Assembly (NCBI GenBank): GCA_033439295.1
Contig: JAVTLE010000007.1
Location: 1,364,001 to 1,428,000 of the forward strand
Direction: 5' to 3'
From: Deuterostichococcus epilithicus
Lineage: Eukaryota; Chlorophyta; Trebouxiophyceae; Prasiolales; Stichococcaceae
DNA: 64,000 nt
Shown here piece after piece: positions 1 to 64,000 of this stretch. A program made the position numbers and the translations under genes. Position 1 is the first letter of the stretch, and each line of letters opens with the position of its first letter. Below the pieces are notes generated by a model that was not told the origin of the DNA, ran no database searches, and worked only from the letters and a program-made list of their open reading frames with translations.

Positions 1-1563
1 CACAGCGTCCCTGCACCAGCTCGCTCGGACGCCGTTCAGCGCGGCTTGGAGCTGCGCACTTAGCTACGGCGTCGAGCCCCGCCCGGCCACGCTGGGGGCC
101 GCACTCAGCTTCTGCCGGGGCCGGACACCCGGCAGCAAGCGCGGCGCGTCGTCAGCCGCCAGCGCCGCATCGGCAGATCGCGACGCCGCGGATGGAGACC
201 TCTGGCTGCTCGTCGGCCTGGGTAACCCCGGCGCGCAGTACGAGGACACGCGGCACAACGTGAGCTCATTGCAAAGTAGACGGCAGATATTGTGGCTCCA
301 CAGACCTGCCCGGCATGCACGCTGCTGGCGGGCAGCGGCAGCGGCCGCATCACAGCGGCAGCATGCAGCAGCTGCAACACCTGCTTGACGGACGCTGTCT
401 TGTCCGACCCAGGTGGAACATTGCGTTTGCGCTCTGCAGATAGGTTTCCAGATCATCGACCGGCTGGGCGCCGCCGGCAGCATCCCAGTCGACAAGAAGC
501 AGCACAATGCGCTGGTGGGGCGCGGGCGGCTGTGGGGCAAAACGGTATTGCTGGCGAAGCCGACAACCTTCATGAACAACAGCGGCAAAGCTGTCCGCAA
601 GCTCATGGACTACTATAAGGTACAGGTTTCGTCCTGCGATAGGAAGCAATGCTGTGTCACTGGATGCGCTGTAGAGCACACCGGCCATGCAATCAGCCCA
701 CAGGCGGCTGACGCTGGACTGCTCAATGGTCCTTCTGGACGCTCTCATGCATCCCGGAAGTCGCTTCGCCAACAGGCACGGTTTGCTGGTCCTTCGCGCA
801 ATGTTGCAGCTTCCAGGTCAGCTGCACGCTCTTCCCGATCAGCATTCTGCCAAACATCGGCGCTCTGCGGGCGCTGGGCCCAACCCGCAGCATTGCGAAT
901 TGGCAGGTACAGCAGGACCACGTGCTGGTCATCTACGACGACCTTGACACTCCGACGGCAAAGACGCGGCTTCGACCCAAGGGCGGTCACGGCGGCCACA
1001 ATGGCATGCGCAGCATCGTTGCCATGTTGGGCGACAGCCAGGAATTTGCCCGCGTCCGTGTCGGTGAGCATGTCGTGCAATTGCTTGAATCTCTGTAGGC
1101 CCCAGCGCTCTAGTTGCTGCCCAGGCGCAAGCTGTCAGAAACTTGCGCGTGGTGTGTGTGTGGGGTGTGTGTGCGGGGCGTGTGCGCGCTGCCACATTGA
1201 CGCAGATCACATGCAGCAACATGTTACAAACTCATGCTGCAGGCATTGGGCGTCCCGCCGGCAAGATGAACATTGCCGACTACGTGCTGGAGGTGAGCAT
1301 GCCTTTGGACGGGACCACGTTTACCATCACACTTTGCCTCCGCAGCAGCATGTGGCAAAGCAGACATGCACCTTCCTTGCCAACTGCGCGGCTCCAAGAT
1401 CACAACAGTGCGTCCACCCACACGAAGCGGTCCTGATCATCTGCAGGACTTCGCGAAGGCAGAGCTGGAGGAGATGGAGTTTGGCATCCAGGATGCCATG
1501 GGCATAGTCAACGCGGTGCTGGTGGAGGGAATGGACCGAGCCGTGTCAGGCGTGCGTGTGTAG
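1..1563 (+). CDS. PTH1: Organellar peptidyl-tRNA hydrolase (bacterial Pth type), 5' end outside window
   Basis: Releases tRNA from peptidyl-tRNAs that drop off ribosomes. Exons, all phase-consistent: 2-259 (open to the window edge), 440-619, 907-1063, 1243-1292 and 1447-1563. Exon 1 encodes about 65 Ala/Ser/Arg-rich residues, then GLGNPG (215-232) and DTRHN with the catalytic His at the exon end. Exon 2 carries the substrate-binding MNNSG. Exon 3 carries YDDLD, with the catalytic-dyad Asp, and GGHGGHNGMRS. Exon 4 has GIGRP. The remaining length matches bacterial Pth of about 190 residues. The N-terminal extension suggests chloroplast or mitochondrial import, but the start codon is not in the window. 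A green-algal TGTAA poly(A)-like motif lies at 1657-1661. A GT-rich tract fills part of the intron at about 1146-1190. The next gene converges on it. Confidence 0.93.
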
Positions 1564-1879
1564 GTGGCTGAGGTTAATGTGGCAGCATCGCTGTGGGCAG
1601 TGGCAGATTCAGTGGGTTCACTTCAAATCCTTGCCGGGGCTGAATGATCTCCTGGCTGTAACCGAGTCCAACGGCAGGGCCCGACATGGTCCATCAACCT
1701 CAGATTGCTGCTCAAGGAACTTCAAGAGGTCCTCACACTCTGGCAGCAGCCTTTGGATGCTGTTGCTCTGTTGCTCTGCTGCTTTACATGCGTCCTGATG
1801 GCAGGGTGTCAAGACACGTGCAGCGGCATCATTGCCGAGCAACTGCACACCCTAGAGCGCAAGTCCGAGCAAGGCTTTT
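1564..1879. other. Convergent intergenic spacer (3' UTRs)
   Basis: This spacer lies between the stops of PTH1 (+) and the DDX49-like helicase (-). It holds a TGTAA motif on each strand (plus 1657-1661; minus at 1784-1788), suitable as poly(A) signals for the two convergent transcripts. I see no conserved coding signal. Confidence 0.6.
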
Positions 1880-6482
<4,603 letters not shown>

Positions 6483-6651
6483 CTTGCAGCGAGTTGCTGA
6501 GCTATTGGATGTTCGATTGGACAGCCGTGGACTGCTTTTGGCAGTGCTGAGCAGGCTCCGGAACGACCTGCACGTGCTTCCTTGTGCTTCCTGGACTCCT
6601 GGCATTGCAATGAGCTGACGTCTCAAAATCGCACTTCACGCCGTATTCGCC
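6483..6651. promoter_or_regulatory. Short divergent promoter region between DDX49 (-) and RimM/WW gene (+)
   Basis: Only about 169 bp separate the chosen start codons of two divergently transcribed genes, so both promoters and 5' UTRs must overlap here. I recognise no TATA box or named element. Confidence 0.45.
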
Positions 6652-9600
6652 ATGTCAATGATGGCAGGCCGACCGTTGCTGCTGCAGCCATTCACGTCGC
6701 TGTGCAGCATGGTCCCACTCAGACATGGCATGTGCACAGCACAAGCCGCGCAATCCGTCTCCGGCCCGCCCCGCATCCACAGCCTCGATTCCGGAAGGTA
6801 CTGCAGGCATGTTGAGGTTGCGTCCTCACTCATCAGCCCAGCAAGCTGGCAAGGCTTTGTACCAGACCAGGGCGCGGCACGCCACCCACGCCGCCAGCTT
6901 CGGCAGTCTGTCAGGGCGAGCAGCACCGGCAGGGCAGCTCAGACTTCACTTGCTTCAGGAGGAAACACAGACAAGAAGCAGCAAGGTCGCCGACGGCGGC
7001 CGCACGCGCCCGCTGAGGCGCCGCTCGCGACTGCACAGCTGGACGGCACGGCTGTGCTCAGCTGGCGGGTCATAGACGTGACCGAGGGCTGCGACATCGG
7101 CTACGTCCGGGAGGTGAGCTGCACCCTGCTGCTTCCTGCCTTTGCTTGGGCCCAAGTCATTGGCTCAGCATGGAATCAGCAGAATACAAACCCTGCTGTG
7201 GCGGCAGTGCTGCTTTTCCTAAAGCTGTGCCGGTCCACGCTTTGCAGCGCCAGCAAAGCGGCCACCACAGCACCAGACTCTCTGGGGCCGCGCGAGCATG
7301 TTAAGGCTCTACCCCCTTGCAACGCCCCAATCGCCTCGCCCTGCTTGGTATCACAATCAACTCTTCCCACGCTGATGCTGCGCATGATGACCGACAGGTT
7401 ATGCTGCCGGAGGAGGGCGTGCAGGGCGGCTACTGCCTGTTGCGGGTGCACAACGACCGGCTGGCGCAGCAGTATGCGCAGGTTGCGGCAGAAGTGCACC
7501 TGGTGCCCTTCGTCCCGCCCATTGTGCAGCGGCTGGACGCTGCTGAGCAGGTGCCGTCAAATTGCTGGCTGGCGTTGCCACCTGCAGCAGCATGGCCATG
7601 CACGCTGCAATGGAGGCCTCCAAGATATCATTCCGGCTGGTGGCCTCGGTGACATCATGGCTGCGTTTGCGGTGCTGCGAAGCACGGGCAGTCTACCGAG
7701 CTGGCAGCGGATACGCTTTAGCTGTCGGCACCTGACTTTTAAGCCTGTCCAGGGCAAAGCCATTGGGTCGAAGGCGTCTGGCAGGTCCAGCATGCCGCGC
7801 CTGCTCTGACGGAGCGGATGAACTCTGCAGGCAGTGTACATCGATCCCCCTACAGGGCTGCTGGACATCGGGCGCCGCCGCATGCTGCTCGACTACCTGC
7901 GCCCCATCTTGCAGGTGTGCCTTTCTGGGGTGAATTTTTGCAGCATGCGCGCGGCGTCCTGTCCCGAACACCTCCTGCGGCTGTTTGTGCTGGGCACGCA
8001 GCAGCGCCAGCGGAAGTAGTAGGAGATGCGTAGAGGTTTGGTATCGGCGTCGATGAAACATGGCGGAAGCCAGACCGTCCAAAGGTCACTGTGGTGTGTT
8101 TGTTGCCGACCTAGCGACTTGCAGTTAACGTCCGCACGTCTTCACTGCTTCATCAATATATTGCTCTGCAGGGCGTGGCGCAGACGAATGCAATGCGGGA
8201 GGGGTGCGACCTGGCGTACATGCCCAGCCAGAAGGCGCTACTACAGGGTGGGCATGCGGACCTCGTCCCCATAATCGAGGCCGCCGGCGGCTTTCTGGAG
8301 GTGGGGTCCCAGCCCGTGCAGACTATACAAGTTCTCTACAGCGCTGGAGCCAATTTGCTGTAGCGCTGAGGTCGCGGAGCCTCCGAGCGCATTCTTTTCG
8401 GGGCCTCTCCCTGCCGCAGCGGCAGCGTCGACGGCCGCCGGTGCGCTCGAGCAGCAATGTCGCCCTCGTCCCTGCCTTTGTAACCCGCTTCGACCTGGTC
8501 CGTGATGCACAGGTGGCGGAGGGGCTGGAGCTGCGCTCGCGACGGCGCCCCACCGGCTTTTGGGACAATGAGGACGCGCTGGACCGGGAGCTGGGCCGCT
8601 TTGTGACCGCAGCCTGGACGCAGCATTTCGTGGACGACAACGCCGCGGGGGACACCTACTTCTACAACCAGGTGCTTCCTGCTGTGGGCGCTTCCTGCTT
8701 CCGCAGCCAGGGTGGCGATGAGGGGCTGCGCAACAGCGGCCGCGCGCCCCTGTCGGCTGCGCGCCCCAAAACGTGTGTCAGTAGCACCTGCATATGTGGC
8801 TTTGGACGAAATGTCAATCGGATGACTCGGGACTCATTTTTGGACCTCGGATAGTAGGCCTGCTATGTTTGCTATAGGGCTAGGGAAACCGATGCCCTTA
8901 CACCGCTCGCCGCGGTCCCTGCTTCTGTCCTTTCTTCCTTCCTTCCTTCCTTCCTTCTTTCCTTCAAGGCCGTACAGCGGCACGGCCTGCCCCCATACGC
9001 TGCCTCGAGGAGCGCCCTACAGGCCCTTGAGGGCTGGTAAACCCACGTCGTCAGGCAAGGCGCCGCAAGTTTCAAGGGCAGAGCCAACACCTGTCAGCGG
9101 ACGGTGCGCGGCAGCTTACTGGCGACTGCGGGCAGCTGGCAGCGCTGCAGCAAAGGCCGCCTGATACAGTCGTGCAGCACGGATGCACGCCTTAATCAAC
9201 CTTACAGAGGGGTTTACCCTGGCAGAAACCTGACGGAACGCCATGCACAGGTGACGGGGGACATAATGTGGGACAAGCCTCTGGCGCCGGCGGAGGTGGA
9301 ACTGGACGATGCAGGAACCGTCATGATGCTGGAGCCGGAGGGCGCCCGCATCATGCCAAGCCGCTCCACCGTGCTCGCCGGTTCGGCTCCATCTTTCGTA
9401 TATGAGATTCTTGTTCCTTACAATATTCTGAGTTCTAATAATATTCTGAAGGAAACACCTGGGTCGTAGTGTTCGTTCCGTCTTATGCTGGTCAGAACGG
9501 TGCGGGCTCCTTTCAGCATTCTGCAATCGGCCACAGTGCCCAGCCGATCCCCCGGGCTTGGCTGTTACGGTTGCCATGGAGCATGTCTCGGTCGTGCCAC

Positions 9601-11515
9601 CTGCTCGGCCGCCTTCATTGGTCAAGCGGTGGCCACCCGGCATTCCACGGCACCCGTATCATGCTGAGCCACTACTGCGCACTGCTTTGCCCGGATGCCC
9701 TGGCAGTGCGTGCTGTACTCTGAAGCCTCAGCAGCATAGCAAGCTACTGTGCTTTGTTCTCTCACAAGCGTGGCTGAAGCACTGTCAGCAGCGTTGCCTG
9801 ACGCTTGCTGGCTGTGTGCCCTCGTTCGCTTTTAAGATCTCTGCACTGCGCCTGCAGCTGAACCTCATGCGGGGCACCAGTTTAACTTCACAACTGAAAC
9901 GCTGCGCTGCGGTTGCAGCTGGGCGTTACGACTTGCACCACGCGATCGTGTACAATGGCGGCTACCGCGCCGTTGCCGAGGAGCTGGGCCGCCGCCCGGT
10001 GCGGCCCCCTCGATACAATCCTGCGCATGCAGCCCCTGTCAAAAAGGCCTGCAGCGGCAGCACTTGCATCCGATTTGCGTGTGTCAGGCGTGTAGCGCGC
10101 ACGGGTCGAGTTCACCACACCGACGCTGCCATTCGACTTTGCGCCGCTGAAGAGCCAGCCCAAGGAGTCCGTGCGAAGGCGGCGCGGTGCTGTAGTTGGT
10201 CGTTGAGTGTTTTCCTGCTCATTGCGGCAGGCGTGGCCGAAGGAGAAGCGCGAGTTTGAGGACCCGGCGGTGCTGGGCGCCGAGCTGCGGGCTTTTGCCA
10301 AAGCGGCCGGCACCCGCGAGGACCTGCTGCCGACGGCGCGGGCGCTGCTGTCCGCCGGCCGCATGGACCTGCTGCAGGTGTCGTGATGACTGCGTGTTCT
10401 TGTGTGTGCCTGCCTGCGCAGCAACTGCGTCCTCGCAGCCTGCTGTGTTGCGCGACACCGCATTTGTCGTTGCCACCAGCCGGCATAAGGCAGCAGAGCT
10501 GGCTTTTGAAAACTGCCCTGACTGCCAGGCAACCGCTGGCGGGTGTCACTCTCCTACGTCCTTTCGTATCCTGCCACCTGCGTGCTCCGATTGTCAGCGC
10601 TGGGCTGTCTTCGCCCATCTCAGACGATGCGGCTCAACGCAGCACGCCGCACGCAGGCCATCCGCGAGTTCGGCGGCCACGGCAAGGCAGCGGCGCTCAT
10701 GAACCTGGGCACCAGCCGCCGGCCGCGGCACCACTGGCAGTGCTTCGACACCGTGGCGGAGGAGCTGCGACACTACCTGCACGCCCGCCCCGACATCCGG
10801 CAGCGCAAGCGGCTGCCCACGCACAGGCAGGGCATCCAGTTCTCTCGTCACTTCTGTACAAACTCACAAACTCTAGGCCCGCACACCGCCCAAGTCTCTG
10901 TGGTCTCATTAGCAAGAGCGCTTGCCCGCCTCACGTCGGGCTCTGCATCTGTCATCCTGAGCAAACGGCGGTTGACACTCGGATGGCAGCACCTGGGGGC
11001 CACCATCTGCGCCGGAGCTGGCTTCGCTGACCAGCCCAAACTCCCCTTTCAGGGAGCTAATGATGGACCAGCGGTACGATTTACGGTACGCAATGCAGCA
11101 GCACAGCCATGCGGCGCTGGCAGCGGCGCTGGGCGTGCAACCCAGCCATCGCGGCGGGCACAACCAGCGGCGAGCAGCCGAGCATGTCAGACCCGCCAGG
11201 CGTGTGGCCGCCGTCAGCAGCGGCAGCGGCGCCGCCGCTGCTGCTGGCATGATGGGAGCTGGAGCAGGAACATGCGCAAGCGAGCAGCCAGCAGCTGGGG
11301 AAGCCCTGCCGGGTGCGGCGGCCCGCATCGGCGACACGGCTCCTGCTGCCGGGCCTGGTGAAGCACGGCGCACTCGCGGCAAGTCCGCGGAGGCAGCGCA
11401 GCAGCCCGGCGCCGTCGGCCGGGCAGGAGGCGTGCAGGCGGCACTAGCGTGGCAATGCCGAGCGGAGCAGCCATCGAGCTTTCTGGATCAGATTGTGACA
11501 TCGTTCTCATGCTAG
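6652..11515 (+). CDS. Multidomain protein: RimM-like PRC barrel, WW domain, four repeats of an unrecognised DLxxAI module
   Basis: Ten phase-consistent exons: 6652-7113, 7398-7550, 7831-7914, 8172-8300, 8513-8671, 9251-9380, 9919-9998, 10231-10377, 10657-10826 and 11053-11515. The N-terminal 125 or so residues are low-complexity and could be a plastid transit peptide. Exons 1-3 match the RimM C-terminal PRC barrel: IGYVREV, LVPFVPPIVQRLD, then IDPPTGLLD. A module with P-x(7-8)-[GQ]-[RH]-x-DL-x3-[AI]-x3-GG, then LG, RRP and an aromatic-plus-acidic stretch recurs at about 8226, 9343, 10330 and 10814. A WW domain (AGDTYFYNQ, then VTGDIMWDKP) spans exons 5-6. The C-terminus is Ala/Gly-rich. Intron 9 appears to use a GC donor (CAG/GCAGGG), which keeps module spacing exact. 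A plastid ribosome-assembly role is inference from the RimM-like part only. Confidence 0.72.
8929..8966 (+). repeat. TTCC microsatellite in intron 5 of the RimM/WW gene
   Basis: A pyrimidine tract of about nine imperfect TTCC units lies within the 8672-9250 intron. It is a simple-sequence repeat with no sign of coding. Confidence 0.9.
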
Positions 11516-11800
11516 AATGGCTTGCATTGTACAATTATAGTGGCGCAATTGCGAGGCGCTTATTCCCTCGGCATTCAGTGGTATGACTGCTTTCGTCAGT
11601 CCTCATGTTATTGCTTGATGCCATGCAAACTCCGTATGTCAATGATGATCGAAACTGGATGACGTGTTGCTTGGGTACCAGGAATGCCTAGTATATTTTT
11701 CTGCCTGTCCGTCCACGTTTGATCTCTTCTACATGGCGTCTTCAAGGTGATATCCTGAAACCCAGGGCAAGCAGCAGCGCCTGACCTTCGCTTCTGATCT

Positions 11801-14666
11801 TCAAGCGAAGTCAACAGCTGGGATGTCCGGCGAGTCAAAGTCGTCGTCCATGTCGTCGTTCTCGTCAGTTTCAACCGCTTCCTCGGCCTGCGCACCACGG
11901 GAATGCATCTCAGCAGTCCGGCATGCACGCTTCACTTGTGAGGCTGGGCGCGAGGATCCCCAGTGTGCCCCAGAAAGGGTCGCCTGCGGCAGGCAGTGCC
12001 GCCCTGGCCTGAGGCGGGCGCCGGCGTACAAAGCGTCTTTGCATGGCCAGCACCGCCGAAGCACCCCTTCTCACCAGCACAGGCCGCACACGCGTCCCGC
12101 ACCCCCGCCTTGAAAAGACTACAGGGTGCCGTTCGGGATGTAGGGTGCGAAATGCAGCGGCGCACCCGCTCGAGCTCGGCCAGCTGGCTGTCGGAGTCGA
12201 GGTTCTGCGATGCGGCCCGCACCACGTCCTCTATGGATGGCATCGCCACATCCAGCTCCAGCGTCAGCCGCCCCTCCCTGCAGCGAGTTGGGCAGGCGTG
12301 ACATCCACAGGTCTACGACCAGAAACACTAACAACAGTGGACTCAGAGCGGCGCCGCACTGGCAGCGCCCACTCCTGCAGGCTCAGATGCGGCCGAGGCG
12401 TTCCCAATGAACCAGGCAGCACGAGGCGGGCGGAGTAGATCTGGGACTGTGATTGGCGGGCACGGGCGCGGCTGCGCAACCTCACACAGGTCGCCGCTGC
12501 AGCGGCGCGGGCCGGCCGACGCGTCGCCGTACGAGTGGGGTCGGCAGCGCCGCCGACCGGCGCGCGCTGGCACCCCGCACAAGCGACTGCCAGACTTGCG
12601 CACAGCCCACGACAGGCCCGATGTATCCCTCGCCTGATGCGCAGCACGAGCTGCTCGGGGTCAGTGACGCCTCCGCTCACGGTCGCGACCGCCTCGCGCG
12701 CCACGGAGCGCCCCTCCGCGTCCAGGCACACCACCGTGCCGAAGTCCAGCCGGTCCGCCTCTGAGTCCCGTCGGATGAGGAACACCTTCAGCACCTGCCG
12801 CCCGCCACGGCAGCAGTCAGCGGCACGGCTCCGCTCCGCCCTGCGAGCCTCTCTTTCACAACTTGGTTTCAGCGCGGCGGGCGCCGCCGCCGCCATGCCG
12901 CCGTGCCGCCGCGGGAATGCCGACTGAGGTGCAGGTGCACGGGGGCCGAGGGGCGCGGGCGCACGACCCGCCACACTGCATGGCTGTCTCACCTCATACT
13001 CCTGCTCCTTCAGCTTCATGTAGTCGCCATGCTTCTCCTTTATCCAGGGCACCTGCGCCCGACACCTCACATGTTCAGAGATGTTGGCGAAACTGCCAAC
13101 ACGCATGGGATGAGGACGCGGCCGTGGCGCGGCTGGCGCAGTCGAAGAGGGCAGGCTGCCACTCTCCTGATCACCTGCTGATAGAGGGCCGGCTCGCTGG
13201 GCAGCTCGCCGCTGGTGGCCGGACGCGAGAAGTCGCCGGTCCCGGGGTCCTCGACATGAATGTCATTGAGCCGCAGCATGTCGCCGTCTGCGGCGATGTA
13301 AAAGGTGCAACCGTGCTGCGCAGCCGGGAAAACGCCGCCCCGTCAGCCGCTTGCCAGCTCGTATGATACGAATGCAGCCGGCATCACAAATCTGACTCTG
13401 CCTCTGCCTCTGCCTCTGCATTGCCGCCGCTGGTATCGTGCTATCAACGTGCGTTCCGCATGCGGCAGTTTTGCGATTCTGTCCAGGGACCGCACCATGG
13501 CGATTGGAGCATAATCCTGCTCCACGTCCGCTATTAGGGGGTCTGGAAACTGGCTGGTGTCCAGATGCGCTAGGCCCATTGCCTCCAGGTCTGCGCACAC
13601 GTTCAGAACCAGCGGATGAGCAAGTCTGACCAGTCAATGCACGGGTGCATTGAAACACAAACGCTTGGAACCGAAGGGACGACAGCATTGGTGGCAGATG
13701 CAGATGCCACTCGAATGCCTCGAAAGCACTGGGTGCGGCAGCACCGCTGCCGCCGTCGCCAGCTCACCTGGGCCTCGCAGGGCTCTGGTCAGCTGCGCCT
13801 CGTCGGCTGGCGGCAGTCCTGCGGCTGGGAAGTCCATCGTCTGTCCAGGCTCTGGAAACTCCTGCGTCGTTGCCTCGTCCCATCGCGCTGCTGCCGCTGT
13901 GTTGCAGCGCCGACAGTGCTGCATTTCGAAGCTGGGCTGGCGAGCAGACGGCCTGGCGCAGCTGGTTTGCGGTGCCGCGCTTCTGTGGCGTCTCTGTGCC
14001 GGCGCAGGGACGGAGGAAACACCGGCTGGCGCTACCTGGCAGGGCGCCATGTCGGCCAGCGGGAGTGGGTCCGGCAGCAGCGTTGCGCTGCGCACATGCA
14101 AACTCGGTGTGCGTGCTTATAAGCAGGTTTGCGACGCGATATGCACTGTCGGGGCCGCTATCTGCAGGTCTCATTGTCGCAACCACTGAACACAGCGGAG
14201 CACTTCTTAGTAGGGTTAGCTGCTCCTCCAGTAGCAACAGCTCAGGGTTTAGAGGGGCCGTGGGCTGAAGAGAAGCCAGCGTGTTGTGGGTGATGGGGAT
14301 GATGCCTCTCATCTTTGCTCGGCCGAAAGTTGCGTTAGTGACAGCACATCGTTGCCAGTCCCGGTGTGTGCTGCGTGGACCGGCTCGGGGCGACGCGACG
14401 GGGTGTGAGCCAGTCACGGGACCCACGACGTCAGGAGGTGGCACAGGACGACGTCGCCTCTGACACGTTGATACAGGCGGCATGGTGCAGCGAGTCATCT
14501 GCGGCAGAGGCTCGACAATCTTGACAGCGCGATCTTCGGTTCCCCCAGCAGCGAGGTCCTGCCAGGTGCCGATGCCCCACTGGAAGTCCGTGGCATATGC
14601 TCTATCGGGACAGCGCGTCAAAGTGCGCGCAAGACTGTTTGAACCTGCTAGTGGGGATGGACGCAA
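11801..14666 (-). CDS. Unrecognised protein with acidic C-terminus
   Basis: I do not recognise the family. Well-supported exons, each phase-consistent: 13768-13887, 13496-13590, 13175-13315, 12993-13052, 12634-12794, 12166-12277 and 11801-11887. Two tentative 5' exons are 14475-14666 (start MRPSPLAG, with a mitochondrial-presequence-like stretch ending RAYATDF) and one beginning at 14264 (Leu-rich, LLLLEEQLTLL). Splicing between 13888 and 14475 is unresolved. The core reads like a folded globular domain: CTFYIAADGDMLRLNDIHV, WIKEKHGDYMKLKEQEYE, LKVFLIRRDSEADRLDFG, TVSGGVTDPEQLVLRI. The end is strongly acidic (DENDDMDDDFDSPDIP). The intron at 12633 needs a GC donor (CAG/GCGAGG). It could be an organelle-associated factor, but nothing in the sequence proves it. 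Confidence 0.6.
13391..13418. repeat. CTGCCT hexanucleotide repeat
   Basis: About four imperfect copies of CTGCCT lie inside the 13316-13495 intron of the unrecognised minus-strand gene. This is simple sequence. Confidence 0.8.
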
Positions 14667-14761
14667 CTACTGTGAGGCACATGCTGTGGGCACCAGGGTC
14701 AGTCTTGGCAAACCTGGTGCGGCTGCGGCTGCGGCAAACCATGCGGCAGTGCTGCAAGTTG

Positions 14762-17245
14762 ATGACTTTTTTGGGCCCGCAGCAGTTTGCCGGCCAGCGA
14801 CCAGCACAGCAACAGCGGCCTGCAGGCTGCAGGCCATGCAGGCGAGCATCGCCAGTCGTTGCGGCCACAGACAGCGAGAAGCGGACACCAGCGCAGCGGC
14901 GGCAAAGGTGGGTGCTGCGCCATGCGATGCAGGCAGCTGCGACCAGCTGCAGAGGCTTCCCAAGGAATCGTCGTATTCATGCATGGCAGCTGGTCTGGCA
15001 TCCTGTGCAGCTCTTGGCGAGTTGCACATATGGCAAACCCTGGCTGAGAGCTGGTTGGATGTGGCATGCTGAGGCACAACCCGGTGTCCTGTGGCACGCA
15101 GAGAGGTGGCCACCCAGGCAGCCAACAGCAGCCTGGATGAGAGCGATGGCAGCGAGGCCAGCTCAGGCGGCATCGACCTGAAGGTACCCCCGCCATGCCG
15201 GCGATGCTTCCAGCACCTTGGACTGCCTTCCGCCAGCTTATTCCTGGGCTCCGCATTCCTCGAATTTGGGCAGGCTGCGTGCCTGCTGCGCGAGGGTGGA
15301 GCATCGTGCACGAGAGCGGACGCCAGCATCTCTCGGATGCCGTGTGGCGGATGACGCAATGCACTTCCATCTGAGCTTTGATCGTGCCCGCAATCAGCTG
15401 AGTAATGTGTCTTGCAGGTGGTGGGCGCATTGGCAGCAGTGGCGGGCGTTGCGCTGCTGGCGGGTGGCGGTTATGTGTACCGCGACACCATCAAGGACGC
15501 CATCTCCTGGTTCATCAGCGTGGTGCGTTCATGATAGTCATCAGCATTGTGCCACATGAAGGTCATCAGTGCGTTTCACAACCGTTGGCAGCGTTGCGTG
15601 TTCTGAAAGTCGGAGACAGACAAATAACAACAGCATAAGAATACTGTGCGGCTGTCTGGAAGCAGGCACATTCTGGCTGCTGTTGGGGCTGGCAGAGTCG
15701 TTGCTGCCGAGGCGGTCAGCTGTGAAGGTGGTGTCACCGCCGTTTAAGCAGTGGCCAATCAGCGCCTAGTCAGCCGGGTCAGCCGTGATGCCACTCTGGT
15801 TTCTGGAACACCCCCAATGTACACAGGTGGAGGGCTGTTTGTGGTCCACGGTCGCCTCCATGTGTTCATAGTCATATAACAAAACTGACTATCCGCAGGT
15901 GGACGACTGGGGGTCATGGGGCTATGTGGCGTACACATTCGTGTACACCGCGCTGGAGCTCATAATCATCCCGGCGGTGCCGTTGACGATGGCGTCTGGT
16001 GTGCTGTTCGGTGTCGGCCCCGGCACGGTGGTGGTGTCCCTCGCATCGACTGCCGCGGCGGCGATCGCGTTCCTCATCACCCGCTACGCTGCGCGGGATA
16101 AGGTGCTTTGGTGGATGCATCTCTGGAGACTTGAGTGGTCGTGGTGACACTTTCGATTTGCTGACCGCAGCCGCCGTCGACAATGGCAGCTGCCTATGGT
16201 GTTCATGGTCCCGGGCTGTTGTGAGCCGCGGCAATGCTAATCGACTGGGTGAGCACCTGGTGCTCTGCCCTGCAGATTGCAGGCCTGGCACGGGACAACA
16301 AAAAGTTCGCAGCCATCGACAAGGCCATTGGGAAGGACAGCTTCAAGGTAACACTTGCATTGTGCATTTGTATTTGGTTGCGCTGTGTCTGGCTGCTGCC
16401 TTGGCTTGTTCCCGGCTAGAATCAGAGACTCCGTGATCACGCCCTCGGGGCAGGTCACGCAGGTGGAGCTGCTGCGGCAGCTGGGCCCGCTGCCGTCGCT
16501 GTCATTGTCTCGAACCTTGCCTCCATGGCTGGTGTATGTGCAATTTCGTGACCACAAACTCGTGACGAATTCGCGTAGGTGGTGCTGCTGCTGCGGCTAA
16601 GCCCGCTGCTGCCGCTGTCGCTGTCCAACTACCTTTACGGCCTGACCAGCGTGGACTTCGTGCCCTACGTCCTCGGCTCCTGGCTGGGTCAGCTCCCAGG
16701 CACATTCGCCTACGTGTCAGCAGGTGGGTCAGCCGTGTACAGCCGTTTGGGCCATGCACAGAATAAACCCCCTGTGCACGACACCTTTCGGTCGGGAGTA
16801 TGCCCGGCCGACACACGGCTGCCCGTGGCACTCTTCGAGCGATCTGGATGAGTCGTACCGGCCTGGCGCGATCTTTTGGAGAAGATGTATCGAATTGTGC
16901 CCGCAATCCAGCACTTTCCGAACACTTTGGCAGCCTGTCTTGTACTTCACCTCGGCAATACCTGTACTGAGCAGAACACTTTTGGCAGTCCCAAACTGCC
17001 TTCCTTCATGTACCTTTCTTCTCTGTGACATCAAGGTTTGATGTCAGTCTCTGACCGAAGTAAACCTCCTGACGGCTGCAGGCAGCTACGGCCGAAAGGT
17101 TATTGACGGCGCGGACGCCGGCAGCGGCATCAGCTCGTGGCAGATCGCAGTTGGTGCCGCGGTCACTATCTTGGCGATCGGCTACATTGGGCGCCTTGCT
17201 AAGCAGGCGCTGGATGAGGTTGACGACGATCTGGACACTGCATGA
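14762..17245 (+). CDS. VTT-domain (DedA/TVP38/TMEM64, SNARE-associated) membrane protein, probably plastid
   Basis: Exons: about 14762-14907, 15102-15183, 15418-15522, 15899-16102, 16276-16347, 16579-16723 and 17082-17245, all phase-consistent, giving about 305 residues. The N-terminus is Gln/Arg/Ala-rich (GPQQFAGQRPAQQQRPAG) and resembles a chloroplast transit peptide. In-frame ATGs at 14597, 14657, 14681 and 14741 are alternative starts. Membrane segments: GALAAVAGVALLAGGG in exon 3, then YVAYTFVYTALELIIIPAVP and VSLASTAAAAIAFLI in exon 4. The VTT signature follows: FAAIDKAIGKDSFK, LLLRLSPLLPLSLSNYLYGL, and SWLGQLPGTFAYV. The last exon has a membrane helix and an acidic tail (DEVDDDLDTA). 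Family members are membrane scramblase- or transporter-like proteins. A degenerate copy of exon 6 lies just upstream of it. Confidence 0.85.
16463..16627 (+). repeat. Upstream pseudo-copy of the VTT gene exon 6 start
   Basis: Bases 16463-16508 follow an AG and would read VELLRQLGPLPSLSL. The true exon from 16579 reads VVLLLRLSPLLPLSL. The arrangement of AG followed by GTG and a CTG-rich Leu/Pro stretch is shared. Leu-rich codons make chance similarity possible, but length and order agree. Confidence 0.5.
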
Positions 17246-17864
17246 ACAATGTGGCAAGAAGAGTTGCCATTGCCGTCTGAGAAGGGCCGAATGGCTGCGG
17301 CCCAATACAGAACTGCCGTGTGGCCTGTCGGATACCAATCATGCCCATCGAAGCCACAGCTCCCTGGTTGCCGAAATCCGCGTTGACATTGTATTTGGTG
17401 TTGTCAGCGCATTGTGTTGGCAAAGACACGTTGCGATTGTCAATAGTCTCGCTTTTGATTTGCATCACTTGTAGACATTGATGGTTCAATCACACAAACG
17501 CAAATCTGTAGTCACACGTGTATTGATGAAACTGTCCGTGCGATCATGAAGGGCCATCCTGATGGTAGTCGCGATCAGACACGATCAATCAGTCTGAGGC
17601 TGGGAGCGCCCTGGCGTTTCACCCGGTACAGACAACCCTGATGAGTAACGACGGTCGTATTGACTCAACGTCACTTCTGATTAGTATAGCGACCCTTTGA
17701 TGTCTGCTGGTGGGCATTTGCATTGTTGGACACATGTCATTGAATCACATCAGCTACGCCTTCACCACAAACCAACTAGACAGTCACACGTCTCGTTGCG
17801 ACATTGTGGCTGACAGTCAACAGTTATCCAGCACTTCAAGCTTGCAGCAGCCGGCCCTCGCGCA
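17246..17864. other. Intergenic spacer between VTT gene and ENTH gene
   Basis: About 620 bp between two plus-strand genes hold the VTT 3' UTR and the ENTH promoter. Base composition is more AT-rich than in coding regions. I see no further gene or recognisable element. Confidence 0.5.
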
Positions 17865-20312
17865 ATGGAGGCAGAGTCGGCGACGTGGCCCACGACACCG
17901 CCCAGCCCGCCCTCGCCGGCGAAACGGGCAACACAAGAGTGCATCGATTGCCCCAGCACGCAGACACTGTGCGGTGAGCGGTTGCTTCGGCCGGTGCTTC
18001 GGGCACCTGCCTCGACTCCCCCGGAACGAACCGGGTGTCCTGTCTCGGACACCCTCGCTATGCTTGTTGGAGTAAGGCCTGCGTATTCATGCGTATGAGA
18101 AACCCGCCCTCTTGATTTTCAGACAGTCTGCGTGGTGCCCCCACCTCGCAACACGATGGCTGCCTGGCGACGACCACTGTCGATGCCTGGTGCTGCGGCT
18201 CGTCAGCCGCAAGCAGATGTATGAAGTACAATTAGCTTGGGCTCGTTTGCTGGCCTGAGGCATTAGCACCGGATTTTCCGTTGGTGACGACTGGTGGTTC
18301 AGGACCTGGTGGTGCCTTGCAGCAGTACACCACACACGGAGGGCTGCTGACCCATTGGAAGATCCCAACGAGCCTTGGGTGCATATTCCACAGATTTTGC
18401 ATGCACGCTGCCTGCCATTGCAGCCTGTTCGTCTCCCGCTAGGCTGTCAGTGTCACGCCGGTCGTCTTGCCGGTAATCGCACGCTGCGACATACCGCCGC
18501 TGACCCGACCTGTACGCATGCGGTGCAAGCTGCTGCACGAGCCGTAGCATCCCTACAACTTGCTTCTGAACGCTCCCTGGGGCTGCCGGCTCGCTGCGCG
18601 CCCCTCGGCGCCCCCTAGTCACGCTGCACCAGTCGTCACGTAGGCCACCGACTATCTCCGGTGACTCTGTCACTACCACGGCCCAGGACACGTTCACATC
18701 CGCCGTCAGTACGCTCACTGATCAGTGGCCTTGTCTCTGACCCGCAGACGTCGCGGAGGCCGCATCCGAGCCCTGGAGCTACCCGGAGGTGCTCGACACC
18801 CTGGCGGACACCCTGCTCGACACTCTTACTGATGACTGGCGGAAGTTGCGCAACGCGCTCTGGCTCGTCGAGCACCTTCTCACCTGCACCCCGCGGCTCA
18901 TGTGCGTGCCTCGATCCCGCCAGCTCTCCCCTTGCTGAAGTGTTCACTCCCCTCACTGCACTTGGCGGGCGTACCGCAGCCGTCTGCACTGGACTACACC
19001 ATGCTGCAAGAGTCACGCTGTTGCATCCTCCAGCCGGCCAACCCAAGTACGCCCCCATGCCTGCCACATCTCGTCCCTGCACGCAACCCTCTGCCCGCAT
19101 GCTGATGCCTGCGCTGCAACTTTCTGTCCGCAGGGACGATCTGTGCGCCGAGCCCGGCATGCTGAGGGGCCTGCTGGGCTTCTGGGCGGAGGACGAGCAG
19201 GGGCACGACTGCGGTCAGGAGGTTCGCATGCGCGCCAGCACGCTGTTGGGGCTGCTGGAGACGCATGAGCAGACTCTGCTGGCGCAGCGGTGCAGCCTGC
19301 AGGTGAGAACTCACAGCGGGACTTCTTCTTAGTCATCAGGTGGCTGCCTCTTGTAACTGGTTATGAGGCTACTGTCTCTGTGCGATGAACCGTCCTGCAC
19401 GCACCGCATGCCTGCTTGCTCTGAATTGAACAGTGGGAGTGCGGACTTGCCCTGCATCTTGCGATACCGACGCTGCGGCCTTGTACCCATGGACCATGCT
19501 TGTGTACTCACCTCTGCTACCCTCCCCCGGCGCAGCCGCAGCAGCAGGCGTGCGAGCAAGCGCAGTATTGGGAGCAGGCGCAGCTGTCTTACGCGGTGCC
19601 ACAGCAGCCGTCGCTGCAGTGGGGCTGCTGCGATGACGATGCTTACAGCCCCACCAACAGCACAGACAGCGAGGCTTCCAGCTGCAGCCCCTTCTCGCTG
19701 ACACGGGAGAACAGCACCGGCCGCAAGCCGGCGGCCTTCGGGCTGCCGCTCAAGGGCTTCAAACTGCCCAAGCTGAGGCTCAAGGCGGCGCCGGTGGCGG
19801 TGGCAGCAACGGGCTCTGCGGCATCGACGGCGGCTTCGGGCAAGCCGCCGCGGGGCCTGAGCTTTAAGGCTGCCAGCTTCAGGGCGGGCAGCCTGCGGCA
19901 TGGCACTGGCAGCCAGGAGCTTGTGCAGGCCTGGGGCCAGATCCGCGGCCAGGTGGGCAGCTTGTGCTGGTCGCCTTCTGTACACTCATGGATTTGTACA
20001 TTGATGCAGCCACACATCTGCTGCTGCCTGTATGCCAACTGCAGCATCCACCAACTGCGACATGCGCATACCCCAGCCTTGCAGTGGTCTGCTGCCTTTT
20101 CGGCCGCAGGCCCACTGCAGTCGTGCTGCACTGTATTCTGTACTGCATGCCACCCCTCGTGACGGCAGCGGCCTGACGTGCTGTGCTTTCCTTCCCTGCA
20201 GAACTCGTCGGACTTTGCGCGCATGCTGCAGGCGCTGGACGACAAGTGCTTCGAGCAGGCGCAGGAGGCATACGAGAAGCTGCAGGGACCCACAGTCCCG
20301 AATGCCTTCTGA
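17865..20312 (+). CDS. Small ENTH-domain (epsin-like) protein
   Basis: Exons 17865-17973, 18748-18901, 19134-19302, 19536-19952 and 20202-20312 join in phase to about 319 residues. The middle exons follow the ENTH pattern: EAASEPWSYPEVLDTLAD, then DDWRKLRNALWLVEHLL, then LRGLLGFWAEDEQGHDCGQ, and VRMRASTLLGLLE. These correspond to the EATSNDPW, W-r-x-x-yKaLtLLeyLL and DxxGxDqGxxVRxrAxxLxxLL blocks of epsins. ENTH domains bind phosphoinositides at clathrin-coated or trans-Golgi membranes. The tail is Gln-rich and then basic/Ser-rich (FKLPKLRLK). I see no clear NPF or clathrin-box cluster. The 774-bp first intron (17974-18747) could hide another small exon, since the phase would allow it. Confidence 0.7.
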
Positions 20313-20970
20313 GCGGCGGCAGCGGTGGTCACTCTTCAGACACTGGCCCCTGGCGTTTCCAAGCCCAGGGGCCGCATTTGCAGCACCCGTCGGGGCCTGC
20401 AGCGCCGCTGCTCGTTTGTACCAACCGCTGCCACAACGGCTCGCCAAGCACAGCACCTCCATGCCGACACACCCCCCTTAGCCACCTGCCGCCTCTTTGA
20501 GTGTCGCCGTCCCCGGCGCACAACTTCAGCTTTGAGAAGATTGAGATTCTCAGCAATTGTCTAGATTCAAATCGACTAGCTGGTGTGCGGTTCAGCTGAC
20601 GAGCCGCACGGTTCTGCACGTACTCGTCAGGACGCCTTTCCCTCGGATTACACCTATTCGGAGCAATTGTGATTTTGGCCTTTTAGAACAGCAAGTTTTC
20701 AGGACCGCTAAAGCGGCGATTGACGTGATTTGTCGTGCGCTGCTGTTTCGACTCACATCTTGGCGATTGAATCGTGTAGATTGGGGAGTTTGAAAGCTTG
20801 AGAGTTCCTGCTGTGCCTTGCTTAAGACCAACTGCAATCTAAGCGGACCTACCTATCCTGAAGCACAACTGCGACAAGCTTCGTCGATTTTCAACCTTCT
20901 AAAACTCTCTCGTCTGCATGTCTTCAACAGTTTGGAGATCCCACAGCGTGCAGCAGGGCTGTCACAACAC
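20313..20970. other. Convergent intergenic spacer (ENTH and MetRS 3' ends)
   Basis: About 660 bp between convergent stops. It contains AT-rich stretches, and a minus-strand TGTAA occurs at 20648-20652, some 320 bases beyond the MetRS stop. No coding signal was recognised. Confidence 0.5.
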
Positions 20971-23900
20971 TCACTCTGCCGCTGGCGCCGCCTGAACCTC
21001 CGAAATGCCAATCACATAGTCGCCTTCCAGCCGGGCAAACACCGGCTGCGCCTTGGCCATCTGCTGCCCCGCCGGCAGGCCGCCCCAAGCGGCGTCCGCC
21101 CACTGTGCCTCGCCCGGCGCCAGGCCCAGCTGCGCGAGCACGCGGGCGGACAGCGCCGGCGTCACGGGCGCCAAAAGCACCGCCACAATGCGCACCGCCT
21201 CGAGCACTGCGACCAGTGCCTTTGCTGCCTCCGCTTTCTCCTCGTCGCTGCCCTGCTTTGCATGTGCAGGGTATTGTTGGGTCAGGAATTCCACTCGCAG
21301 TGCGACTCGCGCATGGTGGCGCAAGCAAGCCGCGGCGGGAGCCGCATGCCAGCGTAACCGCGTGACGCCCCGTGCGTCTCTGCGAGGTTGACTGAACAAA
21401 AGGGAGCGCTTCTGCCCCTGCACGCACAGGCTTTTCTCCCTCGACTGGGCCACTGCTTGGCGCTTTGGTGGAACCAGTGGGGCCCTAGCGCAGCACGCAC
21501 ATGCCCTGCTTGGCGGCGGTGACGTCATGCCATTGGCAATGGCCTGAGGCGCCTCCAACTGATCAGCAGGCAGCTGAGTGCATTATGTTGAGACAAGAGT
21601 GGGACGATGCCACGTTGCCAGTGCGTTGCATCTCGATGGTCGCCAGCGCAGCCGCCCCTCAACTGCAGCCATGACACGATACAATTGTTACAGCCAGCCT
21701 GGCGCCAGCCTGGAAGTGTTATTACTGTGGCACAGCTGGCGTCCCACAAGGCCCGAGGATCCTTGAGCCGGACATCGGACTGAGCCGCCGCGTTGCCGAT
21801 GCATTGCATCTCGTATGTTTCCGAGGGCTGACTGGTGGACCCATCTGCCTGGCGGCTGGCCCGCGATTGTGACTTGGGTCCCAGTTTGGAGCATGCAGGC
21901 GCTGCGACGGCCATGGCCAGCTCGGAGCTGCGGCCAACAGCCCCGGCCTGAGGGTCTCCGAGAACCGCCGGACGTTCCGAAAGGCTGCGTGCCTTTTTGA
22001 GGGCGGTCCAGGGGGCGACCTCCGCCAGCCAGCGGTTGCCGAGGCTGCTGATGGCGACGGCGCCCTGGGCAGCCCTGTGGAAGGCCATCCGCTCGTAGGC
22101 CTCCGCCACCTCCGGCACCTGCGGGGCTGGCAGCGATTTCTGTCACAGCTATCTGTGTCCGAGCATGGCCGCAAAGGTCGAGTGGGGGCGCCGGCAGCCT
22201 GCGCCGCTGTGCGCGTCGCTGCGGGCCCAGGTGCACCCGCGCCCACGGTGCCGCCTCTACACCAGGTGTTTCTGGCCCAGAGCCTCGACTTGCATGACAG
22301 ATAGATTGCCCAAAACAACTCGCGAGGGCAGAGGAGACCGCTCTTCCACCACGCCGCGACCGGCACGGTGCCGGAGTGCCTGACAGTCTGACAGGTGCCC
22401 CCACCTGCTGCTCGGCGAGCGCGCGCAGCGGGTGGTCCGCCGGGATGTCTCCCGCGGCCACCGGCAGCGCGCCGCCGCAGTTCTTGGCCAGCAGCCCCAG
22501 CGTGCGGTTCAGCAGGTTGCCGATGTCGTTGGCCAGTGCTGCATTGACCTGCGGGTGGCGGTGCGCGCGATTCAGGGTTTACAGTTTCCTTCTCACCGCC
22601 TGGCCGCACGCCGGCGACGTGTCGCTGGCCAGCTCCGGTGGCACTGCGGTGCCAAACCTCGGGGTAACACGTCGGGTGCGCACACGACGCCGGGCATCCT
22701 CCCAGCGCGACGCTGCAGCATCCGGGCCGCGCAATGCCGGGTGCACAGCGCGCGCAGCCCAGCGCGCCCTCGTCCGCTTCCGCAGGAAGCGTGGAGCAGG
22801 GAGCCCAGAGGCGTCACCCCCTGTTCAGGTCACGCTCCCTGATGTTCAGGCTGGTCGTCTGGCGGGCGCGCACACCACATCTCCATGCACTCACATGTCT
22901 TGAGGGAGGCAGTAGGAAGCAGCAGGAGACAGCGCGGGACAGACCTTGTCGCGGAAGCGCTCCTCGCTGAAATCGCCGTCCTTGCCGAACTCCAGCTCCG
23001 CAATGAAGTAATACCGCACCGCGTCTGCGCCGTACGCCGCCACCAGCACCTGTGGGTTAGGGTTTACGGTTTACGGTTTGGGATTCGAGTTGAGGCTCAG
23101 GACAGTGGGTGACAAGGATGTGGGCGGCGCAGCAGGGCATGCCAGCAGCGCCTCCCTGGGCCAGCGTTCCCACAAGTCCACGTCCGGTGGGCTCCCAGGC
23201 CGTACACCATGCGAGCGGGGTGCATGTGCACCGCGGCCATGTCGTGGCACCAGCTCGGCGCTGGTGCCGGCCGCCGTACGGCGGCCTGGTGTGATGCGAT
23301 GGAGAACGTGTGCTGCTCCGCAAAAGACGCATGCTGCGCAGAACACACTGCTGGTTCCTGCTGTTCCTGTTGTTCTCATGCAGGAAGGAAATCCCGCGCC
23401 TTGGGGTCGACCACGTTGCCCATGGACTTGCCCATTTTGAGACCGCGCGAGGTGAGGAAGCCGTGGCCAAACACGCGCCGCGGCAGCGCCAGCCCCGCAG
23501 ACAGCAGCATGCCCGGCCAGTACACCTGCGCCAGCCATCGCAGCGGGTGCAGCAGCCATATCACAAAGGACTGCCACAGCTGCAAAAAACACGGAGCCGG
23601 GCGGCCAGCCGCTTGCGTGTCAGCGCCGCCCCCAGGCCGGGTCCCTCCGCTGTGCATGCCGTCCGCCTGTCTCGCTGCCAGCTGCTGGCCGCGCAGGCAG
23701 CAGCTTGCTGGACAGCTGCGTCGGAACCAAGTCGACGGTGGGGTGCAACATCGGAGACGGCAAGGAGCGCACCGCGTGAAAGCGCAGGATGTCCTTTCCA
23801 ATGACGTGCGTCGCTGGCCACCCTGCGGCGGCGGCTGTGTCCAGGCTGCTGCCGCTGCCGTTGCTGCCCGCGCTGTCCTCCGGCAGCAGCGCCGAAAGAT

Positions 23901-26456
23901 AGCCCGCCAGCGCGTCAAACCTGCACATGGTGTGCGGCGTCGACAGGTTGTGCGGCAATCGGCGTGAGTGGACAGTGTGAGGTGCCGGAGGCAGTTCCGC
24001 GAGGTGGGTGCGTCAGGCACGCTGCATCACGACAGGCGAAGGCAGGAGTGCAGCTTTTGGCCCGACGATGTCTGTCGATGGCGATGCAGTAGGCCGGGCA
24101 CGCCGCATTCTGCTCGCCACCTTGAGCACAGCATACGCCTGCGATCTGGCCATCCCTGCGCCGCTCCTTGCCGGCAGGGGGGGCCATGTGCGCTCACCAG
24201 ACGTAGGTGTTGTGGCTGCTGTCCTGCGGCAGGGGGATGCCCCAGGACATGGCGGCAGCAGAGCGCGAGATGGAAAAGTCGTGCAGCCCGGACTTGACCC
24301 AGCCCAGCACCTCGTTGCGGCGCGCCGCCGGCTGCATGAAGTCCGGGTTGCTGCTCAGCAGCTCCTGCAACAGGTCGTGCAGCGGTTGAGGAGGAGCGCT
24401 GCGACGGGACACCCCCAGTGGAACTAGTCACCAGTGAGTCACCAAAGATCAAAACATGGCAGACATATTCTCTCCTGCCTCATGCCCCGACTCAACTGGG
24501 CAGGGGTCCATCGAGAGTGTGCCAGCCAAGTTAAGGCAGGGCCACGCTGGGAACAGGGCTGCCTTCTGACGCCGCAACACGGCAGGCAGGCGCCGGGCCA
24601 CTCAGCATCCTCACCCCGGTGACCGCCAGCGCACCTCGATCTGCTGCTGGTAGCGGGACAGGCGGAAGAAGTAGTTCTCCTCGCTGCGCTGCTCGCACGG
24701 CCGCCGGTGCACCGGGCAGTTGTGCGCCTGGTCCAGGTCGCCCTCGTCCTACAGGGTGGGCCGGGACAACCGCTCACTGCGCCTGCCTGTCGGCTTGCCG
24801 GAGCTTTCTCCTGGACTCCCCATCCGGAGGGTTGGTCGGAGGCCATTCCGACGCCGTCTGACTCGCCTCACACTATCAGGGTGCGCAGCATTGGGGCTGC
24901 GCGCGCGCGTGTGGGGCTTTCTCTGCCTGCGCATGGCGACGCTGTCGCGCATACACCGCAAGGTGTACAGAGTGCTGGCAGAGGCTGTCTCGCTATCCTT
25001 GCAGCCTGGCTATCCCCCAACATTGGCCACGCCCCGCCAGGCTGCTGCCCTCTTCTTCTCTGCCCATACCTGCTGACGCGTTCCCTACAGGCATACCTTG
25101 TACTCCTCGCAGTCAACACAGTAATAGCCATTGTAGTCGGCCTTGTAGATGTCGCCCGCCTCGCCGCACCGCGTCAGCAGCTCCGCCACCAGCGCCTGTG
25201 TGTGATAAGAGTTTCTCCTGTGTGCAGCAGTTTGTGGCACCAGTTTCCTAAAATCTTTGGGCCACAGTCTCGTTCGGCCTGCTGTGGGCCCCGATGCCTC
25301 CTCGTGCCTCATGTGGTGTGTTGAAGCAGGCGCCTGAAAGCGGCCAGGCCAGCTGGCCGGCGGACACTTGCGGAGTGGGCATGCACACCAAGCCCCACCT
25401 CGTGCTTGGCGTCCGTCGTCCTGATGAAGGAGTCGTACTGGATGTCCAGCTGCAGCAGCAGTGGGCAGGGACTTTACACCATTGAGCCTCAGCCCAAGGG
25501 CTCCAAAGGCCGACCAAGCGGCATGCAATACATAACGGACGGTGCATTCGCCAAACTGCAGGCACTGGACATGACCAGTTGCATCATCACACATCTCGTG
25601 GACGCCCAAAAACGTCCACATCTGCGGGAGCCGACCTGCCGCCAGAGGTCCTTGTACTCTGCGACAACGGCGTCGCAGTGCGCCTTGGGCTCGAGGCCCG
25701 CCTTCGCTGCCGAGATGGCGATCTTCTCGCCGTGCTCGTCTGTGCCGGTGACAAAGGTCACGTCCCGGCCCCGCAGCCGCTGCGCAGGCGGCAATTCTGC
25801 ACGGCTGACTGGCCAGGCATCGCAACACTTGTCCGCCCAGCCAGTGCGTTCCCGCAGTCATCAGTCGGAAGTGCTGTGCTCAGCACCCGGCTCCGCTGCA
25901 TGATGCAGGACTCATCATCTCACACATGTGACTCGTCAGCAAGTGCAAGCGCAGGGCGCCAGGCGCACCTGATACCGGGCCATGACGTCGACTGACATCG
26001 TGGAGTAGGCTCCGCCCAGGTGCGGCGCTGCAATCAGCACGCAGGGCTGCTTCGCTGATTCGACAGGATGTCATGCATAGGTTGCTGGGAGCACAGAAGT
26101 GCTCGATGCAGATGGCCTGCCACTACACCTGCGTTGACGTAGTACAGCGGCGTCGTGATGACGAAGCGGCCGTCCGCGTCGCCGCTGCCGTTGCTGCTGC
26201 CGCCCGGTGACGCGCCACTAGTGCTGCTGCTGACCATCCTGAGCGGCCGCCTCCGCGGAGGCAGCGGCAATGACACCATCTGCGCCGCCGTTCTGCCGCA
26301 GGACGCCGCTGGCTGCCTGATGCCAAGCGAGGCGTCGTCATGATGCTGCAGCCTGCTCTGCTGCGCGCTGCTGGCAGCCCAGCGCACGGCGCGGCCGCTG
26401 CACCGGAGGGTCGAGCCAGCACAGCAGTGCAGCCTCGGCAGGGTGTGCCAGGCCAT
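20971..26456 (-). CDS. MetRS: Organellar (bacterial-type) methionyl-tRNA synthetase
   Basis: Charges tRNA-Met in plastid and/or mitochondrion. Thirteen phase-consistent exons: 26129-26456, 25969-26027, 25636-25779, 25399-25449, 25097-25195, 24635-24748, 24198-24364, 23773-23920, 23400-23525, 22945-23049, 22405-22548, 21993-22118 and 20971-21252. A transit-peptide-like N-terminus of about 90 residues precedes [12 protein letters not shown]. The HIGH element is degenerate (PHLGGAY). [22 protein letters not shown], a zinc-knuckle CVDC plus CPVH pair, [21 protein letters not shown] and [17 protein letters not shown] follow; the last is a KMGKS form of KMSKS. The anticodon-binding helical part includes [10 protein letters not shown], and the protein ends at [11 protein letters not shown]. 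Introns 9 and 12 need GC donors (AAG/GCGCGG and AAG/GCACGC). There is no C-terminal tRNA-binding (EMAP) domain. Confidence 0.93.
23054..23082 (-). repeat. Telomere-like motif at a MetRS intron acceptor
   Basis: Plus-strand GGTTAGGGTTTACGGTTTAC, continuing with a third GGTTT unit, lies directly against the acceptor of exon 10. The transcript therefore has a CCCTAA/CCGTAAA-like pyrimidine tract. A shorter relative (AGGGTTTAC) lies upstream of the exon 11 acceptor at about 22574. Confidence 0.7.
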
Positions 26457-27058
26457 ATTTGTGTCGAATTCTGATCAAAGAAGCCCCGACTGTATGATTA
26501 AGCTGCGATAACAAGTGCCTTGGTAAGGCTGTTGTGACAGCGAGCTCCCAAACGCCACATGTGGACCTGCATCGATGAGTTCCGGGTGACTGACAGACCT
26601 GAGGGATCCTCTAGAGCGGACCTTGCGGAGGAATGATATTCGCAAGGTGTCACGCAATGCACAGTGATCGATCGCTGGTGCAACATCAGGGTGCGTGTGC
26701 TCCGTCCAGCGTCCGGTGCGGAAGCAGATTGTACCTCGACTTCGCTGACACGAACATGGAAACACTAACCTTTTTCGATTTGCGGTTCGATCTCTGTCCA
26801 TCGTCGTGCCAAGCTGAGACTGCACCGAGCTAGCAATTTGCGAACGCTCTGCCCGGGCGGAGGCGTCTCACCGCAAGTCGTACTGCAACCACGACGTCAG
26901 CCAGCGCATGCGTGGGCGCACCTCGATCGCGCTGCTGCCGAGGCAGAGCACCATTTCGTTGTACACGCCTGACAGGCACCCATTGTAGACGGTCGACAAC
27001 CGAGTACTGCAGCGATCCAGCCAGAGCACCTGGACCTACGCTAATTCGGAAGGGAGGA
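26457..27058. promoter_or_regulatory. Divergent intergenic region, MetRS (-) and RxDSA-repeat gene (+)
   Basis: About 600 bp between two start codons facing away from each other, so both promoters lie here. I see no recognisable core element or extra gene. Confidence 0.45.
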
Positions 27059-30000
27059 ATGGCGAGCAACTCCGTTGCAGGTGCGTGGGAACGTTGTCAG
27101 GCCTTTGGCAAACGTACAAAGTCATTTGAGCTGGGTTGTGCTGAGGGCTGGGCCACGCTTGTTTGAGTCTAATTTCGGCATGTCAGCGGTATTACGCGCT
27201 GCAGAGAATCCTGCGACGTTCTTAATCAGACATCATGAATACGTCGTGTTTCCAGCTTCAGAATTCTGCATTCACTTGCCCGCTGCAGCTTGCTGCCGCT
27301 TAGCTGCAGCTTACTGCGAGTTCCACTATAAACCTACCCTGTACTTCCTTCAAGGCTTCTGCCAAGAAATCACTTGCTGTCAGCGCCCATATGCACATGT
27401 CGAAACCTTGCATGACCGCTGATGCCGGCAGGCGGTGCTGACGCCGGCAACTGGAGCCGTGGCGACGCATCGCTGCCGCCATCCTCGGCAGGCGCCTCGG
27501 CAGCCACCACGCCGCGCACAAATTCCATGCCGCAAGCAGCTACATGGGCCGGCGGCGGCGGTTCTTGCGGCAGCAGTCCCTCCGGCACGCCCCCGTCGAG
27601 CGGCGGCCCGCGGCCCAGTGGCCTGATGCACCTCAACAGAAGCCACTTGGAGGTGCCACTTCGTTCCAAGCCCAACAGTGGACGCTCACCTGCCTGGCCA
27701 TGTGATGCAAACCCTCCATGCAAAACCTGCTGCAAGCGCATTCAGCACTGTAAGGTAAGCAGCAGCGCTGGGCGATCGGGCGGTGACCCTGGGCACCGTA
27801 TGCCTGGTGCAGGGCAGCGGCTCCTTTGGGCGCACGCGGCTGCACGCCTACAACGACTCAGCGGCCGAGTCGGTCGCCTCCGAAATGTCCGAGCTGCTGG
27901 GGTACCCCGAGGAGCCGGCCGCAACCGACCGGGGGGTGCCGGCGTTTGCTTTTGGCGGCGGCGGCGGCGGCGGCGGTAGCGGCGTGGGACCCTCGAGCCC
28001 CACCGGCGGCGCCGGCGGCATCACGCTCGTGGACCGCCTGGACAGCGCGCACTACGAGCCGCGGCCGCCGGGGCTGCTGGAGCGGCAGGACTCCGCGCAC
28101 GAGGTGGGGGGCCGACGGCACTAGGCAGGATACCCTTTTCAGGCTGCCTATTCCCTCCTATATAACTCAGAGCCAAAACACCTTAAAAGAGTCAGAATAC
28201 TCCGTGGTCATCAATGGGACGCACACTTGAGGTGTGCAGCCGCCGGGCTGGGGTGCATTGGCTGCTGTCACACCAGGTCAGAACATCCGTCCGACAGCCA
28301 GCACAGGTCCTGACGCCAGCCTCACGACAAGACGGGCTCCCGGGATGAGCAGCGGGCGCCGTTGTGCTGGCACTGTATGGTTGTCATGGCCTGTAGTGTT
28401 GGTGGATTGCACGGTGACTTGGAAGGCTTTGCTAATAATTTGCTGCTGCACGTTCCGCAGCCTGACGAGGACGAAGGCGATGCAGCAGAGGCAGCACTGC
28501 CGATGCTGCTGCCGGCGCCCAGCGTCGGGGGCCGTGAGCGGCAGGACAGCGCCAACAGCCTTGACCTTGCCACCCGCATCGCCGGTGCGGCTTCTCCGTC
28601 TGCCCCTGCTGCGCTCCTTCTCCATGCATTTGGCTGCCTGGATTGGCTGCCTGCAGGATGACGGGGAGGCCAAGTGCCCTTGTAGTGGCAGCGTGCGGTC
28701 GGTCAAAGGACACTGCCCTCTACTGTGGCTGCGTCGTGTAGCGGGTCAGCAGTCTCTCGCCGCACAGCCTCGAGCTTATCTCGTCAGAGGAGGTGCCAAT
28801 TAGTTCCCATATTTTGGCTCTTTACTCTAGGAAGCACTCTCCTGAGCTGCAGGCGCAGCGCACAGTGCCGCTGTGTCCGCGCGCATGGCAGGCGACGCTG
28901 CCATCGCCGCACACATACCTGCGCCAATGCCATGCCCGCCACGCTGCTGCGCACTCCAGGCCTAAACCCTGAGCCGTCAAACCTATGGGTGCTACTGTGC
29001 AGGCCACATAGCAAGCAGCAGGTCCGCAGCGGACGCCGCCGCGATCCCGCAGCTGCATGGCGGCCTGACCCGGCAGCCGCTGGCGGGCTCCCCGGCAGAA
29101 GCAGCCGTCGTGCCCAGCCGCACGGCGCTCCAGACGGTGAGGCATCAAAGAAGTGGTGCATGAAAGCACCTTGCGTTGACCGAGCTGCCAGCAGGTGCAA
29201 GGCGAGCCGCAACGTGTGCGCTGCCAGTTGCAGTTCGGGGCCTGGGCTGTTGTCCATGACCTGCAGGTAACAAGCAGCATACCATTGCGATAACTTGCCT
29301 GTCCATCCCCGAGGGATGACTATGGGTGCTGTCACACTGGTCAAACTGGTCACAGCGAATGCGTGCTGACATGCGCCGCGCTGTGTGGGCAGGACTCTGC
29401 CGGAGAGGACTCGCCGCCACAGACGCCGGCGCCCGCGGCGCACGCGGCGCCGCAGCAGCAGCNNCGCNACTCNNCNGGCGAGATGCAGGCGGCGGTCGCC
29501 CACGCGATCAACTACCGCCGCCCCTCGGCGGCCGAGTCCCTCAGCGCAGCGCGGCAGCTCGTGCTGGGGGACCTTGCGGCGCAGCCAGCGGCCGTTGCCG
29601 GCGGCTCCGCCGAGCTGTGCGACAGCCCGCGGGAGCACGCGCAGGCGGCGCAGGCTGCCGCCGCGGCGATGGCCCCGGCGGCGGCGGCAGAGCGGGCCGC
29701 CGCCGGCCGCACGGCGGGCGGCAGGGCGCGGCGGCTGTCGTGGCGTGCGCTGCGGCGGCGCTCCACGCCGCTGCCGCCAGCGGAGCCGCTGCCCGAGATC
29801 CAGGCAAGGCCTGAACGACTGGTGCTTGTGCCTCGAGAACAGGCAGCGCTCGTGGCTTGCAGTGGCCACGGCGCGCATCCGGGGCTGCACATGCGGCTGC
29901 CGGCAACACATCGGGAGCTGCGGTCAGGCAGAGTTCCTGCTTGAGCTCCACCGCGCAGATGGCTGGCGTCCCATTGCAGACAACAATATTTTTTAGTCAT

Positions 30001-31249
30001 GCACCTGCCCTCGCGTGCCTCGGCACATTGCAACTATGTGTGGCAGCCAAAACTGTGGTTACGTGTGCGTCCTTCCTTTCTCCAGCCTGAGGAGCGGTCC
30101 GATTCCGCGTTGGACCACCTGGCCACTGCGCGAGCGGCGGTGCTGCCCGACCTGGCGGCCAACCCGCCGCCGGCGCCGCCGCCGCAGCCGCCCGCCGCCG
30201 CCGCGCGACCTCTCTTTGACGGTGGCCTGGGCCGAGCGCTGTCTGCGCCGCCCTTCCAGATCTCGCACGAGGTGCGTGCGGTTTTGTCTGCCCGCTCGGC
30301 GCGTCTGCAGGAGTGCCCAGCCCCGATGCCTCCCACGACAAACACCCAGAGATGCCTTCTGGGATGCGGGTGAAAGCTGCTGCTGGTAGCATGCCTGCTG
30401 GGTACCCCGGACGTGCAACATGTGCCACTGCAAATGCATCTGCCCATCATTCCCGCAAAGCACAATCCTCGAAAATCGATTGACCCAAAACCTCATCGGC
30501 ATTCTCGGTCGTCAGCTTCGATGCCCAAACTCACATGAAGACCACATTTTCACAGGCACTGGCGGCCGGCCTGCGGCGGGACAGCCCACTGGACAGTCTG
30601 ACGGAGGCGCGCCGAGTCGTGCTGAGCGACCTGGCCGAGCACCCCGCCAGCAATGTGCCGACGGTGTTCTTGAGCTCCAGCGCCGATGCCGCCAGCGGCA
30701 GCGGCGGGTTTGCTGCTGCCAGCGCCGGCGGCACTTCTGCCGGTGGCTGGGGCGGCGGCGCCGGGGCCTGGGGTGACGGCGGCCTCGCCAGCTGGAGGCG
30801 CAGCACGGATGCCGGCGCAAGCTCTGGCGCTGGCGGCTTTGGGCGAGGCAGCGGGCACGAGCGTGGCGATGCGGCGCGCAGCCAGCAGTGGGGCCCCGCC
30901 GCATCGCCAATTCAGGTCCATGCCGGCTGGATGACCTTTGCAAGCAGCCTTGCTGTCAATTTGCTGGACAATGCAGAACTCTCATTGTATGTAGCTGCAT
31001 CCCCAGCATCGTGTTGCACTTGGCAGCACTGCAGTAGCGCAACGGGCGCTGACATGCTGATGAGTGCAGTTGTGCCTGTTGCAGCGTGTCGGCGGCTTCT
31101 CGACGCCGCTGGGGCAGCAGCAGCAGCAGCCGTTCACCAGCGACAGCGCCTTGCGCGAGCCGCCGCGCACTGGCGACTCTGCCGGCAGCCTGACTGCCGG
31201 ACCGTCTGGGGCGGGCGCCGCAGCAGGCAGGCAGGGAGGCTGGCCCTGA
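27059..31249 (+). CDS. Unrecognised Ser/Ala/Gly-rich protein with R-x-D-S-A and ARxxVLxDLA repeats
   Basis: Phase-consistent exons: 27059-27080, 27432-27754, 27813-28103, 28461-28584, 29030-29136, 29393-29803, 30086-30271, 30556-30915 and 31085-31249, about 662 residues. No known domain is recognised. Repeated motifs: VDRLDSAHYE, LLERQDSAHE, GRERQDSANSLDLATR, EERSDSALDHLATAR, LRRDSPLDSLTEAR and YRRPSAAESLSAAR. The last three continue into a V-L-x-D-L-A-x-x-P core and each sits near the start of its own exon. Linkers are Gly-, Ala- and Pro-rich and likely disordered. The RxDS(A/P) sites resemble basophilic-kinase or 14-3-3 sites (inference). Intron 6 has a near-ideal GC donor (CAG/GCAAGG). The exon 2 donor could instead lie at about 27651. 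Ambiguous bases occur in exon 6. Confidence 0.6.
29463..29476. other. Cluster of ambiguous bases (N)
   Basis: Six N positions are scattered between 29463 and 29476 inside a Gln-rich stretch of exon 6 of the RxDSA-repeat gene. A further single N lies at 48134 in the SPOC gene. Residues there cannot be read, and a frameshift at either place cannot be excluded, although the flanking frame is maintained. Confidence 0.95.
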
Positions 31250-31392
31250 GCCGCCCGCATTCTCAGGCATAGTGTAGGGAGCAGTATTTCGGACCCTGCA
31301 GGCAGTGTCAGCGTTGGAGCAAAGCGGCAGGCAAAATTTCAGGCCAATTGTATGTTGGTGAATGGTAGGTTTTTGCCAAACTTCGGCAGTTA

Positions 31393-32280
31393 TTGAGCAT
31401 TGGTCACAGGATGTGCAGCCCAGTGATGATCAAACCCGGGCTGCTCGTGCTGGGCGCCAGCAATGCGGACATCACAGATGCGGAGCTGGCAGCTGCGTTG
31501 GCAGGGCTGCCGAACTTGCGCTCACTCGAGCTGGTGCATTGTAGCCGCATGACCGGCAACAGCCTGGCGGGCTTGGCTGGATGCCCCCGCCTCCAGGAGT
31601 TGTAGCTCAAGCACTGCTACGGTCTCTTCAACTCTTCGCTGATGCGACTCGTCGGGACGCCGCAGCTCGACATGTTGACACTGGTCAGCAGCATAGAGAT
31701 CCCGAGCACTATCACAGGTGCATTAGTGACCTCCATGGTGGAGTCCATAAAAGCAGCGTTGGTGACGACTGGGCCAGCTGCAAGGCCGATCGTCACACTG
31801 AGCGGTGCACGCGTCAGAGCAGGCGGAGTCACATACATCTTCGATATCGAGGCAAAGTTGATGCACGAGTATCACTTTGAATACCAGGTAGCAGACACAA
31901 CATTTGGCGGCGTTTCAGGCTATCCGCAGGCGGCGGCATGCCAACACTTCGGTACCATCACGATTACGAGCAAAGCAGAGGAGGCATGTATGGAAGCAAG
32001 CAAGCCTCTAGCTGGAAACTACTGACTACGCCTACGTATGGATTGCTTCACGTCTGATTGCTGAGTACAACTGCCCGCCGCGCAGCTCGACATGTTGCCG
32101 CTAGTCGGCGACGCAGACATCCTGCACGACCCGCAAACCAAGTTCATCATGGCTGCATGGAGTTCCAACCTGGAGTCCGCAAAAGGGTCGGTGACGACTG
32201 GACAACCTGCAAGGTCGATCATGACATGCAAGGTTGACAGCGATACGGGCAACATATCTGGCGGAGTCTTACTAATTTGA
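31393..32280 (+). pseudogene. Decayed leucine-rich-repeat gene fragment with internal direct repeats
   Basis: An ORF from 31393 reads as LRRs of the cysteine-containing (AMN1/FBXL) kind: AALAGLPNLRSLELVHC, then SLAGLAGCPRLQEL. It is then cut by TAG at 31603-31605, after which LRR sequence continues in the same frame (LKHCYGLFNSSLMRL, TPQLDMLTLV). A second, weaker copy of this downstream part lies at about 32088-32275, aligning with 31670-31840 (shared QLDML-x-LV, ES-x-K, VTTG-x-PAR-x-I). The Ser expected at the stop (SLKHC-type repeat) suggests a TCG-to-TAG or TCA-to-TAG nonsense change. A further fragment may lie at about 32480-32560 (RPGLLELLNNAG). No complete gene is seen. Confidence 0.6.
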
Positions 32281-32748
32281 GTTCTGAGAGAGGATTACAA
32301 CACCAACATTACTTCCGTCACTGAATCGCAGACATTCGTAGGCGGTTACCTACATCTGCAGGCTACGCCTGACCCCAGCGCCCTATAATTTTATTGATTG
32401 AATTGGGCCATAGCCGTCACCACGGTGGAGAGACCTAGTACTTCGAGTAACATGTCTGCAAGCAGTCAAAGTGCTACCTATGCAATAAAATTGCGACCAG
32501 GCTTGCTTGAACTTCTCAATAATGCTGGGATGCAATTGCTGGCCATGTATACAGCTTTGCCGCTGACATGCTGCGGCATCAGCCGCGCATTTCTGCTGTT
32601 GTTGGCGGGCGATCATTGCTGGTGGCGTCAAGAGCGCATATGTGCAGAATGAACGGGGATCAGATAGACGAGAGTTTGCCTACGGCTTTTATCCAGGCAC
32701 ATTTGCGACCCAACTACTTGCAAAGTGCAAGATGCCAAGCAGCACTGT

Positions 32749-34943
32749 TTAGTTTTTCCAGTCGTCCTTGAAGACGGGAGCCGCCGCGTTGAGCTGGATG
32801 AGGCTGACGGCCATGTCTTCAATTGATTCGCGCTCCGTCATCAGTGCCAACCCCAGATCCCTCGTCACCTGTGAAGACCAGATTCACACGGCTCAAATGT
32901 TTATTTTGAGGAGGCGGCACGCAGGACGGCGGAGCTCACGCCGCGGAGTGACATGCTTCAACGCAGCACCCGGAGTGCAGCACCTGCATTGCAGCCAAGC
33001 AGGCAGGAATGCGATCGAGCCCACCTTCGAAGGGTCAATGTTGACCTGCAGTGGGATGTCAGCTCCGTCGGGGACCTGGATGCCCGGGAATCGCCCCCGC
33101 AGCACCTCCACGATGTCCATCGTGCGCATCACGTGTGGCTGACTGACGATGTACCTGCAGCGCACGGCATCGACCCACTCATTGGGATGTAGCAAACAGG
33201 AGAATGGTGCCTCCTCGGCTAACGAGTCGCCTGCTGCTACTATCAGGAGGGCAGGCACCAGAGAAGGGGGATCAGCGGTACGAATATGGGCGGCATGCGC
33301 AGCAGCAAGGCACTGACCTGCCGCGGGCGGAGGGCGTCTCAGCGGCCAGGATGTGGGCGCGGGCGACGTCACGCACATCGCAGCTGGGGAACTGCAGGTC
33401 CGGCGAAGTGAACATGGAGTCCATGTTGGACAGCAGCCCCTGCGTTAAGTACAAAGTGACGGCTGGACCCATTGTGCATGCAATCAGAGCGTGACACATC
33501 ACTTGTTGACAAAGGGCGCGTCTCGGCCACGCCGCTGCGTGTGCAAGCCGGAGGGCGCACTGCCCATCAACAGTAAGCGCTACTGATCTGAGCCGACTCC
33601 ACTCGCATCATGCGGCGGTGTACATTTGAGCAGATCGATTCCGAATAAGACACACATGTCAAAAACGCACCGCAAAGGTCTGAACGACAGCAGCTGTGGC
33701 GTTGGCAGACAGTGCCGGGCCCAGGATGAAAGACTGTGCAGAGTGCACACGTGGTGTCAATGACTTGCATTCTGCATACCTCGCAAAAATTGCTCTCACG
33801 TCCCTCATCTGTCATCCAGCAGCGACATCCAGTGCAACTCCTGGACCATGTGCACGGCAGCTGAGCTGGTGCTCATAGCAGCAACACATTTCATGCTTCA
33901 TGATGTCGATGTCGTCACCGGATTGATGCTGACGAGGTCCAGGCCTTCCCTCTCTGCTGTCTCCCATGCCGCCCTCTCGGCCAGCACCTGCCATCGTGAG
34001 ACAGGCACATTACTGTCTTGACGAGTGTCAGCCTTGGCGAGCACTTGTCATGCTGCAGACAGCAAGCCGCGGTATGTCGCGATTGCGGCCTAAGGTCGCA
34101 CGACCAGACTGCCTTAAAACCTGACTGGATCGCTGCATGCATCCGCCGACGCTGATGAGGATCAAAGCATGATGCTAGAGGCGCAATTACAGAAATTGTC
34201 ACAAGCGCACCTTGCTCAAAGGGTACCACTCGCCGTTCTCAATTGTGGAGTCACAATTCCAGTCCTCCTCGGTGTAGCAGCTGCCGGCGCGCGGCGGCGT
34301 CGCGGACTGCAAGCTGTGCACCGCCACCAGGGAGCTGGTCAGCACGACACGGCGCACGCTGTTGCGCGACTTGAGCACTGCGGCCAGCACGTTGTTGGTG
34401 CCGAACACGGCGGGTTCTATGACCTCCTCCTGCGGGTTTACCGACGTCACCAGCACCGGCGAGGCGGTGTGGAACACGAAGGTTGCGCCCCTGCGGCGCG
34501 CTGACAGGGAAACTGTTGTGAGCGAGGTGCCAGGGACGGGCGTCATGGCTGCCGATGCAACAGCCGTTACATCAAGCCTGCGATTGCGAGTTCTCCTGCT
34601 GGGCTGGCTTGAGCACCATAATTGATATGCAGGGTGCGCCTGGCGCTGCCGCAGAGATGCCGATTAGCAATCATGCCGCCCACTTGATGACTTCGTCGAA
34701 GCTGCCCTCCTGAAGCAGGTCTGCGGCGTGAAGATGCAGCTGTCCGGGGAATGCCGCCGCCAGCGCCGTCAGGTGCGCGGTCTTTGCCTTGTTGGCCGGA
34801 TCGCGGACAGTGCCATGCACGTCGTAGCCCTTCTGCAGCAGCTGGTGCACGATATCGCCGGCGACGTATCCGTTTGCACCCGTGACGACGGCCTTCCTGA
34901 TGATTAGCCGCTTTTCGCTGGGCTGCACCCCGAGGCTGCCCAT
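32749..34943 (-). CDS. Extended short-chain reductase, DFR/cinnamoyl-CoA-reductase-like (copy A)
   Basis: NAD(P)H-dependent reductase of the atypical/extended SDR class. Exons 34684-34943, 34211-34490, 33919-33987, 33671-33733, 33318-33439, 33025-33154 and 32749-32868 join in phase to 347 residues, the usual length. Visible features: Rossmann TGANGYVA, NADP-type Arg in GTVRD, HTASPV, catalytic Ser in VLTSS, YPLSK as the YxxxK active site, [23 protein letters not shown], and a C-terminus ending FKDDWKN. It lies head-to-tail downstream of paralogue B. Substrate cannot be read from sequence; green algae lack the canonical lignin pathway, so aldehyde or ketone reduction is the safer call. An alternative upstream in-frame ATG exists at 35021. 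Confidence 0.88.
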
Positions 34944-35634
34944 CTTGCCGACCCGTGTGCGTCGTTCAGCAGCCGATCGCCTTCTGAAGGCCTGATGGCA
35001 AATCCCGCTGTGAAGCAGCAACCAGTGCAGATAGTATCAGTGTCGCGCGCTGCGTTGCGGCACTGCTGGGCCAGCACCGGTGCGCCCCTCTCTCTTCTGA
35101 AGGGTCTGTTGATGATCTCGGAACCTCCGAGACAAGATCTTGCTTAAACAGCGATTGCGACTCGCGGCGCCAGCAGTGGGCGATTCGGAGAGGCCTCCAA
35201 AATGGGGCTTGGTGGCGACGCTGCTCGTCATACCGATTTTCACACGCACATCTCACCATGAGCTCGCATGCTCGGGCACACGCGCACGGTATGCACGGCA
35301 CTCAACATGTTCTATGCTGTTATGTATGGTTCGTCCTCAAAGCCGGATTTCGTATTTCAATCTGGCCTGCTCATAACCCACAGGTTCTACCGTCACAGCT
35401 GTAGGTCGACCATGTGAACATCTGTGAAGACTCATGCATGGCCGGCTGACGGCATCAACGGGCGGCGGCCGCAGCAGCACTGCTGGCGGGTCACTCATCT
35501 TACTGAAAGGTGGGCTCGAGAACCACATACCATACAGTAGTTCTGATGCTGATCATGGTGCAAGCGTTCAGTCCAACATGCATTGCACACGCAACTGCAT
35601 CGCAGCGGTCTGCAAACAGCTCAATATAACTCGG
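34944..35634. other. Intergenic spacer between tandem SDR genes
   Basis: About 690 bp between the stop of SDR copy B and the start of copy A, both on the minus strand. It should contain the B terminator and A promoter. No gene or clear motif was found. Confidence 0.5.
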
Positions 35635-38141
35635 TCACGCCTTCGAGAACTGCGGCTTGGCGACTCCGAGCGTAATCAGAGTGCGCGCCATGTCCGCGAA
35701 CGCCTCATCGCCTGGGATAGGCTTAATGCCCAGCTCCTCTATCAACTGTTGGTATGAGGAACAAGCCGTCAGGCATGCAACAGCAACATGCGTGTCGGAC
35801 CAAGGTGCGGTGGGCGCATTCAGTGCAGCCTCGTGCAGGTGGGCAGTGCCTGAAAGTGCCTGGAGTGCGGGACGTCGAGGTGCAAGCATGTGGAAATATT
35901 GATGAGGTTTAACAGCTGGATTCACGCCCAGCGCCAAGCAGAATCCTCCGCACCTTGCTGTTATCGAGCTTGCGCAATGGCTCGCCTGCGGCGCCATCCT
36001 TCAGAGCGATGCCAGGGAACCTGGCCTGCACAGTCGTGAGCATACGCAGGTTACACACGACTCCCTGCGGCGCCGCAGGAGGTGAGAAATTCCAGCAGCT
36101 GAACTCTCAGCCGCGCAGGCCATGATGAGCCGGCATGTCTCTCATGGCATCACAGCCCCAGACATGTTTCAGAACTACACCGCGCAGCTGAGCATCTCGC
36201 AGTCTGCTCCCTAAAAACCTTAAACCCTTGTGTCTGCGCACCCGGAGAATGTCCACCACCTTCCGTCCCGGCGTCGACGACTGCGAGGCGGTCAAAAAGT
36301 AGCGGCCCTTCGCCTGCGGCAGCTCTGCAGCCCGCACATGGGCGCGCGCCACGTCCCGGACGTCCACGTACCTGCTCGTACGGGTTGCAGGTACACACCC
36401 TCGGCGCAGCACGCACCGCGCACTCTGATGCAGGCTATCGTGAGCGTCAATGCAGTCATGTGGTCGAAGTTGGCTCGGCAGGCTGGAGTTGACTGCACGA
36501 CATGTGGGCGTCAGCCAGAGGCGCGCCAGAGGTTGCCGCTGCTGAACGTGGAGTCCTGCCCCTCCAGCACAGCCTACGGAGGTGCAGCACTTGCACACTC
36601 GGCAAGCCGCAGAGACTGCTGTACGGTACGGCATAGCAGCTCTCGCAGGAGGGCCCGCTATCGACAATGCAGGACACTGGGAAGTCCAGATGAGCGTGAC
36701 AGGCGCTCAGAAATATTGGGGCGGTCGCAAGCAGGGGCTGGCAGGCTGCTCACCTTCAGCAGCTTGATGCTGGTGGCATCGGTGCGCGCGGACAGCACAG
36801 GCCCGATGACAAACACCTGTTCGGCAAAGTAGTGGGTGTTAGGTATACTCCTCTGCCTTTGAGGTCTCGAGCGTGACCCTGACTGACCTGCCGGCTGGCC
36901 GCAAGTGCCGCCAGCCGGTCCCGACTAGCACATACATGCCGATGCTCGTCCTGCGTGCATACCGGGTTGATGGTCACCAAATCCAGGCCGTGCTCCTTTG
37001 CCGTCTCCCACGCCGCCTTTTCAGCCAGCGTCTTGCTCAGCGGGTAGGGCTCCGTCTCGATGGTGGATGCCTCGTTCCAATCCTCTGGCGTGTACAGGTC
37101 GCCGCTCTTTGGAGGCGCTGCAGCAGAGCAGCATCGTTGCAGTCAGCAGGCGCGGACCCACTGATAAAGCAATGACACGCCTCAATGCCAAGCAGGAGTT
37201 GACGCCTGCACAGCTGCACCCAGCTTGTGAAAAGTGCATTTGATCGATCACATGCTGGCAATGTACCGGCGCAGAGTCAGGCGCAGCCTCACCTGCGGAC
37301 TTGGTGCTGCGAACCGCTGCAACCGAGGACGTCAGGACGATGCGCTTGACAGTCTCCTTGGACTTGACCACGCTGGCGAGCACGTTGTGCGTGCCCTTCA
37401 GGGCGGGATCGATTAGGTCCCGCTGCGGATCCTCCACCTGTGGGATGAAGGGGCTGGCCGTGTGGAAGACAAAGTCCGCACCCCTGCGCCGAACAGCTGC
37501 TCAGAAGCTCGAGCGCGGCTTTTGCATGATGCTTTGAGGCAACCCCTCCGCTGCAGCCTGCACATACACCGTGCGTGTGTCATGAAGTCAGGACAGCACG
37601 CCGACCACACCTCAGCCGTCTCACCTGACGACCTCGTCGAAGGCGCCCTCTGTGAGCAGGTCGGCGGCATAGAGCGTCAGCTTGCCCGGCAGAGCGTTAC
37701 CAAGTGCGGTCAGGTGGGCCACTTTCTCCTTGTTATTGGGGTCGCGCACCGTGCCGCGGACCTGCAGGGTGCTCTGATTGCATGAATGCACGGCTATGTA
37801 GGCTAAACTCTGCATCAGCAAATGTTTGGATCGCGTTCCAACGTTGCTAATGCAGAATCCCAGCATCGGTTTGTGAGCGCAATATTACTAATGGTGTCAT
37901 GCATCGTCCAGCAACAGCCCGATCGTCAGCGACGGGGGCATGCACGGCTCACGTTGTAGCCGACTTCGAGCAGCTGCTTGACCTGCGGCGGTTGGTGTAA
38001 CGTTAGGACCTGCAAGCAGATTGTCGTTGACGATGCACACCATCCGAAAGGACGCAGCTGATCAGGCCAGGCCCCTACCAGCTCGGAGCCGATGAAACCG
38101 CTTGCGCCAGTGACCACGACCGTCGTGACTGAGTCCGACAT
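35635..38141 (-). CDS. Extended short-chain reductase, DFR/cinnamoyl-CoA-reductase-like (copy B)
   Basis: Tandem paralogue of copy A with more introns. Exons 38079-38141, 37953-37982, 37625-37761, 37293-37483, 36963-37117, 36754-36816, 36527-36573, 36242-36371, 35954-36025 and 35635-35745 give 332 residues. Motifs: [54 protein letters not shown] (YxxxK), [26 protein letters not shown], and an end at VAKPQFSKA. Introns shared with copy A: the phase-2 intron before GAxF, the phase-0 introns after INP and after the xVIGP/FILGP exon, and that after the NSK/PSK block. Extra introns split the Rossmann segment. Intron 7 needs a GC donor (CTG/GCGCGC). Confidence 0.87.
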
Positions 38142-38589
38142 GGAGTCTGCACGACCTCAAACGGCAAAACAATAATTTCCAGATTGCCAGAGCAGTCCTG
38201 AAGCTTCCAGCAATCTGGCGCGGTGCGAGGTTCGTGACGCTGTCAGCGATGTTTCGACCGCTTATGCAATGCTTTATTTGTACAATGCCACACACACAAG
38301 TGCTGCACTTCCGTTTAACAAGCGTCACGCCTTTTCACACGTGCTTTCCTCGGCTTGGCTGCTCCCCCTGATACCAATACAGGGCGGTCTTGCAATAGCA
38401 AGTTGGTGCCTTTGCCGTGCTTGCACGAGCGTGCAGACGGTGGGGCAACTCCCGACTGTCTGCCGAGACTTGCATTCAGATTTCAGCGCCCAGTGCGCCT
38501 ACGGCAGCGCCTGCACACACTCCCTGCGCCCATGCGCCGCCAAAGTCGCCAAAGCAGTTTGCGCAAGCAAGTGTCAAATGCCTAATGCC
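38142..38589. other. Intergenic spacer between YebC gene 3' end and SDR copy B start
   Basis: About 450 bp between two co-oriented minus-strand genes, holding the YebC 3' UTR and the SDR-B promoter. Composition is mixed and no recognised element is present. Confidence 0.5.
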
Positions 38590-40491
38590 TCAGTTGCTGT
38601 AGTTCATCCAGACGTCGTCCACGTCATCGACTGCCAGAAGCACGTCATGCAACCGCTCGTTTGCCTCCATTGTCTCGTCATCGAGATCTGGCACGGCGAG
38701 CGGCACATATTGCAGAGAACCGCCGGTGACCGGCAGGTTCTGCTCCTCCAGCGCCCGGTACACTGCCATGAAGTCCTGCACCATCACGCGTCTGCTGTCA
38801 GCTCCTGCTGTGTTGCAGTGTCAGGATGGCACAGCTGCTGCAGCGCACATCTCGCACAACCACCACATGCGCAGAGCCTCCACTGGAGGGGCCGAGTCGC
38901 ACCTCGGCTGCCGTGCTGACCTGTATGCGCAGCATAGGCAGAGCAGGGTCAACTGATGAATTTGCACGCAGGGCATACGCAGAGTGAGATACACAGTGAA
39001 GGGGTCAGTGCAGAGTGGGTGCGCTCGCAGCAACCAGCCGCACCTTGAAGCCTGTGACGCTGCCATCCTCTTCTACTGGCTTCACGTCCTCCGCCCCCGC
39101 ATCCACTGCTGCCTCCAGCACCTGCACAGGGGCACGGGTGCACGATTGAACTTGTGGGCCTGACACGGTCTGTCCCAACAGATATTGTTGACCAATGCTG
39201 CGCTCACAGGGCATGGGCAATTGCAAATCGAGCACAAGCAATGGGGGATGCTGCTGGTGCCACACCTCGTCTTCGGTGACAGAGGGCTGCACCATGATAA
39301 TGCCCTGCCGCTGGAAGTTGAACATCACGCTGCCGGCATCTGCCATCTTGCCGTTGCCCTTCTGCACGGCTGTGCGCACCAGCGCTGCTGTCCTGCCAGC
39401 GGCAAAGTGCACGACTCGGCAAGCGGACAACTGTCGGCACCATCATCAGTGATGCTGCCAGTGCACAGTGCTACCTGAAAGTCACATTACAGACATGGTT
39501 TGAGCCGTAGCCGCTGACGTCCTGAGCTGCGGGCCACACCTGTTCAGGTTGTCTGTGAGAGCGGACGTGATGAATCCTGTGCCGCCGGGACCGTATGCCT
39601 CATAGAGGACCTGCGATTGCACACAGCTTTTGCAGGTCGATGACATTCGACGAGGCATCATCCACGTCCTGTGTTCTCATCACTTTAGCTGCGTGCATCA
39701 AGCGTCCGAGGTCACCGACCGTGCAGGATGGCGATGCTGCACCGCTTCATTGCCATGGACAGCCGTGACGATAAGACACACACACCTCGCTGAAGTCTGC
39801 CTGCCCCTTCTCCGATGCCCGCTTGATGTTTCGGTCAATGATGTCGCGGGGCACATTGCTGGACCGCGCCTGTGATAGCAAGTCCTTCAGCCTGGAGTTG
39901 GACGCTGGGTCCGGTCCAGCGGCGCGCACTGCCTGGACGATCAGCTTACCCATCTTGCCTGTACAGGCGGCAGCGGGCGGGAAGTGACGATGATGGGCAG
40001 GGCGAGTGCGGGGTCTTGCACTTGCAGTCACACGCTCCAACAGTGCAGGAGCTATCTCAGCTTGCGGATATGCTTGCAGACCAGCAAGGGTTTGTGATGT
40101 CATCGATCGGATGCACAATATGCATGGTTGGACGGTCTCACCAAACAGCTTCGACTTGAGCTGGTCTGAGCGCCCCTGCAGGACAGAGTAGAAGAGAGAG
40201 GACAGTCACGACGCCTCAGCTATTCAGTTGAAGTCAATACGAGGCCATCCCGGCGATCCTGACGAAACATGCCTTCCTCGTGGCGATCTTTGCAGACCGT
40301 CTGCCCATGACCACGCCGACTGAGCGCAACAATCGCTGCTGCGCCGGCTGCTGCAGCGCCGCTGGGAGCGCCGACAGCTTCAAGCCATGAAGGCTACTTA
40401 CACTGGATCCGAATGCCGTAGCACACAGCGTTTGACGTGATGCCAAATTCCTTGAACACCTGGCAAGCATGGCTGAGCACGACGAAGCCAA
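38590..40491 (-). CDS. YebC/PmpR family protein (TACO1-like), organelle-targeted
   Basis: Exons 40273-40491, 40142-40175, 39786-39958, 39540-39610, 39266-39392, 39044-39121 and 38590-38775 join in phase to 295 residues. About 62 N-terminal residues (Met, Ser, Arg, Leu-rich) resemble a mitochondrial or plastid presequence, followed by GRRSAKIATRKG, which corresponds to the basic YebC start. Family blocks: ASNSRLKDLLSQARSSNVP, IIDRNIKRASEKG, YEAYGPGGTGFITSALTDN, then the GSVMFNFQRQGII block and a C-terminal VDDVWMNYSN. Bacterial members were described as regulators. Mitochondrial TACO1 supports COX1 translation, so a translation-supporting role in an organelle is the likelier reading. Intron 1 needs a GC donor (AAG/GCATGT). 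Confidence 0.9.
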
Positions 40492-41214
40492 CGAAGGAGG
40501 GGGTGTGCAGCTCCAGGTGCCCCAGCCGTCAGAGGTGCTACTCGGGCAAGAAGTGCAGAAGGCCTGTGCGCTGAGTAAAAATTTCTAATTGACGCAACAC
40601 ACCAGCTGAGACAATGAGCGGCGGTTGAAATGGTCGCTTTGTGAGCTGCACCTGGCTCACAGTTGCCCACAGCCACGTGCCTGATGTCGGACTCTAGGGG
40701 GCAGTGTATTTGATGTGTTGTTTTTCACAAGCCCTACTTCTGTCCCTAGGGAGGGGCACCGCGGGATCGAGTGCAGCTGGTGGCATAAGCACAGCGTTTG
40801 CATAAGTGGCGCTAGGAGCACTGGCACGCGGCTGAGTGCTCGTCGGGCTTCCGTGTGTGAGCTCTCGCGTCGAGCAAATTCAGAGGCCTGAACTGAACGA
40901 AAGTTAGCAAGGGAGTGCTGCAACCACAACGTGGTGACACAGCTACGTTCTTGCAGTTGGGCAGAAACCACCCGTAAACCCTCTCCTGAATGACGCGTGG
41001 GAGTGCACTCCAAGTACGCCATAGGCGTCCAACACTGCTGCCGCGCGCCGCAGAATTCTTTGACTGACGGGCTCGCTGTGAAGGCACCAAAGTGCTGCGC
41101 TGCCTCCTGTAGCTGGGTGCTGGACTGTAAACCTCGATACGACGAGCAGATCAAACAACCCACAGCTGATGCGCTGGGCCTGACCTTCCACCATTCTCAC
41201 CGGATCTGCGCATC
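40492..41214. promoter_or_regulatory. Divergent intergenic region, YebC (-) and SPOC-domain gene (+)
   Basis: About 720 bp between two divergent start codons. Short open frames here show no recognisable similarity. Both promoters must lie in this segment, but no element can be named. Confidence 0.45.
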
Positions 41215-44200
41215 ATGGCTGAGCGCGTGAAGCGGAGGATCAAGGAGCCAAAGAAGTTTGATCCTGATGGTGAGACCTCGCAGCCTGTCCGACCACCAAC
41301 CCGTTCCTTGCATGATGTCTGCTGGCGACGCCCATTGCTTTGGATCAGGACAAAATACTGGAACGAGGGCGTATGTCGCGAGGCACGCTCCGCATCCAGT
41401 CACTACGTACTGCTCAGCCGGATTCAGAGGTCATCTGTGGCACATGGCAGCTGAACCGCTCAAGTTTGTCGATGTGATGACCACATCCAACAGCCCGAAT
41501 CCCTTGGTGTCTTCTGCACAGTCTCACGGCTGCCATTCGAAACCTGCTGTCATAGAGCCGGCTGTTGACAACTCCTGACGCTGGTGCAGATAACGGCGAT
41601 GTCGCGAGGCCGTCCAAGCCGGCGAAGGTTGCTGCGAAGGAAGTGTTCAAGCTGCTCAAGCGGCGCGACGTCACCAGCGACCTGCTAGAGGAGACGGTGC
41701 ACATCGTGTGGCCCGACAACGGCGCCTGGTACGCGGCCACCGTGAAGCAGGTGCCCCCTCTGGCCTCCAGACTCTGCTGCTCCCCGTTCTCCGTCCAGGA
41801 CATCGAGCCGGAGCGGCGGCGGGTACATGACGCCACCGAAGGAGGCTCGGTCCGTGCCAAGTGGCGCTTTGCTGCTGCTGCTGCTGCAGCTGAAGGTGCG
41901 GCAGCTGTGGGCGGAGGTGGAGTACACGCGCACCGGCGAGGTGGAGCAGCTGGACCTGGGCGAGCTCATCAGCGAGGGCCAAATCGCCGTTGGTGCGCAT
42001 CCGCCACATCTCGTGAGCTTCCGCGCCCTTTGCCAACACCTAGCAGTACCCTCGCAAACCACGGCTTGGAACCTGCTGGTTCACCCTGAATCTCTGCTCC
42101 TGGACTGGCATCAGCGCACCGGCATCGGCCGGCCAAGACAGGCCCCAGCGTGTTGGCTCTGCTGGAGCGCCGCGCGCAAGTGGGCACCATCTCAGTTCCG
42201 ACGACCGCCTGACAAGGCCTGTGCTGCCGCGGCCGCAGTGGAGGACCGGCCGCCGGGACACACCTGCGGCAAGGACGAGATCCAAGTGGAGGGCGCGCTG
42301 CGGGACATCGATCTGCCCGGCGACGGAAACTCAGATGATGAGGATGCCGCTGGGAGGGCCGCGGCGGACGGCGACGAGCCGGAGCCGGATGCAGAGGACA
42401 TGGAGCGGGACTCTGACGACAGTGACGGCTCGTCTGTGGACCTGGAGGAGACCATCGCCAAGCGCCGAGGTGGCTTGTGCTTGGCAAACTCTGCGGGGTG
42501 ATGTTGAGGCGCAGCAGTCGGCCGGCGCGCGTCCGTCCCAGAACTGCTGCCGGGACTGCTGCTTAGAACTGGCGTGGATGTGCGTCAGGCCGCCAACAGG
42601 ATCTTGCTCTCGGCAGCTGGAAGTGCCTCCTCCGAGCTCCACGTCAGGCCGCAGGCGCAGTAGCTAGCTTGCCGCTTGATCAGTGTGGACTGGGACTGAC
42701 CCACCGGCCCCTTGCGTCCTGACAGGCAAGCGCCAGCGGGGGCACCCAGATGCCATGGCGCGCCTCGCCAAGCGCGCCAAGCCGGCGGCGTACGACGATG
42801 CGGAGCCGGACTCGGAGCCGCCGCCGCAGCCGCAGGTACCTTTCCGCTCCACCTGCTGTTGCGCAGGACGCATTTGGTGCGTGGCTGTGAACACACGGTC
42901 AGCCGAGGTAGTCACAGCACCCCAGAACCGATGACAGTATCGGCCCGCATGACAACGCGGTGGTTGGCGCATCTCAAAGATGGTGGCGCTGTGTGCCAGC
43001 TGGGCCGCAGGGCATCCAGACTGCCTCTGAGAGAGACTCCAACAAGGTGCTAGCGTGTCTCAGGGGCTTCCTTGTGGATCTGCAGAAAGACCAGGACGAT
43101 GAGGAGTACAAGGCCGCAGAGCAGCGGTCGCAGCAGTTCCTGGCATCGGTCACTGGGCAGAAGCAGGCGGCGGCGCACCCAGCCAGCACCTTCTACGGTG
43201 AGTTTCCTGCTCGCTGTATGCATGCTGCCAATCTTCGGGCTTGTGTGAGGCTGAGGCAAATGCACAGAGCTACTCGTCATGACCCCAGCTGGCTGGCATG
43301 ACCCAGCTGACTCACTGGAGACCGCTTGCTGCGCAACCTGCATGTCGTCTCACATCTTCGACTGTTTGTGGAAGTTTCATCACTGCCGAGCTTGCATGCA
43401 GGTGCTCAAGGGGCCAGCAAGCCCAAGGTCGTGAAGCGGGCGCCGCCGCCGCCCGTCACGCAGACCAAGAGCTTCAGGCCGCAGACAGGCGCTGATGAAA
43501 ATCTGCGCAGCAAGGTCCGCCCTCGACTGCCATGCAGCTCATCGCTACACGCCGCTTCACTGGAACACCTGCTTGCCCTTAAGGAGTCGGGCTCGTTGAG
43601 CGTGCACATCTGCCACAGCCTGCGTGCGCATCTGCTGAGAGCCGCTCAGCAACCCAGCAGGCGAGCCGTGACCCCACAAGCAGGACCTCACTCCGGGACT
43701 GACAGCAGTCTCGGGAGTTGTTCTGCTCTGCAGGTGCGGGAGCAGCTGCAGGGGCCGCTGGCGACCGCGGCTGAGGAGCTGGCTGCCGAGGACGGCGGCG
43801 CTGAGACCGAGCAGCCGTCCCCGGCTGCGGTGGCCGCCAAGGTCGAGGCCGCCATGTTCCAGCTGTTTGGTGAGTCTGCCATGACACAGCTGTGTCGTGA
43901 CATCTCTAGAACCGGTTGACGATGCAAGTTCTGGAATTGGTTGGTGATGCAATTACCGTGCCAATCACTGCAGAAGCCGGCACTGCACGTTGTGCAGTTT
44001 GCACCATGCCGGAGTCCCGAGTGTGGGGTGTACCCTTTGCTCGTGGTCCGTGACTCGCATGCTCGCTGGCAGGCCTGCGCAGCAGAGTCCGCAGGCTGGC
44101 CCACATTTTCATATCTTGAGCGTGTGCCGCACTTTAATTAAAACATGATTCAATGCTCAATTGCATGGTGTAGCACGCTGGCATCCAACACTGGACAGGA

Positions 44201-47200
44201 CGAATAGTGGATGCCGAACAAACAACACACAACACTCCCACAGGCGATACGGGGCCGCAGTACAAGGGCAAGGCGCGGGCGCTGCTGTTCAACCTGCGGG
44301 ACGCCAACAACCCGCAGCTGCGGGGGCGCGTGCTGGCGGGCGACATCAAGCCGGACGCCTTGGTGCAGATGTCCTCCGAGGAGCTGGCGTCTAAGGTACA
44401 GCCTCCACCAGCCTTGGCTGCCCCTTTCAGAGACATCTGGAAACCAGTACACCGGATCCTGCCTCATCCAGCGTCAGTGGCTGCGCATGCCACGGTTTTC
44501 ATCGTGCATGCGGGGAGACGGCTCTTAAGTACAGCCTGGCCGCACTGCCTCTTTCGCTGTTCTGGATGCAAAACCTGCGCCGGTGCGCCCAGCTGGCCCT
44601 GTCTGAGGGCATTGTAGAGACAAAGGTCAACAGAGTTCCCCGCTGTTGCGCAGGAGCTGAGCCAGGCGGCGCAGCCAGGGGGCGCTAGGAGGCGCTCGTG
44701 GCTGCTGCTCTCGACGAGAACATCCACCCACTATTGCTGGATTGAAACACGGCATCCCAGCTATTGAAACCCGAAGCTGCTGGCCTCGCAGGAGCTGAGC
44801 CAGTGGCGCAGCCAGCGGGCGCAGGAGGCGCTCAAGGCCTCTGTTCTGGACGAGGAGGCAGCCGCGAAGTTCTCCACCGCAGCCGCGCTGGCGCAGCAGC
44901 AGAAGGCCAAGCGTGGCGCGGTGGGGGGCTCCACCGCGCCGGCCGCCGAGCCGCTCCTGGTGATGCGACTTTCAGATATCTTGGGTTGCCTCAAAGTCCT
45001 CAGGGCACGCACACACCAGTCGAGGGCCTGCTGCATCACCCTCTCATTTCCGCAAGCAGACAGGCTGCCCTGTGAGCTTGCAACGCCCATGCCGACGCAA
45101 CGTCGCCAGCAAGCCATCGCCTGCTGCTCCTCAAGCCAGTTGCGTGTTTGACGCCTTGCAGGTGCCCAAAGGGGATGGCGTGCGCCCTGGCAGCCCGCGA
45201 GCCGGCAACACTGATGTCGCCGAGGCGAGGGGCAATGTCGCCTCGCCTGCAAAGGCTCAAGGTGACACTGTGTCTTCTAGCCAACAAGGTTGCTAGGGCC
45301 GTAGCGCCCCATTCCCGACAATTGCCTCGTCGCTGTCCATGGCTCGCGGCTGTTGACTGTGCTGGGTTTTCCTGTACAGCTGCGACACTAAGGCTCGTGG
45401 TGCGCCCCTGCAGACCGTCCGACTTCCCTCCTGGACGCTGCGGGTGCCAGGGCAGCAGACGGGCTGCGGAACAGCAGCACGGACCTCGGTGGCAGGCCAG
45501 GCGACTCGAAGGCGAACGCACCCACCGACTGGGCCAGCATCAAGGTGCACTCCTCATCGGTGGCCTGAATGCAAAAGCTTCGGTGTCGAGCTCAGTGGCT
45601 GCTGAGCCATACAGGCGCAGACTGACAGTGCGCCAAGCCTCCTCCCTGTGGACCAAACGCACGTGGCATACCCTGCAACCGGATGGCGCCCTCATATAAC
45701 AGTCCCTGGGAGGCGCTTGTGTGTCCGAGCTGAGCTGTGTGTGGCCGCGCAGGCGCAGGCGGCTGCGGCGGAGCCCTCTGGCGAGGCTGCGCCAGCGCTG
45801 CCGCAGTTCGAGGACTTTGAGGCGTTTGCCGGGCGCCAGGAGCCGGGCAACGACGCCGGTCCCGAGGCCGACGCTGCCTGGTGCGTCTCCTGGCCTGCAT
45901 CTGCCTCACTTCTTGCCCTGCCGGCAGCGTCATCGCTCCGAGAGCAAAGGTCTAAAGACCTTCTGCAGGCTGCGGCCGCTGTGAGCGCCCCCTTGCTGCA
46001 TGTATGTAGACGTTGTGCTGCCTTCTGTACTTGAGAGCAGACCCTGAGCTGTGCAGGCCCAGTGTTTCCCTTTCTCCTCTCGTCAAGACGGACCTGCATG
46101 CTTTTGAACAGGCAGCCGGAGTCGCCCGTGGGTGGCAAGCCGGCCGTCAAGGGCCGCGCCTCGCCACTGCGCCACAGCTTTGAGCCAGAGGAGCCAGCCG
46201 ATGCCTTGGGCGATCAAGTGAGGGAGGCCGCATAAACATCAGCCAGATGCCTTGCCTGCAGCGAGACTCCTGTTGAGCCATCTGCATGCTTTTCGACATC
46301 AGCCCTGCTGCATGAGCGCGGCAATGCAGCATGGCGGTATCACCGGCCCTGGGCCGGTGGCGGATGCGCCGACAGGCTCGAGACCGTCCTCCTGTGCAGG
46401 TGTGGGAGGGGCCCGTGCGGGGTCTTGATGCGGTGGGCACCTTTGGCGCGGCCGCCTACAACATCCACGGCAATGCCGACTGGGGCGAGCTGCTGGCAAA
46501 TGCAGAGGTGCGGCGCCCTGCTGCAACGTGCCAGCTCGCCTCCCCTGCGCGGCCCTGCTCGCATTCTCTCTGGTGTGTTCGCATGCTTCGACGACATGCA
46601 CTTGCAGCGTCTAGGCAGTTTGCGGCCTATCATCTGGGGGAGCACAGGAGCGCACTGCTCCTCCGGGCGCCCCCTTGCCATCCTCCGCAAGGAGGATGTT
46701 GCGTGCCCATCCGAGACTCGAAGGTCCTCAACACCCTCAACCGTTTCCCATGCAGCTGGTGGTGAAGGGGCTGGTCCGGCTGGAGAAGCTGGCGCCCTTC
46801 TTCGAGGAGCTGCGCACCGCCTCCCGCCACCGCACGCTGTCGCTCGCGCTGCTGCGACCGCCGCCCGCCGCCTCGCCCTCCGCCTCCCACCTCATCGCCA
46901 AGGTACACCCATACCTGGCTGCCCCGTGCCTGCCATGGCCTGCTCTGTGCATGTTGCCGTGGCCTGCTACTCCGTGGCCATGCTACTCCCTTGTGCGTTT
47001 GAAGTGTTGTGGGAGGCTGGTGTTCATGGCAGGCGCATTGCGCCGAGGTGCAGATCTTATCGTGGCGCTTGCGTGTCCTTCTTCCGGGCCAGAGGTGGCT
47101 GTTTCGGCGGTGAGCAAGCACCGGTGGCACGCACCCGCAGGCGGCAGCGGAGTTCCTGCGGAAGCGGCGCGCGGGCGTCGCCGAGCCGGCGCCAGGGCTG

Positions 47201-49037
47201 GAGACCTATTTCCTGCCGCCGGGTGCCATGGCCGACCGGTTGCTGCGCTCGGCACGGGAGGCGTCGCCGACGGCGCCCGTGCCTCATCTCGTGAGCGACG
47301 CCGAGATGCTGCTGGTGGTCATCCACCCCAAGGTGAGGCGGCCGGGCCCCAGTCCTGCCGTGCCCGGCCTTCTGTGTTCCGCTGGATGTGCAGCAACCTG
47401 GCTGGCGCAAACCAGCACAGGCGGTGCCGTCAGTTGTGCAAAAGCGCTGCAGTCAAGCAAGAGGTTGCGCTGCTGCAGGACCTTGCCGTGCTGACGAGGA
47501 GCATGATCTGTTTCTGACGCATGTTCACTTGTGCTGGCAGGGCTGGACGCTGGCGCCGCAGAGCAAGCCTGCCGAGGCGCCGGAGGAGGCCGCGCCGGCT
47601 TCGCCGCCGCCGGTGACGCCCCCGCGGTCGCCGCAGCCGTCGTCGCTGCCAGCGCCCATGGCTTCGGCAGGCCACCTGGCGGACGCCGCTGCCACTTCCA
47701 TGGTGCCCCCGCCGCCGCCGGCATCGCCTCCGCCCCCGCCCGAGCCTCAGCCTGCCCAGCCGCCGACCAGCGCGGCGGCTCCAGCAGCGCAGGGTGCAGA
47801 TCCGCGCAGCCCATCAGCGCTGACCGCGGACCCGCGGCGCGTGGCGAACGACCCGCGCCGCGGGGCAGCCTCGTCCGACCCGCGCATGGCGCCCGCGACG
47901 GCAGACTCGAGCGCCGCCCCGACACCCCCTACGGCCTCGGCGGCGCCTGCTGTATCAGCGGCGCCGCCGCAGTCATCGCCAGCGGCAGCGTCCGGCGCCT
48001 CTGGCGCATCGCTGGCGGATATCCTGAAGATGGTGCAGCAGGCCGGCAGCACCGGCGGGCTGGGCCCGCAGCAGCAGCTGGGCAGCGCGCCGCAGGCCGC
48101 GGCGCCGGCGCCGCTTGCGGCGGCAAGCGGCGGNGTGTCCGCCGCCAGTGCCCCTGCGCTGCCAGCGCTGCCGGCGGGGCTGGACCTGTCCAGCATCTCA
48201 GCCCTCGCAGCGGCGCTGGGCGTCGAGGGCGTCAGCTCGGGGGCACCGGCGCCCCCGCAGCAGCAGCAGCCGCCGCAGGCGGGACAGCACAGTGAGTGCT
48301 TTGCCTTGCCCTGCCTTGCCCTGCTGCCTGGCGACTGCCCCTGCTTCTGGCTCAATCGCTCGACCAGAGTAGCAGCTTCGGTCTGTATGAACCAGTTGTT
48401 GCCGAACTCTTGCATATTCCGCAGCAAGCCGCCAGGTCCATGCGCCATGGCATCCGTCATATGTAAAAGGGATTCGCCGCAGGCGGCGAGCTGGCGCGCG
48501 ACCCGAGGCGGGACCCGCGCATGGCGGCGCCAGCGCCGCCTCTGGCAGGCGGACTGCCGCTGCAGCAGCCGCCTCAGCAGCGCCCACCGCACCAGGGCTT
48601 GCCGGTCCGCGGCACGCCGGCGGCGCCGATGCCAGCCCCGCGGCCGCATGGGCACACGCCCATGTTTCGGGCTGCAGTATCAGGTGCGCTGAGCCGATTA
48701 CCTGCTTCGAGAACGCTGGACATGCGCTCTGAGGGGCCAGCGGTGCCAGTGCCATATGCGGTGCTGAATGCCAGTACTATCAGAAGCCACCATCAGGTTG
48801 TTGATTGCAACTAGCTGAAGACGCCGGGTCTTGCAGCAGGGCCGCTGCAGTCGCCGCACTTTCCGGGGCAGCAGTTGGGTGTGCCACCGCCGACGGCCGC
48901 GCCGCTGCCGCCGCCCATCACGCTCCACCCGCCGGGAGCGCGGCCGCAGCAGCCGCTTTCTAGGCCACCTCAGCGGCACTACATGCAGCACGGAGGCCCG
49001 CCGCAGTCAGTGCGGTCGCCGGGCGGCGCTGCCCTGC

Positions 49038-49095
<58 letters not shown>

Positions 49096-49189
49096 GCCTC
49101 CGCCGCCGCGCGGCGATCCGCGGCAGCCGGGGCGCGGGTATGGCGGACGGGGCCCGCCCGACAGGCGCACGAACTGGGACCAGCGATGA
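41215..49189 (+). CDS. Tudor-like / TFIIS central / SPOC domain transcription regulator
   Basis: Twenty exons, all phase-consistent: 41215-41269, 41590-41750, 41890-41992, 42239-42469, 42726-42835, 43011-43197, 43402-43514, 43734-43869, 44244-44395, 44792-44959, 45162-45261, 45414-45544, 45753-45880, 46112-46217, 46400-46507, 46756-46902, 47141-47332, 47541-48291, 48483-48683 and 48837-49189; about 1210 residues. Exons 2-3 form a Tudor-like fold (VHIVWPDNGAWYAATVKQ, VEYTRTGEVEQLDLGEL). Exons 9-10 are a TFIIS M domain (YKGKARALLFNLRDANNPQL, VLAGDIKP, MSSEELASKELSQWR). Exons 15-17 are a SPOC domain (VWEGPVRG, ETYFLPPG, LLVVIHPK). The C-terminus is Pro/Gln-rich with several DPR motifs, poly-Gln and an RGG-like end. 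Similar to plant TFIIS/SPOC proteins and animal PHF3/DIDO, which bind RNA polymerase II. Nuclear role inferred. Confidence 0.88.
44654..44860 (+). repeat. Degenerate upstream copy of SPOC-gene exon 10
   Basis: Bases 44654-44720, preceded by GCGCAG, match the beginning of the true exon at 44792-44860: GAGCTGAGCCAG, then GCGCAGCCAG, GGCGC, AGGAGGCGCTC and CTCGACGAG-like parts. The copy has small deletions and a TAG (GGCGCTAGGAGG), so it is not a usable exon. Both start after an AG acceptor. Confidence 0.8.
49040..49093 (+). repeat. Pure (CAG)18 tract encoding poly-Gln
   Basis: Eighteen uninterrupted CAG codons lie in the last exon of the Tudor/TFIIS/SPOC gene, between the Pro/Arg-rich SVRSPGGAALR and RPPPPRGDP. 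Pure triplet tracts of this length are length-variable. Confidence 0.97.
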
Positions 49190-49703
49190 CCGCCCGTTTT
49201 GTGAAGCAGCTACAGTGAACAATCAGAGAGTCTGCCCTTTCAAACGTTCAGCCATGAACCTGTATTGCGTTCTGACGCGTGCTACTCAACAGGCAGAGTG
49301 CCACCCAGTGGCGGGTGCATGGCGGTTCAGGTGGATGTCGTTTGATCTGGAGTCCATTGCCAACGAAGACACCTTCACTCTACAGTTGTGGATTCTGTGC
49401 TAGCGGGGGTGGGGTTCCGCAGAGGTACTAATTAGAAATTTGTAGGCTTTTTCCAGCCGCAAGAACCAAATCTTCGCTCCCGATTCGACAGATGATCAGC
49501 AGAGATGTTGCAATATATGACATGACAGCAAAATTTCCAGATCGCGGAGCTTTGCATGGCATTGAAACTCCAAGTGGCTGTAGCACGCGAACGAGTCAGC
49601 TTGAGCCGGACGGCACGATGAAGTAGGCGCTCGTGGCTGACGCGGATACTCCGCGGGCGCGCCCTCAAACCAACACCGCGGCACGACTGCCTGAGGCGCG
49701 AGC
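49190..49703. other. Intergenic spacer between SPOC gene and CCCH gene
   Basis: About 510 bp between co-oriented plus-strand genes, with the SPOC-gene 3' UTR and CCCH-gene promoter. Opposite-strand open frames show no recognisable domains. I see no gene. Confidence 0.5.
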
Positions 49704-52700
49704 ATGGAAGACTTCGCACCCAGCACAGCCACAGCAGCGGCGCTCGCTGCCAAGGTAAGCAGTCTGATCGTGCATGACCGGGCCACAGACCGGGACACCT
49801 CAGGGGGGCAAGCGCAAGCACGTTGTGTCATCCCGATTTTCCTCACAGCAGCTGGGCGGGGCGCTGTGTACGCGATAGTGTCTAGAGCGAGGCGGAGTAT
49901 CTGCTGCACGGCTCCTGGCGTGGCTCAGCAGCATCGCCGCCGGGGCCCTTCTCTGCCGCTGCCGGAAGAATGGCGAGTCAGGTACTCAGGAGGGCGGCTA
50001 GCAGCATGAGCCGCGGACGCCGATCCAGCGACGCAGCAAACGCGCCTGCTGCATGCGTATGAGACGCTGGTGGAAAGCGGGAGCCCGTCCGCTGTGCAGC
50101 AGAGGGCACCGGAGCAGCCAGGGCAAAGGGCAGCGTCCACTTGACTGCCTTGAGGTACAGGCCGGGGTCCGCACGCACGGCCTCATCGGAAAACTGCGCG
50201 CCCTCTCAGCTGTGCAAGAATGAGCACGGATTGAGCAGCGAACTCGGCAGGTCGTTGCAGCTGGCATGTTTCTAGAAGGTTTGGGGGTGGGGTGTCAGCA
50301 ACAGCAGGTGTACCTGAGCAGCCAGGCCCGGGCGGCATCCGTGTGCGGACCTGGGCTCGCATGCACCATCCTTCCGGTGCGGCTGTGCGCTTGCGCCGGC
50401 TCTGTGCTCAGCCCTGCCCTGGCCTTCCCGTACTCCCGGGTGCTGTCAGAAACTTTTTGGCCGGGCGCCCCTCACTTTTCACCATCGTGCCCGCCCTCCA
50501 CGCGCACCGATACATGCCGCAGTCCTAAAAGCTGACGCGCGATCACCCTTCGGCAGCGATTGATCAGACATGCTGTGCTACTACATTTAGGTGACGGGGT
50601 CACGCCGTCGGCAATATCTGTGACACCGATTGCCCGATTGCTGCTGGCTGGGCGATAAATAGCACTGTCTTGCGTGCAGTTCACTCATGTGACGCGCCAC
50701 ACACAGTTTTGCTCTCTTGAGCTGCCGATGAGCTGCTGTCAGCTTGACCCGTGATCCTGTCATCCCTGGGCTCTGCCGCGGCTGCAGCTTCAGTTGCAGA
50801 GCGGGAAGTGACAGCTTGTCATACTCTTGACCACAACCGTCACCGGTTGCTGTGCGAGAGGCAGGGGAGGTCCGCATGCTCAGCAGCTGACAATTGACAG
50901 ACTTGTCTGTCTGCAATCCTGTTGATACGGGGTCTAGCCAGGGGGATTCGGTCTTTGACATGGAGCAACACGGCCAACACCTCGGCCTCTAAAATCTCAG
51001 AGGGACAGTCTTTTCTTCGTGTGGCCCTCGCGCTGCCACCCTCGTATCAGGGGCTGCACACCGAGTGCCGAGCCGCTTGTCTGGGCCCGCCGCCGCCACG
51101 GGCGAGGGACGATTACAGCAGTCGTATATACGGCTGCAATCAGGCCTTCAAATCACGTCTGACCCCGACGAAGGCTGCATCTGACACCAACCAAGTTGAA
51201 AACGCAAAAATTGTTTCAGTGCCAATTCATGTCTTCTCTGCAGGGCGAGGGCGATGCGCTGGATGATGACGCCCCCCTGTTCGGCACTGACGACTTCAGG
51301 ATGTACTGCATGAAGGTGATTTCAAACGCTGCTTGAGGAACAAGCACTGTATTGGATGCAACAACCAGCATAACGCCTTGAGGTGGCGCCAGCAGGTCAC
51401 TCGTCCTTCCAGCCCTCTGTGGACTCGCTGTGGACGCATTGGCCGCTTGTCAACCTCGATCTTCTTGATCTGTGCAGATCCTGCCGTGTGCCAAGCGTTA
51501 CGTGCACGACTGGGTGACCTGCCCGTTCTCTCACCCGGGTGAAAAGGCAAAGCGGCGGGACCCACGCTATTTCGTGTACACCGGCATCGCCTGCCCCAGC
51601 ATGAAAAAGGCGAGCTTGTCCAGTTGCAGTGCTGAATTCTGCCAGAGTTGACCACAGAGGACGAGCGCTGGAAGCAGTGCGGCTCTGCTTCCAACGGCAG
51701 CATTTTGCTGACGACCCGTGTTCTGCTGCAGGCGGGCGCCTGTCCCCGCGGCGAAAAGTGCCCATACGCGCACAATGTCTTTGAGTACTGGCTGCACCCC
51801 ACCAGGTGAGATCTGCTGCAGGCAAGGTTCCCAATGTGCGCATTCTGCCACAGCAGTAATGTTCGCTCAGATCGTCGGCTCTGCAATGGCTGGATGCAGT
51901 CGCCTACCAAACGAAGCTATGCTCCCTGAGCCAGACTGCTCATGCAAGCCGCAGGTACAGGACGCAGCTGTGCAACGACGGCACCGGCTGCCGCCGGCGC
52001 GTCTGCTTTTTCGCACACAGTTTGGCGGAACTGCGGGTGCCGGCCACCAAGCCCTTCGTGCCGCCGGAAGTGCTGTCGGCGCTGGAGGGGCCAAAGCCCA
52101 GCTCGGAGGCGGTGTGTGCTCGCTGCATGACATGTGCCGTTTCCACACAGGATGCGCATTCCAATGTTTATCGTTGTGACTGGCAGCAGCTGTTGCAGAG
52201 CTTCACCGGCTGTCAGGGGTTCGACCCTCCTCTACTGCAAAAGTCTACTCTTGACCCTCATTTCAGAGCTGTGTGGCTCGCTTTAGCATCCTGGGCGCCC
52301 CCGGTTGTGCAGATGGTTGCGGCGGGCGACGCGTTGCGCCGTATCAGCGACTCGTGGCAGGCGGGCGGGCACCGCACCGACCAGCCCTCGCATACCGTCG
52401 AGGCCGCGCAGGTGCCGAGCAGCTTGCGGCCATGCCCGCTCGAACCCGCCACGCAGCCCCAGCCCCCCCTCTCCTGCCTGCTGACGTGCGTGACCTGTGC
52501 CACTGCACCTCCAGACCCCTGCTCCGCTGTGCTACCCCACGCGGCATGGCATGCGGCCGACAGGCCCTTTGGGCTGTTCCGCATCGTCGAGGTGTTGCAC
52601 GCCATTACCGGCTGCGAATTTTCTCATCGCTGTCTGCAGATCGAGTCACGGGTGCTTGAGCACCTGTATGGCGGCGAGCCGGCGGAGCGCGTCGTGCAGC

Positions 52701-55502
52701 AGCTGCGCGCCGCCAGCGACGATGCCCTCATTGGCGACGCTGCCCTGCAGGTGTAATCACGGAAATCCGAAACCCTCCCCCCAAGTGCCTGCTGCTCGCT
52801 TCCGTCCCACAGCATTGGCAAAAATCACGGCACTGAGCCTCGTACGCCGTGCCTGCCTCATGCTTTCTGCTTGTCTGCAGACTCCGCGGTTGGCGGAACC
52901 CATGTGCGTGGTCGGCTCCCGGACCCCCTCTTGCCAGCTGTGCTCGCTCTGGCGACACGTCCTGCTCAGACTGGCTTGCGCTGTGTTTCGATTTGAGCTG
53001 CCAGCTCACCGAGTGTGCTGTGCAACTATGCGAACAGGCGCGGCTGGCGGGAGCACTGGAAGCGCTCAAGCGCTCGCGCTCCGCGGACGATGGGCAGGAC
53101 GCCCTCATCCACATGCTAAAAAACATGCTGCAGGGCGCGATGCGGCAGCGCGAAGCACAGCAGGGGGGCCACCGCGTTAACGGCGGCTTGCGCCGCGGCA
53201 GCGCCGGCAACCTGTTGGAGCAGCAGCAGCAGCAGCAGTCGCTGCAGCAGGTACAGACGCCCGCCTGGTTGGGTGCTCTGCATGCTGCCACGGCTCCGTG
53301 CGCAGATGCATGGTATGTGGTGCACACCTCAGTCAGTGTGGTGACTCGTTCGCAATCTGCCGCCCCGTGTCGGGGCGGGCCGACCAGTGCTGAAGCCGGC
53401 AGGCGCCGTAGGCAGGCTTGCTCACGCGCCTGCTGTGCCCCGCTGCAGGCATCGCAGGTGCAGGCGCAGCAGCTGGCACAGCTGCAAGCGGCGCTGGCAG
53501 GCGGCGCCGGGGCCAAGCAGCCGAGCTCCAGCGTGGGGTGGGTGGCCTCCGGCGGCGCACCGGCGCAGGACATCGGCCAGCAGCAGCAGCAGCAGTGGGT
53601 GCGGCCGGGGCAGCTGCCTCGGCTGCGGGAGGACTCCGTGCTGCGCAGCGGCAGCTACAGCAGCGGCTCGGGGCACGGCTACAACCCCCAGGTGACCTCC
53701 CTCGCCCCTCACCTGTGCCCCCTGCACCTGCGCTGCTGTGGACGCTCGGGAAGGCGTCGCTGCGGTTTCACTTCCGAATTGGTTCACCAGTTTCCTGGGA
53801 CCCACGCCTCCAGCGCTGACACGCATGCCACGGCCACCCTGCAGCAAGTGCTGGCCGGCGGCGAATCGGGCTCCTCCTACTCCTCCGGCAGCCGCCCGCT
53901 GACGCCGTCCGCCGCCGATGAGTACGCCGGGTGGGGCCCCAGGCACAGCCCTGCTCGTCCTGTGCACCCCCTTGCCGGCCTGCCTCAGCTGCACGCCCCC
54001 AGCTGCACTGCACCGCAGCCACAGAGCGCGCCGGCCCGTCGCACGGCCGCCGCAGGCCTCGGCATGAAGCGCCACGCGCCTGCATCGACCATTGAGACGT
54101 GCGAACCCTGTCTGACGTCTGCGCCGCAGGTGGATGGCGGCCACCGGGTACGACCCGCAGCGGCGCTCGCTGCAGCAGGACTCCCGGCCGGTGCCGTCGC
54201 ACGGCAACTACCCGCGCCGGCGCTCGCTGCAGGTGGAGGACTGGCGCGCGGCGCCCAACCCCTTCGCCCGCGCCAGCGACACCGCGGGGCCTGAGGCAAG
54301 CGCCCGGCCCGTGCCCCTCCAGGTGTGCTGCCGGCCGCGGGGCCGGGGCCGCCCTGGGTTTAGGGCGCACCCTCGAGCTGCGACCTGGCGTGCCCTGACA
54401 CGCGCGAGCCCCGGCATGCCGGCTGCGTGATGGGCACACCTGCGTGTCCATGCGGGTGCATCCCCCTTGTTTCGTTCGACCTTGGACCTGGCGGCGCACG
54501 CGACTGATGCACGACTGCCCCCTTCCACTGCAGGGCTTCTCCGCCGGGCACGTCCCAGAGGCCTACTCCAACATGTTCGAGGGCTGGCAGCAGCCGGGGC
54601 CGGTGCCGCCTGTCGTCGCCGGCATCCAGGCCACCTTCCTGCAGCCGACGCCCTGCGTCGGCGCCGGCGGGGAGATGCTCTTCCCGTCCCGCTGGCCGGC
54701 GCAGAACTCGGTGCAGCGCAACAGCCTGGACTCGCACGTGCCGCGCTCCGGCGGTCGGCCGAGCATTGACGTGCAGCCGCGGCCAACGCCAGAGGCCTTC
54801 GCCCAGGTCAGCCCTGTCTTGTGTCGTTCTCCTGTGAAGTGGCGCTGGGGGTGCGATCCCTCCCTGCCATGCTGCGGGATGCCAAGCAGCAACTCCAGGG
54901 TGCATGCCTGGCAAAGCGTTCCTGTGTTTCTGGCGCGGCGCAAGCCGCACCGTTCGCGCCAGTGTCTGCATATCTGGAGCCCCAGCGGCGCACACTGCCA
55001 ACACATCGCCTGCAGCAAGCTTGTCAAGTAACCTGTTTGGAGCCATGTTGCACCTGCCCTGCAGCGTCTGTCGCTGGACGTGAATGCGCTGCGCGACTCC
55101 GACGTCGCGGCGCAGTGGAGCCGTGGCGGCTACGGCGGCGCCGGCCGCCACTCCGCCGCGTTTTCTGACACCGACCTCCCGCGCGGCGGCGGCGGCTACG
55201 GTGTTACTGGCTATGGGGGCGGCGGCGGCGGCAACAACGGCGGCACCGTCGGGCAGCTCCAGGACCAGCTTGGGCCGCTGCCGCCGCGCTCGGACGCCGC
55301 CACGGCGGCGCTGCGGCGCAGCTCGGCGTCGCCGTCAGAGATCGCGCAGCAGCAGCAGCTGGCAGCTCAGCAGGCGGCGCAGCAGCCCCAGCAGCAGCAG
55401 CTGCTGGGCGCCGCGGGCCGCCATGAGGACCTGGCGCAGCAATTTGGCTCCAGGGTGTATGTACGAGAGCCGTCGCCGCAGCATCAGCAGCAGCAGCACT
55501 AG
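49704..55502 (+). CDS. RR-TZF (arginine-rich tandem CCCH) zinc-finger protein
   Basis: Plant-type RNA-binding CCCH protein. Exons 49704-49754, 51244-51315, 51478-51609, 51732-51805, 51955-52111, probable 52313-52411, 52640-52750, 53038-53250, 53449-53691, 53845-53930, 54130-54322, 54534-54806 and 55065-55502; about 713 residues. After TDDFRMY comes the RR part with C-x5-H-x4-C-x3-H ([16 protein letters not shown]), then [11 protein letters not shown]. The tandem fingers have C-x8-C-x5-C-x3-H, 16 residues, then C-x5-C-x4-C-x3-H ([16 protein letters not shown]). This is the arrangement of Arabidopsis TZF proteins, which act in mRNA decay and in RNA granules. The tail is Gln-, Ser- and Gly-rich with many RRxS-type sites and no ankyrin repeats. 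Intron 1 (49755-51243) is 1.5 kb with no gene seen. Intron 3 needs a GC donor (AAG/GCGAGC). Confidence 0.9.
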
Positions 55503-57214
55503 GGCCGCTCCAGCTGCAGGCGGCGGCGGCAGGAGGCAGGCGGCGGCGGCATTGAGTGGCCGCCGAAAGCGAGTCAAGGAGCTGCAGCGGACCGGCAAGC
55601 GGTGTCTGCGAGCTAGCAAATCGCTTTGCGGACGCGCCGCTTGCCGGTCAGGCGGGCAAATGCGCAAGGGCGGCAGTGCGCCGCAGATTTGCACAAGAGC
55701 ACGTGTGCTGAGCAGGGTGCGACCTGCCAGCTGGTGCAAGGGGGCACCTGTTGTCCGCGGCGTCTGTCGCCCGCGGCAGGGGTGCATCTCTCCCCCCGTG
55801 CGGGGGCACGGGAGCGGGAACTGATTCGACACAGGGTGCTGTTCAACTCTTCTGAGGTGCCAGGCCCGCTTGCTGGCGGGGGCAATGGTCAAGACCCCTG
55901 CACACGCCCTGGGGGCCTGGTGTGGCGATTACACGTACAGCATATTCGGTTTGTGCGCATCGGCCAGGGCGTTTGGTTTTCCGAGTCGGGCACATGCAGC
56001 TGTGCGATGGCCCGCGATTTTATTGGTCACCAGGTATCATGGTGCCGCACTGGTTGTCAGCGGTGACAGGCAGGGTGGGAGCTCGGCTCCTGGGGTCGGG
56101 GGCTTAAATTTGCGTCCTGCGGCTTGCGATTTCTCAGACCCAGGCTGCCGCTCACTGCGGCGCAGCAAATTTTGGTGATCATCCGGCCTCATAGATTCAT
56201 CTGTCATTGGTTGATAAGACTGCTGGGTCTGGTTCGTTCCGCATTGAAGATTTTGAATTTGTGGCCTCGGTGTTTCCGCGGCGGCGCATGTTGATTGTAG
56301 TGCGTTCGATTCGATTGAGGATTGCAGATGATACCTTTGCCCAATCTCGATGTATGGTACCTACTCTGCTAGGAAATTCAAGTCTGATTGCCCGCTGGGC
56401 CTTCCTGTACGATTATCAACTTGACTTCTTCTGCGCATGATGCCTTGTGAATTGAGCCCGAATCTCAGGCCCATGGTGGCGCAAGCCAATGGCCCATTCT
56501 TGACCTCAACGCCAATGGAAGAGGACCTGCTGTCACACACCGGATCTCCTACCTCTCCTTCTTTTTGTCGGCGGCAAGAGGACGACTGCCGCTGAGGGGT
56601 GGACACAAGGGCAGACATCTTGAATTGTCTTCTGCTTCTCAAATGTTGATATCGCGATACTATGTTCTGCAAAAAAGAAACACTCCTTGACAGCTCGGCA
56701 GAGTATTGCTGGCGCGGTGCCGCCGCGCCGCAGATGCGATCACTTGCTCAGCTGGCTACGTCAGTGAATTGTCCCTCAACAATGAAGTAGGGGCAGCCTC
56801 CGAACAGCGAAGCAGTGATGTTTTTGTTGGGGTAAAGACCATGTCGTCTTATATCACTTCTGTTGCACGCCGGTAATTGCCCACCCTCGGTCCTCGGCGG
56901 TGGAACCTGTTGCAGAATATTTGACGACCGAAAGTCCGAAACACATTGTTCGTCTCTGATTCCAGAATTCAGGGGTATCTGTTGCGAGGGGAACCCCTCT
57001 GTAGTTTGTGCTAAAGTCGTGCCAAATTGCCTCACAGCAGCTTACAATTTGCAATCGCTCAATCCTCCTCACACGTTTCGTCCGACCAGCGTTCACGCGT
57101 TCCTAAGGACGGCCTTTTGCTTCTCGTGGCGTAAGCCTCCGGAGAACACATCAGCATCCATCCGGACGGGCGCTCATGTGAAAGCGCGCAGCAGCCTGCA
57201 TGCGCGGTTTTGGC
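55503..57214. other. 1.7-kb intergenic region between CCCH and TDG genes
   Basis: It begins with the GC-rich CCCH 3' UTR and becomes clearly AT-richer from about 56100 to 57100. Minus-strand frames at 56748-57035 and 56854-57096 have no recognisable motif and no supporting splice pattern. I cannot assign a gene. An unrecognised non-coding or fast-evolving gene is possible. Confidence 0.4.
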
Positions 57215-59591
57215 ATGTCGCAGCCAAGGCTCAATCCTTTCATGGTGAGTGAGCATCTTTGCAACAGAAGCTGTTCACGTTCTCGTACGCAACCTGCAGA
57301 GCGGTTGAGTGTCTACCTGCAGGCATTTAAGTGCCGCAAAGTATGCTCCAGCCAGGGCGGCGCATCAACTGCCAGCAGCGCCTTGCAAAAGTCAGCGGCG
57401 CGCCAGACGCTGCCTGCTGCTGCTGCTGCGGAGGTGACACCACCGACATCCGTCGAGCAGCCTGCGGCAACGCCCACTCGCAGGCCTGCCGCCAAGCGCA
57501 AGGCTGCGCCGCTGGCTAAGGCCACTTCGGCGCTGCCTGCGGGCGCAGAGTCGCAGCCGCCGCCCAAGGGCGTGCCCGAGAGAATGCGTTATCATGGTGG
57601 ATTGCCCGAAAGGCTGGGTGATGCGCCCCTGCGGCTGATACTGGTCGGCCACAACCCCAGCGATCATGCGTGGTGTGCAAAGCTGAGAAAAAATATTTTT
57701 GCCATCAATTTTTCTCATCTTCGCTCATGAGAACCTGAGATGAAGCGCATGAGATGATGCGCGATGTTCTGAGACTGCGGGCGTGAGCGACCGCATACTC
57801 GAAACTGCATCCATAGCACCAGGCAGAAGCATATGCCCGAGTGCTCGCGTCTCGCAGGAAGAGCGGGCATTACTACTCCAATCCGAGCAACTGGATGTGG
57901 CGGCTGCTCAAGGATACTGGCATTGCGCCGCCCCATGTCAGGGGAGCGCAGGTGACTCCCCTACTCCAGCAGCCTCCGACGACCACCTCATGACATGTTC
58001 CTTCTGCTGCTTGCGACCATTCTGTTCATTCGAAATGGGTGCCGACAGCTGTTTGGCAAAGCACGACAGGACGACGGACTGATGCCGTCTGATGCTGGCG
58101 TGGGATTCGTCGACGTCGGCTGCGGGGTGCCCGGTGCGGAGCTCCAAGGAACCCCCTCTCCAGATCTCCAATCACTTCGCTGCCAGTCAATGCAGCGCAC
58201 GGCTCATGGGCAGACGGGGCGGTCTCCCCACTGCGTTCAAGCTGCGGCATCTGGTGGTGACATTAGAGACATTTGAGGAGGTGCAACAGCGTCCGAGCAG
58301 GCCCCCTCCGCTGGTGGCGTGCAGGGACGGCCAGCAACCAGTTCAGCTCGGCAGTCGTCGGCGGCTGGAGCGCGGGGTTTTACGTCCGCCTGGCAAACCA
58401 CGTGCAGCGGGCGTGCAACTCCATCGGGTAAGCTGTCAGCCGCAAATCTGCCGCCGGGTGCAGATGAGCGCAGAACGCCGCCAGACGCGTCGAGACAGTT
58501 CGGTACTTTGTATCTTCCTTCAGACCTGCCTGCCGTGAAGACGTCGCGCGGTGGAGGTCCAGTCTGCAGCCTCGCCTGCATGGCCTCCAGCCGACAGCGC
58601 AGCAGGAAGCAGCTCTCTTGGCTCTCTGCACGGGAGCAGCCGCTTCGGCACCATACACAGCGCCCTGGCACGTGCGCCTCGTCGAGCTGTCCATCTGGCG
58701 TCGCCCAGGTGCACCTGCGGGGGGTGCGGCGCCCCTGCTGTGGTCGCCTTCACCGGCAAGCGCCAGTTCTCCGAGCTGGTCAACCATGGCAGAAAGGTGA
58801 TCGCTCGGACACCGGAGCGCCACGCACAAGCGCCGCAATAGTCACAGGTGTAAGACATGGAGTGTGCACTAGCAGCTCACTGGCGGGCTTGCGTCCATCT
58901 GCAATGCGGAGGCTGAGGATGGATGCACGCGGTGCCTGTTCAGGGGAAGGCGAAGGTGAAGAACATCCCGCTGGGGCCGCAGAGCATCAGGCCCGAGGTG
59001 CGCTGACGGCCGCTTCTGCACGCTGCTCAGAGGTTGCAACGGATAGTCGAGCACGAGGCAGGATATGCGCCCTGTGTGCTTGCTGGTTCCGGCGCGGTTG
59101 AGCAGTAATTCCCAGTGTGAGCCTGGCAGTGTTCCGCGGCATTGTCACATGACGTGTGTCCTCGCAGGGCTGGCCGCTGCCGCCCAGCACAGAGGTGTGG
59201 GTGCTGACGTCGACATCCGGCGCCTCGCCCATGACAAATGCCGACCGCAAGGTGCAAGCCTGCATGCCTGCTGTCAACCATGTGCCATGCTAAATAAACA
59301 CTCGTTCAACCATGACTGCACATGCGATTAAGGCGCATCGTGCCGTCAGGGGCTCACGCCCGGACCTCGGGAGACCATGCTTGCTGTGTCATCGTGCAGG
59401 CGCCATATCAGCTGCTGGCAGATCGCATTGCCTCGGTGCCACGGCGGCGCGCTGCAACCTGTAATGCGGCGGCATACCTGGTAGTGGCCAACCACACCGA
59501 TGGAGATAAAGCTCTTGCAGCAGCAGCGGCAGCAGCGATGGGGGAGGAGGTAGATGCGGAGACGGCACCCGATAATGGACAGCCAGCATGA
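57215..59591 (+). CDS. TDG/Mug-type mismatch-specific uracil/thymine DNA glycosylase
   Basis: Base-excision repair enzyme that removes U or T from G mispairs. Exons 57215-57244, 57323-57672, 57858-57951, 58070-58133, 58325-58427, 58709-58796, 58956-58997, 59168-59251 and 59400-59591 join in phase to about 348 residues. The short first exon ends NPFM and exon 2 begins AFKCRK. An Ala/Pro/Lys-rich linker precedes the catalytic block LILVGHNPSDHAW; the Asn is the family-2 UDG catalytic residue. Then GHYYSNPSNWMWRLL, LMPSDAGVGFVDVG, NQFSS, WSAGFYVRLANHV, APAVVAFTGKRQFSEL, NIPLGPQ, and STEVWVLTSTSGA. The C-terminus is Ala-rich and acidic. The start could be 57200 instead. A TGTAA poly(A)-like motif lies at 59732-59736. 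Confidence 0.9.
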
Positions 59592-60009
59592 GATAAGCAT
59601 AACACTAATGCTCAGTAGCCGCTGAGGTGACAGTGTGCGATGTGCTGCAAGCAGCTCTCCTCATCTGAGCTCGCATGTCAGGCTCGATCTACCATGTGGC
59701 TCTTAACAAGCGTTGGTTTCTTAGATTACAATGTAAAGTGATGCATCCTACACAGTATGCCGCTCTGCTGCTTGGCACTTCTTCCCAATTGTGCACTGTC
59801 TTCGGTGAGGAAATTGCAAGATGTGTTCAAGCACTATTCACATGCAATGCCAAGTTTATTCATCTATAACACTTCCCAATCTGCTCTGTTGCCTGCGATT
59901 CGTTCTCGAAACTATCTCATTGTTGCCAGCACCTGTCCGTGGGTGCAGCAATCTCGATTGCGGCGCTTGCAGGCACCTCGGCCGCCGGCAGTGACTACCA
60001 GGGCATTGA
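59592..60009. other. Convergent intergenic spacer (TDG and transporter 3' ends)
   Basis: About 420 bp between convergent stops. TGTAA motifs for both strands sit almost back to back (plus 59732-59736, minus 59726-59730), so the two transcripts may end in overlapping sequence. No coding signal was seen. Confidence 0.55.
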
Positions 60010-61799
60010 TCACGCAGAAACTGCAGTCTCCTTGTCTGCAATCTTGGGCATGCTGGCTGCAGTGACATCGACACCGCCAGCTGTATGCTTCTCACGCATG
60101 TACAGCAGCACGCCAAAGCAGGTGAAGCCGTAGCCCGCCAACCCCAGGAGCGAGACCGGGTTGCGGAAAATGACGATGGACATCACTGTGGCCAGAATGC
60201 CAAAGAAGTTGCCATACACCTGCGGCAGTCCAGCATGTCTGCCACGATCAGCGGGGGCTTAGCAGAGCAGCTGTTGCTACCATTCTTTCCTGCAGACGAA
60301 GCATCTGACTCGTCATGAACTTTGGCAGGCAGATCGCAGGCAAGTGGCAATTCCCCACTCACCTGGAGACTCAAAGCGCCATTTGCCTTGGTGACCAGCA
60401 TGTTTAGGGCGTTGCTAATGGGCGCCAGGCTGCAGTTGAGCAGCAGGGCGGCATAGAAGCACGCTGCTGAAAGCGGCGGCAACCGCGTCAGCACGTCGCC
60501 CTCGAGCAGGGCGGTGGCAGTCAGCAGGAACAGCGTGGCGAAGAACGCCATGTGCCGCAGAATCAACATTGGCTCGATATCCTTGAGCAGCATTCCCTGT
60601 GGACAGGGTATTCAGATTCAGGGTCGAGCAATATTCAGCAGGGTGTGCAGATGCTTGTGGGCATGCCATGGCATGGGTCAACAGCACCCTGCTGCTGGTA
60701 CGCACGCCACATATGATGCCCCATCACCTGCATGACTGTTTTCAAGGCCCGAAGAGATGTTGCTGCCACGGTTGCGACAAAGCCGAGGACATGGAATGAT
60801 GGCTCTGCCCCTGTGGCAATGGCCAGTCCTATCTGCAACAGGAACAATGTCGCTTACGAGGTGAAGGGGAGAAAATCTGCACAAGTACCTCGAGATGCAA
60901 TGCTTCAGATTTCATGCACTCTGGAATAGGAAATGAGTCGCTGCAATAACTGAGCTTGCGCACCATGACTGGAACCAGCGCCGCATACACACCCCAGCTC
61001 TCCTTCTGACGCAGCAAAAGGAATGCCAGAGCCGCCACAAATGCTGGTGTTGTAGCGCCAATCGCCTACGGAAGTACTGTCTAGGTTTATCAAGTCGCAC
61101 TTCCGCGTGTGCAGACACAAATTGTGCAGACTGCAGCAGTATACATGGAAAGCAGCAGCAGGCACCCTTGCAAGGGACCTGTTGCAAGAAGAAGTAGAGC
61201 CACATTCATTCTGCACTCACCTGAAAGAAGGAGACGTGCACCCATCGCAGGGACATGTTGCCCAGAATGACTGACATCGAGAAGACTGCAGCCAGCATGG
61301 CGGTGCCCGCTTGCTGCCGCCTGCTGAGAGCCGTTGACGGCACTGCCTGGAGCGCCGCGAGCGCCGCTGGCACCAGACTGGACATCGCCATGTGGCATAG
61401 CGTTAAAAACACCGGCTGCTGGAAGTGCGACTGCATAAGCAGGTACCTTCGGCGCAGGTAACACAATGATCATGGACCGCCATTGTGCATGTTGTACGTG
61501 CTCGCACGCAGGCATCATGTCAGAACATCAGGTTTTTCATGAGGCAGCACATACAGGGGTGCAGGCGCTTTCATGGAGGACGGCACTCACCTGTTGCTGA
61601 GCAGCAAAGCGATGTTGGCAAATCCCCAGGCGCAGGTCAGGCAGGTGCGCAGCAGCCAGTGGCTGGTAGCTTTGTCCCCAGAGCCTGCAACCGTGACCTG
61701 CCGTGCGCAGGCGGACGCTGTCGAGTTTGCCAGACCACCCATGCGGGTGGCTGGTATCGCAGTTTTGGGGTTGGCAGAAGTTACTTCCTGAAATATCAT
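60010..61799 (-). CDS. Triose-phosphate/nucleotide-sugar translocator (TPT/DMT superfamily, KT/KVAG-like)
   Basis: Multi-pass membrane antiporter for phosphorylated sugars or nucleotide sugars, probably Golgi/ER. Exons 61591-61799 (start uncertain; in-frame ATGs up to 62048), 61221-61446, 60964-61065, 60728-60832, 60364-60597 and 60010-60219, about 361 residues. Family blocks: WGFANIALLLSNRYLL, PVFLTLCHMAMSSLV, VILGNMSLRWVHVSFFQAIG, TTPAFVAALAFLLLRQKESW, AEPSFHVLGFVATVAATSLR, LNMLVTKANGALSLQV, then GNFFG and IFRNPVS followed by FGVLLYMREK. These match plant KT-type members in order. The usual GNAKGAVAVV segment is changed to YGNFFGILATVMSIV, which may affect specificity (inference). A short tail follows the last helix. 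Confidence 0.88.
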
Positions 61800-62561
61800 T
61801 TTATTTGGCTTCAGGATCAGGTGCTCGACAGTGCCCTCTGCAAGAGTCATGTGACTCTGCTGCATGTTGATGCCAGCGGTCATCTGCACCGACTGACTGG
61901 CTTGCACTTCGATCAGTCTCGGCCTGCAAAGCAGCACAATCGAGCAATTCAGACTTGCTCTGAGTTGTTGTTGTTGTTGAAGAAGGGCTCGCCTGAAGTG
62001 ACATGCAGGTGGCCTGTGTGAGCAAGAGCGATGCTTGTAATGCAGCATGCATCTTCAAAATCGAGTCAGGTTTGAGCAGAAGCCTACCAGGGCTGATGAA
62101 TTTTGTTTGGAGCTGATGTCGACTGACGATAGCTCGACAAGGCTGGCTGTGAAGCTCGCGCAGGATGGCTGAAGGGATCTTGGTCGCTCAATTGGTCGCG
62201 AATTGAGGTGCCTGGCCGGTGGTATCACTTGAAGTTTCCTGTATCTTGTGGATGTTGCTGTGTTTTGAAGTCGTGTGGCGTTTCATCCACGCACGACACT
62301 GCACTGGCCTGTCTTGGAGCCGTCCTTGTCTCGGAGATCACGGGTAAAACCCTACATAGCGTGAGCCGCCCTGGAGCATCAGGCCTTTCGGCACTGCGGA
62401 GCGAGCGCGTATCTATCTGCTTCAGTTGGAAACGGGACACGCACGTGTGCACGTTCAGTTTTGGGAGGTCCCAAAGGCCGCAATAGACCTGCATCCATGT
62501 CGCACTTGAGTTTGAAGCCAAATTTTGAAACCTGGATTCGCCAGCCGTGCTCCAAGGGCGC
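61800..62561. promoter_or_regulatory. Divergent region between translocator (-) and BRCT gene (+)
   Basis: About 760 bp separate the two chosen starts. If the translocator begins at its most upstream ATG (62048) the shared region shrinks to about 510 bp. It contains a short TTG repeat at about 61965. No named element was found. Confidence 0.4.
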
Positions 62562-63251
62562 ATGAACGCACGGCCAGCCAAACGGCAGAAGGTGGCGTCT
62601 GACACATCTGATCTTGGTGCTGAAACAGACACCACGGCGATCAGCAGCGACGCCAGTGTTGACGAGGCCGAGGGCTACCTGTTCGGTGTGCAGGTACGAC
62701 AAAATCCTCCTGAGGTGCATGGCCCTGGACGCACGGTCGTCGCTCTCAGGCGTCGCACGCATACTTTCCATCGGTCTGAAAGCAGGTGTACGTCGCGGAG
62801 CACGTTCACAACCGCGCCAGGCGGCTCCGCATCTGGGAAAAGGCGCTCGATCGGAATGGCGGCGGTCTGCAGGTGCGCTTGCTGGACAGTTTGGAACCGT
62901 CAAGCTGACGGAGTCGCTTGCCTCTGCTTCATGTTATCATTCACGCATGTGATTCTCTCTGTTGTGTGCTGATCACAACAACGTGCTCTAGTAAGCCCTC
63001 ACGCATCACCGGTGGTCAGTGCCGAAGCAGCCACGCCATCGCCGCTGCCCCTAAACAGCTGATGGATCCGCAGGCCGACGGGCCCAAGCGCCCGGTCACG
63101 CACGTCATCGTGGAGCCTGGCAGCAATGACCTCAAGGCGCTGCCGGAGGCAGCGAGGGGTGCAGCGCTGGTGACGCCGGACTGGCTGGTCACCACACTTG
63201 AGCGAGGCGAGGTGCAGCCGGAGCAGCCGTATGCTGTGGAGCAGCAGCCAG
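62562..63251 (+). CDS. POLL: BRCT-domain protein, probably N-terminus of DNA polymerase lambda (3' end beyond resolved exons)
   Basis: Exons 62562-62693, 62786-62872 and 63020-63251 join in phase. A short basic start (MNARPAKRQK) and an acidic linker lead into a BRCT domain: VYVAEHVHNRARRLRIWEKAL, GG, then THVIVEPG, and ALVTPDWLVTTLERGE, containing the conserved BRCT Trp. The R-RL-x-IW-x-x-L core resembles plant DNA polymerase lambda, which begins with BRCT. No polymerase X domain is visible before the window ends, so another BRCT protein is possible. The exon after 63251 is unresolved; a candidate frame at about 63421-63560 contains WRLEDADALELMLH. Confidence 0.5.
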
Positions 63252-64000
63252 GTGGGGGCGGCAGAATTCCACTCGAGCCAGTGATGGACACACAACTTGT
63301 CTGAGGGGAGGCATTCTGAGCAGAATCTGTGGATCGCCCCTCGCATCGCCCTCCATGCCAGACAGGGCTGTGGCACCGACTGCCCTCCCGCGCGCCGCCG
63401 CAGACAAGTCGGTGGCGCAGCCGGCGCCGGGCGCGCAGCGCGACGGGGAATGGTGGGACGACGCCGACAGGCGCTGGCGCCCAGTGCCCAGCTACGGGCG
63501 CTGGCTGGGGCGGTGGGATTGGCGCCTGGAGGATGCAGACGCCCTGGAGCTCATGCTGCACGTGAGTCTTTGCCTTCTGAGTCTCTTGTTTCAGGGCAGT
63601 TTCTTGGCTTTGGCAGTGGGACCGGCGTCTGGAGGACGCAGACGCCCCCGAGCCCAGGCTGCGCGTGCGTCCTTCCCAGCTAAGCAGCTTGACCCCGCGC
63701 CTGAAATGCATCTGATACCACATGTCTGCTGGGGCGCTGCACTAACGTCTGGAGGGATGCAAACGTCGTTGAGCTCATGCTGCATGTGCCCTGCTGCCTC
63801 CAGCCCTTCTTGTGTTTGTCACCAGGAGGGTTGTGCCCCCGGCGGGGAGGCGTCCAGCTCGCCTGTAGTGCATCTGTGAATAGCTGCGTCTGGTGCATTA
63901 CCATTGTGGAAGCTCTGGCATCCAAAACCACAGCGCACCGTCATCCGCAGAGCGCGTCTGCAAGGGTGACGCTGTGCTGCCAGCGGCGCGCTGAAGGCGA
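63252..64000 (+). repeat. Unresolved gene 3' region with three imperfect tandem copies of a possible exon
   Basis: Copies at about 63509-63564, 63612-63652 and 63731-63788 share the core CTGGAGGATGCAGACG (with changes). Copies 1 and 3 also share GAGCTCATGCTGCA(C/T)GTG. Copy 1 is in an open frame (WDWRLEDADALELMLH) ending at a GTGAGT donor. The others have lost a clear frame. The gene in this region may be the continuation of the BRCT gene. Confidence 0.6.

Follow-up and report, generated by a model that had tools for sequence, protein, structure and literature searches.

We analysed a window of 64,000 nt from the chlorophyte Deuterostichococcus epilithicus, in which the first-pass annotation had placed a single gene at 6652–11515. 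Splicing by hand joined ten exons (6652–7113, 7398–7550, 7831–7914, 8172–8300, 8513–8671, 9251–9380, 9919–9998, 10231–10377, 10657–10826 and 11053–11515) into one open frame of 658 amino acids, which confirmed a single forward-strand gene with exactly these limits. Eight of the nine introns were GT-AG, and intron 9 (10827–11052) was GC-AG in this hand-spliced model. The GC3 of the exons was 0.68–0.96 and the GC content of the introns 0.56–0.65. Intron 5 contained a short CCTT-rich repeat at 8930–8965.

The model was made from the DNA alone, its splice sites were picked by hand, partly to hold the repeats described below in register, and at least one stop-free frame ran through five of the nine introns; these points would fit an artefact in which adjacent genes were fused by hand splicing. 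We regard such a fusion as very improbable, however, given the single frame across ten exons, the intron borders and the high GC3. As drawn, each of the nine joins interrupted a domain, be it the barrel, the WW domain or one of the repeats, and these domains therefore need the splices. Divergent from this gene, on the reverse strand at 5823–6482, lay a DEAD-box helicase (PF00270, E = 1.4e-13). Its likely ATG, at 6482, was ~170 bp from the ATG of the 658-aa gene, and because the two start codons are divergent and this close, the promoter region may be common to both genes.

From a transit-like N-terminus the protein ran through a PRC barrel of the RimM type and four repeats, one of which held a WW domain, to an Ala/Gly-rich tail. 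Residues 1–89 (6652–6918; like all features of the gene, on the forward strand) had the composition of an organelle-targeting sequence and ended in VRA|SS, whose VRA we take to be a transit-peptide cleavage site. The first 90 residues were rich in R (10) and S (13) and poor in acidic residues (2 D, 1 E), and they included no K. Judged from this N-terminus, the protein is probably imported into the plastid. The opposite end, residues 535–658 together with the stop codon (11141–11515), formed the Ala/Gly-rich tail.

The PRC barrel (residues 133–222; 7048–7881, in exons 1–3) contained the motifs LVPFVPPIV and IDPPTGLLDI. It matched PF24986 with E = 0.0021 (18.1 bits) when the whole protein was searched and with E = 1.5e-4 (21.8 bits) when searched alone, both below the cutoff of 27 bits, and it was identical to the barrel of the genome's own RimM at 16 of 35 positions. 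The earlier label 'RimM-like' suits the barrel, at these scores under the cutoff, but not the rest of the protein. The RimM N-terminal domain (PF01782) was absent from the Pfam matches of the 658-aa protein at E ≤ 10, and the only PF01782 match in an exon-by-exon search of the 46.8-Mb genome was on another contig (G000:C3:707953). The gene there (L004) was a canonical RimM with both domains (PF01782, E = 7.3e-8; PRC_RimM, E = 3e-12; hand-joined pieces). The 658-aa protein had in common with RimM a PRC barrel with the pattern LVPFV...IDPPxGLLDI, but the canonical RimM of this genome ended soon after its barrel, whereas the 658-aa protein continued into the repeats.

The proteins differed also at the start of the barrel. 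In the genome's RimM this start read DEFYAQDL, which aligned with DEYYWSDL of the solved RimM 2qgg; the aromatic pair was EYY in two solved RimMs and EFY in the genome's RimM. Comparison by eye showed that the pair was missing at the barrel start of the 658-aa protein, which reads TAQLDGTAVLSW. We take this pair to be the YY of the E. coli YY-to-AA mutant, and a contact to S19. In the excerpt of the source cited here, the YY-to-AA change in the PRC barrel domain of E. coli RimM reduces 30S binding, and the barrel of bacterial RimM is essential for the interaction with S19 (PMC9032327). With the N-terminal domain and the aromatic pair both missing, and a canonical RimM elsewhere in the genome, we rejected the idea that the gene encodes a true RimM.

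Four repeats followed the barrel. Repeat 1 (residues 226–284; 7891–8536) did not have the usual GYW start, repeat 2 (residues 286–397; 8540–9992) was split by the WW domain, repeat 3 occupied residues 398–467 (9993–10713), and repeat 4 (residues 468–534; 10714–11140) was the most degenerate. Repeats 1, 3 and 4 thus span 59, 70 and 67 residues, and repeat 2 spans 112 with its insertion. We searched 2,220 sequences with a profile made from three repeats of a plasmid protein of the cyanobacterium Allocoleopsis franciscana PCC 7113. Results showed a match to the 658-aa protein with E = 4.5e-21 that extended over all four repeats: i-E = 0.0064 for repeat 1 (residues 249–283), 1.7e-7 and 2.2 for the two parts of repeat 2 (363–396 and 287–306), 9.5e-4 for repeat 3 (409–460) and, taken alone, 2.0 for repeat 4 (469–532), which was in register and was also placed by the repeat alignment. 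The best of 500 shuffled controls gave E = 1.0 and the reversed copy E = 23. Compared with the best shuffle, the match puts the repeats beyond chance, and the four modules of the first-pass annotation are present. The spacing of their motif had to be amended to two residues, instead of three, between DL and AI (P-x8-[GQ]-[RH]-x-DL-x2-[AI]-[IM]-x3-[GS]-[GH]).

The suggestion that these modules are novel was not borne out, because the PCC 7113 profile leads to a known repeat, the TMR (transcript-binding motif repeat). Manavski et al. in 2015 reportedly described TMR motifs in the cyanobacterial strain of the matched plasmid, under the name Microcoleus sp. PCC 7113. The profile search established that the repeats of the 658-aa protein are homologous to those of the PCC 7113 protein, which are probably TMRs. 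By their length, their distribution and this reported link, the four modules look like TMRs. The TMR is a helical repeat of ~70 aa by which HCF145 binds chloroplast psaA mRNA, and in the portion of the source consulted the HCF145 TMRs are said to bind a specific plastid transcript, probably guarding it against exonucleases (PMC5897788). HCF145 (AT5G08720) and the algal protein are alike in their tandem ~70-aa repeats, their nuclear genes and their plastid location, which for the algal protein is predicted only. In contrast, HCF145 carries two TMRs along with two SRPBCC domains, according to the same portion of that source, whereas the algal protein has one PRC barrel and four TMRs with a WW domain within repeat 2.

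No Pfam or NCBIfam model picked out the TMRs in these scans, and such genes are therefore likely to stay 'hypothetical'. When single repeats were scanned against Pfam, the typed consensus repeat had no match, and DUF6525 (E = 0.054) was the sole family returned for repeat 3. Only one of ten aligned algal repeats matched any Pfam family (YdaS_toxin, E = 0.017), and none matched HNH_repeat (PF18780). PHROGs returned four families for these ten, each for one repeat and with E from 0.0035 to 0.41, none of them informative. An earlier hint of an ARID-like rhythm was set aside, though not excluded: there was no ARID chain among the seven PDB matches of the ten-repeat profile at E ≤ 10, and the P...DL...GG spacing of the repeats is unlike the ARID pattern.

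The WW domain (PF00397; residues 310–338; 8612–9277) was interrupted by a 579-nt intron. The Pfam match was weak (E = 0.013; 15.9 bits, cutoff 26.9); both tryptophans and the YFYN core were there, and a search of PDB with the whole 658-aa sequence returned WW chains from E = 0.0021. A WW domain, though weak by score, is present, yet not between modules one and two as the first-pass annotation had it; it is inserted within repeat 2. There, 57 residues lay between the first-helix Phe (F306) and the Met of 'MPS' (M364), compared with ~10 in the other repeats.

A search of the genome with the typed repeat consensus revealed two further genes that carry the repeat. As read, the first (L013; G000:C14:1130700-1140600, ~2200–6790) encodes a low-molecular-weight phosphotyrosine phosphatase domain (PF01451, E = 2.8e-8 for hand-joined pieces) and four TMRs. 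A long Gly/Ser/Ala linker fills the repeat loop that the WW domain occupies in the 658-aa protein. The second (L012; G000:C14:2410600-2420500, ~4430–5500) is a third TMR gene, with two repeats as read. Parts of it look SRPBCC-like by eye, SRPBCC being the domain of HCF145, but the pieces scanned for it had no match in Pfam and we do not claim that domain. In such genome searches, L014 (E = 0.204) and L015 (E = 2.04) were read and judged to be chance matches, and one more weak match lay at C15:330250 (E = 0.556).

Among 72,556 plasmid records, the typed consensus had one match at E ≤ 1, to Allocoleopsis franciscana PCC 7113 (E = 6e-15, 47% identity). The protein, WP_015211581.1, resembles the algal protein in three TMR-like units with the pattern GYW...MP...GR.DL..AI...GG...VA..LG. 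It differs in that its N-terminal part consists of helix-turn-helix repeats (PF06056, PF13518) and that its gene is plasmid-borne, beside a recombinase gene. This gene (plasmid pMIC7113.04, L064, 2891–4387) is annotated as 'ATPase subunit of terminase'; its product is made up of the helix-turn-helix repeats and the three TMRs, and the annotation looks wrong. A plasmid search with the whole PCC 7113 protein returned itself and one Geminocystis record, at residues 1–259. The seven phage records that matched it did so only at residues 108–262, in the helix-turn-helix part, and the viral contigs gave four stretches that fitted a pattern but no relatives of the protein.

We compared the repeats with units of HNH_repeat, the repeat associated with homing endonucleases. 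These units were of phage, plasmid, bacterial and archaeal origin, and many of them occur in HNH proteins. With hhalign, 13 repeats aligned to 85 HNH_repeat units over their full length (50 of 54 columns, probability 90.0), and none of 400 permuted controls did; against sets of 15, 65 and 85 units the values were 80.2, 91.7 and 90.0%. Profile comparison of the ten algal repeats with 15 phage units gave 43.3% (36.2% in the reverse direction), and with 65 and 85 units 85.6% and 80.6%; global mode gave 37.1%. The three cyanobacterial repeats alone reached 68.6, 93.4 and 93.0% against 15, 65 and 85 units. Because Pfam was nearly silent on the repeats, the link to HNH_repeat rests on these profile comparisons, which are uneven. 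All algal repeats scanned fell below the PF18780 gathering score of 26 bits. The best, an 89-aa fragment of L012 (12.6 bits, E = 0.18), had HNH_repeat as its sole Pfam family, with positions 4–31 on profile positions 4–31, and two L013 fragments had no match in Pfam.

Apart from the full-length profile alignment, TMR and HNH_repeat have in common their tandem arrays and the spacing of P..E and FG[SG]W..A...G, and they differ in that the algal repeats score below the Pfam cutoff. The predicted fold of an HNH_repeat unit resembles TetR-type DNA-binding domains, with a Z score that may reflect a common arrangement only. We conclude that TMR and HNH_repeat probably belong to a single superfamily of small repeats that have four helices and bind nucleic acids. 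We also lean, if slightly, towards a wider scenario in which the core of this superfamily is a helix-turn-helix like that of TetR. In it, a DNA-reading repeat of mobile elements would have been recast in algae and plants, perhaps via cyanobacterial plasmids, as a modular repeat that reads the RNA of chloroplast mRNAs, and the 658-aa protein would have added the barrel and the WW domain in the loop as adaptors.

As to function, we consider it likely that this nuclear gene specifies an RNA-binding protein of the TMR kind that is targeted to the plastid. Once imported into the plastid, the protein would use its four repeats to bind a specific plastid RNA, although binding by repeat 4 would probably be weak. 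The first-pass annotation had suggested a plastid rRNA partner; a role with plastid RNA is supported, but an untranslated region of an mRNA seems the most likely target and 16S rRNA a less likely one. The RNA-polymerase partner that it had named as another option gained no evidence from these domain and repeat comparisons. Lacking both the N-terminal domain of RimM and the aromatics that contact S19, the barrel could act as a platform on which proteins dock. A proline-binding surface would be offered by the WW domain from the repeat loop, and this domain might recruit a processing or translation partner.

The same domains could also make up a second, derived maturation factor for plastid 16S rRNA, specialised beside the canonical RimM, whose barrel would still bind the small subunit and whose TMRs would hold the rRNA. 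The C-terminal motif of the RimM-type barrel favours this, as do the need for the bacterial barrel in S19 interaction (PMC9032327) and RNA binding by TMRs (PMC5897788), both as given in excerpts of those sources. However, the RimM N-terminal domain is missing, the aromatic pair at the barrel start has no counterpart and the genome already has a canonical RimM, which together make this reading rather unlikely. We are more doubtful that the gene encodes a DNA-binding protein of the plastid nucleoid, whose repeats would retain the DNA binding expected of HNH_repeat relatives. The TMR–HNH_repeat similarity, the likeness of the predicted HNH_repeat unit to the TetR fold, and the helix-turn-helix repeats and adjoining recombinase gene of the cyanobacterial TMR protein point in that direction, yet HCF145, itself a TMR protein, binds RNA in the consulted part of the source (PMC5897788), and DNA binding by HNH_repeat is only presumed.

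The modules of the 658-aa protein are thus known in kind, and their combination, a PRC barrel with TMRs of which one contains a WW domain, has no precedent in the literature searched. Manavski et al. are said to have noted TMRs in 'quite diverse' algal proteins, and may already list this combination. A relation between TMR and HNH_repeat was not found in the open-licence literature, a scope that does not include the original TMR paper; HCF145/TMR together with homing endonuclease brought up PMC5897788 and a citrus expression study, in the accessible text of which the terms stood apart. Relative to that literature, the likeness of TMR to HNH_repeat, as it appears from sequence comparison, would be a new point.

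The TMR is a plastid RNA-binding repeat, beside PPR, OPR and HAT. If the link to HNH_repeat is true, the origin, the fold and a possible recognition code of the TMR become testable via abundant bacterial and archaeal relatives. The three architectures in one algal genome (with PRC and WW, with phosphatase, and the third gene) show a repeat that has been reused with varied partner domains. In the third gene, L012, the exon piece encoding LPSRADLRAA is seemingly duplicated in the next intron.
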